Shown here piece by piece: positions 1 through 64,000 of a DNA stretch of 64,000 nucleotides; position 1 is the stretch's first letter, and the number at the start of each line of letters is the position of its first letter. This stretch comes from Nocardia amikacinitolerans NBRC 108937. Lineage in GTDB: Bacteria > Actinomycetota > Actinomycetes > Mycobacteriales > Mycobacteriaceae. The stretch is taken from assembly GCF_001612615.1 (NCBI RefSeq), contig NZ_BDAU01000008.1, positions 124,001 to 188,000 on the forward strand, given 5' to 3'. The notes beneath the pieces were generated by a model, which searched no databases, was not told where the DNA came from, and worked only from the letters and a program-made list of their open reading frames with translations. The translations under genes and the position numbers were made by a program.

Positions 1-822
1 GGTGCCCGCCTCCATCAGCCTGCGCTGCAAGGTGCGCGGACTGGTCGCCAACCGGCGGGCGACGCGATCCAGCGAGGCGTCGCCCTTGGCGAGTGCCTCG
101 GCCAGCGCCTCGGCGACGCGCTGCGGCCACGCCGAGGGCAGCGGCGGTGGTGGCGGCAAAGCGTCGGCCAAGGGACGCAGGATCTTCGCCAGCACGGGGT
201 CGGCGGTGGTCAGTGGGATATCCATGTCGGCGGCGCGGAAGGTGATCGAGTCGGCCCGCGCGCCGAATTCGATGGCGGCCGTGCCGAACACCTCGACGTA
301 GGCGCGGTGATCGGCGGGCGCCTGCTGGCGCAGCGTGACCCGAAGCGACACCAGCGGTTCGCTGACCACGCGCCGGGCCCGGCTCAGCACCGCGCTCAAT
401 CCCCAGAGCTGGGTCAGATCACGTCCCACGCCCTCGCCGTCGATGATCTCGAGGTAGAGCGTTGCCTCCCGTTCATCGGCGATCAGGTCGAAGCGATGAT
501 TGGTGGTGACCGCGGCGACGTAGGGCCCGCAGGTCGCCAAACCGGCGCCGAGGGTGGGCGCCGTCGAGAACAGATAGTCGTAGAGGCCGAGACTCTTCAG
601 CTCGTAGCGGCTGGCCACCTGCAATGCGACGGCGGGATCGCCGAGCGTGTGCGCGCCGATTTCCCAGAGCCGGGAGAAGGTGTGGCTCGGCAGGTGCATG
701 TCGTCGCCCGCCATCGTCCACTCCGGTAACCCGGTCTCCCGTATCAGCTTGTCCCGATCGGCTCCCGCAGCGGTGAGCTGCGAGATGACGAAACGGTGCA
801 GCAAAACCTGGTCGGTACCCAC
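1..822 (-). CDS. AraC-family transcriptional regulator (3' end outside window)
   Basis: 274 residues are visible and the reading frame runs off the left edge. The first ~190 residues resemble the arabinose-binding-like N-terminal domain of AraC regulators of the OruR/ArgR type (LWEIGAHTLGDPAVALQVA, later YDYLFSTAPTLGAGL). At the window edge the HTH begins, with the typical RRLATSPRTLQRRLMEAG of an AraC first helix-turn-helix, so most of the DNA-binding domain is missing here. The GTG start at 822 is chosen because GGGAGGA lies a few bases upstream. No ligand can be inferred. It reads in the same direction as the molybdenum-cofactor genes but is separated from moaE by about 95 bases, so a functional link is not shown. 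Confidence 0.85.
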   Translation of the reverse strand, partial: MGTDQVLLHRFVISQLTAAGADRDKLIRETGLPEWTMAGDDMHLPSHTFSRLWEIGAHTLGDPAVALQVASRYELKSLGLYDYLFSTAPTLGAGLATCGPYVAAVTTNHRFDLIADEREATLYLEIIDGEGVGRDLTQLWGLSAVLSRARRVVSEPLVSLRVTLRQQAPADHRAYVEVFGTAAIEFGARADSITFRAADMDIPLTTADPVLAKILRPLADALPPPPPLPSAWPQRVAEALAEALAKGDASLDRVARRLATSPRTLQRRLMEAGT

Positions 823-917
823 GCGTCCTCCCTGCCCCACATCCGGTTGAAGACTCTGGGCGAGAACGCTAACGGCGCGGTGATTGATTCGTCATCCGAT
901 TCACATCACGAGATGGT

Positions 918-1352
918 CTACCCGCAGGCGTTGACCCACTCGGACATGCCGTCGGCGAACAGCTGCCGCTTCCAGATCGGCACCTCGTGTTTGATGCGGT
1001 CCACCAATTCCGCGCAGGCAGTGAAGGCTTCGGCCCGGTGCGGGGCGGCCACCGCGACCACGATGGCGAGATCGCCGACGGTCAGCGCGCCGATCCGGTG
1101 CACCGCGGCGACCGGAAGACCGGTTGACGCGGTGGCGGCCGCGCAGCACTCGCGCAGGAAGCGTTCGGCCTCCGGATGGGCCGAGTACTCCAGCGCGGAA
1201 ACCGCCTGACCGCCGTCGTGATTGCGGACCTTGCCGGTGAACACCACCACCGCGCCGTACTCGGGGCCGGTGACCGCGGCCTCCACCTCGGCGGGGTCGA
1301 GCGGCTGGTCGCTGATGCGGGCCACCCGCACCGTGGTCTCAGGTGTTGTCAT
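918..1352 (-). CDS. moaE: Molybdopterin synthase catalytic subunit MoaE
   Basis: 144 residues, the normal MoaE length. The large subunit transfers sulfur from MoaD thiocarboxylate to cPMP to make molybdopterin in the cytosol. Visible hallmarks are the FTGKVRNHDGG stretch (residues 38-48), ALEYSAHPEAE, VHRIGAL, and the catalytic-lysine region RIKHEVPIWKRQLFADG (K121 and K128). The ATG start overlaps the end of the moaC-mogA fusion gene by 14 bases, which indicates translational coupling in a moeA - moaC/mogA - moaE operon on the minus strand. Confidence 0.97.
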   Translation of the reverse strand: MTTPETTVRVARISDQPLDPAEVEAAVTGPEYGAVVVFTGKVRNHDGGQAVSALEYSAHPEAERFLRECCAAATASTGLPVAAVHRIGALTVGDLAIVVAVAAPHRAEAFTACAELVDRIKHEVPIWKRQLFADGMSEWVNACG

Positions 1353-2349
1353 GAGCGCCGCCTCCGGCTACTTGTGCGAGCAGATGATCGAGGAGCGGTT
1401 CGAGCACCGCCATACCGTCCTTCACCCCGCCCGGCGACCCGGGCAGGTTCACGATGACCGACCGACCGGCGAGTCCCGCGACCCCGCGGCTGAGCGCGGC
1501 GAGCGGGAACTTCGCGGTGCCGCGCTGCCGGATCGCCTCCGCCACACCGGGCAGCTCGCGGTCCAACACGGCCAGCGTCGCCTCGGGCGTGGCGTCGGTG
1601 GGGGACGCGCCGGTGCCGCCGGTGCTGATCACCAGCGCGGGCGCGAACCGCAGGGCGTCGGCCAGGCCGACACCGATCTCGGCGTCGGCGTAGACGAGCG
1701 GGCCGCGCACCGAGAAGCCGAGTCCGGTCAGCCATTCGACGAGCACGGGACCGGTGGTGTCCACCCTGGTGCCCGCGGCCGCGCCCGTCGAGGCGACGAG
1801 CACGACCGCGGATCGGTCCGTGTCGTCGGGACTTTCGTTCTGTTCCACCGCGGCCGTCTCGGCGTCCGGCTCCGATTCGCCTGGCCGCTGCCAGTGACCG
1901 CGTTTGCCGCCCTCCTTGGTGAGCAGCCGGACACCGTCGAGCGTGGCCGCCGGGTCGACCGCCTTGACCATGTCGTGCAGGGTCAGTCCGGCGACGGCGA
2001 CCGCGGTCAGCGCCTCCATCTCCACACCCGTCGGTCCCTTGGTCTTCGCGGTCGCCTCGATGGTGATGGCGGTCTCGGTGAAGCCGAATTCGACCTTCAC
2101 CGAGGACAGCGCCAGCTGATGGCACAGCGGAATGAGCTCGGAGGTCTTCTTGGCGCCCGCGATCCCGGCGATCCGCGCGGTGGACAGCACGTCGGCCTTG
2201 GGCAGGTCGTCGGCGCGGACCAGCGCGACGACCTCCGCGGTGGTGTGCAGCGCACCGGCCGCCACGGCGACGCGGGTGGTGTCGGCCTTCGCGCTCACAT
2301 CGACCATGCGGGCGCGACCTTCCTGGTCGACATGGGACAACTCGGTCAT
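1339..2349 (-). CDS. moaC: MoaC-MogA/MoaB fusion: cPMP synthase plus molybdopterin adenylyltransferase-like domain
   Basis: One 336-residue protein joins two molybdenum-cofactor enzymes. Residues 1-~158 are MoaC, which turns the MoaA product into cPMP (KKTSELIPLCHQLALSS at 67-83, GPTGVEMEALTAV, HDMVKAVD, LLTKEGGKRG). A ~22-residue acidic linker (QRPGESEPDAETAAVEQNES) leads to a MogA/MoaB domain from ~181, with ISTGGTGASPTDATPEA at 241-257 and NLPGSPGGV, the MPT-binding motifs. Start: an ATG 13 codons further upstream gives a poor MoaC N-terminus, so the ATG at 2349 (MTELSHVDQEGRARMVDVS) is preferred. It lies 43 bases behind moeA and overlaps moaE. This fusion occurs in other actinobacteria. 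Confidence 0.95.
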   Translation of the reverse strand: MTELSHVDQEGRARMVDVSAKADTTRVAVAAGALHTTAEVVALVRADDLPKADVLSTARIAGIAGAKKTSELIPLCHQLALSSVKVEFGFTETAITIEATAKTKGPTGVEMEALTAVAVAGLTLHDMVKAVDPAATLDGVRLLTKEGGKRGHWQRPGESEPDAETAAVEQNESPDDTDRSAVVLVASTGAAAGTRVDTTGPVLVEWLTGLGFSVRGPLVYADAEIGVGLADALRFAPALVISTGGTGASPTDATPEATLAVLDRELPGVAEAIRQRGTAKFPLAALSRGVAGLAGRSVIVNLPGSPGGVKDGMAVLEPLLDHLLAQVAGGGAHDNT

Positions 2350-2392
2350 GAGAACCAGCCTGGCACAGTGCCGCGGCGCGGCGCGCATCCGC

Positions 2393-3598
2393 TCACAGTT
2401 CGTGGACGAGCACCGGTGCCCCCGCGGCCAGCTCGGTCGTCTCGGCGGGAATGTCGATCAGCACGTCGGCCCACGCCATACCCGCGATCAGGTGCGAGCC
2501 CGCACCGGAGAACGGTTCGACGCCGTCCGCGGTGAGCCGTCCGCGCAGGAACTGCCGCCGCCCCGCGGGGGAACGCACCGCCTCGCACAGCGTCACCTCG
2601 CTGGTGCGCACCGGCGGCAACCCGGATAGGTGGCGCAAGATCGGTCTGGCGAACACCTCGAACGACACCATGGTGCTCACCGGATTGCCAGGAAAGCTGA
2701 GCACCGGGACTCCGTCCAGCACCGTCAGCCCCTGCGGTCCGCCCGGCTGCACCGCGACCGAGCCGAACAGGCCGCCGTGCGCCGCGAGCACGTCCTTGAC
2801 GACCTCGAAATCGCCCTTGGACACGCCGCCGGAGGTGAACACCAGATCGGCCGAACGCGTTGCGGAGGAAAGCAATCGGCGGAACAACACGGGATCGTCG
2901 GTGCTGTGCTCGACCGAGACGACCGTCGCGCCGTTGGCGGCCAGCGCGGCCGCGAGGGCGATGCCGTTGGAGTTGTAGATCTGTCCGGGGCGCAGCGGTC
3001 GGCCCGCGGGGACAAGCTCGTCGCCCGTGGTGATCACCGCCGCCCGCACCGGCTGGAAGACCGGCACCGACGGGACACCGACGGCCGCGAGCGCGGCGAT
3101 GTGCCGCGGCGTCAGCGCGACGCCCGCGGGCACCAGCAGCGCACCCGCGCGCACGTCGGTGCCCGGCTCGCGCACGAATTCGCCTGCGGAACGGCCGCGT
3201 TCGACGGTGACCGCGCCGCCGTCGGCGCGCGTGTCCTCCACCGGGACGACGCAGTCCGCGCCCGGCGGGATCGGCGCGCCGGTCATCACCTTCAGCGCCG
3301 CCCCGACGGGCAACGGGGCCCGGCCCGGCTGGCCCGCGGCGACCACACCGGCCAACGGCAGCGTCACCGGGGCGACCGCCACATCGTCGGCGCGCACCGC
3401 GTAACCGTCCATCGCCGAATTGCGGAACACCGGCAGATCGATCGGCGAGCGGACGTCGGCGGCCAGTTTGCGGCCAAGCGCGGCGGGCACCGCGACGGAC
3501 TCGACCGGGCGTGCCGCGAGGGGGCGCAGCAGCTGTTCGATGCCGTCGCGATAGTCGTCGACGGTCCGGGCCGCAGCGCTGGCTGGCCGAGAATTCAT
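2393..3598 (-). CDS. moeA: Molybdopterin molybdotransferase MoeA
   Basis: 401 residues. MoeA inserts molybdate into adenylated molybdopterin. Diagnostic motifs in order: PVFRNSAMDGYAVRADD, KVMTGAPIPPGADCVVP, ITTGDELVPAG, IYNSNG, FTSGGVSKGDFEVVKD, LSFPGNPVSTMVSFEVFARP, and a C-terminal domain ending APVLVHEL. Several upstream in-frame starts exist (GTG 3619, ATG 3610). ATG 3598 is chosen because TATGCT (3611-3606) sits 7 nt upstream, suggesting a leaderless transcript, and because it gives a family-typical short N-terminus. It is first gene of the minus-strand Mo-cofactor operon and divergent from moaA. Confidence 0.95.
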   Translation of the reverse strand: MNSRPASAAARTVDDYRDGIEQLLRPLAARPVESVAVPAALGRKLAADVRSPIDLPVFRNSAMDGYAVRADDVAVAPVTLPLAGVVAAGQPGRAPLPVGAALKVMTGAPIPPGADCVVPVEDTRADGGAVTVERGRSAGEFVREPGTDVRAGALLVPAGVALTPRHIAALAAVGVPSVPVFQPVRAAVITTGDELVPAGRPLRPGQIYNSNGIALAAALAANGATVVSVEHSTDDPVLFRRLLSSATRSADLVFTSGGVSKGDFEVVKDVLAAHGGLFGSVAVQPGGPQGLTVLDGVPVLSFPGNPVSTMVSFEVFARPILRHLSGLPPVRTSEVTLCEAVRSPAGRRQFLRGRLTADGVEPFSGAGSHLIAGMAWADVLIDIPAETTELAAGAPVLVHEL

Positions 3599-3712
3599 AG
3601 CGGAAAGCATAGTGGTCACGCCTGATCTCACGCCCTGACATGGGTGTTTGTGAGATCCACCGAACCGGGCGCTGCCCGTGATGCGGGGTGGGCGACGCGT
3701 CATACTGGAAGG
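3599..3712. promoter_or_regulatory. Divergent moeA/moaA promoter region, both probably leaderless
   Basis: The 114-base gap between the two start codons holds a -10-like hexamer for each gene at nearly the same distance from its start. TATGCT reads leftward 7 nt before the moeA ATG, and CATACT (3701-3706) reads rightward 6 nt before the moaA GTG. Neither start has a normally spaced Shine-Dalgarno. I do not see a molybdenum-cofactor riboswitch fold, but I cannot exclude one by eye. Confidence 0.5.
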
Positions 3713-4771
3713 GTGACGTTGGTCGAGATGGGCATACCCGCCGTGCGATCAGGGCGCCCCTCGCTCGACGGACGCCCCGACACGCCTCTGCTGATCGACC
3801 GCTTCGGGCGGGTCGCTCGTGATTTACGGGTCTCGATCACCGAGAAGTGTTCGCTGCGCTGCACGTACTGCATGCCGGAGGAGGGGCTGCCGCCGATCCC
3901 GAAGGACGAGCTGCTGACCGTCGACGAGATCGTGCGGTTGGTGGTGCTCGCCGTCGAACAGCTCGGTGTGCGCGAGGTCCGGTTCACCGGCGGCGAACCG
4001 CTGATGCGCCGAGACCTGGAACAGATCATCGCGGGCTGCCACGATCGTCTGCCCGAAATTCCGCTGGCCATGACCACCAATGGCGTCGGCCTCGAGCACC
4101 GCGCCCACGCGCTCGCCGCCGCCGGGCTGAGCCGGGTGAACGTCTCGCTGGACACCGTGGACCGCGACGGTTTCACCAAGCTCACCCGCCGTGACCGCCT
4201 CGACTCGGTGCTCGCCGGTATCCGCGCCGCTCGCGCCGCGGGCCTGGCGCCGCTCAAGGTGAACGCGGTGCTGATGCGCGAAACCCTTTCCGGCGCGGCC
4301 GATCTGCTCCAGTGGTGCCTGGCCGAGGAGTGCGAGCTGCGGTTCATCGAGGAGATGCCGCTGGACGCCGACCACGAGTGGGCGCGCGCCAACATGGTGA
4401 CCGCCGCCCAACTGCTCGACGTGCTCGGCGCTCGGTTCACCCTCACCGAGGCCGGTCGCTCGGACCCGTCCGCGCCCGCCGAGAAGTGGCTCGTCGACGG
4501 CGGCCCCGCCACGGTCGGCATCATCGCCACGGTGACGCGCAAGTTCTGCGACACCTGCGACCGCACCCGGCTGACCGCCGACGGCATGCTGCGCTCCTGC
4601 CTGTTCAGCGATCAGGAGTTCGACCTGCGCCAGGCCATCCGGTCCGGCGCCGACGACGCCGAACTGGCCACCATCTGGCGCGGCGCGATGTGGAACAAAT
4701 GGGCGGGCCACGGCATCGACGCCGAGGACTTCGTCCCGCCGGAACGCACGATGGGAGCCATCGGTGGTTGA
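3713..4771 (+). CDS. moaA: GTP 3',8-cyclase MoaA (radical SAM)
   Basis: 352 residues. MoaA is the radical-SAM enzyme that converts GTP to 3',8-cyclo-dihydro-GTP, the first step of molybdenum-cofactor synthesis. The N-terminal cluster cysteines are in [14 protein letters not shown] (C46, C50, C53). The second C-terminal cluster is in [10 protein letters not shown] and RSC (C279, C282, C296). The essential C-terminal Gly-Gly is present (GAIGG). GTG 3713 is preferred over an earlier in-frame start because [13 protein letters not shown] matches the N-terminus of mycobacterial MoaA and CATACT lies 6 nt upstream. It overlaps moaD by 8 bases. Confidence 0.97.
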
Positions 4772-5006
4772 GGTCCGCTATTTCGCCGCCATCGCGGACG
4801 CCGTCGGCAAGGACTCCGAGCGCCTCGATCTGCCCGCGAGCGCCACGGTCGCGGATCTGCGCACCACCTTGGCCGCCGCGTACGGACCCGACCTGGACAA
4901 GATGCTCGCCGTCTGCGCCTACCTCATCGGCGACGAACTCACCCGCGACCCGTCCGCGGCGCTCAGCGGTCGCGTCGACGTGCTTCCGCCGTTCGCGGGC
5001 GGATAA
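4764..5006 (+). CDS. moaD: Molybdopterin synthase sulfur carrier subunit MoaD
   Basis: 80 residues with a ubiquitin-like MoaD/ThiS sequence ([14 protein letters not shown] ... [10 protein letters not shown]). The terminal Gly-Gly is the residue pair that is adenylated and thiocarboxylated to feed MoaE. The GTG start lies inside the end of moaA with GGGAG a few bases upstream, so the pair is translationally coupled. Together with the divergent moeA-moaC/mogA-moaE genes this supplies most of the pathway; MoeB/MoeZ and MobA are not in the window. Confidence 0.95.
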
Positions 5007-5010
5007 GGCG

Positions 5011-5038
5011 TACCTCCGCCTTCGCTCCGGCCGTGCGC
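5011..5038 (+). repeat. Copy of dispersed intergenic repeat ACCTCCGCCTTCGCTCCGG
   Basis: Begins 5 bases after the moaD stop. The same sequence, continuing with CCGTGCGC, occurs at 41654, 41710 and (diverged) 41763. It can fold as a short GC-rich stem (CCGGAGCGAAGGCGGAGG on the other strand). Confidence 0.55.
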
Positions 5039-5093
5039 AGTCCGAGGACGGCTTACGGCGCCGATCGAGCCCGCGTCCGGCTACAGTCGAGCC

Positions 5094-5462
5094 GTGGTGC
5101 AGAGCGAGGCGAGCGATGTGGACGGCTACCTGGCCGAGGTGCCGGAGGCCCGACGCGCCGCGGTGACCAGGCTGCGCGAGCTGTTCCGTGCGGAACTGCC
5201 CGGCTTCATCGAGGTCATGGCCCACGGCATGCCCTGCTACGAACGCGACGGCGTCGGCGAGGTCGCGTTCGCGAACCAGAAGCAGTACATCTCCGTCTAT
5301 CTGCTGCGCACCGACTTGCGCGAGGCGTTCGCCGAGCGGTTGGCGCGCCACGACATGGGCAAGGGCTGCCTGCGTTTCCGCAAGCCGGAACTGATCGATT
5401 TCGACCTGGTCCGCGACCTGCTGCGGGCGACGGCGGCCATCCGGGGCGGGCCCGTCTGCTGA
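5094..5462 (+). CDS. DUF1801 (YdhG-like) domain protein
   Basis: 122 residues. The sequence VDGYLAEVPEARRAAVTRLRELFRAELPGFIEVMAHGMPCYERDG ... AFANQKQYISVYLL ... MGKGCLRF is typical of the small DUF1801 fold, whose biochemical role is not established. Start GTG 5094 is preceded by TACAGT (5082-5087) at 6 nt and by no Shine-Dalgarno, so the mRNA is probably leaderless. It stands alone between moaD and the YCII protein. Confidence 0.85.
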   Translation: MVQSEASDVDGYLAEVPEARRAAVTRLRELFRAELPGFIEVMAHGMPCYERDGVGEVAFANQKQYISVYLLRTDLREAFAERLARHDMGKGCLRFRKPELIDFDLVRDLLRATAAIRGGPVC

Positions 5463-5566
5463 GCGCGCCGAAAGAATTCGCCGTCGCGATGTAGAGAAAC
5501 CGGCGCGCCGTTCGTCGTCCGAGTAGAAGGGGTATCGGGCCCCTCGAGACGAGGAAGGATGACGCG

Positions 5567-6277
5567 ATGCACTACTTGGCGACATTGGTGGGACGCGAGG
5601 AATCGGGCGTCGACCCCGGAACACCGGAGTTCGACGCCGAGGTGGCGAAGTACGCGGCGTTCGAGGAGCACGCGGCCGACGCGGTGGCGGGCGGAGCCGC
5701 GCTCTTCCCCTCCGCCGAGGCGATGCACGTCCGGCGCGATGGCGGAAAGACCCTGGTCACCGACGGCCCGTTCGCCGAGCAGGCGGAGGTCGTCGGCGGG
5801 TTCTACGTGTTCGACGCGCCCGATCTGGACGCGGCGATCGAGCTCGCGCGCCAGCTGCCCGCCGCCGAGCAAGGCACGATCGAGCTGCGGCCGATGGTCA
5901 TGTGGTCGCCGCACGGGACGCCACGCGCGGACTGGTGGCTCGCGCTGCTGTGGGAGGCGCCGGACGCGGTGATCGCGCCTGGCACGCCCGAGTGGGACGC
6001 GGCGGTGGCCGAGCACGAGCGGTTCGGCGCGAAATACGCGGCCGCGATCCGGGGCGGCGGGGCGCTGCAACCGCCGTCGTCGGCGACCACGCTGCGGGTC
6101 CGCGACGGCGAACTGCTGCTCACCGACGGACCCTTCCCGGAATTCGCGGAGGTGGTCGACGGTCTCTACCTGTTCGCGGCGGCGAGCCGGGCGGAGGCGG
6201 CGGAGATCGCGGCCGCGATTCCGCTCGGCGAGCGCGGGCGCACCGAGGTGCGTCAGGTCGTCGATCTGGGCGACTGA
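5567..6277 (+). CDS. Double YCII/DGPF-domain protein
   Basis: 236 residues made of two YCII-like domains (about 1-115 and 125-236), each with the DGPF signature: LVTDGPFAEQAEVVGGFYVF and LLTDGPFPEFAEVVDGLYLF. DGPF proteins are the genomic partners of ECF42-type sigma factors, and one follows here after only two bases, so the pair forms a transcription unit. ATG start with AGGAAGGA upstream. The usual partner is a single-domain protein; fusion of two in one chain is a variation. The function of DGPF proteins is not firmly known. Confidence 0.9.
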   Translation: MHYLATLVGREESGVDPGTPEFDAEVAKYAAFEEHAADAVAGGAALFPSAEAMHVRRDGGKTLVTDGPFAEQAEVVGGFYVFDAPDLDAAIELARQLPAAEQGTIELRPMVMWSPHGTPRADWWLALLWEAPDAVIAPGTPEWDAAVAEHERFGAKYAAAIRGGGALQPPSSATTLRVRDGELLLTDGPFPEFAEVVDGLYLFAAASRAEAAEIAAAIPLGERGRTEVRQVVDLGD

Positions 6278-6279
6278 CG

Positions 6280-7590
6280 GTGAGTACCGGCCCGGCCGCG
6301 GGAATCGACGCCGTCTATCGCGCCGAGTTCGGCCGGGCCGTCGCCACCGTGGCCGGGATGGTCGGCGACATCGCCCTCGCCGAGGACGCGGTGCAGGAGG
6401 CGTTCGCCGACGCGCTGCGCACCTGGCCCGAGCGCGGCGCGCCGGCGAATCCGGGTGCCTGGATCACCACCGCGGCCCGGCATCGGGCCCTGGACCGGTT
6501 GCGGCGCGAATCGGCAAGGGCGGTCAAGGAATACGACGCCGTCGCGGCGCGGGCGCCGATCGAGGAGGTCGAGGTGTCGCCGGTGGCCGACGACCAGCTG
6601 CGGATGATCTTCACCTGCTGTCATCCCGCGCTGTCGCCGCCGTCGCAGGTCGCGTTGACGCTGCGGCTGGTGTGCGGAATGCGAACGGCGGAGATCGCCA
6701 GAACCTTCTTGCAACCGGAACACACTGTGGCGCAACGCCTCTCCCGCGCCAAGGCGAAGATCCGGCAGGCCGGTATCCCGTTGCGTGTACCCCCGGCGCA
6801 CCTGCTGCCCGAGCGGCTGCCCGTCGTGCTGGCGTGCGTGTATCTGGTGTTCACCGAGGGGTATTTCGCGACCTCCGGACCCTCGGCAGTGCGGGACGAG
6901 TTGTGCGACGAGGCGATTCGGCTCGGTCGGCTGCTGTGCGGTCTACTGCCGCAGGAGCCGGAGGCGCGGGCGCTGCTGGCGTTGATGCTGTTGCAGGACA
7001 GTCGGCGTGGGCAACGGCGCGGCGCGGGTGCGAGTTCGGACGCGGAACGCGGTGCGGGGGAGATGCACGACGCCGAAGGGAAGTCTGGCGATGCGGGGGA
7101 CCGGTCCGAGCTCGTTCCGTTGGAGGAGCAGGACCGGTCGGCCTGGAACCACGCGGCCATCCGGGCCGGTCTGGCGTGCCTCGAATCCGCGGCGGCCGAC
7201 GGTGCCGGACCGTATCTGGCGCAGGCCCGCATCGCCGCGGCGCACGCGACGGCCCCCAGTTGGGCCGAGACGGATTGGGACGCCATCGTCGCGGGCTACG
7301 ACCAGCTGCTGCGCTACTCCGCCTCACCCGCTGTCCGGGTGAATCGAGCGGTGGCCGTGGGCTTTTCCCGCGGATTCGAGGCCGGGCTCGCCGCACTGGA
7401 CGAGGTGGCCGACGATCCGCGCCTGGCCGGGACCCATCTGGTCCCGGCCACCCGCGCCGACCTGTTGCGCCGAGCCGGGCGGCGGCGCGAGGCGGCCGAG
7501 AGCTATCGCGCCGCATTGGATCTCGCGGCCAACGACCAGGTCCGGCGATTTCTGGCGCGGCGGCTTACCGAAGTCGAAGCGTCCGAGTAG
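6280..7590 (+). CDS. ECF RNA polymerase sigma factor, ECF42-type with C-terminal extension
   Basis: 436 residues. Sigma2 lies at ~10-80 (VAGMVGDIALAEDAVQEAFADALRTWP, PGAWITTAARHRALDRLRR). Sigma4 follows at ~105-170 (LRMIFTCCHPALSPPSQVALTLRLVCGM, TAEIARTFL, AQRLSRAKAKIR). The ~230-residue C-terminal region (DUF6596/TPR-like) is characteristic of ECF42, which lacks a classical anti-sigma factor and pairs with DGPF proteins. The GTG start directly follows the YCII gene. Odd points: a Gly/Arg/Asp-rich insertion of ~40 residues (after LALMLLQDSRR, before LVPLEEQDRSAWN) interrupts the extension, and the gene's last ~130 bases recur immediately downstream. Confidence 0.93.
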   Translation: MSTGPAAGIDAVYRAEFGRAVATVAGMVGDIALAEDAVQEAFADALRTWPERGAPANPGAWITTAARHRALDRLRRESARAVKEYDAVAARAPIEEVEVSPVADDQLRMIFTCCHPALSPPSQVALTLRLVCGMRTAEIARTFLQPEHTVAQRLSRAKAKIRQAGIPLRVPPAHLLPERLPVVLACVYLVFTEGYFATSGPSAVRDELCDEAIRLGRLLCGLLPQEPEARALLALMLLQDSRRGQRRGAGASSDAERGAGEMHDAEGKSGDAGDRSELVPLEEQDRSAWNHAAIRAGLACLESAAADGAGPYLAQARIAAAHATAPSWAETDWDAIVAGYDQLLRYSASPAVRVNRAVAVGFSRGFEAGLAALDEVADDPRLAGTHLVPATRADLLRRAGRRREAAESYRAALDLAANDQVRRFLARRLTEVEASE

Positions 7591-7967
7591 ATCGCGCCTG
7601 CCCTCGGGACCGGCTGTTCGGCGCGACCGCCGTGGGAGGACCGCTTCGGCTTCGCTGCCGGTGGGATCGACCAATCCGCGGCTGTCGGCGAACCCGGTGC
7701 AATCGCCTGCTGCGCCCAGCCGGGCGGCGGCGTGAGACGGCCGAAAGCTATCGCGCCGCTATGGATCTGGCGGCCAACGACCAGGTCCGGCGATTTCTGG
7801 CGCGGCGGCTTGCCGAAGTCGAAGCGTCCGACTAGATCGCGCCTGCCCGAGACCGGCTGTCGCGGGACCGCCTGCCGCGCGACCGCCGTGGGAGGAACCG
7901 CCTCCGGCTTCGCTGCCGGTGGGAACGACCGTTCCGCGACTGTCGGCGAACCTGGTGCAGTCGGCTG
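7461..7967 (+). repeat. Imperfect 245-bp tandem duplication of the 3' end of the ECF sigma gene and its downstream flank
   Basis: Unit 1 is 7461-7705, covering the last ~130 coding bases and 115 bases beyond. Unit 2 is 7706 to about 7967. The coding part is nearly identical (GCCAACGACCAGGTCCGGCG and following), with changes mostly at silent positions and a different last residue before TAG. The flank (GACCGCCGTGGGAGGA..., TTCGCTGCCGGTGGGA) is also repeated but with small indels. Confidence 0.88.
7719..7835 (+). pseudogene. Orphan copy of the sigma factor C-terminus
   Basis: The duplicated unit keeps an open frame encoding RRRETAESYRAAMDLAANDQ and the following ~20 residues to a stop at 7835. 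There is no start codon or ribosome-binding site of its own. It is best read as a by-product of tandem duplication. The rest of the 7591-8004 gap holds only the duplicated flank. Confidence 0.7.
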
Positions 7968-8004
7968 CCGCGTGTCCGAAAGGCTCAGCGCAGCCGAAGC
8001 ACGA

Positions 8005-8829
8005 TCAGCGCCACCAGGTGTCGAGCGGCGTCACCGGAACCGTGCGCTTGTGCCGGGTGTTGCGGAAGATGGTCTCCACCCGCTGGGCCACCTCGGGCGT
8101 GACGTCCTTGCCCTCGAGGTAGTCGTCGATCTCGCTGTAGCGCAGGCCGAGCGCCTCCTCGTCGGGCAGCGCGGGCCGGTCGTCCTCGAGATCCGCGGTG
8201 GGCACCTTCGACCAGACGCTGGCGGGCGCGCCGAGTTCCTGGAGCAGCGCCGCGCCTTGGCGCTTGGTGAGACCGGTCAGCGGGGTCATGTCGACGCCGC
8301 CGTCGCCGTACTTGGTGAAGAACCCGGTGACCGCCTCGGCGGCGTGGTCGGTGCCGACCACGAGCAGGTTCTCCTGACCGGCGATGGCGTACTGGATCAC
8401 CATCCGCTCGCGGGCCTTGATGTTGCCGCGAACGAAATCGCTCAGCTTGCTCACCTTCAGCCCGGACGCGGTCTCGGCGGCCACCGCGTTGGCGCCGGGG
8501 CGGACATTGACCACGACGGAACGGTCCGGTGCGACGAAGGTCATCGCGATCCTGGCATCGGCCTCGTCGGACTGCACGCCGTAGGGCAGACGCACCGCGA
8601 CGAAGGTAGCGTCGAAGCCTTCCGCCCGCAGCTCCTCGGCGGCGAGCTGGCACAACCGGCCGGCCAGCGCGCTGTCCTGGCCGCCGCTGATGCCGAGCAC
8701 GAAACCCTTTGCGGGCGTTGCGCGCAGATACTCCTTGAGGAAATCGACCCGGCGGCGCACCTCGAGCTTCGGCTCGATCGTCGGCTGGACACCCAATTCG
8801 CTGATGATCTGTTCGCGCAGACTAGCCAT
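8005..8829 (-). CDS. nadE: NH3-dependent NAD+ synthetase
   Basis: 274 residues, the length of the short, ammonia-dependent NadE (E. coli type). It amidates nicotinate adenine dinucleotide to NAD+. The PP-loop SGGQDS is at residues 48-53. Other family motifs are [44 protein letters not shown] (TGFxTKxGDG) and [16 protein letters not shown]. The ATG start has GAGGAG just upstream and a TAGAGT -10-like hexamer. There is no glutaminase domain, unlike the mycobacterial long NadE. Confidence 0.96.
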
Positions 8830-8835
8830 GGCTCC

Positions 8836-9504
8836 TCACTCTACTGGCGCGGCGGCCGGGACCACCCGGCGAACGAAGGCTTCCCAGTTGTCCCCTATCC
8901 GCTTCGCGTCGTATTCGAGCACGTTCAACTGGTACATCACCAAGGGAGCGGCGAGCGTGGCGAGCAGGCTGTCGGCGAGCAGCGGAATGTCCCCCGACGC
9001 GCCCGCCTGCCGCAGCAGCACCGAAACGTGCGTCTTGAGCAGGTTGTACGGCCTGCCCGTGTAGCGATTCTCGGCTTCGCTGATCTCGGCCGCCCGATAC
9101 AGCTCGCCCTCGACCTCGATGTCGACCAACCGGGCGCGCCCGAACGCGACGAGCCGGTCGACGGGAGGCGCGCCGGGGCCGAGCGGCGGCGGTCCGAACA
9201 TGAAGGCGGCCTGGTACTTTCGCTCGGAGTGGTCGAGCAGCGCGTGCATCAGGCCGGAGCGGTTGCCGAAGCGGCGGAACACGGTGCCTTTGCCGACGCC
9301 TGCTCGCTTGGCGAGTTCGTCCATCGTCAGGCCGTCGACGCCGTGTTCGCGGACCAGATCCTGAGCCGCGTCCAGCAGCAGCTGCCTGTTGCGCGCCGCG
9401 TCGGCGCGCTCGGTGGGCTCGGCGATGCCCGGCAGGGAGGCGCCGAGGCGAAGCAGCGGTCGCTCGCGCGGCGGTTCGCCTGCCGGTGGAGTGGGGTAGT
9501 TCAC
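8836..9504 (-). CDS. TetR-family transcriptional regulator
   Basis: 222 residues. The N-terminal HTH is clear (RNRQLLLDAAQDLVREHGVDGLTMDELAKRAGVGKGTVFRRFGNRSGLMHALLDHSE), followed by a variable ligand-binding domain. The GTG start has GAGAGGG upstream. The gene is divergent from an NAD(P)H:FMN reductase gene 94 bases away and ends 6 bases before nadE begins, so nadE may be read through from it. By neighbourhood it probably represses the reductase gene. Confidence 0.92.
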   Translation of the reverse strand: MNYPTPPAGEPPRERPLLRLGASLPGIAEPTERADAARNRQLLLDAAQDLVREHGVDGLTMDELAKRAGVGKGTVFRRFGNRSGLMHALLDHSERKYQAAFMFGPPPLGPGAPPVDRLVAFGRARLVDIEVEGELYRAAEISEAENRYTGRPYNLLKTHVSVLLRQAGASGDIPLLADSLLATLAAPLVMYQLNVLEYDAKRIGDNWEAFVRRVVPAAAPVE

Positions 9505-9531
9505 AGCCCTCTCACGGTCTTGTGGGAAGTA

Positions 9532-9572
9532 ATCGGACCGCAGTCCGGTTAATGTCGGATGTCAGTCGGACA
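9532..9572. promoter_or_regulatory. Candidate TetR operators between regulator and FMN reductase
   Basis: CGGACCGCAGTCCG (9534-9547) is a palindrome with 5-bp arms. It is followed by GTCGGATGTCAGTCGGAC (9554-9571), which repeats the GTCGGA half-site. Their position in the divergent gap fits autoregulation plus control of the reductase. Inferred from position and symmetry only. Confidence 0.45.
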
Positions 9573-9598
9573 CCACATTCAGTACACCAGGAGTTGTC

Positions 9599-10168
9599 AT
9601 GAGCAAGACCCGGATCCTCACACTCGTCGGAAGCCTGCGCGCCGCCTCGATCAACCGACAGCTCGCCGAGACCGTCGTGCAGACCGCTCCGGACGATGTC
9701 GAGGTGACCATCTACGACGGCCTCGCCGACATCCCGTTCTACAACGAGGACATCGACGTCCCCGGCGCCGTGCCGGCCGCCGCGCAGCGGTTGCGCGACG
9801 CGGTCGCCGCAGCCGACGGCGTTCTCCTGGTGACCCCGGAATACAACGGCACGCTGTCCGCGGTGCTGAAGAACGCCATCGACTGGACCTCCCGGCCCTA
9901 CGGCGCGGGCGCGCTGAAGGACAAGTCCGTCGCCGTCATCAGCGCCTCGATCAGTTCGAACGCGGCGCGCTGGGCGCACGGCGACGCGGTCAAGGCCGTC
10001 GGCGTCGCGGGCGGCAAGGTCGTCGAGGCGGCGCACGCCCACTTCGGTGTGATCGGCGAGCGCTTCGGCGCGGCGCATCCGCGCGAGGACGCCGAGGCGC
10101 TGACCCAGCTCGGCGCGACGCTGCACGAGCTCGTGGACGCCGCGCGCGGTCAGCTGGTGTCCGCCTGA
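9599..10168 (+). CDS. NADPH-dependent FMN reductase / NAD(P)H-dependent oxidoreductase
   Basis: 189 residues with a flavodoxin-like fold of the SsuE/ArsH/chromate-reductase group: LVGSLRAASINRQLAE binds FMN phosphate, and TPEYNGTLSAVLKNAIDW is the family hallmark. These enzymes reduce flavins or quinones with NAD(P)H. Start ATG 9599 follows AGGAG. The divergent TetR gene suggests induction by a small molecule such as a quinone. Confidence 0.93.
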   Translation: MSKTRILTLVGSLRAASINRQLAETVVQTAPDDVEVTIYDGLADIPFYNEDIDVPGAVPAAAQRLRDAVAAADGVLLVTPEYNGTLSAVLKNAIDWTSRPYGAGALKDKSVAVISASISSNAARWAHGDAVKAVGVAGGKVVEAAHAHFGVIGERFGAAHPREDAEALTQLGATLHELVDAARGQLVSA

Positions 10169-10418
10169 GTCGTCCGTCGTCCGACGCAGCGCCAGTCTCC
10201 GCTGCCGCCCCCGCTCTCTCTTTCGAGGCGGGGGCGGACTCGTGTTTCCGATGTGTCGCGGTGCTGCACGAGGGGTAGACGATGCGGTGGTGACGGGTGT
10301 GACACAAGAGTTTGCTGAGAGAGCGCTACGGTACGGAATTGTGATCTGCACCACGGCCGTGTCGGGTTGCGAATCGAGCGTCCTGGTACTTCTCCCGGTG
10401 GAATTACACCTATGCGAC
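10169..10418. other. Gene-free stretch upstream of nrdHIE
   Basis: The gap between the FMN reductase and nrdH is 532 bases. In this first part I see no convincing gene. The CCCCCGCTCTC/GAGGCGGGGGCGG pairing just after the reductase stop (about 10206-10236) could be a weak terminator. The remaining sequence is an nrdH leader or promoter region. Confidence 0.35.
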
Positions 10419-10466
10419 TCGCAACATGTCGTGTCGTTTCTTTCTGTCGGCCACTAGGTGTAGTGT
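10419..10466 (+). promoter_or_regulatory. Pair of NrdR boxes upstream of nrdHIE
   Basis: Two 16-bp boxes are separated by exactly 16 bases. The weaker is TCGCAACATGTCGTGT (10419-10434). The stronger is CCACTAGGTGTAGTGT (10451-10466), containing the palindrome CACTA-GGTG-TAGTG. Both approximate the bacterial NrdR consensus (ACACwATATATwGTGT), whose boxes normally come in pairs 15-16 bp apart. TAGTGT in the second box could also be the -10. nrdF at 23.8 kb has the same arrangement. Confidence 0.8.
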
Positions 10467-10700
10467 CTTCGGTGCTGGAAGGCGGCGCGGAACCCACCGC
10501 GAGGAGCTATCGTCCGCAGCGGCGCTAGCAGGGGTTTCGAGACCGGATCCAGGAGTTTGCGCAGCGTACGTCGGATCACGCACTGCATACGGATCACCGG
10601 CTGTGGATCAGGCTCGCGATGTGAGCTCGGGCCCGGAGGCGGAAGCCTGCGTAACCAGGCCGCGAACATCGCGGATTAGGCACAGGAGAGAGGGACATCA

Positions 10701-10934
10701 ATGACCATCACCGTGTACACCAAGCCCGCTTGCGTCCAGTGCAATGCCACCTACAAGGCCCTCGACAAGGCCGGGGTGGACTACGAGGTCATCGACATCT
10801 CCGAGAACGACGAGGCGCGTGACTACGTCATGGCCCTCGGTTACCTCCAGGCTCCGGTCGTCGTCGCGGGCGAGGACCACTGGTCCGGCTTCCGCCCCGA
10901 CCGCATCAAGGCCCTAGCCGTCGCGGCGGCCTGA
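10701..10934 (+). CDS. nrdH: NrdH glutaredoxin-like protein
   Basis: 77 residues, thioredoxin fold, with the redox motif CVQC at 11-14 in the NrdH context TVYTKPACVQCNATYKALDKAGVDYEVID, and the C-terminal WSGFRPDRIKAL motif of NrdH proteins. It delivers electrons to the class Ib ribonucleotide reductase NrdE. ATG start preceded by GGAGAGAGGG. First gene of nrdH-nrdI-nrdE. Confidence 0.97.
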   Translation: MTITVYTKPACVQCNATYKALDKAGVDYEVIDISENDEARDYVMALGYLQAPVVVAGEDHWSGFRPDRIKALAVAAA

Positions 10935-10979
10935 TCGGCGCCACATTTTTCCTGTTCGTCCGATGGGAGAGGAGAAGCG

Positions 10980-11441
10980 ATGTCCGCGGGGACCGCGCTG
11001 GTCTACTTCTCCAGCGCCTCGGAGAACACACATCGTTTCGTCGAGAAGCTGGGACTCCCGGCCACTCGCATACCACTGCACACCGCCGATTCGCTGCGCG
11101 TCGACGAACCCTACGTGCTGATCGTCCCCACCTACGGTGGCGGTCGGCACGTTCTGGGGGGTAACCGGTCCGACAAGGACTTCGTGCCGCGGCAGGTCGC
11201 CAAGTTCCTCAACGATCCGCACAACCGCGCGCTGCTTCGCGGCGTCGTCGCGGCGGGAAACACGAACTTCGGCGATACCTATTGCTTTGCGGGAGAGGTG
11301 ATCTCGCGCAAGTGCGGGGTGCCGTACCTGTATCGCTTCGAACTCATGGGAACCGCTGAGGACGTCGACCGCGTCCGAGAGGGATTGGGATTGTTTTGGC
11401 AACAGCAACGACAGCGCCTGCTGGAAAGACAGCTCGCTTAG
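10980..11441 (+). CDS. nrdI: NrdI flavodoxin, activator of class Ib RNR
   Basis: 153 residues. NrdI-type flavodoxin ([18 protein letters not shown] phosphate-binding loop; [22 protein letters not shown]) supplies the oxidant that forms the Mn-tyrosyl radical cofactor in NrdF. ATG with GGAGAGGAG upstream. The 3' end overlaps the nrdE start by 46 bases, so translation is probably coupled. Confidence 0.96.
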
Positions 11442-14400
11442 AGCAGCCCCCGGTGCGCGGCGCCGACGCCACGGGCGAGGTACTCGACTACCACGCCCTC
11501 AACGCGATGCTGAACTTGTACGGACCGAATGGCGAGATCCAGTTCGACAAGGACCGCGAAGCCGCCCACCAGTACTTCCTGCAGCACGTCAACCAGAACA
11601 CCGTCTTCTTCCACAACCTGGACGAGAAGCTGGACTACCTGGTCGACGAGAACTACTACGAGGCAGAGGTTCTCGAGCAGTACAGCAGGGCGTTCATCAA
11701 GAGCCTGTTCAAGCAGGCCTACGCGCACAAGTTCCGGTTCCCGACCTTCCTCGGCGCGTTCAAGTACTACACCTCGTACACGCTCAAGACCTTCGACGGC
11801 AAGCGCTACCTGGAGCGCTTCGAGGACCGCGTGTGCATGGTGGCGCTGACCCTGGCCGCCGGTGACGAGACCCTGGCGCGTCAGCTGGTCGACGAGATCA
11901 TCGACGGCCGCTTCCAGCCCGCAACCCCGACCTTCCTGAACTCGGGCAAGAAGCAGCGCGGCGAGCCGGTGTCCTGCTTCCCGGCGGGCACGCCGGTGGA
12001 CACCATCGACGGCCCCCGTGCTATCGAGACGCTGCGGCCGGGTGATCGGGTCTTGTCCCACGACGGCTCCTACCGTGCGGTCGAGGCGCTGATCGAGAAC
12101 CCCAATGACCAAGCGCTGGTCGAGATTTCACATTTCGGCCACAAGGAGCCGATCCGGTGCACGCCTGAACACCCGATCCTGGTATGGACCACCCGCGAGG
12201 TCGACACGCTCATCGACGGCGATGGCGCCGACCCGTTCAACGGTTTCGTGTGGCTGGCCGCGCAGGACGTTGCGCCGGCCGACTTCATCGTGACCACCGC
12301 GCCGCTGGCTGAGCGGGACCGGCGCGTGTTCGATCTCATGGACCATACCGGTGAGGGTGTGTACGAAGAGGTCGACGGTCTGATCCAGAAGGTGAACACC
12401 GACGCCAAGCACCGCAACAAGCAGCGCCACAACCAGCGCTTCGTCGCGGTCAACCGCTTCGTCGAGGAGTCCTTCGAGCTGGGCCTGATTCTCGGCTGGT
12501 ATGTCGCCGAAGGCCACGTTTCCAAACGGTCGACCGATGTGAGCGCCCCCAACGGTGTCCATTTCACTCTCGGCGCGCACGAAGTCGAATACCACGTCGA
12601 ACTCGGCATGGCGTTCAAGCAGGTATTCGGGGTCGACCTGTCGTTGCACACCAACAACTCCGATCAGTCCACCCGGATGGTATGCAACAGCAAGGTCGTC
12701 GCGTCGCTGCTGTTCTCGCTGGCGGGAACCGGTTACAACACCAAACGGCTGAGCGCTGACGTGCTCACCGCCGATGAGGACTTCCAGCGCGGACTGCTGG
12801 CCGGCCTGTTCCGCGGCGATGGTTGCAGCACCTCGGGCGGCCTGATTCTCGACTTGGTCAACCCGGAGCTGATCGACCAGGTGCAGCTGATCCTGCGCCG
12901 TCTCGGCATCGTGTCGGTCGTCCGCAGCTACACCAACCGGGCAGGCAATCCGACCGGCCAGGTGTTCGTGCCCGGATTGCCCGGAAACAACGAGGACTTC
13001 ATTTTCGACATCGGCAAGAACCTGTACAACTACGTCGGACGCAAGGGCACCAAGCGCACGACGTACCAGGTCGTGCACGGCCGCCATGTCTACGGCGTGC
13101 GCGCGGTCGAGCGAACCACCGAGACCCCGGAGAAGGTGTACAACCTCCACGTCGAAGACACCCACACCTACTCGATCCGCGGCACCGTCGTTCACAATTG
13201 CTTCCTGCTGCGCATCGAGGACAACATGGAGTCCATCGGGCGCTCCATCAACTCGGCGCTGCAGCTGTCCAAGCGCGGCGGCGGAGTCGCCTTGCTGCTC
13301 AGCAACATTCGCGAGCACGGCGCGCCGATCAAGAAGATCGAGAACCAGAGCTCGGGCGTCATCCCGATCATGAAGCTGCTCGAGGACTCGTTCTCCTACG
13401 CCAACCAGCTCGGCGCGCGGCAGGGCGCGGGCGCGGTGTACCTGCACGCGCACCACCCGGACATCTACCGCTTCCTGGACACCAAGCGGGAGAACGCGGA
13501 CGAGAAGATCCGCATCAAGACGCTCTCGCTCGGCGTGGTGATCCCGGACATCACCTTCGAACTGGCGAAGAAGAACGAGGACATGTACCTCTTCTCGCCG
13601 TACGACGTGGAGCGGATCTACGGCAAGCCGTTCGCCGACATCGACGTCACCGAGAAGTACTACGAGATGGTCGACGACAAGCGCATCCGCAAGTCGAAGA
13701 TCAAGGCGCGCGAGTTCTTCCAGACCATCGCCGAGCTGCAGTTCGAATCGGGCTACCCGTACATCATGTTCGAGGACACGGTGAACAGGGCCAACCCGAT
13801 CGCGGGCAAGATCACCCATTCCAACCTGTGCTCGGAGATCCTGCAGGTCTCCACCGCGTCGGAGTTCAACGACGACCTGTCCTACAAGAAGGTCGGCAAG
13901 GACATCTCCTGCAACCTCGGCTCGCTGAACATCGCCAAGACGATGGACTCGCCGGACTTCGCGCAGACCATCGAGGTGGCCATCCGCGCGCTGACCGCGG
14001 TGTCGGACCAGACGCACATCTACTCGGTGCCGTCGATCGAGCAGGGCAACAACGAGTCTCACGCGATCGGGCTCGGGCAGATGAACCTGCACGGGTTCCT
14101 GGCCCGCGAGCGGATCCACTACGGATCCGAAGAGGGCGTCGACTTCACCAACATCTACTTCTACACCGTGGTCTACCACGCGATCCGGGCGTCGAACCGG
14201 ATCGCCATCGAGCGCGGCGCGTACTTCGGCGGCTTCCCGGAGTCCAAGTACGCCAGCGGCGAGTACTTCGACAAGTACACCGACCAGGCGTGGGAGCCGA
14301 AGACCGACCGGGTGCGTCAGTTGTTCGAGGACGCCGGCGTGCACATCCCGACCCAGGACGACTGGCGCGAGCTGAAGGCCTCGGTCATGGAGCACGGCAT

Positions 14401-14812
14401 CTACAACCAGAACCTGCAGGCGGTGCCGCCGACCGGCTCGATCTCCTACATCAACCACTCCACCAGCTCGATCCACCCGGTGGCGTCGAAGATCGAGATC
14501 CGCAAGGAAGGCAAGATCGGGCGCGTCTACTACCCGGCGCCCTACATGGACAACGACAACCTCGAGTACTACGAGGACGCCTACGAGATCGGCTACGAGA
14601 AGATCATCGACACCTACGCCGCGGCCACCCAGCATGTGGACCAGGGCCTGTCGCTGACCCTCTTCTTCAAGGACACGGCAACCACCCGTGATCTGAACAA
14701 GGCGCAGATCTACGCCTGGCGCAAGGGAATCAAGACGCTGTACTACATCCGGCTGCGGCAGATGGCGCTGGAAGGTACCGAAGTCGAGGGCTGCGTGAGC
14801 TGCATGCTGTGA
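11396..14812 (+). CDS. nrdE: Class Ib ribonucleotide reductase alpha subunit NrdE, intein-containing precursor
   Basis: 1138-residue precursor, giving a 730-residue mature enzyme after splicing (mycobacterial NrdE ~725). It reduces ribonucleoside diphosphates to dNDPs with NrdF. The extein is very close to mycobacterial NrdE ([63 protein letters not shown]), with the C-terminal redox pair CVSCML. An intein spans residues 194-601, directly before the redox-active cysteine (C602, context [12 protein letters not shown]). The TTG start at 11396, after GAGAGGG, lies inside nrdI. Splicing is required for activity because the insertion breaks the catalytic barrel. Confidence 0.97.
11975..13198 (+). 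mobile_element. Intein with LAGLIDADG homing endonuclease in NrdE
   Basis: 408 residues. Block A begins at Cys1 ([13 protein letters not shown], residue 194). Block B has TPEH (256-259). The two LAGLIDADG-type helices are [13 protein letters not shown] (~362-374) and [11 protein letters not shown] (~467-477), each keeping an acidic residue (E and D). Block F is [13 protein letters not shown] (581-593). It ends His-Asn at 600-601, followed by extein Cys602. All residues for class 1 splicing (C1, block-B T/H, HN, C+1) are present, so splicing looks intact, and endonuclease activity is possible. Confidence 0.95.
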
Positions 14813-14839
14813 CATTTGGCGGCACCTGCGGCGCCGCGT

Positions 14840-14931
14840 GTTCGCGGCCTCTATGTCTCGCGGCCGAGCGATCGAGACTCGCGCCTTCGGCGCATGCGCT
14901 TCGAGCGCTCGTCCGCGAGACGGCCGCGAAC
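14840..14931. repeat. REP-like long inverted repeat downstream of nrdE
   Basis: The left arm has GTTCGCGGCC (14840-14849) then, after 5 bases, GTCTCGCGG (14855-14863). The right arm has CCGCGAGAC directly followed by GGCCGCGAAC (14913-14931). The interior is itself rich in small palindromes (CGCCTTCGGCGCATGCGCTTCGAGCGCTCG region). The same two-block architecture occurs at 40151-40245. Its place 28 bases after the nrdE stop means it may also act as a terminator. Confidence 0.65.
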
Positions 14932-15049
14932 GGTCGCTCGTCGGGCTCGCTCCGTGGTGGGGGAGTGGGAGCTCGCGTTGCTGTTCGGTTCAGGTGTTTC
15001 CAGCGCCAGGCGCGGCTTCCATTGGGCGGCAGCCCTTTTGGCGTGTCGA

Positions 15050-16042
15050 TCAGGAAAGGGCCGGGATGACCTCGCGCTCGAAGAGTTCGATGCCCGAGGT
15101 GTCGTAGGCGGCTTCGGGGAAGTTCAGGATCGCGTAGCCGAGGCCGAGATCGCGGACCTTCGTGAGGTTGTCGACGATCTGCTCCGGGGTGCCGACGGCG
15201 GCGGTGCCGCGGAACAGGTCGTCGATTTGCTCGGCGGCCCGCTCGGCGCCGACGAACTGCGCCAGCCGATCACGCAGGGCGGCGAGGCGGTCTTCCACCT
15301 CGGCCTCGGTGGCGCCGATGGCGACGTTGAAGTTCGAGGAGCGGACGATGGCGTCGAAATCGGTGCCGACCTCGGCGCAGTGCCCGCGCAGGATTTCCGA
15401 TTTGCGCGCGAACTCGTCGGGGTTGCCGTCGAAGTTGGTGTAGTTCGCGTATTTCGCCGCGATGCGTAGTGTCTTCTGTTCGCCGCCGCCCGCGATCCAC
15501 AGCGGAATCCCGCCTTCCTGCAACGGAAGCGGACGGACGATCGCGCCGTCGACCTGGTAGTGCTTGCCGTCCAGGGTGGCTTTGCCCTCGGTCCACGCCT
15601 GCCGGAAGATCCGGACGCCTTCGTCGAGGCGGCCGAGGCGCACGCCCGCCGAGGGGAAGCCGTAGCCGTAGGCGCGCCACTCGTGCTCGTACCAACCGCC
15701 GCCGATGCCCATCTCGACCCGGCCGCCCGAGATCACGTCCACCGTCGCGGCGACCTTCGCCAGGTAGGCCGGATTGCGGTAGCTGATCGCGGTACACATC
15801 TGGCCGAGCCGCACCCGGGACGTGGTCGCCGCGAACGCCGACATCAGCGTCCATGCCTCGTGCGTCGCCTCCTCGGTGGGGATCGGAACCGTGTGGAAGT
15901 GGTCGTACACCCAGATCGACTCCCACGCGTCGTTCGCGTCGGCCCGCTGCGCCAGCCCCCGCATCACCTCCCACTGCGCGGCGGGCTCGATCCCCACCAG
16001 ATCCAACCGCCAGCCCTGCGGGACGAACAATCCGAAGCGCAC
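15050..16042 (-). CDS. LLM-class F420-dependent oxidoreductase
   Basis: 330 residues, luciferase-like TIM barrel. F420-dependent subgroup features: MRFGLFVPQGWRLDLVG start, WESIWVYDHFH, RVRLGQMCTAISYRNPAYLAKVAATVDVISGGRVEMGIGGGWYEHEW, PLQEGGIPLWIAGGGEQKTLRIAAKYA. Such enzymes transfer hydride between F420H2 and diverse substrates; the substrate here is unknown. GTG start with AAGGAGA upstream. Minus strand, alone. Confidence 0.93.
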   Translation of the reverse strand: MRFGLFVPQGWRLDLVGIEPAAQWEVMRGLAQRADANDAWESIWVYDHFHTVPIPTEEATHEAWTLMSAFAATTSRVRLGQMCTAISYRNPAYLAKVAATVDVISGGRVEMGIGGGWYEHEWRAYGYGFPSAGVRLGRLDEGVRIFRQAWTEGKATLDGKHYQVDGAIVRPLPLQEGGIPLWIAGGGEQKTLRIAAKYANYTNFDGNPDEFARKSEILRGHCAEVGTDFDAIVRSSNFNVAIGATEAEVEDRLAALRDRLAQFVGAERAAEQIDDLFRGTAAVGTPEQIVDNLTKVRDLGLGYAILNFPEAAYDTSGIELFEREVIPALS

Positions 16043-16207
16043 AGACTTCTCCTTCGCATCTCCGAGCGACCCCTGTCCCGGCCATCCTGCCCCGCCCCAC
16101 TCTGCCGACTCCCGCCCCCGACCTCAACCATTCCCCGCAGCCCGCGCCGAAGTCCGTTTCGCCGCCGGATGCCGGAGGCGCTCCGCACAGCGGCGCCTCC
16201 TATCGGT

Positions 16208-16546
16208 TCAGTCGGTCTGCTTGGGATGGCCTGAGCGGGCCAGAACCACCCAGACGATGCGTCGCTCCGGATCCGGGCAGTACCAGATGCGGCCGCTCGC
16301 GGTCACTTCGTACTGCCACTGCTCCAGTGTTCGACCGCCTATGACGCGGGTAGCGAAGGTGTCGCGGAGGCGATGCTGGCGGGCCGGGTTCTCCGGCGCC
16401 AACGGCCGCTCGGTCAGGACGATCCACGCCTCCCAGGTATTGGATTGCGCTGTGCGGCAGAGGTCTTCCCATCCCTTGGCGGCTTCGGACGTGGCGAACC
16501 GTGCCTTCCCACATCCCGGGTCGCGCGGGCGGCGCGACTCGGTCAC
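16208..16546 (-). CDS. Probable RelE/ParE-like toxin of a type II TA pair
   Basis: 112 residues. The C-terminal half reads RTLEQWQYEVTASGRIWYCPDPERRIVWVVLARSGHPKQTD, the pattern of small RelE-like mRNA-interferase toxins in which the Tyr/Arg-rich last strands hold the catalytic residues. The GTG start lies 16 bases after the stop of the upstream Phd-like gene, so the two form an operon with the antitoxin first. Assignment rests on this motif and the gene pairing, with no named homologue. Confidence 0.7.
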   Translation of the reverse strand: MTESRRPRDPGCGKARFATSEAAKGWEDLCRTAQSNTWEAWIVLTERPLAPENPARQHRLRDTFATRVIGGRTLEQWQYEVTASGRIWYCPDPERRIVWVVLARSGHPKQTD

Positions 16547-16562
16547 CCCGTTTCGCGCCCAT

Positions 16563-17021
16563 TCATTCCCCCACCGGTTCGGATACCGGCCCGAAATCGT
16601 CGTCGAGCGGGCCGGAGAGTTCGCGGGCGAGCGTGGGGTCGGCGTAAATCGCCGCCGTGCTACGCCATTCGTGCACGGTTCGCTCGAGTACCGACCATTC
16701 GCCGAGTTCGGCCGAAGCCTGGAAAGCGCGCGCGAAATCGGTGACGAAACGGACCTGTGCCTCTTCGGGAAGCACGTCCACCCAGGGGAACTCGTCGATC
16801 AGGGCGCGGGCGGCGACATCGTGGGGGAGGTGGACCAGCACGTTGCGCAGCGCGCGAGCGGCGGTGATCGACCCCTCCGACTCCGACTGGGCGCGATCCT
16901 CCCTGATCAGCAGCAGCGGAGCGCCGTCGCGGCGGCGGACGCGAACGGCTCCCTGATCGGCGAGCTGCGCGACCTGCTTGGGGTCGCGTTGTAGCTCGCT
17001 CCACTGCACTTCGGTAACCAT
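16563..17021 (-). CDS. Prevent-host-death (Phd/YefM)-like antitoxin with C-terminal extension
   Basis: 152 residues. Residues 1-~50 (VQWSELQRDPKQVAQLADQGAVRVRRRDGAPLLLIRED) match the Phd/YefM DNA-binding N-terminus. The remaining ~100 residues form a predicted helical extension, longer than in classical Phd. ATG 17021 is chosen because it begins the Phd domain. A perfect short palindrome lies just upstream, as expected for an autoregulated TA operon. Confidence 0.8.
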   Translation of the reverse strand: MVTEVQWSELQRDPKQVAQLADQGAVRVRRRDGAPLLLIREDRAQSESEGSITAARALRNVLVHLPHDVAARALIDEFPWVDVLPEEAQVRFVTDFARAFQASAELGEWSVLERTVHEWRSTAAIYADPTLARELSGPLDDDFGPVSEPVGE

Positions 17022-17029
17022 GGAACTAC

Positions 17030-17045
17030 TCTGAATTTTTTCAGA
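17030..17045. promoter_or_regulatory. Palindromic operator candidate of the TA operon
   Basis: TCTGAATTTTTTCAGA, two 6-bp arms around TTTT, begins 9 bases upstream of the antitoxin ATG. It is conspicuously AT-rich in this genome. Phd-family antitoxins bind such palindromes to repress their own operon. Confidence 0.6.
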
Positions 17046-17065
17046 AGTCTGCGCAAGTGGTGCGG

Positions 17066-17434
17066 CTATCGGGGGAGGAGGCCGAGGGTGGCCAGTTCGC
17101 CGGTGAGGTCGGTGGGGGAGGAGGTGACGGTGCGGGCGCCTGCGGCGAGGGCTCGGTCGCTGTTGTCGCCGCAGGCGGTGTGGGCGCTGGTGAAGACGAG
17201 GATGGGGGTGGTGAGGCCGCGGGCGCGGACGGTTTCGGTGAGGCGCAGGCCCGCGTCGGGGACGGCGGTTCCGTTTTCGGTGCGGTTCATGTCGGTGAGG
17301 ATCGCGGCGTAGCGGCGGGTGGACAGCAGGTCGGTGGCGGCCGCGGTGGTGAGGGCGGTGTCGACGCGAATTCCGTTGCGTTCCAAGCGGTCGATGAGGA
17401 AGGCGTTGTTCGAAGGGTGGTCGTCGACCCACAG
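17066..17434 (-). pseudogene. Response-regulator receiver domain lacking a normal start codon
   Basis: The frame encodes a whole receiver domain: LWVDDHPSNNAFLIDRLERNG (acidic pair), AAILTDMNR (phospho-acceptor Asp), ILVFTSAH (conserved Thr). Upstream it meets TAG at 17479-17477 with no ATG, GTG or TTG between that stop and the domain; the first canonical start (TTG 17386) would delete strand 1 and the acidic pair. Either a CTG start (17434) is used, or a frameshift has broken the 5' end: an adjacent frame has GTG GAC AGG GGT. The usual C-terminal Lys-Pro is Ser-Ser-Pro. Orphan, with no kinase nearby. Confidence 0.6.
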
Positions 17435-17544
17435 GATCGCGCTTGCCGCAGGTGATTCCGGAAGGGAGTGGGGCGGCTACCCCTGTCCACGGCGCGGAAA
17501 TTCGGCCTACGATTCGAAGAGGGGCCGATTTGTGGGAGGTGCGC

Positions 17545-17757
17545 ATGTCGCAGACGTCGATCGATGTGGATGATGCCGCCCTTGCGGTGGTAGGCGTGCT
17601 GCTCGGCACGACGAACACCGAGGACACGGTGAACGCGGCACTGCACGAGGTGATCGCGCAACGCAAGCGGCTGGCGATGCTGGAGCGGATGATGGTCCGG
17701 TCCCGTGAGAAGGTCGACCAGTCGCCCGACCCGTGGCGCAAGACCGCCTCCTGGTAG
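17545..17757 (+). CDS. VapB-type antitoxin (orphan)
   Basis: 70 residues. The ribbon-helix-helix pattern TSIDVDDAALAVVGVLLGTTNTEDTVNAALHEVIAQRKR is that of VapB/DUF2191 antitoxins. ATG with GGGAGGT upstream; a longer in-frame start exists but lacks this site. No PIN-domain VapC follows; the next gene encodes a HAD-like protein. It may act in trans or be a remnant of a pair. Confidence 0.8.
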   Translation: MSQTSIDVDDAALAVVGVLLGTTNTEDTVNAALHEVIAQRKRLAMLERMMVRSREKVDQSPDPWRKTASW

Positions 17758-17833
17758 CCCGGAACGTGCGAGTGCCCAGCGCTGGAATGAAATTCGGTGG
17801 CCGGGCAGCTCGGCCGAGGTCATGCTTGGTGCG

Positions 17834-18358
17834 ATGAAGAACGAACGACAGTATCGACTCGGCGTGGATTTCGGCCGGGTCATCCAGGGCGCCGCGCTGC
17901 CCTCCGGTGACGCCGACACTGTCTTCCTCGGCGGCGGCGACGCGGACGCCATGCGAACTCCGCCGAGCCCCAACGCTTTCGAGGTGCTCGCGCGATTGGT
18001 CGCGCTGTTCGAGGGGCGCGCCTGGATCATCTCCAAATGCGGTCCGCGCGTGGAACAACGCACCCAGCGGTGGCTCGACCACCACGATTTCTACGAGCGG
18101 ACCGGAATTCCGCGCGGCAACCTCCGCTTCTGCCGGGAACGCGCCGACAAGGCGATTCACTGCGCCGAACTCGGCATCACGCACATGATCGACGACCGTC
18201 TCGACGTGCACCGGGCGCTGCGCGGTCTGGTGCCGCATTTGTACCTTTTCGGCCTGCAATCCGGACCGATCCCGGAGTGGGTCCAACACGTCCCGACCTG
18301 GGCGGAAACCGAACCCGCTGTGGTGGCAACGATCACGCCGCGACCCGCGGAAAAGTAG
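17834..18358 (+). CDS. HAD-like hydrolase domain protein of unknown substrate
   Basis: 174 residues from ATG 17834 (ATG 17822 is an alternative). The chain starts RLGVDFGRVIQG, a degenerate HAD motif I, and later has MIDDRLDVHRAL, matching the HAD acidic motif IV. The middle (AWIISKCGPRVEQRTQRWLDHHDFYERTGIP) is typical of uncharacterised actinobacterial proteins related to 5'(3')-nucleotidases. The second Asp of the usual DxD is missing, so catalysis is uncertain. Confidence 0.7.
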   Translation: MKNERQYRLGVDFGRVIQGAALPSGDADTVFLGGGDADAMRTPPSPNAFEVLARLVALFEGRAWIISKCGPRVEQRTQRWLDHHDFYERTGIPRGNLRFCRERADKAIHCAELGITHMIDDRLDVHRALRGLVPHLYLFGLQSGPIPEWVQHVPTWAETEPAVVATITPRPAEK

Positions 18359-18481
18359 CGACACGCCGCTCGCCGTGAAACATTGGGTTGAAACATGTAT
18401 CCTTCACGAGGACGCATTCGCGTTCGAATTCTGTTGACCAGGTAGACGGCGCGCGACCGGTCGGTCGCGGCGGGAACGATC

Positions 18482-18634
18482 AGGAGGTGGGTTGCCATGC
18501 GCAGTGAACCTCCCAGTCGAAGGCCGCGCGGCGCCGCCCCTTCGCATACCTGGTAGGTCTGCGTCGCCTGGGTGGGCGCCTCGCGGTGTGAAACTTCGTG
18601 CACTTTTCACCCCACGCTGTGCTGAGGACCTCCC
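18482..18634 (+). promoter_or_regulatory. mgtE 5' leader with mutually exclusive GGAGGT/ACCTCC pairings
   Basis: GGAGGT of the leader-peptide ribosome-binding site can pair with ACCTCC inside the peptide's own coding region (GAACCTCCC, about 18507-18515) or with ACCTCC immediately before the mgtE ATG (18628-18633). A further stem-forming pair, GTGAA (18588-18592 region) and TTCAC (18604-18609 region), lies between. The layout would let ribosome progress on the leader peptide decide whether the mgtE start is free. Confidence 0.4.
18497..18556 (+). CDS. Pro/Arg-rich leader peptide upstream of mgtE
   Basis: A 19-codon open frame, MRSEPPSRRPRGAAPSHTW, with a strong Shine-Dalgarno AGGAGGT (18482-18488) 8 bases before its ATG, ends 78 bases before the mgtE start. 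In enterobacteria and mycobacteria, short peptides rich in Pro or charged residues sense Mg2+ through ribosome stalling or destabilisation and control downstream Mg2+ genes. The same logic is inferred here. I do not recognise an M-box consensus. Confidence 0.55.
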   Translation: MRSEPPSRRPRGAAPSHTW

Positions 18635-19999
18635 ATGTCGCAGACCGATCTCATCGAAGCACGCCCGGTTCCGGCCGAGTCCCTGCTGGACTTCGTCGCC
18701 GAGTACCGTGTCGACGCCGCCCTCGACTGGCTCGACAACCACCCACCGCACTTCATCGCCGACCAGCTGGCCAGGATGGACGCCGTCCAGGCGGGCATGG
18801 CGTTCCGCCTGCTGGACAAGGATCTGGCGCTGGCCGTCTTCGAGGAGCTCGAGCCGGTCGACCAGCAGCAGATCCTGCAGGGCCTGCGCGATCAGAGCTT
18901 CCGCGAGCTGGTCGAGGGCATGGCCCCGGACGACCGTGCGCGCATGCTGCGCGAGGCGCCCGCCAAGGTCGCCAAGAAGGTGCTCGCCGGTCTGAGTCCG
19001 CGCGAGCGGCGGATGACCGCGGCCCTGCTCGGTTACCCCGAGGGTTCCGCAGGCCAGTACATGACGCCCGAGGTCGTCGCGTTGCCGCGCAACCTGACCG
19101 TCGCGGAGGCGCTGGCCATGGTGCGCGCCAAGGGCGCGGGTGCGGAAACGGTGTACACGCTGCCCGTCGTCGACGCGGGACGTCGGCTCACCGGCATCGT
19201 CGAACTGCGCGAACTGGTGCTGGCCGGCCCCGAAACCATGGTGTCCGAGCTGGTCGTCACCGAGCCCGCGTTCGCCCGCGCGACCGACTCCGCCGAGAAG
19301 GCCGCCCGCCTGATGCGCGAGACCAACGACATCAACCTGCCGGTCGTGGACAGCGAGGACCGCCTCGTCGGCCTGCTCACCATCGACGACGCCGTGGAGG
19401 TCATCGAGGCCGCCGACAGCGAGGACGTCGCCCGTCAGGCCGGTTCGGCGCCGTGGGAGGGCCATTACATGGCGGCGGGCGTCTTCCAGCTGGCCCGCTA
19501 CCGCGCGCTGTGGCTGATGCTGCTGCTCTTCGCGGCGACGCTCACGGTGAGCGTCACCGATTTCTTCGAGGGCACCCTGGAGCAGGCCGCGCACCTCGCG
19601 CTGTTCATTCCGCTGCTGATCGGCGCGGGCGGCAACGCGGGCGCCCAGGCGGCCACCGCGTGTGTGCGCGCGCTCGCCGTCGGCGAGGTGCGAGTCTCGG
19701 ACCTCTTCAAGGTGATCTGGCGCGAGTGCCGGGTCGGTCTTGTGCTCGGATCCCTTTTGGCCAGTGCGGGTTTGGTGATCGGCGGGCTGTTCGTCGGTCC
19801 GCGCATCGCCGTGGTGGTAGCGATCACCCTTGTGCTGATCTGCGCGTGGGCCGCCACCATTGGCGGCACCATGCCGCTGCTGGCCAAGAAGCTGCGCATC
19901 GACCCCGCGGTGGTGTCGGCGCCGATGGTGACGACGCTGGTGGACGCCACCGGACTGATCATCTACTTCACGACGGCCAAGCTGGTCCTCGGGATCTGA
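18635..19999 (+). CDS. mgtE: Magnesium transporter MgtE
   Basis: 454 residues with the full MgtE layout. The N-domain of helical repeats covers ~20-125 (MDAVQAGMAFRLLDKDLALAVFEELEPVDQQQILQGL). Tandem CBS domains at ~130-250 (YMTPEVVALPRNLTVAEAL, DINLPVVDSEDRLVGLLTIDDAVEVIEA) sense Mg2+. The C-terminal ~190 residues form five membrane helices with the pore segment IPLLIGAGGNAGAQAATACVRALA. The ATG has GAGGA at 8 bases. It converges with the DUF3558 gene, only 4 bases separating the stops. Confidence 0.96.
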   Translation: MSQTDLIEARPVPAESLLDFVAEYRVDAALDWLDNHPPHFIADQLARMDAVQAGMAFRLLDKDLALAVFEELEPVDQQQILQGLRDQSFRELVEGMAPDDRARMLREAPAKVAKKVLAGLSPRERRMTAALLGYPEGSAGQYMTPEVVALPRNLTVAEALAMVRAKGAGAETVYTLPVVDAGRRLTGIVELRELVLAGPETMVSELVVTEPAFARATDSAEKAARLMRETNDINLPVVDSEDRLVGLLTIDDAVEVIEAADSEDVARQAGSAPWEGHYMAAGVFQLARYRALWLMLLLFAATLTVSVTDFFEGTLEQAAHLALFIPLLIGAGGNAGAQAATACVRALAVGEVRVSDLFKVIWRECRVGLVLGSLLASAGLVIGGLFVGPRIAVVVAITLVLICAWAATIGGTMPLLAKKLRIDPAVVSAPMVTTLVDATGLIIYFTTAKLVLGI

Positions 20000-20003
20000 C
20001 CCG

Positions 20004-20927
20004 TCACCGCTCGGGGAACAGGGCGAGCACCTGGGCCGCGACCTCGGCGGCCACCCCGTCCGAGGCCGAGGTGACCTCGATGACGGGGACCCGAGGACCG
20101 TGGGCAGTGCTTCCCGCGGGCAGCGCCGGGCCGACTTGGGCGGTGAAGATCGGAATGGTGTTGTCGTAGAGCGAGACCGAGCGACGGACGGGGCGGCCAT
20201 CGATACGCACCTCGGTGCCGAGCCGGGCCAGGTAGTCGGGAATCCGGTACTCGTAGCCGACGGTGACCACCTCGTCCCGGTAGCGGAACCGGCACGCGGT
20301 CAGGCGCGGTTCGCCGACATCGGTGGTGCCGGACAGCCGGGTACGCACTTCGCAGGGGTCGGCGCCGAGCAGGACGGTGCGCACGGTGTCGGGTGACGTG
20401 CCCTGGACCGGCCCCGCACGCCAGCGGTCCAGCATTCCGGGGGTGAGTTGCTCGGCCAGTGCGCAGGGATCGTTGGCCGTGACGCCGAAGTAGAGGGCGG
20501 CGCCCGCCGGGAATCGCGAGGTGATGCCGCACGCTCGCGCCGGTCCGGTCTCGGTATCGGGGACGACGCGCGCGGTCACGTCACCGATCTGCTCGGTCGC
20601 GCCGGTCACCTCGGCCAGCAGTGTCGGCGACCAGTACGCCTTGACGGCACCCCCCTCGCGCTCGACCACGGCGGTGCAGGAGTACAGGTCGGTCGTCACC
20701 TCGCGCACTTCGCCCAGATCGGCGAGGACGTCGCGGGGGAGCAGAGCGCACACGTCGATCTGCCGGGCGCCCCTGGCGACCTCCTGCTTCTGCTGTTCGG
20801 TGTGCGCGGGCTGCGACCAGAATTCCGGAGGATGCGCGGGCGGGCCGGAAACGGTTTCCTCGCTCGAATCGCCGCCGCAGCCCGCGGCGAGCAGCATGGC
20901 GGCGGTCAGGGCGAGTATGCGGTGCAT
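20004..20927 (-). CDS. DUF3558-domain lipoprotein (paralogue 1)
   Basis: 307 residues from ATG 20927 (SD GGAGGAT). Type II signal peptide MHRILALTAAMLLAAGC, lipid-modified Cys17. The mature part has the DUF3558 pattern: IDVCALLPRDVLADLG, YSCTAVV, GITSRFPAGAALYFGVTAND, VRTVLLGADPCEVRTRL, LTACRFRYRDEVVTVGYEYR. The family is confined to actinobacteria (LpqN/LppA-type cell-envelope proteins); no activity is established. It is the nearest to mgtE of three tandem minus-strand paralogues. Confidence 0.9.
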   Translation of the reverse strand: MHRILALTAAMLLAAGCGGDSSEETVSGPPAHPPEFWSQPAHTEQQKQEVARGARQIDVCALLPRDVLADLGEVREVTTDLYSCTAVVEREGGAVKAYWSPTLLAEVTGATEQIGDVTARVVPDTETGPARACGITSRFPAGAALYFGVTANDPCALAEQLTPGMLDRWRAGPVQGTSPDTVRTVLLGADPCEVRTRLSGTTDVGEPRLTACRFRYRDEVVTVGYEYRIPDYLARLGTEVRIDGRPVRRSVSLYDNTIPIFTAQVGPALPAGSTAHGPRVPVIEVTSASDGVAAEVAAQVLALFPER

Positions 20928-21111
20928 CGGATCCTCCGTCCGCGATGGCCGTGCCCGATCGAGTGCTCGCCTATCGAGTCTGCCGCCGGAGCAACCCTCG
21001 CGCAAACATCGCCGTCGTCAACGGAACGAGGCGGGCACCTGACTCGTCATCGTTTGGACGCCCCGCGTCGGTGTCCGCGCGGACGCGGCGACAGGAGCTG
21101 TCGCGGCCGGA

Positions 21112-22071
21112 TCAGTCGAACAGCGAAAGCGTTTGCCGCATGACTTCTTTCGCCACATCGTCGGATTCGGCGAGGACGCTGACGATCGGCACCGGCGGGC
21201 CGAACATCCCCGCGGGTTCCGCCTGCGGCAGTTCGGGGCCGACCGGCGCGTTGTAGCTGCGGATCGGGTCGTTGTCGCCGGACGGATTGGACCGGTAGAC
21301 GTTGTGACCGTCGAGCGTGAGGGTGGTGGCTGCGGCGGTGAGCACGCTCCGGTTCCTGTTCTCGTAGCTCAGGATCACCTCCTCGGCCCGGTAGGTGAAG
21401 GCACAGCCGTTCAGCGTGCGCTTGATGCCGAACTCGACGGTGTCCGCCAGCTTGCCGCGCACCGCGCACGGGTCGGCCCCGTGCAGCGCGGTGCGCACGG
21501 TGTCGGGTGACGTTCCCTGCGGCGGCGCCGAACGCCATCGGTCGAGGATGCCGGGGACCAAGCCTTCGATCGCCGCGCACAGATCGGTCGGCGTCTTCGT
21601 CTCGATGTCGAGGTAGACGCCGACTCCGGCCGGGAACTTGGCGGTCACACTGCAGTGCTGTTCCGAGGCGACGGTCCAGGTCGTCACATCGCCGAGCTGT
21701 CGCACCGTGCCGCGGTCCTGCGGGAACGGGTCCGGCAGTGCGTTGGTGGACCACTTCAGCGCGGTGCCCTCGCCATAGCCCGCGGGTCCGAGCGCCGCGT
21801 TGCACGCGGTCGGCTGATCGTTCTCGACCGCGCGCAACGCGCCGAACGCGGTGAGTTGGCCGAGGGTCTCGCGCGGAAGCAGCGCGCACACATCGATCCT
21901 GCGGGTGTGTCGCAGCACTTCGTCGCGCTGCTGGTCGTCCTGCGGGATCTTGGACCAGAAGTCCGCTCCCACAACGGGTTCCGTAGCAGCCGCCGAGTTC
22001 GTCGCCGGTTCGGACTGGCATCCGGCGGCGGTCAGGGCGATCGCGCCCACCAGCAGTAGTCGACGCAGCAT
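21112..22071 (-). CDS. DUF3558-domain lipoprotein (paralogue 2)
   Basis: 319 residues. The start ATG 22071 is chosen because AAGGGGGA stands 4 bases upstream; an in-frame ATG five codons earlier lies inside that site. Signal peptide MLRRLLLVGAIALTAAGC. The mature chain repeats the family framework: IDVCALLPRETLGQL, QHCSVTAKFPAGVGVYLDIETK, TSPDTVRTALHGADPCAVRGKL, LNGCAFTYRAEEVILSYENR. It shares the GTSPDTVRT segment with both neighbours, pointing to local gene duplication. Confidence 0.9.
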   Translation of the reverse strand: MLRRLLLVGAIALTAAGCQSEPATNSAAATEPVVGADFWSKIPQDDQQRDEVLRHTRRIDVCALLPRETLGQLTAFGALRAVENDQPTACNAALGPAGYGEGTALKWSTNALPDPFPQDRGTVRQLGDVTTWTVASEQHCSVTAKFPAGVGVYLDIETKTPTDLCAAIEGLVPGILDRWRSAPPQGTSPDTVRTALHGADPCAVRGKLADTVEFGIKRTLNGCAFTYRAEEVILSYENRNRSVLTAAATTLTLDGHNVYRSNPSGDNDPIRSYNAPVGPELPQAEPAGMFGPPVPIVSVLAESDDVAKEVMRQTLSLFD

Positions 22072-22099
22072 CGAGTCCCCCTTCATCGCAACGGATCCC

Positions 22100-22120
22100 A
22101 GTCGGGATGATGGCCCGACT
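22100..22120. promoter_or_regulatory. Inverted repeat upstream of DUF3558 paralogue 2
   Basis: AGTCGGG-N7-CCCGACT, perfect 7-bp arms, lies 29 bases upstream of the gene start. It could be an operator or an mRNA leader hairpin. No regulator is evident nearby. Confidence 0.35.
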
Positions 22121-22329
22121 CCCGCGAACCATCGCCGCCGAGTGTGCCCGTAGATCCGCCGTCTCGCAAAACGAGGATTGCATTGGTCCGGAGCGAGATC
22201 CACGCACGCCTGCGGCAAAGGCGATCAGGCTTGCCGGAAATTCATTGCGGCGCAGCGCCCTTGCGGCCCGCCGTGGTCACAACGCCCAGAGGCAGCCGGT
22301 TCCAGCGCGTGCGGGGTTTCGGCCCCGCG

Positions 22330-23304
22330 TCAGGCGGCGGGAAACAGTGCGGTCGCCCGGCGCAGGACCTCTTCCACCGCGGCCTCGTCTCGGCCGAACA
22401 CGCTGACGACCGGGAGCTTCGGTCCCATCGAGGACTCGGGCTTCGGCGAGGGCAATGGCGGACCCACTATCGCGTTGTACGAATGGAATTCGTCGGAGCT
22501 CGGATCGCCGTACCCCGGATGCCCGTTGATGGTGAAAATCGGTTCGCCCTGGGCGATCAGCCGCTCTTTGTCATAGGTGTACCGGACTTCGACGGTGTCG
22601 CCGCGATACGGAAAGGAGCACTTCCAGTCGCGCTGGTCCGCTACCACCGGGGTGACGCCGAGTTCGTTCGTGACCGCGCAGGGATCGCGGCCGAGCAGGG
22701 CGGTCCGCGGGGTGTCGGGCGAAGTGCCGTGCTGGGGTTCCTTGTCGAGCTGAGCGAGAATGGTCGGCAGTACCGCGTCGGCGACCGGGCACGGTTCGGT
22801 GCCCAGCGGTGTCGTGACGAAGATCATCACGGCCGCGGTCGACGGGAAGCTCGCGCTCGCGGTGCAATTGCGCTCGACCAGCTTGCCCTGGAGGTCCGGG
22901 TTGGAGTCGAGATCGCTGACCGTGCCGACGGTGACGGCGCCGACCTTCGTTGTGCGCCCGCGCTCCGACTGTTTAATGCCATTCGGCGCGACGGACAGCG
23001 TCCAGCTCAAAGCGGTTCCCTTGCCGTGTTCGGTCGGACCCATCCGCGCTTCGCACCAGCTCGGCATGCGGACATCCACCCAATTCACCGTGCCGATTCG
23101 GGCCAGTTCGGTGCGCGGGACGAGCGCGCACGGATCGATGGCCTGAACCTTGCGCAGCACTTCCCAACGCTGCTCGTCGGTCTCCGGCGCGGTGACCCAG
23201 TATCCCCCGGAACCGGCGGGCGCGGGCGGCGGCTCTTCCTGACAGGCGATGACACTGAGCAGAACAACAGTGGCTGCCGCGACCATCCCGAACCTGCGTA
23301 GCAC
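22330..23304 (-). CDS. DUF3558-domain lipoprotein (paralogue 3)
   Basis: 324 residues, GTG start with AAGGGGGG upstream. Lipoprotein signal MLRRFGMVAAATVVLLSVIAC (Cys21) followed by a Pro-rich spacer. Family landmarks: IDPCALVPRTELARIG, ERNCTASASFPSTAAVMIFVTT, GTSPDTPRTALLGRDPCAVTNEL, DWKCSFPYRGDTVEVRYTY. It is the most divergent of the three but keeps the paired cysteines. It is first in transcription order of the minus-strand array; ~260-base gaps between members suggest separate promoters. Confidence 0.9.
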   Translation of the reverse strand: MLRRFGMVAAATVVLLSVIACQEEPPPAPAGSGGYWVTAPETDEQRWEVLRKVQAIDPCALVPRTELARIGTVNWVDVRMPSWCEARMGPTEHGKGTALSWTLSVAPNGIKQSERGRTTKVGAVTVGTVSDLDSNPDLQGKLVERNCTASASFPSTAAVMIFVTTPLGTEPCPVADAVLPTILAQLDKEPQHGTSPDTPRTALLGRDPCAVTNELGVTPVVADQRDWKCSFPYRGDTVEVRYTYDKERLIAQGEPIFTINGHPGYGDPSSDEFHSYNAIVGPPLPSPKPESSMGPKLPVVSVFGRDEAAVEEVLRRATALFPAA

Positions 23305-23422
23305 AGTAACCCCCCTTGTGCGGCGCGCCGACTGCGCGCTTCTGGCCCAGCAGTCTGCCCGCTCCCCGGCGCGCGTCGCAACCGACCGAGATGCGCCGCC
23401 GAATCTGGCGGGCCCCTTCGGT

Positions 23423-23566
23423 TCAGCTCGGCGGGAACGGGTCGGTGAGGCGCTGCAGGACCTCCGGGTCGTGGCCTGTCAGTCTCTCCACCAGTTGAGG
23501 TGCGGAGTCCTGGCCGGGCTCGGCGCGGATTCGGTACCGGCAAACCGGCGACGTGGGGTCGACCAC
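23423..23566 (-). pseudogene. Possible truncated remnant of a secreted protein gene
   Basis: A frame ending TGA at 23423 reads VDPTSPVCRYRIRAEPGQDS then APQLVERLTGHDPEVLQRLTDPFPPS. It has the Cys-x-Tyr-Arg-x-Arg texture of DUF3558 C-termini and a coding-like composition, but a stop 10 codons upstream of GTG 23566 and no signal peptide. It may be a decayed fourth copy. The rest of the 23305-23840 gap holds a short direct repeat (GGCTAACTRCTGGCGAT, 23592 and 23610) and the NrdR boxes. Confidence 0.3.
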
Positions 23567-23738
23567 GGGCGCTCGTCGCTTCGGCGCCGACGGCTAACTA
23601 CTGGCGATGGCTAACTGCTGGCGATCGATCGCATCGCACCGAGGACCGCTGCGGTCGCGCGCGGGCGGGTGCCGCACAATGGGTGCCGCGCGCGGTGGTC
23701 TCACGGCGAAATGGTTGCCCGTGACGTGCGCCGCAGCG

Positions 23739-23786
23739 ACACAAGGTGTTGTGCTGCATGGAGTTCTGAGCCACTAGGAGTAGTGT
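23739..23786 (+). promoter_or_regulatory. Pair of NrdR boxes upstream of nrdF
   Basis: ACACAAGGTGTTGTGC (23739-23754) and CCACTAGGAGTAGTGT (23771-23786), again with a 16-base spacer. The second box differs from its nrdHIE counterpart at one position out of 16 (A for T). TAGTGT may double as -10. This unites the two RNR transcription units in one regulon although 9 kb apart. Confidence 0.82.
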
Positions 23787-23807
23787 TCGGTGGTAGGAAC
23801 TCCGTGA

Positions 23808-24803
<996 letters not shown>

Positions 24804-24819
24804 TCCACCGTTCCCGAGC

Positions 24820-24845
24820 CGGGGCCCCGCCGCTGCGGGGCCCCG
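24820..24845 (+). terminator. Intrinsic terminator of nrdF
   Basis: Perfect 11-bp stem (CGGGGCCCCGC / GCGGGGCCCCG) with a 4-base loop, 17 bases after the nrdF stop, followed by CGTCGTTT. Confidence 0.85.
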
Positions 24846-24858
24846 CGTCGTTTACTGG

Positions 24859-25008
24859 GTGCACGTGGCTCAGCCGCTTTCCGGGTTCGCAGCGGGCTTC
24901 CGGGTTCGCACAGCTCAGGGTCCCTGGGTTCACGGCTCAGCGGGCTTTCACGGCGTAGCGGGGCTTTCCGAGTTTTCGCGGCTCAGCCGTTTCACCGGTG
25001 CCCGCGGC
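24859..25008. repeat. Low-complexity intergenic stretch of GGCTCAGC/TTTC/GGGTTC blocks
   Basis: Short motifs recur irregularly: CAGCCG or CAGCGG, GGCTTTC, CCGGGTTCGCA (24882 and 24899 areas), GCGGCTCAGC. No gene is supported. It lies between the convergent nrdF and dioxygenase-like genes. Confidence 0.4.
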
Positions 25009-25920
25009 TCAGCGGCCAGGCGGCGGACCGCCGGGGCGGCCACCGGGCGGCGGGCCGAAACCGCCTCCGGGAGAAGAGTTCTCGGATTTCGCGGCGACGC
25101 CGATGGTGAGTGCGACCGTGAGACCGGAGGCGGGTGTTCCGGTGACGGTGGCCAGCTCGGCGTCCCAGCCGTCGCCGAACACGGTGTCCGAGGCGAGCGA
25201 GACGCCGGACATGTTGCGGATGCTCTGCGCGTAACCCGAGTCGTGCGCGAAGACGGCCTCGCACACGTCCTGGGGGAGTGCGATCTGCGAGGTCAGCCGG
25301 GCGTTGCTGCCCGCGACCGCGGTCTCCAGCGATTCGTAGACCTCGAAGTGGATGTGCGGCCAGCGGCCCGAATAGCAGGCCGGGAAGATCGAGGTGAACG
25401 TCACCGCGCCTGCCGCGTCGGCGACCTGCACGCCGCGCAGGCAGTTCTGTTCGGTGACGCCCGGGCTGTAGAGCGAGTACGCGCCGGATCGGTCGCAGTG
25501 CCAGACGTAGACGGCCATGCCGGCGCCCGCGGCGCCGTTCTCGGCGAGATCACGTAGCGAAAGTTTCAGCGTCATCGGAACGCCTTCGGCCACACCGGAA
25601 TACGAGCCGAAGCTGGTGGTGATGTCGGAGCGGACCACGCCGGATTCGACGAGCACGTTGGGCCCGTTGGAGCCGTCGCCCGGGTACGGTCCCGCCGTCT
25701 CCTGCGGCGCCGCGCTCACCGCGCTCGCGTCGCTCGCCGCCGCGCTCGTGGCTGTGCTCGCGTTGGACGTACCTGTCTGCGAGGCCGTCGCACAGGCGGT
25801 CGCGGCCGTCGCCACTCCGGCGATCCCGAGAAAGCTCAGCGCTCGCCGCCGCGACATCACCCGCAGATCGTGCGCCAACCCGAGATCGTGCTCATGTGCT
25901 TCACCATTCCTACCCACCAC
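25009..25920 (-). CDS. Tat-exported intradiol-dioxygenase-like lipoprotein
   Basis: 303 residues from GTG 25920 (GGAGGA 5 bases upstream). The N-terminus has a twin-arginine signal (MSRRRALSFLGIAGVA) followed by ATACA, a plausible lipobox. The mature domain resembles the protocatechuate 3,4-dioxygenase beta/intradiol fold: AGPYPGDG, VYVWHCDRSGAYSLYS, FTSIFPACYSGRWPHIHFEVY. Two Tyr (SLYS, CYSG) and the HxH pair are the expected non-haem Fe3+ ligands. The tail is Gly/Pro-rich. Extracytoplasmic members are known in actinobacteria, but their substrate is not. Confidence 0.85.
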   Translation of the reverse strand: MVGRNGEAHEHDLGLAHDLRVMSRRRALSFLGIAGVATAATACATASQTGTSNASTATSAAASDASAVSAAPQETAGPYPGDGSNGPNVLVESGVVRSDITTSFGSYSGVAEGVPMTLKLSLRDLAENGAAGAGMAVYVWHCDRSGAYSLYSPGVTEQNCLRGVQVADAAGAVTFTSIFPACYSGRWPHIHFEVYESLETAVAGSNARLTSQIALPQDVCEAVFAHDSGYAQSIRNMSGVSLASDTVFGDGWDAELATVTGTPASGLTVALTIGVAAKSENSSPGGGFGPPPGGRPGGPPPGR

Positions 25921-26014
25921 GTTCTCCTCCGCTCGTTCACGTCGACAGCGAAGGTATGGGGCCGCGCTCGGACCGAACTGGGACAACGCTGGGAGTCCGC
26001 TGTGAGCCGAGCGC

Positions 26015-27103
26015 TCAGTCGGTGACGTACCCGTTCAACGTCTTCTGCACATCGCTGAGCAGGGCGCGGGCGGCGGTGAGTCCGTCGCCGTGCCAGACGC
26101 TGTCCTCGACCGCGAAGACGCGGCGGTCGCCTGCGGCGCCGAGTTCCTTCCATTCGTCGCCGCGCATGACCTTCTCGCCCTGTTCCTTACCGGATTCACC
26201 GGCCAGGACGACATAGATGACGTCGCCTTCGACCTTGGTGTCGAAATCGCCCGCGGCGACGTCGAAGGACGCGCCGCGCTGGGCGGTGGGGCGCTGGACA
26301 CCCACGTCGGCCAAGACCCGGCCCGCGAAACTCTCGCTGCCCTGGACCTGGATGGCGTCGCCGGTGAACCGGACGACCGAGGCCTGACTCTGGTTGGCTG
26401 CGATGGCGTTTCCGATGTCGGCGGCCTCGGTGCGGTAGTTCGCCAGCGCCGTGCCAGCCGCGCCGCTGCGGTCCAAACCCGCTGCGAAGGCGCTGAATTC
26501 GGCCTGCCAGCTGTTCGACGCCCCGACGAGCACGGTCGGCGCGATGGCCCGCAGCGCGTCGAAAGTGGCCGCGCCCGAGGGCTGTTCGCCGATGATGACG
26601 TCGGGACGCAGTTCCGCGATCTTGGCGAGGTCCGGCTCGGCAGCGGTGCCGACGCTCGGGATCTTCAGCACGCCGGTGCCGAGGAAGGCGGGCTGCGGAC
26701 GTTCCCCGTCCACGGTCACCGCACCGACCACGCGCTCCCACAGGCCCAGTGCACAAGTGGCGTCCAGCGCGGAGGTGGTCAGCACGACGATGCGCTGCGG
26801 ATCGGCGGGCACCTCGGAGACACCGGCGGCGTGCGTGACGCTTCGGGTGCCCGATGCCTGATCGGGCGCACTCGGCAGGGTGCAGGCCCTCGTCGTATCC
26901 CGCTCCAGCCCGATGACGCCCGCACCCGCGATATTGGTGGTGGTGCGGATGATCGAACTCGCGTCGTCGGTCTGGCTACCGCACCCGACCAGCGCCGCGG
27001 CGCAGACGGCCGCGACGGCGACAGCGCCGTTACGGACGACGACAGCGCCGTAACGGGTGGCGACAACGCGATTTCGGGTGCGAACGAGTGCGCTCACCGG
27101 CAT
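26015..27103 (-). CDS. Fe3+-siderophore-binding lipoprotein (FecB/FepB-like)
   Basis: 362 residues. Signal peptide II ending AALVGC (Cys ~41) after a long basic N-terminus. Periplasmic-binding-protein class III layout: PADPQRIVVLTTSALDATCALGL, GTAAEPDLAKIAELRPDVIIG, APTVLVGASNSWQAEFSAFAAGLDRSG, VRFTGDAIQVQGSESFAGRVLADVGVQRP. It captures ferric siderophores for an ABC importer encoded elsewhere. ATG 27103 has TACCCT 7 bases upstream and no SD, so it is probably leaderless. It occupies the place of M. tuberculosis fecB (Rv3044) beside ctaD. Confidence 0.92.
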   Translation of the reverse strand: MPVSALVRTRNRVVATRYGAVVVRNGAVAVAAVCAAALVGCGSQTDDASSIIRTTTNIAGAGVIGLERDTTRACTLPSAPDQASGTRSVTHAAGVSEVPADPQRIVVLTTSALDATCALGLWERVVGAVTVDGERPQPAFLGTGVLKIPSVGTAAEPDLAKIAELRPDVIIGEQPSGAATFDALRAIAPTVLVGASNSWQAEFSAFAAGLDRSGAAGTALANYRTEAADIGNAIAANQSQASVVRFTGDAIQVQGSESFAGRVLADVGVQRPTAQRGASFDVAAGDFDTKVEGDVIYVVLAGESGKEQGEKVMRGDEWKELGAAGDRRVFAVEDSVWHGDGLTAARALLSDVQKTLNGYVTD

Positions 27104-27172
27104 GCCGGAGAGGGTACAGGCGTCCGGCGGCGCGGCCGAGGCGCGGGGCCGGGCCGCGCCTCGGCGAGCGAG

Positions 27173-27976
27173 CTATCCGGCGACGTCGCCGCCGAGGTTG
27201 AAGATCGCGCCGGTCGGATCCGCGACGGTGGCCATCCGCCCGTACGGGGAGTCCTGCGCGGCCGAGACGACCTTGCCGCCGAGCGCGACGACCTGGGCGA
27301 CCGTCTTGTCCACATCGTCGGCGCCGAAGTACACGGTCCAGCCCGCGGGCGCGCCGGGCGGCAGGAAGTCCGAGGCGTCCATCACGCCGCCCAGCATCGG
27401 ACTTGTCGAATGGATGGTGGTGTAGCGGAACTCCGGCGCGCCTGGCATCTCGAAGATGTCAGACCAGCCGAACACCTCGCGGTAGAACGCCAGCGAGCCC
27501 TCGTACGAGCGGGTGTGCAGCTCGAACCAGGACGGCGCGCCCGCGTGATCGCGCCACTTGCCGCCCTCGACGAGGGCCGCGGTCTCGAACCCGCCGAACG
27601 AGCCCGCCTGCCAGACGCCGACGCCCGCGCCGCCCGGATCGCCGAGCACCGCCATCACACCGAGATCACCGACGTCCATCGGCTCCACGATCACGGACCC
27701 GCCGTTGGCGGTCGCGGCCGCGGCGGCGGCCCTGGCGTCCGGCGCCGACAGATAGACGGTCCACCGATCCGGTCCGGTGTCGCCGTCGTCGTCCATCCTG
27801 CCCATCCCGCCCGCGACGGCATTGCCGTCCTTGCGGAAGGTCAGGTAGCCGCCGAATTCCGCGCCCGCGCGGTCGACGGTCCAGCCGAACAGGTCGCCGT
27901 AGAAGGCGATGCTGCGCTCGGGATCGGCAGTGTAGAGGTCGACCCAGACGGGGTCGCCCGGCTTCGGAGTGGTCAT
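27173..27976 (-). CDS. VOC-family protein with two glyoxalase-like domains
   Basis: 267 residues, two VOC modules: residues ~8-125 (WVDLYTADPERSIAFYGDLFGW ... AVLGDPGGAGVGVWQ) and ~140-262 (FELHTRSYEGSLAFYREVFGW ... ATVADPTGAIFNLGG). The layout and the PGDPVWVDL start resemble mycobacterial Rv0577/CFP30B-type proteins linked to methylglyoxal or hydroxylation chemistry. ATG with GAGGAG upstream. Function beyond the fold is not established. Confidence 0.9.
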   Translation of the reverse strand: MTTPKPGDPVWVDLYTADPERSIAFYGDLFGWTVDRAGAEFGGYLTFRKDGNAVAGGMGRMDDDGDTGPDRWTVYLSAPDARAAAAAATANGGSVIVEPMDVGDLGVMAVLGDPGGAGVGVWQAGSFGGFETAALVEGGKWRDHAGAPSWFELHTRSYEGSLAFYREVFGWSDIFEMPGAPEFRYTTIHSTSPMLGGVMDASDFLPPGAPAGWTVYFGADDVDKTVAQVVALGGKVVSAAQDSPYGRMATVADPTGAIFNLGGDVAG

Positions 27977-28239
27977 GAGCGGTCTCCTCGCAGGTGACGA
28001 AGGGTTGTCATGGATAGAGACGACCGCGGCGCCGTGAAGTCATCGGCGGAGGCGCGGGGACATCCCGCGGATGGCCGGTGACCAACGAAATACGACGCAG
28101 AGTAGGACCCGCTCTGTCGGCCGTGACGGCACCGTTTACGATCTCAGGAGCGCAAGCGAACTGTCCGCTGTCTCGGGAACGGGATGAAGGCGAGCAGCGG
28201 AGCTCGCGGAGCGACCTAAAGGCATCTTCAGGAGGATCA

Positions 28240-31382
<3,143 letters not shown>

Positions 31383-31525
31383 GCCGCGCGGCCTTGTCGT
31401 CGATGGGCGTGCCTCGGTGCGAGGGGTGCCGGTGCGACCGGGCCGAGCCGCTGTGTCCAGGGGCTCCTCGGCAGCGCCGACTACGCTGGTCGCGGACAGT
31501 GATCATTCGGCGATCGGAGAACGCG

Positions 31526-31963
31526 GTGCGTAAGTCCCTGGTTGTGCTGCTGCTCGGAATCGCGCTCGCCGCGTGCGGCACCGACGATCACGAAGGACAC
31601 ACGCCCGCGACGACCACCACCCAGCGTTCGGGAGACGCCATGGACGTGACCGAGGCCGACAGCGGGCAGAATCGCGAGCTGCGCACCGGGCAACAGCTGA
31701 TCGTGACCTTGCCCGCCAACCCGTCGACCGGGTACGGCTGGCGGCTCGCCGCGCTGGACCAGAACGTGCTCCGGCCCGAGGGCGAGCCGGATTACCGGCC
31801 GGATGCCGACCGGCCGATCGCGCCCGGCTCCGGCGGCAGCGCGGTGTGGACGTTCGTCGGGAATGCCGCGGGTGTCACCGAGCTTGCACTGGAGTACGCG
31901 CGCCCGTGGGAGCACGGCGTCGCACCCGCGCAGAAGTTCACGTTGAGGGTCGAGGTGGAGTGA
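31526..31963 (+). CDS. Chagasin-family (I42) cysteine peptidase inhibitor, lipoprotein
   Basis: 145 residues. Signal peptide II VRKSLVVLLLGIALAAC (Cys17), His/Asp/Thr-rich spacer, then a chagasin domain. All three inhibitory loops are recognisable: NPSTGYGW (65-72), GSGGSAVWTF (~101-110) and YARPWEHG (~124-131). Chagasins plug the active site of papain-like cysteine peptidases; surface anchoring suggests protection against host or predator enzymes. GTG start with GGAGAA upstream. Its stop abuts the next gene's ATG. Confidence 0.88.
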   Translation: MRKSLVVLLLGIALAACGTDDHEGHTPATTTTQRSGDAMDVTEADSGQNRELRTGQQLIVTLPANPSTGYGWRLAALDQNVLRPEGEPDYRPDADRPIAPGSGGSAVWTFVGNAAGVTELALEYARPWEHGVAPAQKFTLRVEVE

Positions 31964-32740
31964 ATGAGCAGTCCGGAGAGCGGCATCGTGGACGAATTGT
32001 CCACGGGGGAAGAGGGATTCCGCATCCGGCACGCGGAACTCGCCCTCGGCTACGGTGGCGCGGGCGATCCCGACGACCCCGATCAGGTGCAGGCGATGCA
32101 GATGGTGCTGCACCTGCCCAAGGCCGAGCCGCCCGCGCGCAGCGCGTTGCTGGCCGCCGCGGCGGCCTCCGCGGTCGCGCTGTGCCTGGACGAACGGGTC
32201 GGACCGGACGGCCCATGGGCGCGGCGGTATCTCGCGTGGAAGCGCTCCCGAATCCGCAAGGTGGCGCGGCGCGCCCGCGGTGCGCAGTGGCTGGCGGCGA
32301 ACGAGGTCGACGGCGTCACTGTGCAGATCGACGGCGCGCAGGCGCGGGCTTTCGTGCCGAGCGCGGTCGGCGCGGTTGACCCGCGGATCAGGAAGCTCCA
32401 GATCGGCGGCACCGACCTCGACCACGACGAACCGGGGCCCGCGGACCCGAATCTTCCTGTGCTGTGGGTGAACTCGGCGCTCGGCATGACGCTGGGCAAG
32501 AGCGCGGCGCAGGTCGGCCACGCCAGTATGCTGCTCGCGGCGGCGCTGAGCCCCGAGGACGCCTATCGGTGGTCGCTCCGCGAATTCCATTGCGCGGTGC
32601 GCGAAGCCGACCCCGCACAGTGGCAGGCGCTGAGCGACCGGGTGCGGACGGGCGGCGCGGTGGCCGTGCGGGACGCGGGCTTCACCGAGATCGCTCCGGG
32701 TTCGCTGACGGTGATCGCGGTGCCGCCCGAGGCCTGGTGA
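31964..32740 (+). CDS. Peptidyl-tRNA hydrolase PTH2-like protein
   Basis: 258 residues. The C-terminal ~120 residues carry the Pth2 core signature (LPVLWVNSALGMTLGKSAAQVGHASMLLAAAL ... VRDAGFTEIAPGSLTVIAV), compare MxxGKxAAQ.aHA of Pth2. The first ~130 residues (EVDGVTVQIDGAQARAFVPSAVG and a basic RKVARRARG segment) are not part of the family. ATG starts the base after the inhibitor gene's TGA, so the two form an operon. Catalytic activity is unproven. Confidence 0.8.
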   Translation: MSSPESGIVDELSTGEEGFRIRHAELALGYGGAGDPDDPDQVQAMQMVLHLPKAEPPARSALLAAAAASAVALCLDERVGPDGPWARRYLAWKRSRIRKVARRARGAQWLAANEVDGVTVQIDGAQARAFVPSAVGAVDPRIRKLQIGGTDLDHDEPGPADPNLPVLWVNSALGMTLGKSAAQVGHASMLLAAALSPEDAYRWSLREFHCAVREADPAQWQALSDRVRTGGAVAVRDAGFTEIAPGSLTVIAVPPEAW

Positions 32741-32982
32741 TCGGCTCGCCGAAGCCGACCGTTCAGGAGTGGGCGGTGGGGTATTCGAGTCTCGGAGACG
32801 GGACAGTGCCGCCCCCTGATCGGCGCTAGGACGTTCCGGCCGACCGGTGGGCCGCCGTTGGATCGACCGTGCCCCGCACGAGCCAGGTGGCGCGCCTTCG
32901 TGGCTCGCGTGGCCGACCGGATGCCCGGGTTCCGTGCGAGCGATGTGGGTCGGTCGGACAAACCCGGCGCATGTGGGCCAAG

Positions 32983-33816
32983 ATGGAGCGCGTGCCGCAA
33001 CCGGATCCCGATCTGCTCATCGATTTCACCGACGTGACCGTCCGACGCTCGGGGCACACCCTCGTCGGTCCGGTCACCTGGCAGGTCGAGCTCGACGAAC
33101 GCTGGGTCGTGCTCGGCCCGAACGGCGCGGGCAAGACCTCCCTGCTGCGCATGGCCGCCGCCGAAATGCACCCGACCTCGGGCGTCGCCCACCTGCTCGG
33201 TGAGGTGATCGGCAAGGTCGACGTCAACGAGCTGAAGCCGCGCATCGGCCTCTCCTCTGCGGCGCTGGCCAATCGCGTGCCGCTGGACGAGAAGGTCAGC
33301 GACCTCGTGGTGTCCGCGGGGTACGCCGTGCTCGGCCGCTGGCGTGAACGCTACGACGACGTCGACACCGACCGCGCCATCGACATGCTGGAAAGCCTAG
33401 GCGCCGAACACCTTTCCGACCGCACCTACGGCACGCTGTCCGAGGGCGAGCGCAAGCGGGTGCTCATCGCCCGCGCGCTGATGCCCGACCCGGAACTGCT
33501 GCTGCTCGACGAGCCGGCGGCCGGTCTCGACCTGGGCGGTCGCGAGGAACTGGTCGAGCGCCTCGGCGATCTCGCCGCGGACCCCGAGGCGCCCGCCATG
33601 GTGCTGGTCACCCACCACGTGGAGGAGATCCCGCCCGGCTTCACCCACGGCCTGCTGCTCAACGAGGGCGAGGTGGTCGCCCAGGGCCTGCTCACCGACG
33701 TGCTCACCTCGGAGAACCTCAGCGACGCCTTCCGCCAGGCCATCGCCCTCGACCGCGTCGACGGCCGCTACTTCGCCCGCCGCGCCCGCCGCGCGGGAAA
33801 ACACCGCTCCCGCTAG
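32983..33816 (+). CDS. ABC transporter ATP-binding protein
   Basis: 277 residues from ATG 32983 (alternatives ATG 32971, GTG 32992). Walker A GPNGAGKTS, Q-loop region LSSAALANRV, signature LSEGERKRV, Walker B LLLLDEPAAGLDLGG, switch His THHVEEIP. No membrane partner is adjacent, as for its mycobacterial equivalent (Rv3041c). The FTHGLLLNEGEVVAQG tail is typical of the ModF/YlmA group of soluble ABC ATPases. Confidence 0.93.
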   Translation: MERVPQPDPDLLIDFTDVTVRRSGHTLVGPVTWQVELDERWVVLGPNGAGKTSLLRMAAAEMHPTSGVAHLLGEVIGKVDVNELKPRIGLSSAALANRVPLDEKVSDLVVSAGYAVLGRWRERYDDVDTDRAIDMLESLGAEHLSDRTYGTLSEGERKRVLIARALMPDPELLLLDEPAAGLDLGGREELVERLGDLAADPEAPAMVLVTHHVEEIPPGFTHGLLLNEGEVVAQGLLTDVLTSENLSDAFRQAIALDRVDGRYFARRARRAGKHRSR

Positions 33817-33906
33817 GGCGGCCGCGAATCAAGCGCGGTGTAGCTCCGCCTGCGCTCGCCCATACGGGCTGGGGTGGCGATACCAAGCGCGCGTTAGGGT
33901 GCAAGT

Positions 33907-34749
33907 GTGAGTGAGACAACGACGTCGGCTGGCGCGCAGCCGCAGGAACCCTCGGCCCCGAAGGACGCGTCCACGGTGATGTTGGTGCGCGACGGGGCGA
34001 ACGGTCCCGAAGTGTTCCTGCAGCGACGAGTCGGGGCGATGGCCTTCGCCGCGGGCATGACGGTGTTCCCCGGCGGCGGCGTCGATCCCGCCGACAGCAC
34101 CGTCGAGATCGACTGGGCGGGTCCGGATCCGGCGTGGTGGGCGGAGCGGTTCGCGACCACCGAGCCGCGCGCGAAGGCGCTGGTGTGCGCGGCGGTGCGG
34201 GAGACCTTCGAGGAATGCGGCGTGCTGCTCGCGGGCCCGACGGCCGACACCGTCGTCGAGGAGACCGTCCCGTACCGCGAGGCGCGCGGCAAGCTGGAGC
34301 GCCGCGAACTCTCCCTCGCCACCTTCCTGGCCGAGGAGAAGCTGGTGCTGCGCGCGGATCTGCTGCGGCCGTGGGCGAATTGGATCACCCCGGTCATCGA
34401 GCCGCGTCGGTACGACACCCACTTCTTCGTCGCCGTCCTGCCGCAGGGTCAGCTGGCCGATGGCGCGACGTCCGAGGCCGCCGAGGTCCAGTGGCGCACC
34501 CCGGCCGAGGCGCTGGACCGCTGGCGCGCGGGCACCGACATCCTGCTCCCGCCGACCTGGTCCCAGTTGGACGCGCTGGGTCGCTTCGCCTCCACGGCGG
34601 AGATCTTCGCGGCCGAACCGGTCATCGACGCGATCATGCCGGAGTTCATCGATGCCGACGGCACCAAGATGCTGAGCTTCCCCGACAACGACCGCTACTT
34701 CGCCGACCTCCCCGAAGCAGGCAAGCTCAAGGGTTCCGCCCGTCGGTAG
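33907..34749 (+). CDS. NUDIX hydrolase (CoA-diphosphatase-like)
   Basis: 280 residues. The Nudix box is split by a ~32-residue insertion: FPGGGVD (54-60), then AAVRETFEECGVLL (95-108), as in the long NUDT7/NUDT19-like group that hydrolyses acyl-CoA or NDP-linked compounds. FFVAVLPQG and EVQWRTPAEAL follow. GTG start with TAGGGT (33895-33900) 6 bases upstream and no good SD, hence probably leaderless. Position matches Rv3040c. Confidence 0.92.
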   Translation: MSETTTSAGAQPQEPSAPKDASTVMLVRDGANGPEVFLQRRVGAMAFAAGMTVFPGGGVDPADSTVEIDWAGPDPAWWAERFATTEPRAKALVCAAVRETFEECGVLLAGPTADTVVEETVPYREARGKLERRELSLATFLAEEKLVLRADLLRPWANWITPVIEPRRYDTHFFVAVLPQGQLADGATSEAAEVQWRTPAEALDRWRAGTDILLPPTWSQLDALGRFASTAEIFAAEPVIDAIMPEFIDADGTKMLSFPDNDRYFADLPEAGKLKGSARR

Positions 34750-34848
34750 TAGCTCTTCGCGCACCTCGCACACGCCGAGCGGGAGCTACCAGCGCTGCGA
34801 AGGCGCCTGATCTCGGTGAGCGTCGCGGGGCTGCGGGGCGCACCCGAC

Positions 34849-34920
34849 CGCTGCGGGGCCGCTGGGCTGTGCGGTGTACCCGACCGCTGCGGGGCAGCCG
34901 GGCTGTGTGGTGTACCCGAC
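34849..34920. repeat. 36-bp tandem repeat upstream of the enoyl-CoA hydratase gene
   Basis: Two nearly identical 36-bp copies (34849-34884 and 34885-34920), each starting CGCTGCGGGG and ending GTGTACCCGAC, with a degenerate partial copy before (ending CGCACCCGAC at 34848) and after (GTCTGCGAGG). Non-coding by position. Confidence 0.8.
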
Positions 34921-34978
34921 GTCTGCGAGGTACACGGAGATGCGGGGCGCGGCAGGGGCGGACGGTAGCGTGCGTGCC

Positions 34979-35755
34979 ATGGCCGAATTCGTGACCTTGG
35001 AGCTGCCGGAAGGGGATGGCGCGCGGGGCGTCGCCGTTCTGCGGATCGCTCGTCCGCCGATGAACCTGCTCAACGTTCAGGTGGTGCGGGAGGTGGCCGA
35101 GGCCGCGGCGGCGGTGGCGGCGCATCCGCGGGTCGCGGCACTGGTGGTGTACGGGGACGAGCGGGTGTTCTCAGCGGGTGACGACGTGGCCGAGCTGGCC
35201 GCCCTGGACGCCGATCAGGCCGAGGCCATGGCCGCCGACGTGCAGTCCGCGTTGGGTTGCCTCGCCAAGGTTCCGCAGCCGACCGTCGCCGCGATCAGCG
35301 GGTACTGCCTCGGTGCCGGGCTGGAGCTGGCCCTCGGCGCCGACCGTCGCGTCATCGGTGACAACGTCAAGCTAGGCCTGCCGCAGATCCACGCGGGACT
35401 GATCCCGCTCGCGGGTATCCGGCGGCTCTCGCTGCTGATCGGGCCGGGCCCGGCCAAGGACCTCGTGTACACCGGGCGTTTCGTGGAGCCGGACGAGGCG
35501 CGCGCCGTCGGTCTGGTCGACGAGGTCGTCGCGCCCGACGACGTCTTCGCCGCCGCGCTGCGCTGGGCCGAACGCTTCACCGACGGCCCCGGCCGCGCGC
35601 TGGCCGCGGCCAAGGCGGTCTTCGAGGCGGGTCCGCACGGTCTCGACCGCGCCCGCGGCGAATGGGCCGGTCTGTTCGCCACCGAGGACCGCCGAATCGG
35701 CACGGAATCCTACGTCGCCGACGGTCCGGGTTCCGCGGTCTTCGTCGGTCGCTGA
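34979..35755 (+). CDS. Enoyl-CoA hydratase/isomerase family protein
   Basis: 258 residues, crotonase fold: LRIARPPMNLLNVQVV, oxyanion-hole segments VFSAGDDVAELA and ISGYCLGAGLELAL, then GLPQIHAGLIPLAGIRRL. The canonical catalytic Glu (E144 of rat ECH) position reads QIHAG, so the usual hydratase Glu may be absent and the reaction is uncertain. ATG 34979 has TAGCGT 7 bases upstream and no SD, so probably leaderless. Equivalent by position to echA17 (Rv3039c). Flanked on both sides by tandem repeats. Confidence 0.92.
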   Translation: MAEFVTLELPEGDGARGVAVLRIARPPMNLLNVQVVREVAEAAAAVAAHPRVAALVVYGDERVFSAGDDVAELAALDADQAEAMAADVQSALGCLAKVPQPTVAAISGYCLGAGLELALGADRRVIGDNVKLGLPQIHAGLIPLAGIRRLSLLIGPGPAKDLVYTGRFVEPDEARAVGLVDEVVAPDDVFAAALRWAERFTDGPGRALAAAKAVFEAGPHGLDRARGEWAGLFATEDRRIGTESYVADGPGSAVFVGR

Positions 35756-35804
35756 ACGGGCGGCGTCGGCCCGGAATCGAGTCACCGCCGCCGCACCGAA
35801 GTTC

Positions 35805-36243
35805 GTCGCGAGGCATCCGTCGAGTTCGTCGCGACGTCGTGCCGAGGGTGCGGTGCGGCCAGCGTCGACTGTGCTCGGGGTCCGTGCCGAGCCCGTCGCG
35901 ACGCATCCGTCGAGTTCGTCGCGACGTCGTGCCGAGGGTGCGGTGCGGCCAGCGTCGACTGTGCTCGGGGTCCGTGCCGAGCCCGTCGCGACGCATCCGT
36001 CGAGTTCGTCGCGACGTCGTGCCGAGGGTGCGGTGCGGCCAGCGTCGACTGTGCTCGGGGTCCGTGCCGAGCCCGTCGCGACGCATCCGTCGAGTTCGTC
36101 GCGACGTCGTGCCGAGGGTGCCGTGCGGCCAGCGTCGACTGTGCTCGGGGTCCGTGCCGAGCCCGTCGCGACGCATCCGTCGAGTCCGTCGCGACCTCGT
36201 GCCGAGGGTGCCGTGCCGCCCGCGTCGACTGCGCTCCGGGCCC
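35805..36243. repeat. 90-bp tandem repeat array (about five copies)
   Basis: Units start at 35805, 35895, 35985, 36075 and 36165 (GTCGCGACGCATCCGTCGAG); units 2-4 are almost identical and the outer ones diverged. Because 90 is a multiple of three and the unit lacks stops in several frames, long repetitive frames appear on both strands (period 30 residues) without a credible start or ribosome-binding site. It fills most of the 697-base gap between the hydratase and methyltransferase genes; no other gene is seen there. Confidence 0.93.
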
Positions 36244-36452
36244 GTCGCGATGCCTGTGCCGAGTGCGTCGTGGCACGCCCCGAACGGGGGTTGAAGGCGC
36301 CCGCCTGCACGAATGCCGATCGGTCTGAAACGGGTGTGCCAGGAGATTGCCCTGATAGGAACACGTTCTCATTCGGCCACCGGTCCGGTACCCCGCGAGA
36401 AGCACGGGCCGACAGCGGGCTTCATCTGGGGATTTATGTAGGCTAGGCGACC

Positions 36453-37430
36453 ATGACGGTACGTCCCGACGACCCCGCGCCGAACCCGCATGCCACCGAG
36501 GCCGAGGTCGAAGCAGCGCTGAAGGATACGAAGCTCGCCCAGGTGCTCTACCACGACTGGGAAGCGGAGACCTACGACGACAAATGGTCCATCTCCTATG
36601 ACGAGCGCTGCATCGAATACGCCCGCGGCCGCTTCGACGCCGCGGTGGGCCCCGCGCCGCTGCCCTACGAGAAGGCGCTCGAGCTCGGCTGCGGCACCGG
36701 GTTCTTCCTGCTGAACCTGATGCAGGGCGGCGTCGCCAAGTCCGGCTCGGTCACCGACCTCTCGCCGGGCATGGTGAAGGTGGCGCTCCGCAACGCGGAG
36801 AACCTGGGCCTGGACGTGGACGGCCGAGTCGCCGACGCCGAGACCATCCCCTACGACGACGACACCTTCGATCTGGTCGTCGGTCACGCTGTGCTGCACC
36901 ACATCCCGGATGTGGAGCTGGCGCTGAAGGAGTGCCTGCGGGTGCTCAAGCCCGGCGGTCGCTTCGTCTTCGCCGGCGAGCCGACCACCGTTGGCAACTT
37001 CTACGCCCGCTGGCTCGGCCGCATCACCTGGAAGGCCACCACCTCGGTCACCAAGCTGCCCGCGCTGGCCGGCTGGCGTCGTCCGCAGGAGGAGCTGGAC
37101 GAGTCCTCGCGCGCCGCGGCGCTGGAGGCGGTCGTCGACCTGCACACTTTCGATCCCCGCGACCTCGAGTCGATGGCTCGGTCCGCTGGCGCGGTCGAGG
37201 TCAAGGCGAGCACCGAGGAATTCGCCGCCGCGCTGTGGGGCTGGCCGGTGCGCACCTTCGAGGCGGCCGTGCCGGCCGAGAAGCTCGGCATGGGCTACCG
37301 GATGGCGATGTACCGCGCCTGGCTCGGACTGAGCTGGGTGGACGAGAACATCATGCGCCGCGTGGTGCCGCGCCAGTTCTTCTACAACGCCATGATCACC
37401 GGCGTGAAGCCGGGCGCGTCCGCCAAGTAG
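36453..37430 (+). CDS. Class I SAM-dependent methyltransferase
   Basis: 325 residues. Motif I ALELGCGTGFFLL (75-87), then VTDLSPGMVKVA, FDLVVGHAVLHHIPDVELALKECLRVLKPGGRFVFAGEP, the usual Methyltransf_11 core, plus a ~130-residue C-terminal extension. ATG has TAGGCT (36439-36444) 8 bases upstream, suggesting a leaderless message. Stop TAG is followed at once by GTG of the next gene. Positional equivalent of Rv3038c; substrate unknown. Confidence 0.93.
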   Translation: MTVRPDDPAPNPHATEAEVEAALKDTKLAQVLYHDWEAETYDDKWSISYDERCIEYARGRFDAAVGPAPLPYEKALELGCGTGFFLLNLMQGGVAKSGSVTDLSPGMVKVALRNAENLGLDVDGRVADAETIPYDDDTFDLVVGHAVLHHIPDVELALKECLRVLKPGGRFVFAGEPTTVGNFYARWLGRITWKATTSVTKLPALAGWRRPQEELDESSRAAALEAVVDLHTFDPRDLESMARSAGAVEVKASTEEFAAALWGWPVRTFEAAVPAEKLGMGYRMAMYRAWLGLSWVDENIMRRVVPRQFFYNAMITGVKPGASAK

Positions 37431-38618
37431 GTGGGCTACCGCTTCGGTCGCGCGGACATCGCCTTCCTCGCCTCCGCGACAGGGCGTGCCGCGCTGGCCG
37501 AGGTGGACCGGCTGGAACTGTCCCCCGCGACGCACCTGCGCGATTTGGCGCGGGTGCGTCGCGACAACGGGGAGCACGCCGCCGCCCTCGTGGAGACCGT
37601 GCGGCTGCGCCGAAAGGCCGCCGCCAAACTGCACGACGCGGGGGAGTGGCTCTTCACCGACGACGCGCTACAGCAGGCGACGCCGACCAGGGTCGCCCGG
37701 CACCGGGCGGCCCGGCTGGCCGGGCGGGCCGTGCACGACGTCACCTGCTCCATCGGCGCCGAACTCGCCGAGCTGGCCGAGGTGTGCCCGGCCGTCGTCG
37801 GTAGCGACCTGGACGAGGTGCGGCTGGCGATCGCCGCGCACAATCTCGGTTCGCGGTGGTCGCCGCTCTCCGGCCCCGGAAATGTGTTGCTGGCCAAGGC
37901 AGATGCCCTAGTGCCGAGCAGTACCGGCACGGTGATCATCGCCGATCCGGCACGCCGCTCGGACGGCCGCCGCACCCACGACCCGGCCAAGTTGCAACCT
38001 CCGCTGCCCGATCTGCTCGACGCCTACTCCGGTCGCGACATCGCCGTGAAGTGCGCGCCCGGACTGGATTTCGACCGGCTCGACTGGTCCGGTGAGATCG
38101 AGGTGGTCTCGCTGGACGGGGCGGTCCGTGAGGCGTGCCTGTGGTCGGCCGGCCTTGCCGAATCCGGCGTCACCCGCCGCGCCACCGTGCTGAGTTCGCG
38201 CGGCGCGCCGCAGGTCCTCACCGACGCGGAGCCGGACGAACTTCCCGACCGACCGCCCGGCGAGTGGATCATCGATCCCGACGGCGCGATCGTCCGCGCC
38301 GGGCTGGTCCGGCACTACGCGGCGAAACACGGCCTGTGGCAACTGGATCCGCACATCGCCTACCTCACCGGCGATGCCGTACCCTCGGGCCTCCGCGGCT
38401 TCCGCATCGAGGACCGGCTCGAGCTGCGCGAGAAGACGTTGCGCCAAGAGCTGGCCCGCCGCGACTGCGGGGCGCTGGAGATTCTGGTGCGCGGCGTGGA
38501 CGTCGACCCGGACGCGCTGCGCAAACGGTTGAAACTCAAAGGCAGCGTTGCCTATACGCTCGTGATCACTCGAATCGGCCGCGCCGCCACGGTATTCGTC
38601 TGCACCGCGCACACCTAA
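37431..38618 (+). CDS. THUMP-like-domain class I methyltransferase
   Basis: 395 residues. N-terminal helical part, a Rossmann core with VHDVTCSIGAELAELA and VIIADPARRSDGRRTHDP (the [D]PPR-like motif), and a C-terminal THUMP-like domain (FRIEDRLELREKTLRQELARRDCGALEILVRGVDVDPDALRKRLKLKG). This architecture belongs to a conserved actinobacterial family, probably RNA-directed by the THUMP relationship. GTG directly follows the previous stop (operon). Equivalent by position to Rv3037c. Confidence 0.9.
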   Translation: MGYRFGRADIAFLASATGRAALAEVDRLELSPATHLRDLARVRRDNGEHAAALVETVRLRRKAAAKLHDAGEWLFTDDALQQATPTRVARHRAARLAGRAVHDVTCSIGAELAELAEVCPAVVGSDLDEVRLAIAAHNLGSRWSPLSGPGNVLLAKADALVPSSTGTVIIADPARRSDGRRTHDPAKLQPPLPDLLDAYSGRDIAVKCAPGLDFDRLDWSGEIEVVSLDGAVREACLWSAGLAESGVTRRATVLSSRGAPQVLTDAEPDELPDRPPGEWIIDPDGAIVRAGLVRHYAAKHGLWQLDPHIAYLTGDAVPSGLRGFRIEDRLELREKTLRQELARRDCGALEILVRGVDVDPDALRKRLKLKGSVAYTLVITRIGRAATVFVCTAHT

Positions 38619-39154
38619 GACTCCAGCTTCTTCACGATCCGCTGCACCGTCAACCAGGTGCGGGTGGTGATGTCCTTGCCGTAGGTCTTGTCCAGCCACG
38701 CCATGAAGTCGGGGGTCTTCGGCGTGCTGTTGTCGATGACGGTGAGAAAGGCGCGAGCCTCGGCGTCGTAACCGATGATCCGGGTCAGCTCGTCGCCGGT
38801 GTCGGGATGCTCCACGGTCGGGTTCTGGTCCTTGAAGAAGGTGACCGTGAGGTACGAGCCCCGTTCGTGGGTGAGCCCCTCGAACGGGTCGCGATCGAGC
38901 AGCTCGCGCAGGTCCTCGTAGCCGCGCACGATGGTCCCGCCCGGAATCCCGAGCTCCCGGTTCAGCGCCTCCTGGATCCGATCCTCCAGCGCCGCCGCGT
39001 CGGTATCGGCGCAGCGGAACACCACATTGCCGCTGGACAGGATCGTCGCCACCTTCTCGAACCCGAGTCCCTCGAACACCGCGCGCAACTTCTCGTTGCG
39101 CATGTTCGGGTTGGACGGCATGATCCCGCGCAGCAGCGCCGCGTACCTGTTCAT
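38615..39154 (-). CDS. DUF1697 domain protein
   Basis: 179 residues with the DUF1697 framework: YAALLRGIMPSNPNMRNEKLRAVFEGLGFEKVATILSSGNVVFRC ... FKDQNPTVEHPDTGDE. The family is widespread and uncharacterised. Its end overlaps the methyltransferase gene tail-to-tail by 4 bases. ATG 39154 has TACGGT (39167-39162) 7 bases upstream and no SD, so probably leaderless. Confidence 0.92.
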   Translation of the reverse strand: MNRYAALLRGIMPSNPNMRNEKLRAVFEGLGFEKVATILSSGNVVFRCADTDAAALEDRIQEALNRELGIPGGTIVRGYEDLRELLDRDPFEGLTHERGSYLTVTFFKDQNPTVEHPDTGDELTRIIGYDAEARAFLTVIDNSTPKTPDFMAWLDKTYGKDITTRTWLTVQRIVKKLES

Positions 39155-39205
39155 GCCGACGACCGTACTCGAGCGGACCGACGACTTTCCGTCGAACGCG
39201 GCGAA

Positions 39206-39955
39206 CTACGCCTGCTGGGTGACGCCGTTCTTCTTGCGCTCGATGTCCTCCAGCGCGGCGATGTATTTCGCCCGCTCCTCGGCGCCCGCCTCCCAGGTGG
39301 CCTTGCGGTTCTTGACCACCTTCGCCGGGGCGCCGACGGCGATGCTGTAGTCCGGGATCTCGCCCTTGACCACCGCGTGCGCACCGAGGACGCAGCCGCG
39401 GCCGACCCGGGTCTCGCGCAGCACGGTCACCTTGGCGGCGATCCACGTGTCGGGGCCGATCCGGACGGGGCTCTTCACGATGCCCTGGTCCTTGATGGGC
39501 AGCGTGATGTCGTCCATCTTGTGGTCGAAGTCGCAGATGTAGCACCAGTCGGCGACCAGCGTCGATTCGCCGATCTCGATGTCGAGGTAGGTGTTGACGA
39601 CATTGTCCTTGCCGAACACCACCTTGTCGCCGATGCGCAGCGAGCCCTCGTGGCAGCGGATGGCGTTGCCGTCGCCGATGTGCACCCAGCGACCGATCTC
39701 CATCCGGCTCAGCTCGGGCGTCGCGTGGATCTCGACCCGGCGGCCGAGGAACACCATGCCGCGCAGCACGATGTGCGGGTTCGCCAGCTTGAACTTGAAC
39801 AGCCGGTAGTAGCGGACCAGATACCAGGGCGTGTAGGCGCGGTTGGCGAGCACCCAGCGCAGCGACGCCACGGTCAGAAATCGCGCCTGCTGCGGATCCC
39901 GGCGGCGCGAACCCCGCCACCGCGAGCGCAACGGTGCGCCCCACATGCTCGTCAC
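39206..39955 (-). CDS. Left-handed beta-helix (hexapeptide-repeat) acyltransferase
   Basis: 249 residues. After a basic N-terminus, hexapeptide repeats run from ~60 to ~215 (IVLRGMVFLGRRVEIHATPELSRMEIGRWVHIGDGNAIRCHEGSLRIGD, later IGPDTWIAAKVTVLRETRVGRGCVLGAHAVVKGEIPDYSIAVGAPAKVV) with the catalytic-type His (HAVV). It matches the position of Rv3034c, an acetyltransferase-like gene of the polymethylated-glucan locus. GTG start with GGGAGA about 9 bases upstream. Confidence 0.9.
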   Translation of the reverse strand: MTSMWGAPLRSRWRGSRRRDPQQARFLTVASLRWVLANRAYTPWYLVRYYRLFKFKLANPHIVLRGMVFLGRRVEIHATPELSRMEIGRWVHIGDGNAIRCHEGSLRIGDKVVFGKDNVVNTYLDIEIGESTLVADWCYICDFDHKMDDITLPIKDQGIVKSPVRIGPDTWIAAKVTVLRETRVGRGCVLGAHAVVKGEIPDYSIAVGAPAKVVKNRKATWEAGAEERAKYIAALEDIERKKNGVTQQA

Positions 39956-40150
39956 GAACCGTTCTCCCGTCGTGTTCCCGGGACCGGCGACCCGGGGGAT
40001 GTCTTTGGCTACACAGCGTACTTTCGCGCTCTACCACCCCCGGCTCTACCCTCACGTTCACGCGGCGGAAGGTCCGCCATGCGAGATGTTCATCGAGAAG
40101 CAACCGGCGTCTCATGAGCCGACCACGTGCGCGCGAGTCTTACGAGCGCC

Positions 40151-40245
40151 GTTCGCGGCCCGTCTCGCGCTCGAGCGGCCGCTGCGCACGCGACACCGTC
40201 GCCAGCAGCGGCCGCTCGAGCGCGAGACACCAGGGGGCCGCGAAC
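40151..40245. repeat. Long REP-like hairpin between acyltransferase and lipoprotein genes
   Basis: A perfect 24-bp inverted repeat (40162-40185 with 40205-40228, loop 19) is extended outward by a further perfect 11 bp (GTTCGCGGCCC at 40151-40161 with GGGCCGCGAAC at 40235-40245) after a 6-base one-sided bulge. It shares the GTTCGCGGCC + GTCTCGCG blocks with the element at 14840-14931. It lies between divergent genes, so it is not simply a terminator. The rest of the 39956-40322 gap shows only a TAGTCT -10-like motif (40282-40287). Confidence 0.8.
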
Positions 40246-40322
40246 CCGCCGTGCCGCAGGCGCGGCAAATTGAACACCGGCTAGTCTTGCGAGCGCCCAC
40301 CGACCAGAGGGGAGAACAGCAG

Positions 40323-41654
40323 GTGCGAACCGGTAGCGTGCGGGCTGTCGCCACACAGCCGCGATCCCGGGTGCGTGCGGTGGCCGCGCTTGCCGCCATG
40401 GGCGCGCTCGCGCTGACCGCCTGCGGCACTGACGTCGACGACATCACCGTCGGCTCCGGGAAAGGTTGGCCCGCCGCGCACCACGACGGTCGCAACAGCG
40501 GCGTCAGCCCCGTGACCGGCGCGCGCTCGCTGACGCTGAGCTGGTCAAGGCCGGCCGCCGGTCCCATCGAGCAGCCGGTCACCATCGGCGCCGAGGGCCA
40601 GCTGTTCCTGACGACCCGCACTCCCAACGGTTGCGCCATCCTGTCGTTGCAGATGCCGACCGGCCGCAAGCGTTTCTGTGATGTGCTCGGCCCCAACACG
40701 ATTTCCTCGCCCACCGCGGTGGACGGCGCGAGCAACGTCTACGTCGGCGACGACGGCGCGGTGAACTCCTACAACTACCTGGGTCAGCCGCGCTGGCGCA
40801 CACCCGTTGCGGGCGTTCCGGTTTCGGTGCAGTTCACCGGTGACAGCAGGTTGCTCACCATCACCCAGTCCGGCCAGGTGGACGTGCTCGACCGCCAGAC
40901 CGGCCTGCGGACCGTGCCGACCGTCCAGCTGCTCGGCGAGCCCGACCTTTTGGAGCACCCCAACCTGACAAGGCCTGCCTCGGGCCAGGGACTCGACGAC
41001 TGTGGCACCGGCGGCCCGCAGTGCCCGGTCGCGAACATCTCGGCGATCGAGAAGTCCACCGGTCGCTTCTACGTCACCGTGTGGCAGCCCGGTTCGCCGA
41101 ACGCCGCGCTGGTCGCTCTGCGCTACGCCGACAACAAAATTCAGCAGGAGTGGCGCGCGGAGATACTGACCGAGGGCAGCGCCACCGGTCCCGCGCTGTC
41201 CGCGGACGGCGGCACCGTCTACGTCGGCGACAACACCAAGCGACTGATCGCCGTCGACACCGCCGACGGGCGCACCAAGTGGGTGCGGCCGCTGGGATTC
41301 ACGCCGAGCGGCGGGATCTCGGTCTCCGCCGACGGTCTGATCATCCCCGCGGGCGACGAGGGTTACCTGCTCGCCTTGCGCGACACCGGTGAGACCGCTG
41401 AAACCGTCTGGGAGCGTAAGGATCTGGTGCTGCGTGGCGTGCCGGTGCAGACCGAGGGCGGCACCGGCTACACCGCCGCGGCGATCGGCGAGGGCCTGAG
41501 CCTGATCACGTTCGACACCGCCAGCGGCGCGACCATCGATGCCGATGTGCTGCCCGGCGCGCAGGGCAGCACCACCGGCACCTCGGTAAGCGCCGAGGGC
41601 GAGGTGGTGCTGGCCACCCGGATCGGCGAGGTCTTCGTCTTCAAGCCGGAGTAA
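40323..41654 (+). CDS. PQQ-binding-like beta-propeller lipoprotein
   Basis: 443 residues. Signal peptide II ending ALALTAC (Cys ~38). The mature part is a WD40/PQQ-type propeller with repeats such as NVYVGDDGAVNSYNYLGQPRWRTP, TVYVGDNTKRLIAVDTADGRTKWVRPLGF and LIIPAGDEGYLLALRDTGETAETVWERKD. Probably a cell-envelope protein; it sits where Rv3035 lies in M. tuberculosis. GTG with GGGGAGAA upstream. Its TAA stop runs into a dispersed repeat. Confidence 0.88.
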   Translation: MRTGSVRAVATQPRSRVRAVAALAAMGALALTACGTDVDDITVGSGKGWPAAHHDGRNSGVSPVTGARSLTLSWSRPAAGPIEQPVTIGAEGQLFLTTRTPNGCAILSLQMPTGRKRFCDVLGPNTISSPTAVDGASNVYVGDDGAVNSYNYLGQPRWRTPVAGVPVSVQFTGDSRLLTITQSGQVDVLDRQTGLRTVPTVQLLGEPDLLEHPNLTRPASGQGLDDCGTGGPQCPVANISAIEKSTGRFYVTVWQPGSPNAALVALRYADNKIQQEWRAEILTEGSATGPALSADGGTVYVGDNTKRLIAVDTADGRTKWVRPLGFTPSGGISVSADGLIIPAGDEGYLLALRDTGETAETVWERKDLVLRGVPVQTEGGTGYTAAAIGEGLSLITFDTASGATIDADVLPGAQGSTTGTSVSAEGEVVLATRIGEVFVFKPE

Positions 41655-41789
41655 CCTCCGCCTTCGCTCCGGCCGTGCGCGGTCTGCGTCCGCAGCGCCG
41701 TCTGTGCGTACCTCCGCCTTCGCTCCGGCCGTGAGCGGTCTGCGTCCGGCAGCGCCGTCTGCACCTCCGCCCTCGCTGCGGCGGTGCGT
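41654..41789 (+). repeat. Three tandem copies of the ACCTCCGCCTTCGCTCCGG repeat
   Basis: Copies begin at 41654, 41710 and 41763 (spacing 56 and 53). Copies 1 and 2 share ACCTCCGCCTTCGCTCCGG and continue GGTCTGCGTCCG and AGCGCCGTCTG; copy 3 is diverged (CCCTCGCTGCGGCGG). A fourth copy lies after moaD at 5011. The array separates two convergent genes. Confidence 0.75.
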
Positions 41790-41846
41790 GGCCTTCGGTC
41801 CGACGGCGTCCGGGCCGCCGCAACGGTCCGCTTCCGGCGACGCCGA

Positions 41847-43109
41847 TCAGATCGGGTTGTTCGGATCCCGTTCCGGCAGTGGACGTTCCACGATGACCGG
41901 CCTGCCGAGCGGATTGCGCACCCGCCGTTTGGCTTCCGAGTACACCTGTGCGGTCTCCGCCGCGACGACGTCCCAGGCGAAGTCCGCGGTCAGGCGCTCG
42001 CGGGCGGCGTAGGCGCGGTCCTGTGCGGCGGCGGGATCGTCCAGCGTCGCGCGCACCGCCTCCACCAGACCGTCCACGTCGGCGGGTTCGAAGGAGGCGC
42101 CGGTAACGCCGTCGATGACTGCTTCGCCGAGCCCGCCCGCCGTGGAGGTGATCAGCGGGGTGCCAGCGGCGGCCGCTTCCAGCGCGACGATGCCGAACGG
42201 CTCGTAGCGGCTCGGCAGCACGATGGCGTCGGCGCCGTGCAGCCAGCCGAGCAGTTCCTGGTGGTCGAGCTGACCGGCGAAGGTAACCGCGCGCGCGACG
42301 CGGTGCACCCGAGCCCGTTCTCGCAGCCATTCGAACTGGGTGCCGACGCCCGCGACGGTCAGCGTGGTGCCCGGGTGGGCGCGGCGGATGCGGGGCAGCG
42401 CGGCGATGGCGTCCTGCACGCCCTTCTCGTATTCCAGCCTGCCGACGTACAGCAGCCGCGGCGGGCCGGAACGCGGTGCGCGGGGGCGGAAGGTCCACGC
42501 GCCCACGTCGATGCCGTTGCGGATGACGGTCATCGGGATGCGCTCGGGACCGTAGAGGCGCTGCACCTCGTCCTGCATCGAGGTCGAGCAGGTGATCAGC
42601 GCGTCGGATTCGTTGGCGAGCCACCATTCGACCGAGTGCACCTGCTTGTTGACCTTGCCGGCGACCCAGCCGCTGTGGCGGCCCGCCTCGGTGGCGTGAA
42701 TGGTCGAGACCAGCGGCACGTCGTAGTACTCGGCGAGCGCGATGCCGGGATGGGCGACCAGCCAGTCGTGCGCGTGCACGACGTCGGGCGTCCAGCCGTC
42801 GCCGATGCCAGGCTTACCGAGCGCGACGCCCGCGCGCACCATCGCGTGGCCCATGGCCAGGGTCCAGGCCAGCATGTCCTCGCCGAAGTCGAAGCAGGGC
42901 GGATCCTCGGCGACCGCGACCACCAGGACGCCGTCCTCGATGAACGAATGCGTCGGGTGGGTGGCGGAATCGGTGCCGGACGGGCGGCGGGACAGGACGA
43001 CCACTTCGTGGCCCGCCGCGGCGAGCTCGGTGGCGAGGTGATGCACGTGCCGACCCAACCCACCGACCACAACCGGCGGGTATTCCCACGACACCATCAA
43101 GATCTTCAT
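41847..43109 (-). CDS. GT4 glycosyltransferase (alpha-1,4-glucan type, Rv3032-like)
   Basis: 420 residues, GT-B fold: MKILMVSWEYPPVVVGGLGRHVHHLATELAAAGHEV, VVHAHDWLVAHPGIALAEYY, VIRNGIDVGAWTF, LLYVGRLEYEKGVQDAIAAL, SRYEPFGIVALEAAAAGTPLI (E-x7-E). In M. tuberculosis the gene at this position (Rv3032) elongates methylglucose lipopolysaccharide and cytosolic alpha-glucan from ADP- or UDP-glucose. The ATG overlaps the upstream GH57 stop by 4 bases. Confidence 0.93.
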   Translation of the reverse strand: MKILMVSWEYPPVVVGGLGRHVHHLATELAAAGHEVVVLSRRPSGTDSATHPTHSFIEDGVLVVAVAEDPPCFDFGEDMLAWTLAMGHAMVRAGVALGKPGIGDGWTPDVVHAHDWLVAHPGIALAEYYDVPLVSTIHATEAGRHSGWVAGKVNKQVHSVEWWLANESDALITCSTSMQDEVQRLYGPERIPMTVIRNGIDVGAWTFRPRAPRSGPPRLLYVGRLEYEKGVQDAIAALPRIRRAHPGTTLTVAGVGTQFEWLRERARVHRVARAVTFAGQLDHQELLGWLHGADAIVLPSRYEPFGIVALEAAAAGTPLITSTAGGLGEAVIDGVTGASFEPADVDGLVEAVRATLDDPAAAQDRAYAARERLTADFAWDVVAAETAQVYSEAKRRVRNPLGRPVIVERPLPERDPNNPI

Positions 43110-44692
43110 GCATGTCCTTCATAGGCAGGGCCGTCCGCGGCCGGGCCTTGCGGGCCCCGGTCCAGGTTCCCGGTGGGGTCGGCACTGGGGAGCCGTCGCG
43201 CATCCAATCCGGGGAAGAATCCGTCGGCCGCGTACCATCCTGCCGCCAACTGCCGCGCTTTGGCGACTTGACCCGCGCCGACCGCCGCCGCGATCTCCCG
43301 CACGGCATGCGCGTGCTGGTGGGCCCGCTCCCGCGCGTAGCCCGCCGCTGAGTCCTTGCTGACCATGAACGCCCAGTCGCTGGACACCGTCAGGATCGCC
43401 TCGCGCAGCAACTGATCCGCGACCGGGTCGCGCAGCGCGGAGGTGGCTCCCGCGCGCATCTTGTCCAGGGTGTCCAGCGCCAGTCGCACGACCTCGTCGT
43501 TGAGTTCGACCAGATCCCGCACCTGATCACCGGCCCACACCCGCCAGTCCTTGCCGGACCCCCATGACGAATCGGTCAGCTGCACGGGCTCACCGACGAA
43601 TCCGCGTTCGCGCGCGTCGGCCAGGGTGCCGACGGTGACGCCCGCCTCCGGCAGCGCGCGCAGCACCTGGGCCAGCCACTGCGGACCCTCGTGCCACCAG
43701 TGCCCGAACAGCTCGGTGTCGAAGGCGGCGACGACGAGCGCGGGACGGCCGATGCGTTCGGACTCGGCGACGAGTCGATCGCGCACGGTGCGCACGAAGT
43801 CGTCGACGTCGCGGACCACCGCCGCGGCCGCCAGCTCCGGGTCGTACGGGGCCTTGTCGGGCCCGGCGACCGTCTTGCCGGTGACGCGGGCGGGTTTGAG
43901 ACCCGTCGCGTGGTCGTAGTGATGAAAATCACGGTACTGCGCCTGGCCGGGATAGCCGGACTTCGGCGACCAAACCCGGTAGCTCACCTGAAGATCGCGC
44001 CCGAACGCCACGACGTCGGTGTCGCGCACCGGGCGGCCGAGGCTGCTGTCGCCGCGCAGCGCGGGTCCGTCGACCATGAAATGCGTCACACCGGCGGCGG
44101 CGTAGCCGACCTCCATGCCCGGCGTGTATCCGCACTCCGGCGCCCAGATGCCGGTCGGGGTGTGGCCCCAGCGCTGGCGGGCGTCGGCCAGGCCCTCGCG
44201 CAGCTGGAACTCGCGCAGCCGCGGGTCGAGCAGCGGCTGGAACGGGTGCGCGAGCGGGCCGCCGAGCAGCTCGATCGTCTGCGCGTCGACGAGTTCGCGC
44301 CAGACCGGCGCGGCGCCGTGCCGCCAGCGCAGCTCGAACTCGGTCAGCGCCGCGGCGGCGAGCCGGTGCTCGTGCCTGCCCAGCGCGACATTGCCCGCCA
44401 TGGCCGCCTCGTCGGCGCGCAGCTGCCAGTTGCCGAGCCAGTGGTGCATGCCCGCCAGGCAGTGCGGGTCGTCGAGCTGGGCCGCGAGCACCGGCGTGAT
44501 GCCGAGGCTCAGCAGATGCGAACGACCTTCCGCCGCTAGGGTTCTCAGTACCTCGACGACCGGGAGGTAGGACGCGGCCCACGACTGGTAGAGCCATTCC
44601 TCGCCGACCGGCCAGCGGCCGTGGTTGGCCAGCCACGGCAGATGGGAGTGCAGGACCAGGGTGAACTGGCCGGGTACCGCGTTGTCGGTCAA
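43106..44692 (-). CDS. GH57 1,4-alpha-glucan branching enzyme (Rv3031-like)
   Basis: 528 residues. N-terminal GH57 barrel (FTLVLHSHLPWLANHGRWPVGEEWLYQSWAASYLP) with the nucleophile region GIWAPECGY and the acid region VAAFDTELFGHWWHEGPQW, then the DUF1957 C-terminal helical domain (SSDWAFMVSKDSAAGYARERAHQHAHAV). The TTG start 44692 overlaps the methyltransferase stop in TTGA and gives the 526-528 length of mycobacterial homologues. Forms polymethylated-glucan branches by inference from the cluster. Confidence 0.92.
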   Translation of the reverse strand: MTDNAVPGQFTLVLHSHLPWLANHGRWPVGEEWLYQSWAASYLPVVEVLRTLAAEGRSHLLSLGITPVLAAQLDDPHCLAGMHHWLGNWQLRADEAAMAGNVALGRHEHRLAAAALTEFELRWRHGAAPVWRELVDAQTIELLGGPLAHPFQPLLDPRLREFQLREGLADARQRWGHTPTGIWAPECGYTPGMEVGYAAAGVTHFMVDGPALRGDSSLGRPVRDTDVVAFGRDLQVSYRVWSPKSGYPGQAQYRDFHHYDHATGLKPARVTGKTVAGPDKAPYDPELAAAAVVRDVDDFVRTVRDRLVAESERIGRPALVVAAFDTELFGHWWHEGPQWLAQVLRALPEAGVTVGTLADARERGFVGEPVQLTDSSWGSGKDWRVWAGDQVRDLVELNDEVVRLALDTLDKMRAGATSALRDPVADQLLREAILTVSSDWAFMVSKDSAAGYARERAHQHAHAVREIAAAVGAGQVAKARQLAAGWYAADGFFPGLDARRLPSADPTGNLDRGPQGPAADGPAYEGHA

Positions 44693-45498
44693 CGCTTCAC
44701 CGCGATGGCCACGAGGTCGAGGCTGGCGTCGATGTCCTCGGTGATCAGGTCGAAGTCGTCGATGGTCACCGCGGCGACGTCGGCGGTCAGCTCGGCGGGC
44801 CACGGCTCGCCTGCGAGCGCCCGCTGGATCTGCGCGTCGATGAACGAGCCACCGTGCTTGGCGTCCAACGCTTTCAGCGTCGCGCCGTGGTGCACGCCGG
44901 TCATCAGCGCGACCTCGAAACCGGCCTCGACGAGCAGTTCGGTCAGCTCGTCCGCGTTCAACTCGCGGGTGTGGAACGGGTTGAGCGGGGTGTCGCGGCC
45001 GGGCGAGAAGGTGATCCGGTTGGGCGTGCTGATCAGCAGCTCGCCGCCGGGCCGCAGCACCCGAAGGCATTCCCGCAGGAACTGGCTCTGGTCCCAAAGG
45101 TGTTCGATGACTTGGAAATTCACCACGACATCGACCGAGGCGTCGTCGAGCGGCAGGGCGGCGAGGTTGCCCTGGATCATCTCCACGCGCGGGTAGCGCG
45201 CCCGTACGTGCGCGACCGCGCTCGCGTCGTAGTCGAGGCCGATCACCTTGGTGGCCACCCCGGCGATCATGTCGGCGCCGTAGCCTTCGCCGGAACCGGC
45301 CTCCAGCACGGTCTTTCCGGCGCACCGGTCGAGCAGCCGGGCGTAGACGATCTCGTGCCTGCGGAACCAGTAGTTCTCCTCGGCGATGCCGGGGACGGTG
45401 CGCTCGCCGGTCAGCGGCAATGGTTCGACGGCACCGGCGTTTTCCGCAGTTATGACCCTCGGGTCGCCCACTGCGGCAGGGATCACAGCCTCGCTCAT
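44689..45498 (-). CDS. Class I SAM-dependent methyltransferase (Rv3030-like)
   Basis: 269 residues. Motif I TVLEAGSGEGYGADMIA, then VIGLDYDASAVAHVRARYP, VDVVVNFQVIEHLWDQSQFLRECLRVLRPGGELLISTPN. It begins the operon methyltransferase - GH57 - GT4, each pair overlapping by 4 bases. In mycobacteria this trio belongs to 6-O-methylglucose lipopolysaccharide synthesis, so a glucan O-methyltransferase is the likely role. ATG 45498; GTG 45501 just before is an alternative. Divergent from etfB. Confidence 0.92.
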   Translation of the reverse strand: MSEAVIPAAVGDPRVITAENAGAVEPLPLTGERTVPGIAEENYWFRRHEIVYARLLDRCAGKTVLEAGSGEGYGADMIAGVATKVIGLDYDASAVAHVRARYPRVEMIQGNLAALPLDDASVDVVVNFQVIEHLWDQSQFLRECLRVLRPGGELLISTPNRITFSPGRDTPLNPFHTRELNADELTELLVEAGFEVALMTGVHHGATLKALDAKHGGSFIDAQIQRALAGEPWPAELTADVAAVTIDDFDLITEDIDASLDLVAIAVKR

Positions 45499-45566
45499 CA
45501 CACCGACGTTACTGGTAAGGGTCGCGCACGATATCGCCCGGACCGGTGTATTGAGAGAGAAGCCAC

Positions 45567-45597
45567 TAAGTTACCCACGAGTAACTTAACGTAGGGT
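45567..45597. promoter_or_regulatory. Palindromic operator and -10 candidate in the glucan-operon/etfBA gap
   Basis: TAAGTTAC-CCACGA-GTAACTTA (45567-45588), perfect 8-bp arms with a 6-base spacer, stands out as AT-rich in the ~190-base divergent gap. TAGGGT (45592-45597) just right of it may be the etfB -10, so a bound repressor would cover the promoter. The cognate regulator is not in the window. Confidence 0.55.
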
Positions 45598-45689
45598 AGT
45601 GTCACGCCCTGAGCTACCTCAAAGGACGTACGGCCCAGCTCGTGCGACCACCAGATAACGCCCCCAGAACAGGAGGTCGACGAAGACCG

Positions 45690-46475
45690 ATGCCGAACAT
45701 CGTCGTACTCATCAAGCAGGTCCCTGACACCTGGTCCGAGCGCAAGCTGTCCGATGGTGACTACACCCTGGACCGTGAGGCTGCGGACGCCGTCCTCGAC
45801 GAGATCAACGAGCGCGCCGTCGAAGAGGCGCTGCTGATCAAGGAAGCCCAGGGCGGTGAGGTCACCGTGCTGGCCGCCGGTCCGGACCGCGCCACCGAGG
45901 CCATCCGCAAGGCGCTCTCGATGGGCGCCGACAAGGCCATCCACATCAACGACCCGGCGATCCACGGCTCCGACGCCGTGCAGACCGCGTGGGTGCTGGC
46001 CAGCGCGCTCGGCCAGGTCGAGGGTGTCGAGCTGGTCATCGCGGGCAACGAGGCGACCGACGGCCGCGCCGGTGCGGTGCCCGCGATCATCGCGGAGTAC
46101 CTGGGTCTGCCGCAGCTGACCCACCTGCGCAAGCTGACCGTCGACGGCGACAAGATCACCGGCGAGCGCGAGACCGACGAAGGCGTCTTCAAGCTGGAGG
46201 CCACCCTCCCCGCCATCGTCTCGGTGACCGAGAAGATCAACGAGCCGCGCTTCCCGTCCTTCAAGGGCATCATGGCGGCCAAGAAGAAGGAAGTTCAGGT
46301 CTTCACGCTGGCCGACCTGGGCGTCGACCCGTCGACCGTGGGTGTCGCCAACGCGGGCACCACCGTCACCGCGTCCACCCCGAAGCCCCCGCGCACCGCG
46401 GGCGAGAAGATCGCGGACGAGGGCGACGGCGGCACCAAGATCGCCCAGTACCTCATCGGTCAGAAGATCATCTGA
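45690..46475 (+). CDS. etfB: Electron transfer flavoprotein beta subunit
   Basis: 261 residues from ATG 45690 (AGGAGG 13 bases upstream). FixA/EtfB family: MPNIVVLIKQVPDTWSERKL, NPYDEIN-like ADAVLDEINERAVEEAL, VIAGNEATDGRAGAVPAIIAEYLGLPQLTHL, LPAIVSVTEKINEPRFPSFKGIMAAKKKEV. With EtfA it carries electrons from acyl-CoA dehydrogenases to the quinone pool through ETF-QO. Followed by etfA 38 bases on. Confidence 0.96.
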   Translation: MPNIVVLIKQVPDTWSERKLSDGDYTLDREAADAVLDEINERAVEEALLIKEAQGGEVTVLAAGPDRATEAIRKALSMGADKAIHINDPAIHGSDAVQTAWVLASALGQVEGVELVIAGNEATDGRAGAVPAIIAEYLGLPQLTHLRKLTVDGDKITGERETDEGVFKLEATLPAIVSVTEKINEPRFPSFKGIMAAKKKEVQVFTLADLGVDPSTVGVANAGTTVTASTPKPPRTAGEKIADEGDGGTKIAQYLIGQKII

Positions 46476-46513
46476 TCCGCCCGGCTGACGAGACTTCCTA
46501 GGAGAGAACACAA

Positions 46514-47470
46514 ATGGCTGAAGTACTTGTGCTCGTCGAGCACGCCGACGGTGCGATCAAGAAGGTCAGCACCGAACTGCTCACCGCCGCCCGCACCCTG
46601 GGCACCCCGGCCGCCGTCGTGCTCGGCGCCGCGGGCACCGGCGAGAAGCTGGCCGACGCGCTGGCCGCCGCGGGCGCCGAGAAGATCTACATCGCCGAGT
46701 CCGACGATGTGGAGAACTTCCTGGTGACCCCGAAGGTCGACGTGCTCGCGGGTCTGGTCGAGTCGGTGTCCCCGGCCGCCGTGATCGTCGCCGCCTCCGC
46801 CGAGGGCAAGGAGGTGTCGGGTCGCCTCGCCGCCCGCATCGGCTCCGGCCTGCTGGTCGACGTCATCGGCGTCAACGAGGACGGCTCCGTCGTGCACTCC
46901 ATCTTCGGTGGCGCCTTCACCGTCGACGCCAAGGCCACCGGCGACGTGCCGGTCATCTCGGTTCGCCCGGGTGCGGTCGAGGCCGTGGCGCAGGCCGGTG
47001 CCGGCGAAAAGGTGACCGTCGAGGTTCCCGCGCAGGAAGAGGGCGTCGTCAAGGTGACCTCGCGCGAGCCGGTCGTCGCTGGTGACCGTCCGGAGCTCAC
47101 CGAGGCGAACATCGTCGTCTCCGGTGGTCGCGGTGTCGGCTCGGCCGACAACTTCGCGGTCGTCGAGGCGCTGGCCGACTCGCTCGGCGCGGCCGTCGGC
47201 GCCTCGCGCGCCGCCGTCGACTCGGGCTACTACCCTGGCCAGTTCCAGGTCGGTCAGACCGGTAAGACGGTCTCCCCGCAGCTGTACATCGCCCTCGGCA
47301 TCTCCGGCGCCATCCAGCACCGCGCCGGCATGCAGACCTCGAAGACCATCATCGCGGTCAACAAGGACGAAGAGGCCCCGATCTTCGAGATCGCGGACTA
47401 CGGCATCGTCGGCGACCTCTTCAACGTCGCCCCGCAGCTCACCGAGGCCGTGAAGGCTCACAAGGGCTGA
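46514..47470 (+). CDS. etfA: Electron transfer flavoprotein alpha subunit
   Basis: 318 residues. The FAD-binding C-terminal half is clear: [101 protein letters not shown] with AGGAGAG upstream. The unit ends in a strong hairpin. Equivalent to Rv3028c, after which the M. tuberculosis order would continue directly with the GNAT gene found here at 51.8 kb. Confidence 0.97.
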
Positions 47471-47494
47471 AACCCCCTCGGCGAGTAGCTGTTA

Positions 47495-47530
47495 CGAACG
47501 ACCCCGGCTGGAAACAGCCGGGGTCGTTCG
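47495..47530 (+). terminator. Intrinsic terminator of etfBA
   Basis: 16-bp perfect stem (CGAACGACCCCGGCTG / CAGCCGGGGTCGTTCG) with a GAAA tetraloop, 24 bases after the etfA stop, followed by CGTTTCG. Confidence 0.88.
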
Positions 47531-47646
47531 CGTTTCGCTGCGGTGTTGGTGCGGGCTCCGCGATGCGCTACCGTGTGCCGGTCCGGTTCGGCGGGTGCAG
47601 GGGGTGCACGGCAATCGATGACAATGGCGGTCTGCCGACCGCGTTC

Positions 47647-48177
47647 ATGACTGAAATGCCCGACGACGGCGGGCTTCCGGTCAACGCCCGGCAGGAACAG
47701 TTCAGTCTCGCATTCGTGCGTATGATCGCCGCTGCCGCAGGGTGTTCGATCAAAAGCCACGAAACCGACTACGACGGTGTCGATATCACGATCGTGGCCT
47801 CGCGGGAGTATGAGAGATTCTATTGCCCTGAGTTCGAGCTGCAACTGAAGTGCACTACGCAACACAGCCGGCTCAAGGCAGATCATTTGGCTTGGCCTCT
47901 GGAAAAAGGTCCGTTCCTGAAACTGGTGAGCCCGAAGCGGTTCGTTCCTGCCCTGCTCGGCGTCCTGCTCATACCGGAGGAGCCTGACGAACTGCTCGAT
48001 CTGTCCGAGGCTGGCTTGACCAGCTCGAGCCGCATGTATTGGGAGTACGCGGCGAAGCTGGGCGGTATAGCGGACGGCAAGTCCAGCACGACAGTCCACC
48101 TACCCAGAAGTAACCTGTTCGATGTAGCCGGGCTCCAAGAGATCATGCACAGAATCGGCGAAGGAGGTCAGTGGTGA
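47647..48177 (+). CDS. DUF4365 protein, restriction-nuclease-like fold
   Basis: 176 residues from ATG 47647 (an ATG 28 codons upstream is possible; neither has a clear SD). N-terminal NARQEQFSLAFVRMIAAAAGCSI, then DYDGVDITI (D43, D46) and FELQLKC (Q66-x-K68), then FVPALLGVLLIPEEPDELLDL and VHLPRSNLFDVAGL. This is the DUF4365 pattern, related to the PD-(D/E)xK (Mrr-like) nuclease fold, with D46/Q66/K68 as candidate catalytic residues. It overlaps the next gene by 4 bases. Lower GC than neighbours and its location in a synteny break suggest acquisition. Confidence 0.8.
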   Translation: MTEMPDDGGLPVNARQEQFSLAFVRMIAAAAGCSIKSHETDYDGVDITIVASREYERFYCPEFELQLKCTTQHSRLKADHLAWPLEKGPFLKLVSPKRFVPALLGVLLIPEEPDELLDLSEAGLTSSSRMYWEYAAKLGGIADGKSSTTVHLPRSNLFDVAGLQEIMHRIGEGGQW

Positions 48178-49328
48178 AGGAGATTCCTGTCGGCGACCTT
48201 CGCGACATCGCGCTCGCCTTGTCGCCGCCAGCGGTATCGCAATACCTTGCCGCGCACGATTGGGAACTCGAGGCTCGCGTTCAGGATGTGAAAGAGATCT
48301 GGCGGCTGCCGGGCGAAGACGGTCCACTGGGTCGAATAATGTTGCCGCTCGCCACTGATTACGTGGACTTTCCCAGGCGCTTCCGAGAAACGATGCAAAC
48401 ACTCGCGACCATCTACGACTGGGACCCGGCGCAACTGGTCGAACGCATCGCCGCCGCACGTGCCGACCTGTTCTTCGTGCGACTCGACCAGGAAATGATC
48501 GACGGCACGATTCCCTTCCGGCAGGCGGAAACAACCTTGGAAGCTTTGTTCCGGATGATGAAGGCGGCCGCGACCACCGCGGACGATCCGACCCATTCGC
48601 ACCGAGGTCGTCGATCGGCCACCGTGACGGAATTCCTCGAGGAGAATATTCGTCTGGGGCATACCAAACGGGGCAGCTTCGTGTTCACGGTCGTCTCCCG
48701 CCTCGGTGATGGGATGTCCACGGAGACAGATGGAAAGCCGCAGGTGTCATTCCCCCGGGCGGCGATGGCGACGCTCGCCAAGGGCTTGCAATCGACGCGC
48801 ACGCTGGCGTTGCAGTGGGACGATCGCGCTCTGGAGCGCTCCGGCGAGTTGGGATTGAGTGCCAACTTGGTGGAGTCGGTCTGGGACCTCACTCAGTCGC
48901 CGGACTTACGGGCGTTGGACCTGTCGTTCGATTGGGCAGCGGGCGAGCCGGCGCCGACGCTGGAAAGTTCACGGATCGTCATCGATCGTGACGCGATGGC
49001 TGGATTGCCGCGGGTGCGTGAGCGCTTGGTTCGCAGTGAGGAACCGCCGCGGTACGAATCATTACTGGGTATCGTCCGAACGTTGAACCGTGACGACCTT
49101 GGGGACGGGGGCGAGGAGGCCACCAGCATTGTCCTGTCCACACACGTAGACGGACGCTCGCGGAAGGTCCATGTTCCGCTGGCCGGTACCGACTACGAAT
49201 GGGCGATCGCCGCACACCAGTCCAAGAGGCCGCTCGTGGTTTCCGGGAATCTGTCGTTCGAACGGGGGGCTTGGCGTCTGACCGGCGATATCACTGTGGA
49301 CCGCAGGCTTTCGGAGCGTTCCAGCTGA
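48174..49328 (+). CDS. Unknown protein coupled to the DUF4365 gene
   Basis: 384 residues, GTG 48174 with AAGGAGGT 5 bases upstream, inside the end of the DUF4365 gene (GTGA overlap). I do not recognise a named family. Seen: an N-terminal segment with YLAAHDWELEARVQDVKEIWRL and FPRRFRETMQTLATIYDWDPAQLVERIAAARAD (to ~100), a central SATVTEFLEENIRLGHTKRGSFVFTV, and a C-terminal part rich in beta-like sequence (STHVDGRSRKVHVPLAGTDYEWAIAAHQSKRPLVVSGNL). No signal peptide or membrane helix. The strict coupling implies it works with the nuclease-like protein, for example as a sensor or partner; this is inference. Confidence 0.65.
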   Translation: MKEIPVGDLRDIALALSPPAVSQYLAAHDWELEARVQDVKEIWRLPGEDGPLGRIMLPLATDYVDFPRRFRETMQTLATIYDWDPAQLVERIAAARADLFFVRLDQEMIDGTIPFRQAETTLEALFRMMKAAATTADDPTHSHRGRRSATVTEFLEENIRLGHTKRGSFVFTVVSRLGDGMSTETDGKPQVSFPRAAMATLAKGLQSTRTLALQWDDRALERSGELGLSANLVESVWDLTQSPDLRALDLSFDWAAGEPAPTLESSRIVIDRDAMAGLPRVRERLVRSEEPPRYESLLGIVRTLNRDDLGDGGEEATSIVLSTHVDGRSRKVHVPLAGTDYEWAIAAHQSKRPLVVSGNLSFERGAWRLTGDITVDRRLSERSS

Positions 49329-49345
49329 CACCTCACCGCATTCGG

Positions 49346-50203
49346 TCAGCTGCTGTGCAACGTGGTGAGCAAGGTGGTGAGGATGGGGGAGCGGCGGGTG
49401 TCGTCGCGGAGGACGGCGCAGACGGGGATGCGGAGGCGGTGTTCGGCGAGTTGGAGGACGACGAGTCCTTCGGTGGGGCTCTGGGCGTAGAGGACGGTCC
49501 ACGCTTCGGGGCGGTTGATCAGTTCCATGGTCGCGGTGTGGTCGGGCGGGATCGGCGGGCCGAAGGTGGGGCCGACGGGCAGGTCGGCGAAGGCGCTGCG
49601 AATGATGTTGTGCAGCAGCACCTGTTCCTGTTCGGGCGGCAGCAGCAGCGGGTAGGAACTGAGGTCGTTGAGGGTGACGGTGTCGCGGGTGGCCAGCGGA
49701 TGATTGCTCGAGGTGGCGATCACGAGATCCTCGACCCAGAGCTGTTCCACCATCAGCCCCGGCTGGTCGACGCGCCCGCGGATCAGCGCGAGATCGCAGT
49801 CTCCGTCCGCGACGGCCGTGATGCGTTGGCGGAAGGGCTTGATCACGAACTCGATCTCCGCGTCCGGGTGCGCGGCGCGCGCGGCCGCGATGGCGGACAG
49901 CGAGCGGCTCGCGAAGGACATGTTGGCCGCCAGCCGGATTCGCGGCCCGGAGGCCCGAACCGCCGCGCGGATGGCGGATTCCAGGCTCAGCATCTGCTTA
50001 GCGAGGGGAAGTAGCCGGGTGGTCGCGTCGGTGGGGACGACGGCCCTGGTAGAGCGCTCGAACAGCGGCACGCCGAGGTCGCGTTCGAGCCGGGCGATCT
50101 GATGACTGATCGCCGACTGCGAGATGAAACATCGGGCCGCGGCCCTGCTGAAGCTCAGTTCTTCGCAGACCGCGACGAAGTACGCCAGCTGCCGAAGCTC
50201 CAC
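49346..50203 (-). CDS. LysR-family transcriptional regulator
   Basis: 285 residues. N-terminal HTH MELRQLAYFVAVCEELSFSRAAARCFISQSAISHQIARLERDLGVPLFERS and a substrate-binding domain (IRLAANMSFASRSLSAIAAARAAHPDAEIEFV ... GDCDLALIRGRVD). GTG with AGGAGC upstream. Divergent from ndh with a 112-base gap, so it probably controls ndh. Its stop converges on the DUF4365-module gene with 17 bases between. Confidence 0.93.
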   Translation of the reverse strand: MELRQLAYFVAVCEELSFSRAAARCFISQSAISHQIARLERDLGVPLFERSTRAVVPTDATTRLLPLAKQMLSLESAIRAAVRASGPRIRLAANMSFASRSLSAIAAARAAHPDAEIEFVIKPFRQRITAVADGDCDLALIRGRVDQPGLMVEQLWVEDLVIATSSNHPLATRDTVTLNDLSSYPLLLPPEQEQVLLHNIIRSAFADLPVGPTFGPPIPPDHTATMELINRPEAWTVLYAQSPTEGLVVLQLAEHRLRIPVCAVLRDDTRRSPILTTLLTTLHSS

Positions 50204-50231
50204 GACTAGCTCCTACTCATGAGCAATCCAG

Positions 50232-50251
50232 ATAAGAGTCATCTTCATTAT
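50232..50251. promoter_or_regulatory. LysR-type box candidate in the LysR/ndh gap
   Basis: ATAAGAGTCATCTTCATTAT is a partly symmetric, AT-rich 20-mer with ATAA/TTAT ends between the divergent genes. Suggested only by position and symmetry. Confidence 0.35.
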
Positions 50252-50315
50252 GCGCCGTAACGGCTGAAATATCTGCGTTCCCGATGACGGTTGGTAATGA
50301 GAGAAGGAGGCTGTC

Positions 50316-51587
50316 ATGGAACACGCAGATGTGGTCGTCGTCGGATCGGGATTCGGGGGGCTGGCCGCCGCCAAGCAACTCGCCAAGTCGGGAATCGACT
50401 TCGTACTCATTTCGAGCACGCCGGAGCACCTGTTCCAGCCGTTGCTCTACCAGGTCGCGACGGGTGTGCTGGCATCGCACGAGATCGCGCCGCCGATCAA
50501 GTCGGTGCTGCGCAGGCACAAGGAAGCCGATGTGCGCCTCGGCAAGGTCGTCGCCATCGATCCGGACCAGGCGATCATCACCTACGAGAACGATGGTGTG
50601 CCGCATCACATTCGGTACGGCTCGCTGATCGCGGCCACCGGCGCCTCGCAGTCCTATTTCGGCCGTGACGATTTCGCCGAGAAGACCTTCGCCCTCAAGA
50701 CCATCGACGACGCGAAACTGCTTCGCGCCCAGATCGAACGCGTCTTCGCCGAGGCCGCGACCGCGGACCCCGAGACCAAGAACAGGCTGCTCAGCTTCGT
50801 GGTGGTCGGCGCGGGCGCGACCGGTGTCGAGGTGGCGGGCCAGCTGAAGGAGCTCGCGAAAAGGTACTACCACCAGGAGGTTTCGGTCACCCTGGTGGAG
50901 GGTGCAGGAGAGGTGTTGCCGCCCTTCGGTGGTGGGCTCTCGGAGTACGCGAAGAAGTCGTTGACCGGAAGCGGCGTCGAGGTGCTCGTCGACACGTTCG
51001 TCACCGACATCGAACCGGGCAAGGTCACCGTCAAGGACAAGGCGGGCGTGGAGCGCAAGATCGGCGCCGAGACCGTGGTCTGGTCGGCGGGTGTGCAGGC
51101 GGGCGGGTTCGCGAAGATCCTGGCCGAGGCCACCGGCGTCGAGACCGACCGCGCCGGACGGCTGCTGGTCAACCCCGACCTCACCGTCGCGGGCTACGCC
51201 GACATCTACGCCATCGGCGACATGACCTCGCTCAACGGCTACCCCGGCCAGTCGCCGGTGGCCATGCAGGAGGGCAGGCACGCCGCCGACATCATCCGCC
51301 GCAAGAAGCAGCCCGGCACCCCGTTCAAGTACTGGGACAAGGGCAGCATGGCGGTGATCAGCCGGTTCAGCGCGGTGGTGAAGCTCAACGAGAAGATCAC
51401 CTTCCGCGGCGTGATCGCCTGGGTCATGTGGCTCGCGGTGCACCTGCTCTACCTGGTCGGCTTCCGCAACCGCTTCGCGGCGGTGGCCTCGTGGCTGGTC
51501 GCCTTCATCGGCAGCGGCCGCCCCGGTTTCGACGAGGTGGAATCGAGCCCGACGCAGGCCCGCGCACCGGAACGCGTCGCAGCCTGA
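50316..51587 (+). CDS. ndh: Type II NADH:quinone oxidoreductase (NDH-2)
   Basis: 423 residues. FAD-binding VVVGSGFGGLAAAKQLA (residues 6-22), SSTPEHLFQPLLYQVATGVL, second nucleotide-binding site VVVGAGATGVEVAGQL, YAIGDMTSLNGYPGQSPVAMQEGRHAADII. A C-terminal hydrophobic segment (GVIAWVMWLAVHLLYLVGF) is the usual membrane anchor. Non-proton-pumping entry of NADH electrons into the quinone pool. ATG with GAAGGAGG upstream. Belongs to the insertion between etfA and the GNAT gene. Confidence 0.95.
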   Translation: MEHADVVVVGSGFGGLAAAKQLAKSGIDFVLISSTPEHLFQPLLYQVATGVLASHEIAPPIKSVLRRHKEADVRLGKVVAIDPDQAIITYENDGVPHHIRYGSLIAATGASQSYFGRDDFAEKTFALKTIDDAKLLRAQIERVFAEAATADPETKNRLLSFVVVGAGATGVEVAGQLKELAKRYYHQEVSVTLVEGAGEVLPPFGGGLSEYAKKSLTGSGVEVLVDTFVTDIEPGKVTVKDKAGVERKIGAETVVWSAGVQAGGFAKILAEATGVETDRAGRLLVNPDLTVAGYADIYAIGDMTSLNGYPGQSPVAMQEGRHAADIIRRKKQPGTPFKYWDKGSMAVISRFSAVVKLNEKITFRGVIAWVMWLAVHLLYLVGFRNRFAAVASWLVAFIGSGRPGFDEVESSPTQARAPERVAA

Positions 51588-51599
51588 GCGCACCCGAAC

Positions 51600-51633
51600 C
51601 GATCGCACCGATGCGCGCGCATCGGTGCGATCG
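51600..51633 (+). terminator. Intrinsic terminator of ndh
   Basis: A perfect 34-bp palindrome (arms CGATCGCACCGATGCGC... and reverse complement) begins 12 bases after the ndh stop and is followed by CCGTTTCC. Functionally a ~15-bp stem with a GCGC loop. Confidence 0.8.
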
Positions 51634-51816
51634 CCGTTTCCGGGCGCTGAAAGGTTGCGTAAGCAGGGGAAAGGCGACTCCACGACGCGTCGATGCTAAC
51701 GCTGTGCGTCGGGTCGGTGAACCTTGGGTGTGACCGGCGTCTCGTTAACCTAGCCTGCATCGCCACGCAACTTCGAGGTTGCCCCGACGCAGTGTCGGAC
51801 TGGCTTCATCACGGAT

Positions 51817-52641
51817 ATGACTATTTCGTCCGTGCTGACAGCCCCGGCTCCGACGGACTCGGGGGTGGAACGGTCGCGCTATTCGCTGGTCGTCTCGTCC
51901 GACGCCGAGCACAGGGAGGCGGCGCAGCGTCTGCGCTACGGCGTGTTCGCCAACGAGCCGGGCTTCCGCATCCCCGACAACGGCACCGGACTCGACGCCG
52001 ACCGCTTCGACGAGCACTGCGACCACCTGCTGGTTCGCGACGACGTCACCGAGCAGTTCGTCGGCTGCTACCGGATGCTGCCGCCGGACAAGGTCGCCGC
52101 GGCGGGCGGGTACTACACGGCCACCGAATTCGACCTCGCCCAGCTCGATCCCGAGGGTCAGCGGATCGTCGAGATGGGCCGGGCGTGTGTGGTGCCCGAC
52201 CACCGCAACGGCTCGGTGCTCACCCTCATGTGGGCGGGCATCCTGCACTACATCCAGCTCACCGGATACGAGTGGGTGATGGGCTGCGTGTCGGTGCCGA
52301 TGCAGGACTCCCCTGCGGATCCGGCGGGCGTCAACGTGCGCGGCGTGCGGGACATGCTGCTCGGACGGCACGCCTCCGACCCGGAGCGACGGGTGCACCC
52401 GCACCGTCCGGTGGTCGTCGACGGCAAGACGCTCGACGAGCTCACCCCGCCCTCGCGGCCCAAGCTCCCGCCACTGCTGCGCGGCTACCTGCGCCTCGGC
52501 GCGGAGATCTGCGGCGAGCCCGCGCACGATCCCGATTTCGCGGTCGCCGACTTCGTCGCGCTGCTCGGCCTGGACACCATCAACACGCGATACCTGGACC
52601 GACTACAGGGCGCTGCCGCGGCCTTCGACGGGGGGCGGTGA
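51817..52641 (+). CDS. GNAT-type N-acyltransferase (OlsB/FeeM-like)
   Basis: 274 residues. RYSLVVSSDAEHREAAQRLRYGVFANEPGF, DEHCDHLLVRDDVTEQFVGCYRML, IVEMGRACVVPDHRNGSVLTLMWAGILHYIQ and WVMGCVSVPMQD form the pattern of ornithine-acyl-ACP N-acyltransferase/autoinducer-synthase-like GNAT enzymes. Together with the PlsC-like gene overlapping its end, it resembles OlsB-OlsA of aminolipid (ornithine lipid) synthesis; in M. tuberculosis the pair is Rv3027c-Rv3026c. The product is inferred. Confidence 0.9.
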   Translation: MTISSVLTAPAPTDSGVERSRYSLVVSSDAEHREAAQRLRYGVFANEPGFRIPDNGTGLDADRFDEHCDHLLVRDDVTEQFVGCYRMLPPDKVAAAGGYYTATEFDLAQLDPEGQRIVEMGRACVVPDHRNGSVLTLMWAGILHYIQLTGYEWVMGCVSVPMQDSPADPAGVNVRGVRDMLLGRHASDPERRVHPHRPVVVDGKTLDELTPPSRPKLPPLLRGYLRLGAEICGEPAHDPDFAVADFVALLGLDTINTRYLDRLQGAAAAFDGGR

Positions 52642-53765
52642 GGACCGTGGTCTTCGAGGCGCCGCCCGCACAGGCCGTGCACGCGTGGATGCCGTCGAGC
52701 CCCTGCGGGCCCGGCTGCATCGAGCCGATCGGTGAGATCGGCACGGCGCGGGTGGTCGCCCGCGCGCTCGGCGTCGCCGGGCTGCTGCTGACCTATCCGA
52801 TGTGCCACCTCGCGACACCCGCGGGACGGCGCGAAAACCTACAGCGCGAATACGCGCGGATGCTGCTGCGCTGTCTCGGGATGCGACTGCGCGTGGTGGA
52901 CAAGCGGATTCCCACCGATCCGGTGCCCGCCGAGCGCGCTATCGCCTCCCGCGTCGGCGCCGAACGCGCCGCGTCCGCGGCCGCCACCGCCGACGTCCGC
53001 TACGCCGATCGCGGCACCGGCGTGCTCGTGGTGACCGGGCACATCGGCTGGACCGACGTCGTCGCGCTGGCCGCCGTGCAGCCGCTCGGATTCGTCGCGC
53101 GCGCCGATCTGATCGACTGGCCGCTGCTCGGCGGGTTGGCGAAGCTGATGCGCGTCATCCCGATCGAACGCGAGCGGCTGCGCCAGCTGCCCGGCATCGT
53201 CGCCCAGCTCGGCGAGCGCCTCGCCGCGGGCGAGCGCGTCGCCGTCTTCCCGGAGGGCACCACCTGGTGCGGCCGCGCCTACGGCACCATGCGGCCCGCC
53301 CTCTTCCAGGCCGCGATCGACACCGGCACTTTCGTGCAGCCCGTGCGCCTGCGCTACCTGGACGGGCACGGCGACCGCTGCACCGTCCCCGGCTTCGTCG
53401 GCGAGGACTCCTTCGGTGACTCGGCGATGCGCGTCTTGCGTTCCCGCGGCATGATCGCCGAGATCGTCCTCGAGCCGCCGGAGTACCCGGGCCTTGACCG
53501 CAAGGATCTGGCCCGCCGTTGCGAGCTGGCCGTGCGCGGCGACGAATTGTCCTGCCACGGAATGAACGACACCCGGTGGATCGAGGCCACCGCGACCCGG
53601 GTGGAGGACCCGGCGCCCGCCGAACCGACGGCGCCCGCGGTCACGCACAGCGGCGTGGACCGGCGCGGACTGCGCAGCCGCGCGGTCGCGGTCTTCCGCG
53701 GTCGGGGTCGTGCACCGGAGCACGCGCCGCGCACCGAGGCGGCATCCGACAGCGCCCGCGCCTAA
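52638..53765 (+). CDS. 1-acyl-glycerol-3-phosphate acyltransferase-like (PlsC/OlsA)
   Basis: 375 residues. Acyltransferase block I GHIGWTD (H135-x4-D140) and block III FPEGTT (204-209), preceded by a hydrophobic segment RVVARALGVAGLLLTYPMCHLA. The C-terminal ~60 residues are a basic, Ala/Pro-rich tail. The GTG start overlaps the GNAT stop in GTGA, so the two are translationally coupled and probably act in sequence (N-acylation, then O-acylation) at the membrane. Confidence 0.9.
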   Translation: MRTVVFEAPPAQAVHAWMPSSPCGPGCIEPIGEIGTARVVARALGVAGLLLTYPMCHLATPAGRRENLQREYARMLLRCLGMRLRVVDKRIPTDPVPAERAIASRVGAERAASAAATADVRYADRGTGVLVVTGHIGWTDVVALAAVQPLGFVARADLIDWPLLGGLAKLMRVIPIERERLRQLPGIVAQLGERLAAGERVAVFPEGTTWCGRAYGTMRPALFQAAIDTGTFVQPVRLRYLDGHGDRCTVPGFVGEDSFGDSAMRVLRSRGMIAEIVLEPPEYPGLDRKDLARRCELAVRGDELSCHGMNDTRWIEATATRVEDPAPAEPTAPAVTHSGVDRRGLRSRAVAVFRGRGRAPEHAPRTEAASDSARA

Positions 53766-54046
53766 CGCGGTCGACCGCCGCTACGACCTCGGTGGGACTA
53801 CCGAAAGGCGGCAAACGGCATGCGGATCGTCGGCGAAACATAGCGGCCCGGCTGCCCTGCTGCCAGAGTCGATCAGCGATTCCGGCAACCCAGCGCACAC
53901 CTCGGCGGCGCTGCCGGAGCTGGCCACCCGCATCTCGGGCCGACCGTCGGTGTGGAGGGTCGGCGGCACGCTCGCCACCGTCGATCGAGCCAGCCCACGC
54001 GCCACACTCGATGACGATGAGCCGCCGACCCGGGGTAAGCCGTGTG

Positions 54047-54610
54047 TCAGTGTTCGTCCGGCACGGCGGCAAGCGCTGCTCGTGCCGCCTGCTCGAAGGG
54101 AGCCGTGTCGGCGCTGGCACGGCACAGCACTTGCGCGCCTTCGAGGAGCGCGATCAGCAACTGGGCCAGCTCGGCCGCCTTGTCCGAGCGCATTCCGGCA
54201 CCCTCGAGAGCTGCGGTGAGCCGGGCGTTCCAGGAGGCGAAGACCGTTGCGGCGATATGGTGCAGCTCCTTGCCCTCGTCGCTGTTCGCAACCGTGATCG
54301 CCGCGATCGCACAACCGCAGCCGCGGGCGGCGTCCTCGACAACGGGCTGCGCGAATCCCAGGAATGCTTCGACCACCGCACGAGGGGTGGCGCCGGACAG
54401 GTTCGCGAGCCGGTCGGTCACTTCTTGCCCGTGCAGACGCGCGGCCTCGGCCACGAGTTCGGTTTTTCCCGCCGGAAAGTGGTGATATATCGCTCCGCGC
54501 GCGGCACCGCTGTGAGCAAGTACCTCGGTGAAGGACAGTGCCGCCATGCCATGCCTGCGCAGGCCGTCCACGGCGGCATCGATCATGCGGGCACGAGTGG
54601 GTTTGGTCAT
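54047..54610 (-). CDS. TetR-family transcriptional regulator
   Basis: 187 residues from ATG 54610 (GGAGGAG upstream). HTH: RARMIDAAVDGLRRHGMAALSFTEVLAHSGAARGAIYHHFPAGKTELVAEAA; C-terminal TetR_C domain (VVEAFLGFAQPVVEDAARGCGCAIAAITVANSDEG) of the LmrA/YxaF-like group. Divergent from a tautomerase-PfpI pair with CTAGTA/TACTAG sites between, so it probably represses them and itself. About 280 bases between it and the PlsC-like gene show no gene. Confidence 0.92.
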   Translation of the reverse strand: MTKPTRARMIDAAVDGLRRHGMAALSFTEVLAHSGAARGAIYHHFPAGKTELVAEAARLHGQEVTDRLANLSGATPRAVVEAFLGFAQPVVEDAARGCGCAIAAITVANSDEGKELHHIAATVFASWNARLTAALEGAGMRSDKAAELAQLLIALLEGAQVLCRASADTAPFEQAARAALAAVPDEH

Positions 54611-54665
54611 CGATTGGGGCTCCTCCACTTGACTAGTACGACCATCCTAGTAGATGATCCTCTCG

Positions 54666-54683
54666 CTAGTACGTACATACTAG
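54666..54683. promoter_or_regulatory. TetR operator candidate (CTAGTA-N6-TACTAG)
   Basis: Perfect 6-bp arms around CGTACA, in the divergent gap 37 bases before the tautomerase GTG. A second CTAGTA (54633) and CCTAGTA (54646) lie nearer the TetR start, so the regulator may bind two sites. Confidence 0.6.
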
Positions 54684-54720
54684 TGGCCGTATCCGCCGTA
54701 GAGACAAGGACACATCTGCC

Positions 54721-55155
54721 GTGCCTTTCACCGTCATCGCCCCTCGTGGAGTACTCACCGAAACCGGTGAGACACAACTCCTGCCACAACTCGTCGAGGC
54801 CCTGATCGAGACCAGCGGGCTGACCGGCAACACCTTCTTCACTCCCGTGGTCGGTGCTCATCTGCACATCCTCGAGCCCGACCACGTCTACACCGGCGGG
54901 AAGAATCGCCCTGTCCTGCTGATCGAACTCAAATTGCCCGGCATCGGACTGCCCACCGTGTCCGACCGCGCGAGCTTCATCACCACGGTCACCGCGATCG
55001 CGGCCGAGCACACCGTGCCGGGCCACCCTCTCGACGACATCTGGGTCAACATCAGCTATGCCGCCGACGGCGGCTGGGGTATCGCAGGCGTCGCCTATAC
55101 CAACGACGCCCTCGTCACCGCCATCACCTCCGCTGAAACCGCTTCGGCTTCCTGA
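54721..55155 (+). CDS. Tautomerase-family protein
   Basis: 144 residues. The start GTG is followed by Pro (PFTVIAPRGVLTETGETQLLPQLVEALIETSG), which after Met removal gives the N-terminal catalytic Pro of the 4-oxalocrotonate tautomerase/MSAD superfamily. Length fits a two-motif long tautomerase. Substrate unknown. Operon with the PfpI-like gene 70 bases downstream. Confidence 0.8.
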   Translation: MPFTVIAPRGVLTETGETQLLPQLVEALIETSGLTGNTFFTPVVGAHLHILEPDHVYTGGKNRPVLLIELKLPGIGLPTVSDRASFITTVTAIAAEHTVPGHPLDDIWVNISYAADGGWGIAGVAYTNDALVTAITSAETASAS

Positions 55156-55225
55156 CCGATCCGCCCTTCGTGCCGTCTGCCGACCCTGGGGGCGGCACGA
55201 AGGGTTTCGACACGAAAGAAAGCTT

Positions 55226-55807
55226 GTGACAACAACTCTCGACGGACGGTCGGTCGCCTTTCTCGTCGCCAACGAAGGGGTGGAACAGGACGAACTCGTT
55301 CACCCGTGGAACGCCCTGCGCGCTTTGGGGGCCCATGTGGTCCTGATCGCACCCGAACTCGGATTCGTGCAGGCATTTCATCACCTCGACCGCGCCGATC
55401 GATTCACCGTGGATCTGCGCACCCTCGACGCCACCGCCGCCGCCTACGATGCTTTCGTCCTGCCCGGCGGTGTGGCCAATCCCGACATCCTGCGCCGCGA
55501 CAAGGCAACTCATCGAATCCTGCGCGCCGCTGATCGTGCGGGATTGCCCATCGCCGCGATATGCCACGGCCCGTGGACACTCATCGACGCAGAACTGGTC
55601 GCCGGCCGTACGCTGGCCGCCTGGCCGAGCCTGGCTACCGACCTCGTCAACGCGGGCGCACGGTGGACACCCGACCGCGTCCATGTCGACGGCACGCTCA
55701 TCACCGCCCAAGGACTCGACGACGTCGAGCAATTCACCCGGCGGCTGGTCGAGTCACTCACCCGCACGACCTCGCCGACATCGACGGAGCTCGCCCCTGA
55801 ACCCTGA
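55226..55807 (+). CDS. DJ-1/PfpI family protein
   Basis: 193 residues: VAFLVANEGVEQDELVHPWNALRALGAHVVLIAPE, YDAFVLPGGVANPDILRRDKATHRILRAADRAGLPIAAICHGPWTLIDAELVAGRTLAAWPSLATDLVNAGARW. The nucleophile Cys is in AICHGPW. Such proteins are deglycases, chaperones or isocyanide-hydratase-like hydrolases; which one is open. GTG with GAAAGAAAG upstream. Confidence 0.9.
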   Translation: MTTTLDGRSVAFLVANEGVEQDELVHPWNALRALGAHVVLIAPELGFVQAFHHLDRADRFTVDLRTLDATAAAYDAFVLPGGVANPDILRRDKATHRILRAADRAGLPIAAICHGPWTLIDAELVAGRTLAAWPSLATDLVNAGARWTPDRVHVDGTLITAQGLDDVEQFTRRLVESLTRTTSPTSTELAPEP

Positions 55808-55825
55808 ACGGCAGAACTCTGTTGG

Positions 55826-55914
55826 GTCGTGTTGTCCAGCGAAACGGATTCGGCGGCGTTGCGCCCGGCCGTGCCGTAGCCGATCAAAATGATGCGCGCG
55901 CTCAGCGGCGCTCT
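55826..55914 (-). pseudogene. Fragment resembling a TrkA/K+-channel NAD-binding domain
   Basis: On the minus strand ARIILIGYGTAGRNAAESVSLD starts like the Rossmann domain of K+-channel regulators (I-I-x-I-G-Y-G-T-x-G-R) but has no start codon at its head and decays after ~30 residues. The rest of the 55808-56136 gap shows no gene. Proximity to the K+ uptake genes makes a remnant of an older K+ gene plausible. Confidence 0.35.
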
Positions 55915-56136
55915 CCTGGTCACGTGGCGATAGGTGTTCCTACGCCGACCAGGCTTTCCGGCACTCGGCGCGCAACAGTAACAGCCGAGTCGGTGCCGAA
56001 GCTCGATCTCCAGCGGTCGTCGTGGCGTTGATTGCTTGGATGCGGCTTTCGCAGTAGTTTCCGGCGAGTTGTCCAACCAGGCACGTTTGGGCAGCATGCG
56101 ACGATCGACCGCCACGCCCAAAGACAGGAACCGCAC

Positions 56137-57540
56137 GTGACCGATGCCCTGGCGAGACGTAAGCGGTGGAATACCGTTGCCTCGAGGCTGACTCCCAATC
56201 CTCGCCACCCGGCGCGGCTGGTTGTCATGGGTTTCGGGGCCGCAACTATCGTCGGGACGCTGTTGCTGATGCTGCCGATCGCTGCGGAGTCGCGGGTGGC
56301 CACCGGCCCGGTGGACGCCCTGTTCACGGCGGTGTCGGCGGTATGCGTCACCGGCCTTGTGGTCGTCGACACCGAAAGTCATTGGTCGCTGTTCGGGGAG
56401 TTGGTCATCCTGGGCCTGATCCAGGTCGGTGGCCTGGGGATCATGACGCTGGCGTCGTTGTTCGGGCTGCTGGTGGCACGCCGGATGGGTTTGCGGATGC
56501 AGTTGATCGCGCAGTCGGAAACCAAAACCCTGCGACTGGGCGAGAGTCGCCGAGTGGTGATCGGCGTAATCCGGATGAGTCTGGCGGTCGAGCTCGTCAC
56601 CGCGATCGCGTTGTCAGCGCGTTTTCTGGTCGGCTACGACCAAGGTGGTTGGCGCAGCGTCTATTTGGGAATTTTTCACGCGGTCTCGGCATACAACAAT
56701 GCCGGCTTCGCGTTATATGCGGACAGCCTGATGGGTTATGCGAGCGACCCGTGGATCATCGTGCCCATCTCGATGGCATTCGTCATCGGTGGGCTCGGCT
56801 TCCCGGTGGTCTTCGAGGTCTCGAAATCGCTGCGCCGAGCGTGGTTTCGGCATTCTCCGGTGCGCAGGTTGTCACTGCACACCAGAATTACGCTGATTAC
56901 GTACTCCGCGCTGGCAGCGGTGGGAGTGGTGGCGGTGGTCGCGCTCGAATGGACAAATCCGGGAACCCTGGGTCCGATGAATGTTGTGCACAAGCTGCTG
57001 GCGGGTGGTTTCCACGGTCTGTCACCGCGCACCGCGGGGTTCAACTCCGTCGATGTCGGTGCGATGAATTCCTCGACCCTGCTGATCAATGACACCTTGA
57101 TGTTCATCGGAGGCGGAAGCGCGGGAACCGCGGGCGGGATCAAGGTCACGACCTTCGCGCTGTTGGCCTTCGTGATCATGGCCGAGGTGCGCGGTGAACC
57201 GACCGTCCATGTGATGGGACGCCGCTTGGCGGCGCCGGTGCAGCGGCAGGCTTTGACAGTCGCGTTGCTCAGTGTCGGTGCCGTGGTGACCGGGACGATC
57301 ACCTTGCTGACCATCACCGGTATGGACTTGGACGCGGTCCTGTTCGAAGTGGTGTCGGCGTTCGGCACGGTCGGTCTGTCGACGGGGATCACCGCAGACA
57401 TCCCCGATCTTGGGCTTATCGTTTTGATCGTGCTGATGTTCATCGGACGATTGGGTCCGATCACGCTGGCCACCGCCTTGGCTTTGCGTGATCGAGGCCG
57501 TCGTTACGAACTGCCAGAGGAGCGACCCATTGTCGGCTAG
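56137..57540 (+). CDS. ktrB: K+ transporter membrane subunit KtrB/TrkH
   Basis: 467 residues, ~10 membrane helices with four pore loops. The selectivity-filter segments are AVCVTGLVV, SAYNNAGFALY, LSPRTAGFNSVD and GTVGLSTG. Gly-rich FIGGGSAGTAGGIKVTTF is the intramembrane gate loop of KtrB. GTG 56137 with ACAGGAA upstream. Overlaps ktrA by 11 bases. Confidence 0.94.
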   Translation: MTDALARRKRWNTVASRLTPNPRHPARLVVMGFGAATIVGTLLLMLPIAAESRVATGPVDALFTAVSAVCVTGLVVVDTESHWSLFGELVILGLIQVGGLGIMTLASLFGLLVARRMGLRMQLIAQSETKTLRLGESRRVVIGVIRMSLAVELVTAIALSARFLVGYDQGGWRSVYLGIFHAVSAYNNAGFALYADSLMGYASDPWIIVPISMAFVIGGLGFPVVFEVSKSLRRAWFRHSPVRRLSLHTRITLITYSALAAVGVVAVVALEWTNPGTLGPMNVVHKLLAGGFHGLSPRTAGFNSVDVGAMNSSTLLINDTLMFIGGGSAGTAGGIKVTTFALLAFVIMAEVRGEPTVHVMGRRLAAPVQRQALTVALLSVGAVVTGTITLLTITGMDLDAVLFEVVSAFGTVGLSTGITADIPDLGLIVLIVLMFIGRLGPITLATALALRDRGRRYELPEERPIVG

Positions 57541-58204
57541 GAAATCACGCAGGCTCGGCACCCGAGTGGTGGTCATCGGGCTGGGTCGCTTCGGTAGCGC
57601 CTTGGCTCGTGAGCTGGTCACGCACGGTTCAGAGGTGCTGGCGATTGATTCGAATCCGCATCTGGTTCAGCAGTATTCCGACGAGTTCACCCATGTGGCG
57701 GTTGCCGACACCACCGATATGGAGGTCCTTCGGCAGCTTGGTGTGCCGGACTTCCCGCATGCAGTTGTCGGGATCGGGAGCAATATGGAGGCGAGCATTC
57801 TCACCACCTCGCTGCTCGCCGATTTCGAGATCCCGAGGATTTGGGCAAAGGCGACCAGTCGGCGCCACGGCCAGATTCTTGAACGTGTCGGTGCCCACCA
57901 CGTCGTCCTTCCCGAACACGATATGGGCGAGCGGGTGGCTCACCTGGTGACTGGGCGAATGATCGATTACATCGAGTTCGACGCCGACTACGCCATGGCC
58001 AAGACTGCCGCGCCCACCTCGAGTATCGGCAAGACGCTCACGGCCAGTGGATTGCGCCAGCACTACGACATCACCGTCGTCGCCATCAAACACCGTGGTG
58101 CCGAATTCACCTACGCCACCGCCGATACGGTCGTCGCCGAGGGAGATGTGCTGATCGTGTCGGGACGCATCGAAGAGGTCGAGCGGTTCGCCGAGTTGAC
58201 CTGA
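57530..58204 (+). CDS. ktrA: K+ uptake regulatory subunit KtrA (RCK)
   Basis: 224 residues. RCK_N domain TRVVVIGLGRFGSALARELVTHGSEVLAIDSNPHLVQQYSDEFTHVAVADTTD (GxGxxG, acidic end of beta-2) binds ATP/NAD; RCK_C from ~140 (KTLTASGLRQHYDITVVAIKHRG ... DVLIVSGRIEEVERFAEL). TTG start with AGAGGAG upstream inside the end of ktrB. Together a complete two-component Ktr system for K+ uptake. Confidence 0.94.
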   Translation: MSARKSRRLGTRVVVIGLGRFGSALARELVTHGSEVLAIDSNPHLVQQYSDEFTHVAVADTTDMEVLRQLGVPDFPHAVVGIGSNMEASILTTSLLADFEIPRIWAKATSRRHGQILERVGAHHVVLPEHDMGERVAHLVTGRMIDYIEFDADYAMAKTAAPTSSIGKTLTASGLRQHYDITVVAIKHRGAEFTYATADTVVAEGDVLIVSGRIEEVERFAELT

Positions 58205-58367
58205 GGTCCGGACCAAGACGCCGGTCGGGCGCACGGGCTAGACCTGGGCGGACGACATGTCGATGGAATCGTGCCCGTGCCTTCGTCGTCCGGCCATCAC
58301 GGCCGACCCGCTGGCGCTTCCGATGCGAGTCGACCGCGGCGACACCGGCCGATCGAGCCGCCACCTG

Positions 58368-58676
58368 TCAGCCCAAGGGCCATGCATGTGCGCCTTGACG
58401 CTGCAGGAGGCTGATCAACGCATCGCGTGGTGCGCGATTTCCGCTCAAATGATCAACCGACGGCACCGCGACATGGTGGGCGTTGGCGCGGCGCAGCTCG
58501 GCCGGCATGGCGAAGAACGCTCCGCCGTCTGGCCCGGTCTCATGGAACACGGCAGCGAGATCGAAACCGTGTTCGTGTGCGAACTGCTGGAAGCGTTCAT
58601 CCGAAAAGCCGGGACGCTCATCTATGAGGTGCAGTCGAAGGTACCCATACAACAACGGATGCAGAGCACTAGACAT
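58368..58676 (-). CDS. Small protein resembling a serine-recombinase N-terminal fold
   Basis: 102 residues. YGYLRLHLIDERPGFSDERFQQFAHEHGFDLAAVFHETGPDGGAFFAMPAELRRANAHHVAVPSVDHLSG follows the alternating pattern of resolvase N-terminal domains (GYLRLS..., VVVxSLDHLS), but the catalytic Ser after Arg is replaced (RLHL) and no DNA-binding domain follows. Stand-alone proteins like this are common in actinobacteria and uncharacterised. ATG with AGGAG 10 bases upstream. Confidence 0.5.
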   Translation of the reverse strand: MSSALHPLLYGYLRLHLIDERPGFSDERFQQFAHEHGFDLAAVFHETGPDGGAFFAMPAELRRANAHHVAVPSVDHLSGNRAPRDALISLLQRQGAHAWPLG

Positions 58677-59065
58677 CAGCAGAGGTCTCCTGGTGCCCCT
58701 CGATGGTGCCGCTCAATAGTTCCCGCGTGAGTCGAGCCGAATTTCCGCTTCGGTCTGGTGCGCGCAGGGCGGTACGGCGGCCGTGCGCGATCCGGCACGC
58801 AGAAACTCCCCACCGATGCCGGGTCGTGTCTGAGTTGTGTCGTTCCGGTCGTTGCGGTCCAGGACGCCGAAGCGGAGACGACCGCGAGGCGTCAGGCGGC
58901 CCATAGGATTGCTGGTGCTGCGTTGAAACGAGGACTGCCGTACTCCGAAACGGACTGCCGCACAGCAGTTTTGGCGTGTCGTCCGCGCGGCTCAGTGATG
59001 GTCGCGAGTTGCCCAGTCGGATGACCGTTCGGAGCGCCGGACTCGCCGTATCAGCGCCGATCAAG
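58677..59065. other. Gene-free stretch
   Basis: About 390 bases between the minus-strand small protein and the AbrB-like gene's operator show no convincing coding sequence on either strand. Confidence 0.4.
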
Positions 59066-59068
59066 AGC

Positions 59069-59095
59069 TACATGTAGAATCATGTATTACATGTA
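59069..59095 (+). promoter_or_regulatory. Phased CATGTA repeats upstream of the AbrB-like gene
   Basis: TACATGTA (59069-59076), TCATGTAT (59080-59087) and TACATGTA (59088-59095): three CATGTA cores 9-10 bases apart, on one face of the helix, in a strikingly AT-rich 30-base patch. It lies 26 bases before the AbrB-type gene and probably is its own operator. Confidence 0.6.
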
Positions 59096-59120
59096 TTTCA
59101 TTCAGAGATAGGGGCGAGTG

Positions 59121-59405
59121 GTGGCAACGGACGAGACAGCCTCATACGGCCCTGCAGGGCGCGGGTTCTACGGAGCGGTGACAGTCGGCGCGCGAGGCCA
59201 GATTGCGATTCCAGCCCAGGCACGTCGTGATCACGGCATTTCACCCGGTGACAAACTGTTGGTACTCGGCGATCCCGAGCAAGGGCTGGCACTGATGAAG
59301 CTCGAGGTGCTGCTGCGGAATCTCCAAGGTTCCTCCGAACTGCTCCAGCAGATCCTCGACCATTCGAGAAGCGACTCGACCGGCGATGAGGGCGGCAATG
59401 CGTGA
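59121..59405 (+). CDS. AbrB/MazE/SpoVT-domain transcriptional regulator
   Basis: 94 residues from GTG 59121 (GTG 59118 also possible; AGGGG upstream). Swapped-hairpin AbrB domain YGAVTVGARGQIAIPAQARRDHGISPGDKLLVLGDPEQGLALMK at ~16-60, then a helical C-terminus (LEVLLRNLQGSSELLQQILDHS) for oligomerisation. Overlaps the downstream membrane-protein gene by 8 bases, so it is probably an autoregulated two-gene unit. Confidence 0.88.
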   Translation: MATDETASYGPAGRGFYGAVTVGARGQIAIPAQARRDHGISPGDKLLVLGDPEQGLALMKLEVLLRNLQGSSELLQQILDHSRSDSTGDEGGNA

Positions 59406-59856
59406 GACCGCGCCTGGCACACGGCACTCGGCGCCCTGGCATCTCTGGGTCGTCGGCACCCTGTTCGTCCTGCTGAATCTCGGCGGCGTCTACGACTACG
59501 TCATGGCGCTCAGCGAGAACGCCGACTACTTCCGATCCCAGAACTACAACGGCGAACAGATCCAGTACTTCACCGACTATCCAGTCCTACCGGCCATCTT
59601 CTGGACCATCGGTGTCTGGGGCGGACTGCTCGCTGCGATCCTGCTGTTCCTGCGGACCCGGTGGGCGCTGCTGGCCGCCCTCGCCGGGCTGCTGGGCCAA
59701 GTGATCCTCGACATCCTCACCTTCGGTTTCCGCGACCGATGGCAGGTCCTTGGACCGCGCCTGGCTCTGTTCGATCTCGGGGTTCTCCTGCTGACAGCAG
59801 GGTTCGTCATCTACTGCCGGACGCTCGTGTCCAGAGGGATGATGGCGAGGCGCTGA
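59398..59856 (+). CDS. Four-helix integral membrane protein
   Basis: 152 residues from ATG 59398 (GAGGG upstream; ATG 59386 is the alternative). Four hydrophobic helices: WHLWVVGTLFVLLNLGGVYDYVM, VLPAIFWTIGVWGGLLAAILLFL, ALLAALAGLLGQVILDILTFGF, LALFDLGVLLLTAGFVIYC. No named family recognised. Coupled to the AbrB-type regulator. Confidence 0.8.
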   Translation: MRETAPGTRHSAPWHLWVVGTLFVLLNLGGVYDYVMALSENADYFRSQNYNGEQIQYFTDYPVLPAIFWTIGVWGGLLAAILLFLRTRWALLAALAGLLGQVILDILTFGFRDRWQVLGPRLALFDLGVLLLTAGFVIYCRTLVSRGMMARR

Positions 59857-59869
59857 CGGAGTCCGCCCT

Positions 59870-60140
59870 GCTTCCACAACCATCACGCGTCACCGCCGTC
59901 ACCTTCGCGTCGGCGCTTTCGAGCACGGTCACCCCGAGTGTGGCCAGCCGCTTGGCCACCGAGCGCCGACCCGAGGGTGCAGGTACGGCCAAGCACCGCA
60001 CCACACACCAGGGTGACCCGGCGGCCCTGCTCCGCCAGCTCGGCAGCGACCTCGATGCCGGTCGGACCGGCACCGACCACCGTCACCGCGGCGTTGGCGG
60101 GCGCGGCGTCGAAGCCGACACAGGATGCCGCGAACGGCAT
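59870..60140 (-). pseudogene. Frameshifted fragment of an FAD-dependent NDH-2-like oxidoreductase
   Basis: The minus strand reads NAAVTVVGAGPTGIEVAAEL and AEQGRRVTLVCG in one frame, LHPR-like residues in a second and RRSVAKRLATLGVTVLESAD in a third; aligned, these rebuild the second nucleotide-binding domain of a disulfide-reductase/NDH-2 protein. At least two frameshifts and missing ends mark it as dead. The flanking 59857-60459 sequence shows no intact gene; a minus-strand stretch GIELTDEHQPVKDSGPKRPK (60225-60285) may be another fragment. Confidence 0.7.
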
Positions 60141-60459
60141 CGTCCGGCAGCCCGTCGGCGACGAGCGGCTCGGCCGAAATCGTGGACGAGCCCGACTCGC
60201 GCTGCGGCCGCCTTCGTGGCCTTGGGCCGCTTCGGCCCCGAGTCCTTCACCGGCTGATGCTCATCGGTCAACTCAATCCCTCGCACCACAACGCGACATC
60301 AAAGCAGACCAACACCAGCCACAAAGCAGATCAGCCACAACAACTTTGAGCACGCACCCTAGGGCCGCGTAGGTTCGTTCGAAATACTGGATGGTCGGCG
60401 TTTCGGGGGCATTCGGTTCTGTGGCACTGGTTTTCGAGGTTGTCGGCGCGGATGTGTCG

Positions 60460-60750
60460 TCAGTGGTTGGTCAGGAACTTCAGGCGGCCGTCGGTTTGGC
60501 CCACGGTGAGCTCGATGATGTCGGCGGCGACGACGTCGGCGGCGACGAAGGGGTCTTCGGCGACGCGCTGCTGGAGGTCTTCGGCGGTGGTGTTGTGTGC
60601 GAGAACGGCCCCGCCCACACCGGGTTCGATGCTGCCGACCAGGAGAAACACGTCGTCGTCGAAACCGCGTTGGATCCATTGCTGGTGGCCGGCCATGTGC
60701 TGCGGGGCTGCGGCCTTGTTGCTGGAGAATTGGAGCTGGACTACGAACAC
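60460..60750 (-). CDS. YciI-family (YCII) protein
   Basis: 96 residues from GTG 60750: VFVVQLQFSSNKAAAPQHMAGHQQWIQRGFDDDVFLLVGSIEPGVGGAVLAHN then EDLQQRVAEDPFVAADVVAADIIEL, a typical single YCII domain with the conserved DPF near the C-terminus. Third gene of the alkene reductase - TetR - YciI minus-strand run. Function of the family is not settled. Confidence 0.82.
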   Translation of the reverse strand: MFVVQLQFSSNKAAAPQHMAGHQQWIQRGFDDDVFLLVGSIEPGVGGAVLAHNTTAEDLQQRVAEDPFVAADVVAADIIELTVGQTDGRLKFLTNH

Positions 60751-60772
60751 TGTTGTCTCGCTTCTGTTTTCG

Positions 60773-61390
60773 TTAGCGTTGTTCGATGGTGGCGTCGAGC
60801 CATTCGTGCAGTCGCCCGACTTCGCGGCGGATGAACGCTTCGTCGCGGAAGGCGTTGGCCAGGGTGGCCACGCCTTGGCTGGCGGCGAGTACGTGCATGG
60901 CCAATTCGTCGGCGTCATCTCGATGCCCGAGGTGGGCGAATTGCGTGCCCAGCCAGTCCCGGAACAGTGTGAACAGGCCGCTGGCGGCGTCGAGGGCGCT
61001 GTGGTCGAGTTTGGCCAGCTCGGTGGTGAGGGTGCCGACGGGACAGCCGTGGTCTTGAATGTCGGCTCGGTTGACCAGCAGGATGTCGATGAACTTTCGA
61101 ATCCGCGCGACGGGGTCCGGCGCCTCGGATTCCCACTGGGTCAGCATCTCCCGGGTGCGCGCGCGGCGGGCGGTAATGACGGCGTCGAGAAGGTCGTCTT
61201 TGGCCTTGAAGTGGTAGTAGAAGTTGCCGCGTGAGAGCCGCACGGCCTCGGCGATGGACGCGAACGAGGTGTGCTCGAATCCATGGTGGTAGAACAGTTC
61301 GTCCGCGGCGGCGACGATGTGTTCACGAGTTGCCTTGCCGCTCGACGTGTTACCGCGTGCGTCTGGTCGAGCGATTCGTGGATCAGGCAC
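60773..61390 (-). CDS. TetR-family transcriptional regulator
   Basis: 205 residues: TREHIVAAADELFYHHGFEHTSFASIAEAVRLSRGNFYYHFKAKDDLLDAVI is the HTH; the C-terminal domain contains DHGCPVGTLTTELAKLD, where the Cys in G-C-P-x-G is the position used as a redox/electrophile sensor in NemR-like regulators. Overlaps the alkene reductase stop by 8 bases. Probably represses the operon through the CTAG-type palindromes upstream. Confidence 0.92.
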   Translation of the reverse strand: MPDPRIARPDARGNTSSGKATREHIVAAADELFYHHGFEHTSFASIAEAVRLSRGNFYYHFKAKDDLLDAVITARRARTREMLTQWESEAPDPVARIRKFIDILLVNRADIQDHGCPVGTLTTELAKLDHSALDAASGLFTLFRDWLGTQFAHLGHRDDADELAMHVLAASQGVATLANAFRDEAFIRREVGRLHEWLDATIEQR

Positions 61391-62474
61391 TGAGCGCCTC
61401 CTCGTACGGATGGAACGGATAGTCGATGTAGCCGGTGTCGCCGCCGGTGTAGAAGGTGTCCCGATCGGGTAGCGCTAGCGGCAGACCTTCGCGATAGCGG
61501 CGCACCAGGTCCGGATTGGCCACGAACGGCGTCCCGAAGGCGACCAGATCGGCGTGTCCGGCACGGATGGCGTGCTGGGCGCGTTCGAGGTCGTAGCCGT
61601 TGTTGGCGATGTAGGTTCCGGCGAACGCCGCGCGCAGCGCGTGATAATCGACGGTGCGTGCCGTAGTCGTCATGTCGCCCTCGAGGACGTGGAGGTAGGC
61701 CAGCCCCCGTGGATTCAGCTGGTCGGCAATGTATTCGAAGTGTCGCTGCGGGTCGGAGTCCGACATGGAATTAAAGCCGTTCTCCGGTGTCAATCGCACA
61801 CCCACTCGCCTCGCCGGCCAGACGGTGCACACGGCGTCGAGGATCTCGTTCAGCAGCCGCATCCGGTTGCCTGCACTGCCTCCGTAGGAGTCGGTGCGGT
61901 GATTGGTCCCGTCTCGCAGAAACTGATCGATGAGATAGCCATTGCCCGCGTGCACCTCGATGCCGTCGAACCCGGCCCGCTTCGCCTGCTGCGCGGCGTC
62001 GCGGAACTGCGCCACAATCGCCGGAATTTCCTCGATATCCAGCGGCCAGGGCGTCACGAAGTCCTGCATCCCGGCGTAGGTCACCGCCTGCCCGTCCGGC
62101 CGCACCGGCGACGGGGCGACCGGCAGAGCCCCGCCGGGTTGCAGGCTTGGATGTGAGACGCGCCCACAGTGCTGCAACTGCGCGAACATGCGCCCCTGTC
62201 CGGCGTGAACCAGATCGGTCACCCGCCGCCAGCTCGCCGCCTGCGCATCGGTGTACACCCCAGGCGTGAACGGATAGCCCACACCTTGCGCTGACACCGG
62301 GACCGATTCCGACACAATCAATCCCGCGCTCGCCCGCTGCCCGTAGTGGACCACCATCGCAGATGGCACCACGCCGTCGGCATCGGCGCGGTTGCGCGTC
62401 ATCGGTGCCATCACCATCCGATTCGCCAATGTCAGCTCACCCAAACGAAACGGGCCGAACAAATCAGCAGACAC
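61383..62474 (-). CDS. Old-yellow-enzyme alkene reductase (NemA-like)
   Basis: 363 residues, FMN-dependent TIM barrel: LANRMVMAPMTRNRADADG, FAQLQHCGRVSHPSLQPGG, AAQQAKRAGFDGIEVHAGNGYLIDQFLRDGTNHRTDSYGGSAGNRMRLLNEI (substrate-binding His-x-x-Asn), ADLVAFGTPFVANPDLVRRYREGLPL. Reduces electrophilic C=C bonds and N-ethylmaleimide-type compounds with NAD(P)H. GTG start with GGAGG upstream. First gene of the OYE-TetR-YciI operon, an arrangement parallel to nemRA. Confidence 0.95.
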   Translation of the reverse strand: MSADLFGPFRLGELTLANRMVMAPMTRNRADADGVVPSAMVVHYGQRASAGLIVSESVPVSAQGVGYPFTPGVYTDAQAASWRRVTDLVHAGQGRMFAQLQHCGRVSHPSLQPGGALPVAPSPVRPDGQAVTYAGMQDFVTPWPLDIEEIPAIVAQFRDAAQQAKRAGFDGIEVHAGNGYLIDQFLRDGTNHRTDSYGGSAGNRMRLLNEILDAVCTVWPARRVGVRLTPENGFNSMSDSDPQRHFEYIADQLNPRGLAYLHVLEGDMTTTARTVDYHALRAAFAGTYIANNGYDLERAQHAIRAGHADLVAFGTPFVANPDLVRRYREGLPLALPDRDTFYTGGDTGYIDYPFHPYEEALSA

Positions 62475-62510
62475 GCCATCCTCCGGAACTCAGCTCACAC
62501 ACACCATATA

Positions 62511-62558
62511 GGTCATGCGTCCTAGACGGTAGGCTAGGACACCCGACCTAGAGGGTCA
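62511..62558. promoter_or_regulatory. Operator palindromes upstream of the alkene reductase operon
   Basis: GTCCTAG-N8-CTAGGAC (62519-62540) is a perfect 7-bp-arm palindrome. Related half-sites follow as GACCTAG (62545-62551) and GGTC. TATA (62507-62510) on the minus-strand side may be part of the -10. The likely ligand protein is the operon's own TetR regulator. Confidence 0.6.
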
Positions 62559-62576
62559 AGGTGTGCAGCTCCACGG

Positions 62577-62909
62577 ATGGCGACATGGCCCTTGGAACGT
62601 CCCCGGCGGAGCAGGGCCTACATCGGCGCGAAGATCGCCAAGCTCGACGCCGCCGAGATCGAGGCCAGCCGCCACGGCGAACCCGCCGACGCGAAAGCGG
62701 CTGCGGTGCCGACATTCGCGACCGCGATGGTACGCACGCGCGGTGGCGTCGAGGAGGCCGGCATCAAGACCGCCCAGGCAGTCGGCCTGACGGACGGTGA
62801 GAGCACCGAGGTCATTGCCAACGTCGCGCTCGATGTGTTCACCAACTACCTGAACAAGGCCGTCGACACCGACACCGACTGGCCGGTCGTACGCCACCAT
62901 GAGCACTGA
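62577..62909 (+). pseudogene. Truncated carboxymuconolactone decarboxylase/AhpD-like gene
   Basis: The frame (110 codons) matches the C-terminal two-thirds of CMD/AhpD-like proteins: SRAYIGAKIAKLDAAEIEASRHGEPADAKAAA ... LTDGESTEVIANVALDVFTNYLNKAVDTDTDWPVV. The N-terminal half with the redox CxxC is missing, replaced by a short Arg-rich stretch. Normal family members begin ~60 residues earlier, so this is probably 5'-deleted. It starts in the alkene reductase promoter region. Confidence 0.65.
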
Positions 62910-63204
62910 CCTTGCGCGAAAGGCGATGAACCATCGCTGGTTTCGCGAAACTGACGGAATCCGCGCCACCATCGCCTACCACCGCCACTGGCTGACCGGA
63001 CTGTTCCCCTCGATCCTGGGCGAGCGCTGCGATCGCGACCTCACCGCGGCACTGGTGCAACTCATCGACGGCGCCGTCAGCGCCGCCCACCTCGACCGCG
63101 ACCGCGTCGCCGCCCGCCGCGCCCGCGCGACCGCCGACCTGCTCCTGGAAACCATCGAACTCGAAGCACCGCAAAGGAACTCGCGCAGATCCACACAGAA
63201 TTGA
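62899..63204 (+). pseudogene. C-terminal fragment of a TetR regulator
   Basis: 101 codons: GIRATIAYHRHWLTGLFPSILGERCDRDLTAALVQLIDGAVSAAHLDRDRVAARRARATADLLLETI corresponds to the C-terminal domain of TetR_C proteins of the AcrR group. The HTH is absent. Overlaps the CMD remnant by 11 bases. A regulator for the decayed CMD gene is plausible. Confidence 0.6.
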
Positions 63205-63369
63205 CCTGTCCGCTACCGAACATGAAGCCCTCGTTCACGCCGTCACGCCGTTGCGATTCGAGGCGCGCCGCACCGCCACCGATCGCGCTGACCGCAACCG
63301 GTCGCATGGGAGTGGAAGTACGGTCGCCGTCACGCAGCGGGCGGTAGGCATAGGCGGAAGGGATGCCCA

Positions 63370-63622
63370 GCCGGATCGAAGAGAACCCGGCACTGGCTGG
63401 GCGCAGGCTGATGATCGGCAAGTCGGCCACCAGTCCGATGGCCTGCAGTTGCGCCTCATCGAGGTCGGTAGCCACGAGGTCGAGATGAATTTGCTTGGGA
63501 ATTCCCTCATCCGGCCAGGACAGTGCCCGGTGGTTTGGCACGCGAATCGCCGTGAGAATCAGATGCGAAAGCTTGACACTCACGAATTGCTCTGTGCGCG
63601 TTGCGATCACACCACCCAGCAA
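63370..63622 (-). pseudogene. VOC/glyoxalase-like gene remnant
   Basis: The minus strand has WPDEGIPKQIHLDLVATDLDEAQ, a characteristic strand-helix junction of VOC proteins, in a frame that loses similarity on both sides (PIISLRPASAGFSSIRLGIP follows). No complete domain can be built, so I take it as decayed. The remainder of 63205-63670 shows no gene. Confidence 0.35.
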
Positions 63623-63670
63623 CTCTGCCCAGAAGGACGCCGGGGTGGTCGGATCGTCGCAGCGCTGCTG

Positions 63671-64000
63671 TCAAGCGGCGAACATGGCTGCGACGGCCGA
63701 CTCGTCGCCATCGATCTCGACCAGCCCGTAGCGGCGTGCATCGCTGAGGGTCAAAGCCCCGGCGGCGAGCCCGAGCACATAGGCGGGTTCGGCGCGGACG
63801 GTGGCGTCGAGATCGCGGCCGTCGGGCGCGCCGACCTCGAACCCGGCGCTGGTCGCCCGGAGCTGGAAGCGTGGGCCGCCGATCTCGAGGCCGATCGTCG
63901 CCGAGGGGCGAGCCTCGACCCGGGTGGCGAGCAGTGCGGGAACCGCGAGGGCGAGCCACTCCGGGCGGAAGGCGTCGCCGCCGGGGCCGGAGACCATCAA
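63671..64000 (-). CDS. C-terminal part of a probable HxlR-type regulator with SCP2-like domain (5' end outside window)
   Basis: 109 codons run in from the right edge: FRPEWLALAVPALLATRVEARPSATIGLEIGGPRFQLRATSAGFEVGAPDGRDLDATVRAEPAYVLGLAAGALTLSDARRYGLVEIDGDESAVAAMFAA. This sterol-carrier-like domain is commonly fused behind an HxlR winged helix in actinobacteria (for example Rv3095-like proteins). The DNA-binding part is not in the window, so the assignment is tentative. Confidence 0.6.
   Translation of the reverse strand: MMVSGPGGDAFRPEWLALAVPALLATRVEARPSATIGLEIGGPRFQLRATSAGFEVGAPDGRDLDATVRAEPAYVLGLAAGALTLSDARRYGLVEIDGDESAVAAMFAA

What the first reader, a model, noticed from the sequence alone, without database searches (positions are those of the whole stretch)
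47471..49345. Two-gene DUF4365 nuclease-like module inserted at a synteny break
Between etfA and the OlsB-like gene, neighbours in M. tuberculosis (Rv3028c/Rv3027c), sit two translationally coupled genes: a DUF4365 protein with a PD-(D/E)xK-like D...QxK motif, and a 384-residue protein of no family I know. Gene coupling, lower GC and insertion in a conserved backbone are what one expects of a small acquired defence or toxin-type system. This is the best candidate for an undescribed system here.
Basis: partly seen in the sequence, partly recalled or inferred. Interest (0 to 1): 0.72.

Follow-up and report, generated by a model that had tools for sequence, protein, structure and literature searches.

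The report
Two-gene DNA-sensing nuclease defence module
This Nocardia genome carries, at a spot that its closest relatives leave empty, a pair of genes that a defence database lists as an untested candidate anti-virus system; one gene is predicted to make a DNA-cutting enzyme and the other a protein that would likely sense single-stranded DNA and switch the cutter on, and in some Streptomyces a pair of the same family sits inside a known anti-virus system called Druantia.

Summary
A DUF4365 gene (A) overlaps by 4 nt a 384/385-aa gene (B), at lower GC, between etfA and a LysR gene; two near relatives lack the pair (gap 178-179 bp against 1878). It is not undescribed: both proteins match PADLOC's candidate system PDC-M02 (A 3e-76, B 2e-168).

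Best reading: a nuclease plus DNA-sensing partner, acting alone in Nocardia and as an added nuclease in Druantia. Activity, sensing and activation are inferred.

The parts
46514..47470 (+). etfA, left border of the insertion
   Evidence: backbone gene in all 81 loci compared (loci were chosen by it)
47500..47525 (+). hairpin (GC-rich inverted repeat) after etfA, likely separating etfA from the pair
   Evidence: read from the sequence; similar hairpins can be read after etfA in most other printed loci; the terminator scan did not report it
47568..47574 (+). CTA[CG]NGT element, -10-like, likely part of the pair's own promoter
   Evidence: 13 of 14 Nocardia copies at similar distance, 88 of 1000 shuffled sequences hold one; the sigma-70 consensus scan found no promoter
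47608..48177 (+). gene A: DUF4365 / DREN-like PD-(D/E)xK nuclease, PDC-M02A (homologous start near 47608, where this copy lacks a standard start codon; frame open from 47563, next in-frame ATG 47647)
47782..47850 (+). predicted active site of A: D58 (47782-47784), Q78 (47842-47844), K80 (47848-47850)
   Evidence: corresponds to D41/Q60/K62 of SPARDA DREN (PMC12205087, passages)
48174..49328 (+). gene B: PDC-M02B, 384 aa (385 if started at 48171), overlaps the end of A by 4 nt
49044..49325 (+). C-terminal OB-fold domain of B (residues 292-385 counted from 48171), SSB/PriB-like
49346..50203 (-). LysR-type regulator, right border of the insertion

Best explanation
This is a two-gene candidate anti-phage module, listed in PADLOC as PDC-M02, whose first gene encodes a predicted PD-(D/E)xK nuclease resembling the DREN effector of SPARDA and whose second encodes a protein ending in a predicted SSB-like OB fold that would likely bind exposed single-stranded DNA and switch the nuclease on. 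Shown by sequence: the pair, its order and overlap, the D/Q/K triad, the patchy spread, copies at one chromosomal site in a Nocardia clade with repeated decay, and a place inside Druantia type I in some Streptomyces. Predicted by model: the nuclease fold of A and the OB fold of B. Inferred: A is silent alone, as the DREN domain of SPARDA is, and is assembled into an active form by B on single-stranded DNA of invading or damaged replicons, so that the invader (or the infected cell's DNA) is cut. Inferred too: in Nocardia the pair acts alone, while in Streptomyces the Druantia helicase DruE could supply the single strands and the pair the active nuclease.
Confidence: 0.5

Rival explanations
1. 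Toxin-antitoxin-like pair: A is a toxic nuclease and B its neutraliser, kept by addiction or used as abortive infection; B's OB domain binds A or DNA to hold A inactive.
For: Small overlapping pair with a strict partner and one fixed order; B without an intact A persists in two Nocardia genomes (L099, and truncated in L043), while no intact A without B was seen at the 81 etfA loci; frequent decay (24 of 81 loci with any trace, 13 with both genes whole).
Against: B is much larger than a usual antitoxin (general knowledge); A-only remnants exist (L070, L074); embedding in Druantia type I points to defence.
Confidence: 0.22
2. Restriction-like system: B recognises a modified or specific DNA feature through its unassigned N-terminal and middle part and A cuts there, like a two-component modification-dependent enzyme.
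For: Solitary PD-(D/E)xK nuclease with a DNA-binding-type partner, between etfA and LysR, with no methyltransferase family matched in the pair; EcoRV matches rank after SPARDA; a conserved GHT..GS signature in the middle of B (residues 163-169).
Against: The best structural relatives of A are non-specific SPARDA effectors; no known modified-base reader domain was matched in B.
Confidence: 0.15
3. DNA-repair accessory pair without a role in defence: an SSB-like protein with a junction- or flap-processing nuclease.
For: SSB/PriB-like OB fold and Hjc resolvases as second-best fold relatives of A; mixed, mostly metabolic neighbour families.
Against: Patchy spread (16 of 397 genomes of the order; 15 of 394 of the class), carriage on plasmids and a prophage, repeated loss and embedding in Druantia are unlike a repair gene.
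Confidence: 0.08

Closest known systems
PADLOC candidate system PDC-M02 (PDC-M02A + PDC-M02B)
   Same: Both proteins match, next to each other; the P. fulva and M. abscessus-prophage pairs match too.
   Different: No difference found; the family is a database candidate. PDCs are described as coming from a guilt-by-embedding search, with validation pending for most (PMC12988326, passages). Full-text search for 'PDC-M02' found 0 papers; the preprint cited there (Payne et al. 2024) is not held and was not read.
SPARDA (short Argonaute + DREN/DUF4365-APAZ)
   Same: A has the predicted DREN nuclease fold and its D/Q/K catalytic set.
   Different: No Argonaute or APAZ match in the pair; the partner is a 384-aa protein ending in an OB fold.
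Druantia type I
   Same: In 10 Streptomyces/Kitasatospora loci the pair lies between DruE and DruA genes, with DruD and a MzaB-like ATPase gene (typed on L137).
   Different: In the window the pair is flanked by etfA and LysR; that published gene lists of Druantia I do not include this pair is recalled, not checked.
Uma2-family genes downstream of etfA in other Nocardia
   Same: Another gene assigned to a putative restriction endonuclease family, in the same chromosomal interval.
   Different: Different family (PF05685), without partner B.

Membership tests
PDC-M02 (PADLOC) | A protein matching a PDC-M02A model | tested here: met
   E 3.2e-76, residues 29-204 over the full model
PDC-M02 (PADLOC) | A protein matching a PDC-M02B model, encoded next to it | tested here: met
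   E 2e-168 over nearly the whole model, 4-nt overlap with A
PDC-M02 (PADLOC) | Antiviral activity | not testable with these tools
   no assay; no held paper has the term 'PDC-M02'
DREN-type (DUF4365) PD-(D/E)xK nuclease | Fold and D-Q-K catalytic set | tested here: met
DREN-type (DUF4365) PD-(D/E)xK nuclease | Nuclease activity | not testable with these tools
   needs purified protein
SPARDA | Short Argonaute partner and APAZ domain | tested here: not met
   no such Pfam match in A or B; A ends after the nuclease domain; neighbours are etfA and LysR
Druantia type I | DruA and DruE beside the pair | tested here: not met
   window pair is flanked by etfA and LysR; met in 10 of 39 non-Nocardia loci
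SSB/PriB-like OB-fold protein (B C-terminus) | OB fold | tested here: met
   residues 292-385 of the predicted model: Z SilF 9.2, SSB 8.6, PriB 8.6; moderate scores
SSB/PriB-like OB-fold protein (B C-terminus) | Binding of single-stranded DNA | not testable with these tools
   needs a binding assay
Toxin-antitoxin pair | Toxicity of one partner, rescue by the other | not testable with these tools
   needs expression tests

The most novel reading that the evidence does not exclude
The pair is a portable single-strand-sensing nuclease cartridge: B's OB domain reads exposed single strands and assembles the DREN-type nuclease A on them. It works alone in Nocardia, rides on plasmids and prophages, and has been built into Druantia type I in Streptomyces, where it replaces the nuclease that the DruE helicase of type I is reported to have lost. 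A short-Argonaute effector fold would thus serve without any Argonaute or guide RNA.
Probability: 0.3. Interest if true: 0.72.

Novelty: new member of a known kind. Interest (0 to 1): 0.5.

Why it matters
PDC-M02 is a candidate system with no test that I could find. The data here give it a testable mechanism, link a SPARDA-type effector nuclease to an Argonaute-free partner, and suggest that some Streptomyces Druantia type I loci use an added nuclease. The etfA-LysR interval in Nocardia also offers a natural series of full, decayed and empty sites for measuring how fast a defence module is lost.

Tried and rejected
Rejected: (a) 'undescribed family', because PADLOC matches both genes. (b) Vertical conservation across the order. 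(c) The etfA tail being swapped together with the pair: 100-nt identity profiles of etfA and LysR in pair-bearing and empty sister genomes gave no consistent break; only the window against L031/L033 dips at the etfA end. (d) An integrase for the pair: none is among the 25 commonest of 34 Pfam families in 103 interval genes (146 were listed, and nine families were not shown), so this is not excluded. The etfA-tail repeats have varying left ends and no proven mechanism. (e) Sequence searches of the PDB with both alignments gave nothing usable (B: 7 weak hits, E 0.14 or worse; A: none). (f) The viral-contig scan with the B alignment confirmed no relative. (h) Promoter and terminator consensus scan: nothing found. 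(i) DruE in a class-wide sample was asked twice and not answered.

Rows dropped before counts: in the B tree, 12 loci that repeat genomes already held and rows under 330 aa (a few repeats stayed in); in the backbone tree, 11 of 81 loci lacking enough backbone genes, among them the remnants L058 and L068. The etfA loci fetched are 80 of the 148 found besides the window's, mostly the most similar ones; two of them (L059, L080) reach only 1.6 and 1.2 kb past etfA. 'None' there means no tblastn hit at 1e-4 with the window's A and B.

Full report
What is there. Between etfA (46514-47470) and a LysR gene (49346-50203, minus strand) lie two plus-strand genes. A is a DUF4365 protein (Pfam E 3.2e-11); B is 384 aa from GTG 48174 (385 from 48171) and overlaps the end of A by 4 nt. 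A and B have 58.4% and 62.6% GC and third-position GC of 0.71 and 0.74, against 66.7-70.2% and 0.885-0.912 for five neighbours. PADLOC matches A to PDC-M02A (3.2e-76) and B to PDC-M02B (2e-168), so the pair belongs to a candidate system already in a database. No held paper contains 'PDC-M02'. PMC12988326 (passages) says that PDCs came from a 'guilt-by-embedding' search and that validation is pending for most; the preprint it cites for this was not available. The host is called Nocardia here because the nearest named homologues and the matching named contigs are Nocardia.

The two genes travel together. In 50 loci of named genomes an A match lies directly upstream of B in 48 (A is split between frames in four of them). 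The two without it are Nocardia. In the order, 16 of 397 genomes (12 of 85 genera), the window's included, have B, and all 17 loci of the 15 others have an A match directly upstream, down to 24% identity. Pairwise distances of A and B correlate at r = 0.95 over 69 pairs, with 0 of 2000 permutations as high.

Defence context. In 10 of 39 non-Nocardia loci (nine Streptomyces, one Kitasatospora) the order is 851-aa gene, DruD, DruE, A, B, then DruA and a MzaB-like ATPase gene on the other strand (PADLOC typing DruD1/DruE1/DruA1/MzaB done on L137; the 851-aa gene had no match). These B copies form one clade (100/99), so this is likely one event. In a sample of 199 Streptomyces genomes, B of this type occurs in 5 and this DruA in 5 (E 1e-60 or better), and they are the same five, 0.2-1.6 kb apart; in one, DruA is broken. 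PMC12458937 (section 8) reports that the helicases of Druantia types I and II carry predicted inactivated nuclease domains, and PMC13192584 (abstract and passages) that DruE of type III engages single-stranded DNA intermediates. From this I infer that the pair could add an active nuclease to Druantia I. In Pseudomonas fulva an HsdR-like and a Schlafen-AlbA gene lie 4-9 kb from the pair. The pair occurs at the end of an M. abscessus prophage record, and B on 13 of 72,556 plasmid records. Against this, 78 scanned neighbour genes from 14 loci (of 227 listed; L137 among them) show mostly metabolic or regulatory Pfam families among the 25 shown, with three DEAD and two ResIII helicase hits, and the PADLOC families shown hit at most 4 genes each, mainly PD-T4-6/mad6 models that likely reflect protein kinases.

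History in Nocardia. B is found in 35 of 150 genomes of the genus, counting remnants and distant copies. I compared the window and 80 of the 148 other etfA loci: 13 have both genes whole (in L032 B ends a few residues early), 11 have parts or remnants, 57 gave no hit. The etfA-LysR gap ranges from 59 to 9528 bp in the 72 loci where both are in range. On a quick backbone tree of 70 loci all 22 placed loci with any trace lie in one 42-row branch (support 90) and none in the other 28. The 15 near-whole etfA-site B proteins fall into one well supported set of 16 (100/98) together with one copy from another family of the order (L164), next to Streptoalloteichus and other Pseudonocardiaceae copies. 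So the pair was likely acquired by an ancestor of that Nocardia clade from another family and then lost many times; L164 leaves a later exchange open. Intact copies are under purifying selection (dN/dS 0.05-0.20 in seven comparisons). The window and G026 copies differ far more at synonymous sites (0.28-0.43) than their neighbours do (0.07-0.13); in six other comparisons the pair stays within about 1.6 times the highest backbone value. This hints at exchange of this cassette.

Expression. A CTA[CG]NGT element stands at a similar distance upstream of A in 13 of 14 Nocardia copies, and in 88 of 1000 shuffled sequences. At the position where the other copies begin A with a standard start codon after a ribosome-binding-like stretch, the window copy has none. 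The frame is open further upstream (47563) and has an ATG at 47647, before the folded domain, so A may be made at a lower level or shortened; intact copies exist in relatives.

Conclusion. The finding is a real, acquired pair, already catalogued but, as far as I found, untested. The best mechanism is a DREN-type effector nuclease governed by an OB-fold protein that likely senses single-stranded DNA. The identity of the family is near certain, a defence role likely (about 0.75), the mechanism about even.

Noticed in passing
L046, L049, L060, L062, L067, L073, also L058, L068, L070, L075, L077 (downstream of etfA): Partial direct repeats of the 3' end of etfA (about 23-208 nt, 80-100% identical) lie beyond the pair or beside its remnants, like scars of insertions at the etfA end.
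   Followed up: partly
etfA-LysR interval, e.g. L035, L038, L077: 11 of 103 scanned interval genes are Uma2-type putative nucleases; those in L035, L038 and L077 follow etfA directly, so this spot also takes a second kind of putative nuclease gene.
   Followed up: partly
etfA-LysR interval of other Nocardia loci: Other frequent occupants are APH_6_hur-type kinases (15 of 103 genes), Meth_synt_2 proteins (14), PadR regulators (7) and ABC transporter genes (6).
   Followed up: no
window 47608: This copy of gene A lacks the standard start codon that the other Nocardia copies compared have at this position; intact copies exist.
   Followed up: partly
G000:C59:29440-29859 (L181:616-3426, minus): A second DUF4365 domain in the same genome, near the start of a 937-aa protein with weak, below-cut-off HEAT/TPR matches.
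   Followed up: partly
L161:398-2160: A PDC-M02 pair at the very end of an M. abscessus prophage record.
   Followed up: partly
L007 (G125): The catalytic lysine of A is replaced in this one copy, suggesting an inactive nuclease in an otherwise whole pair.
   Followed up: no
L017-L022: A second, distant PDC-M02 lineage (38-40% identity in B) in six Nocardia genomes; A was found beside B in five, the sixth stretch (L021) ends too soon to show it; none of the window's backbone genes was hit in these stretches.
   Followed up: no
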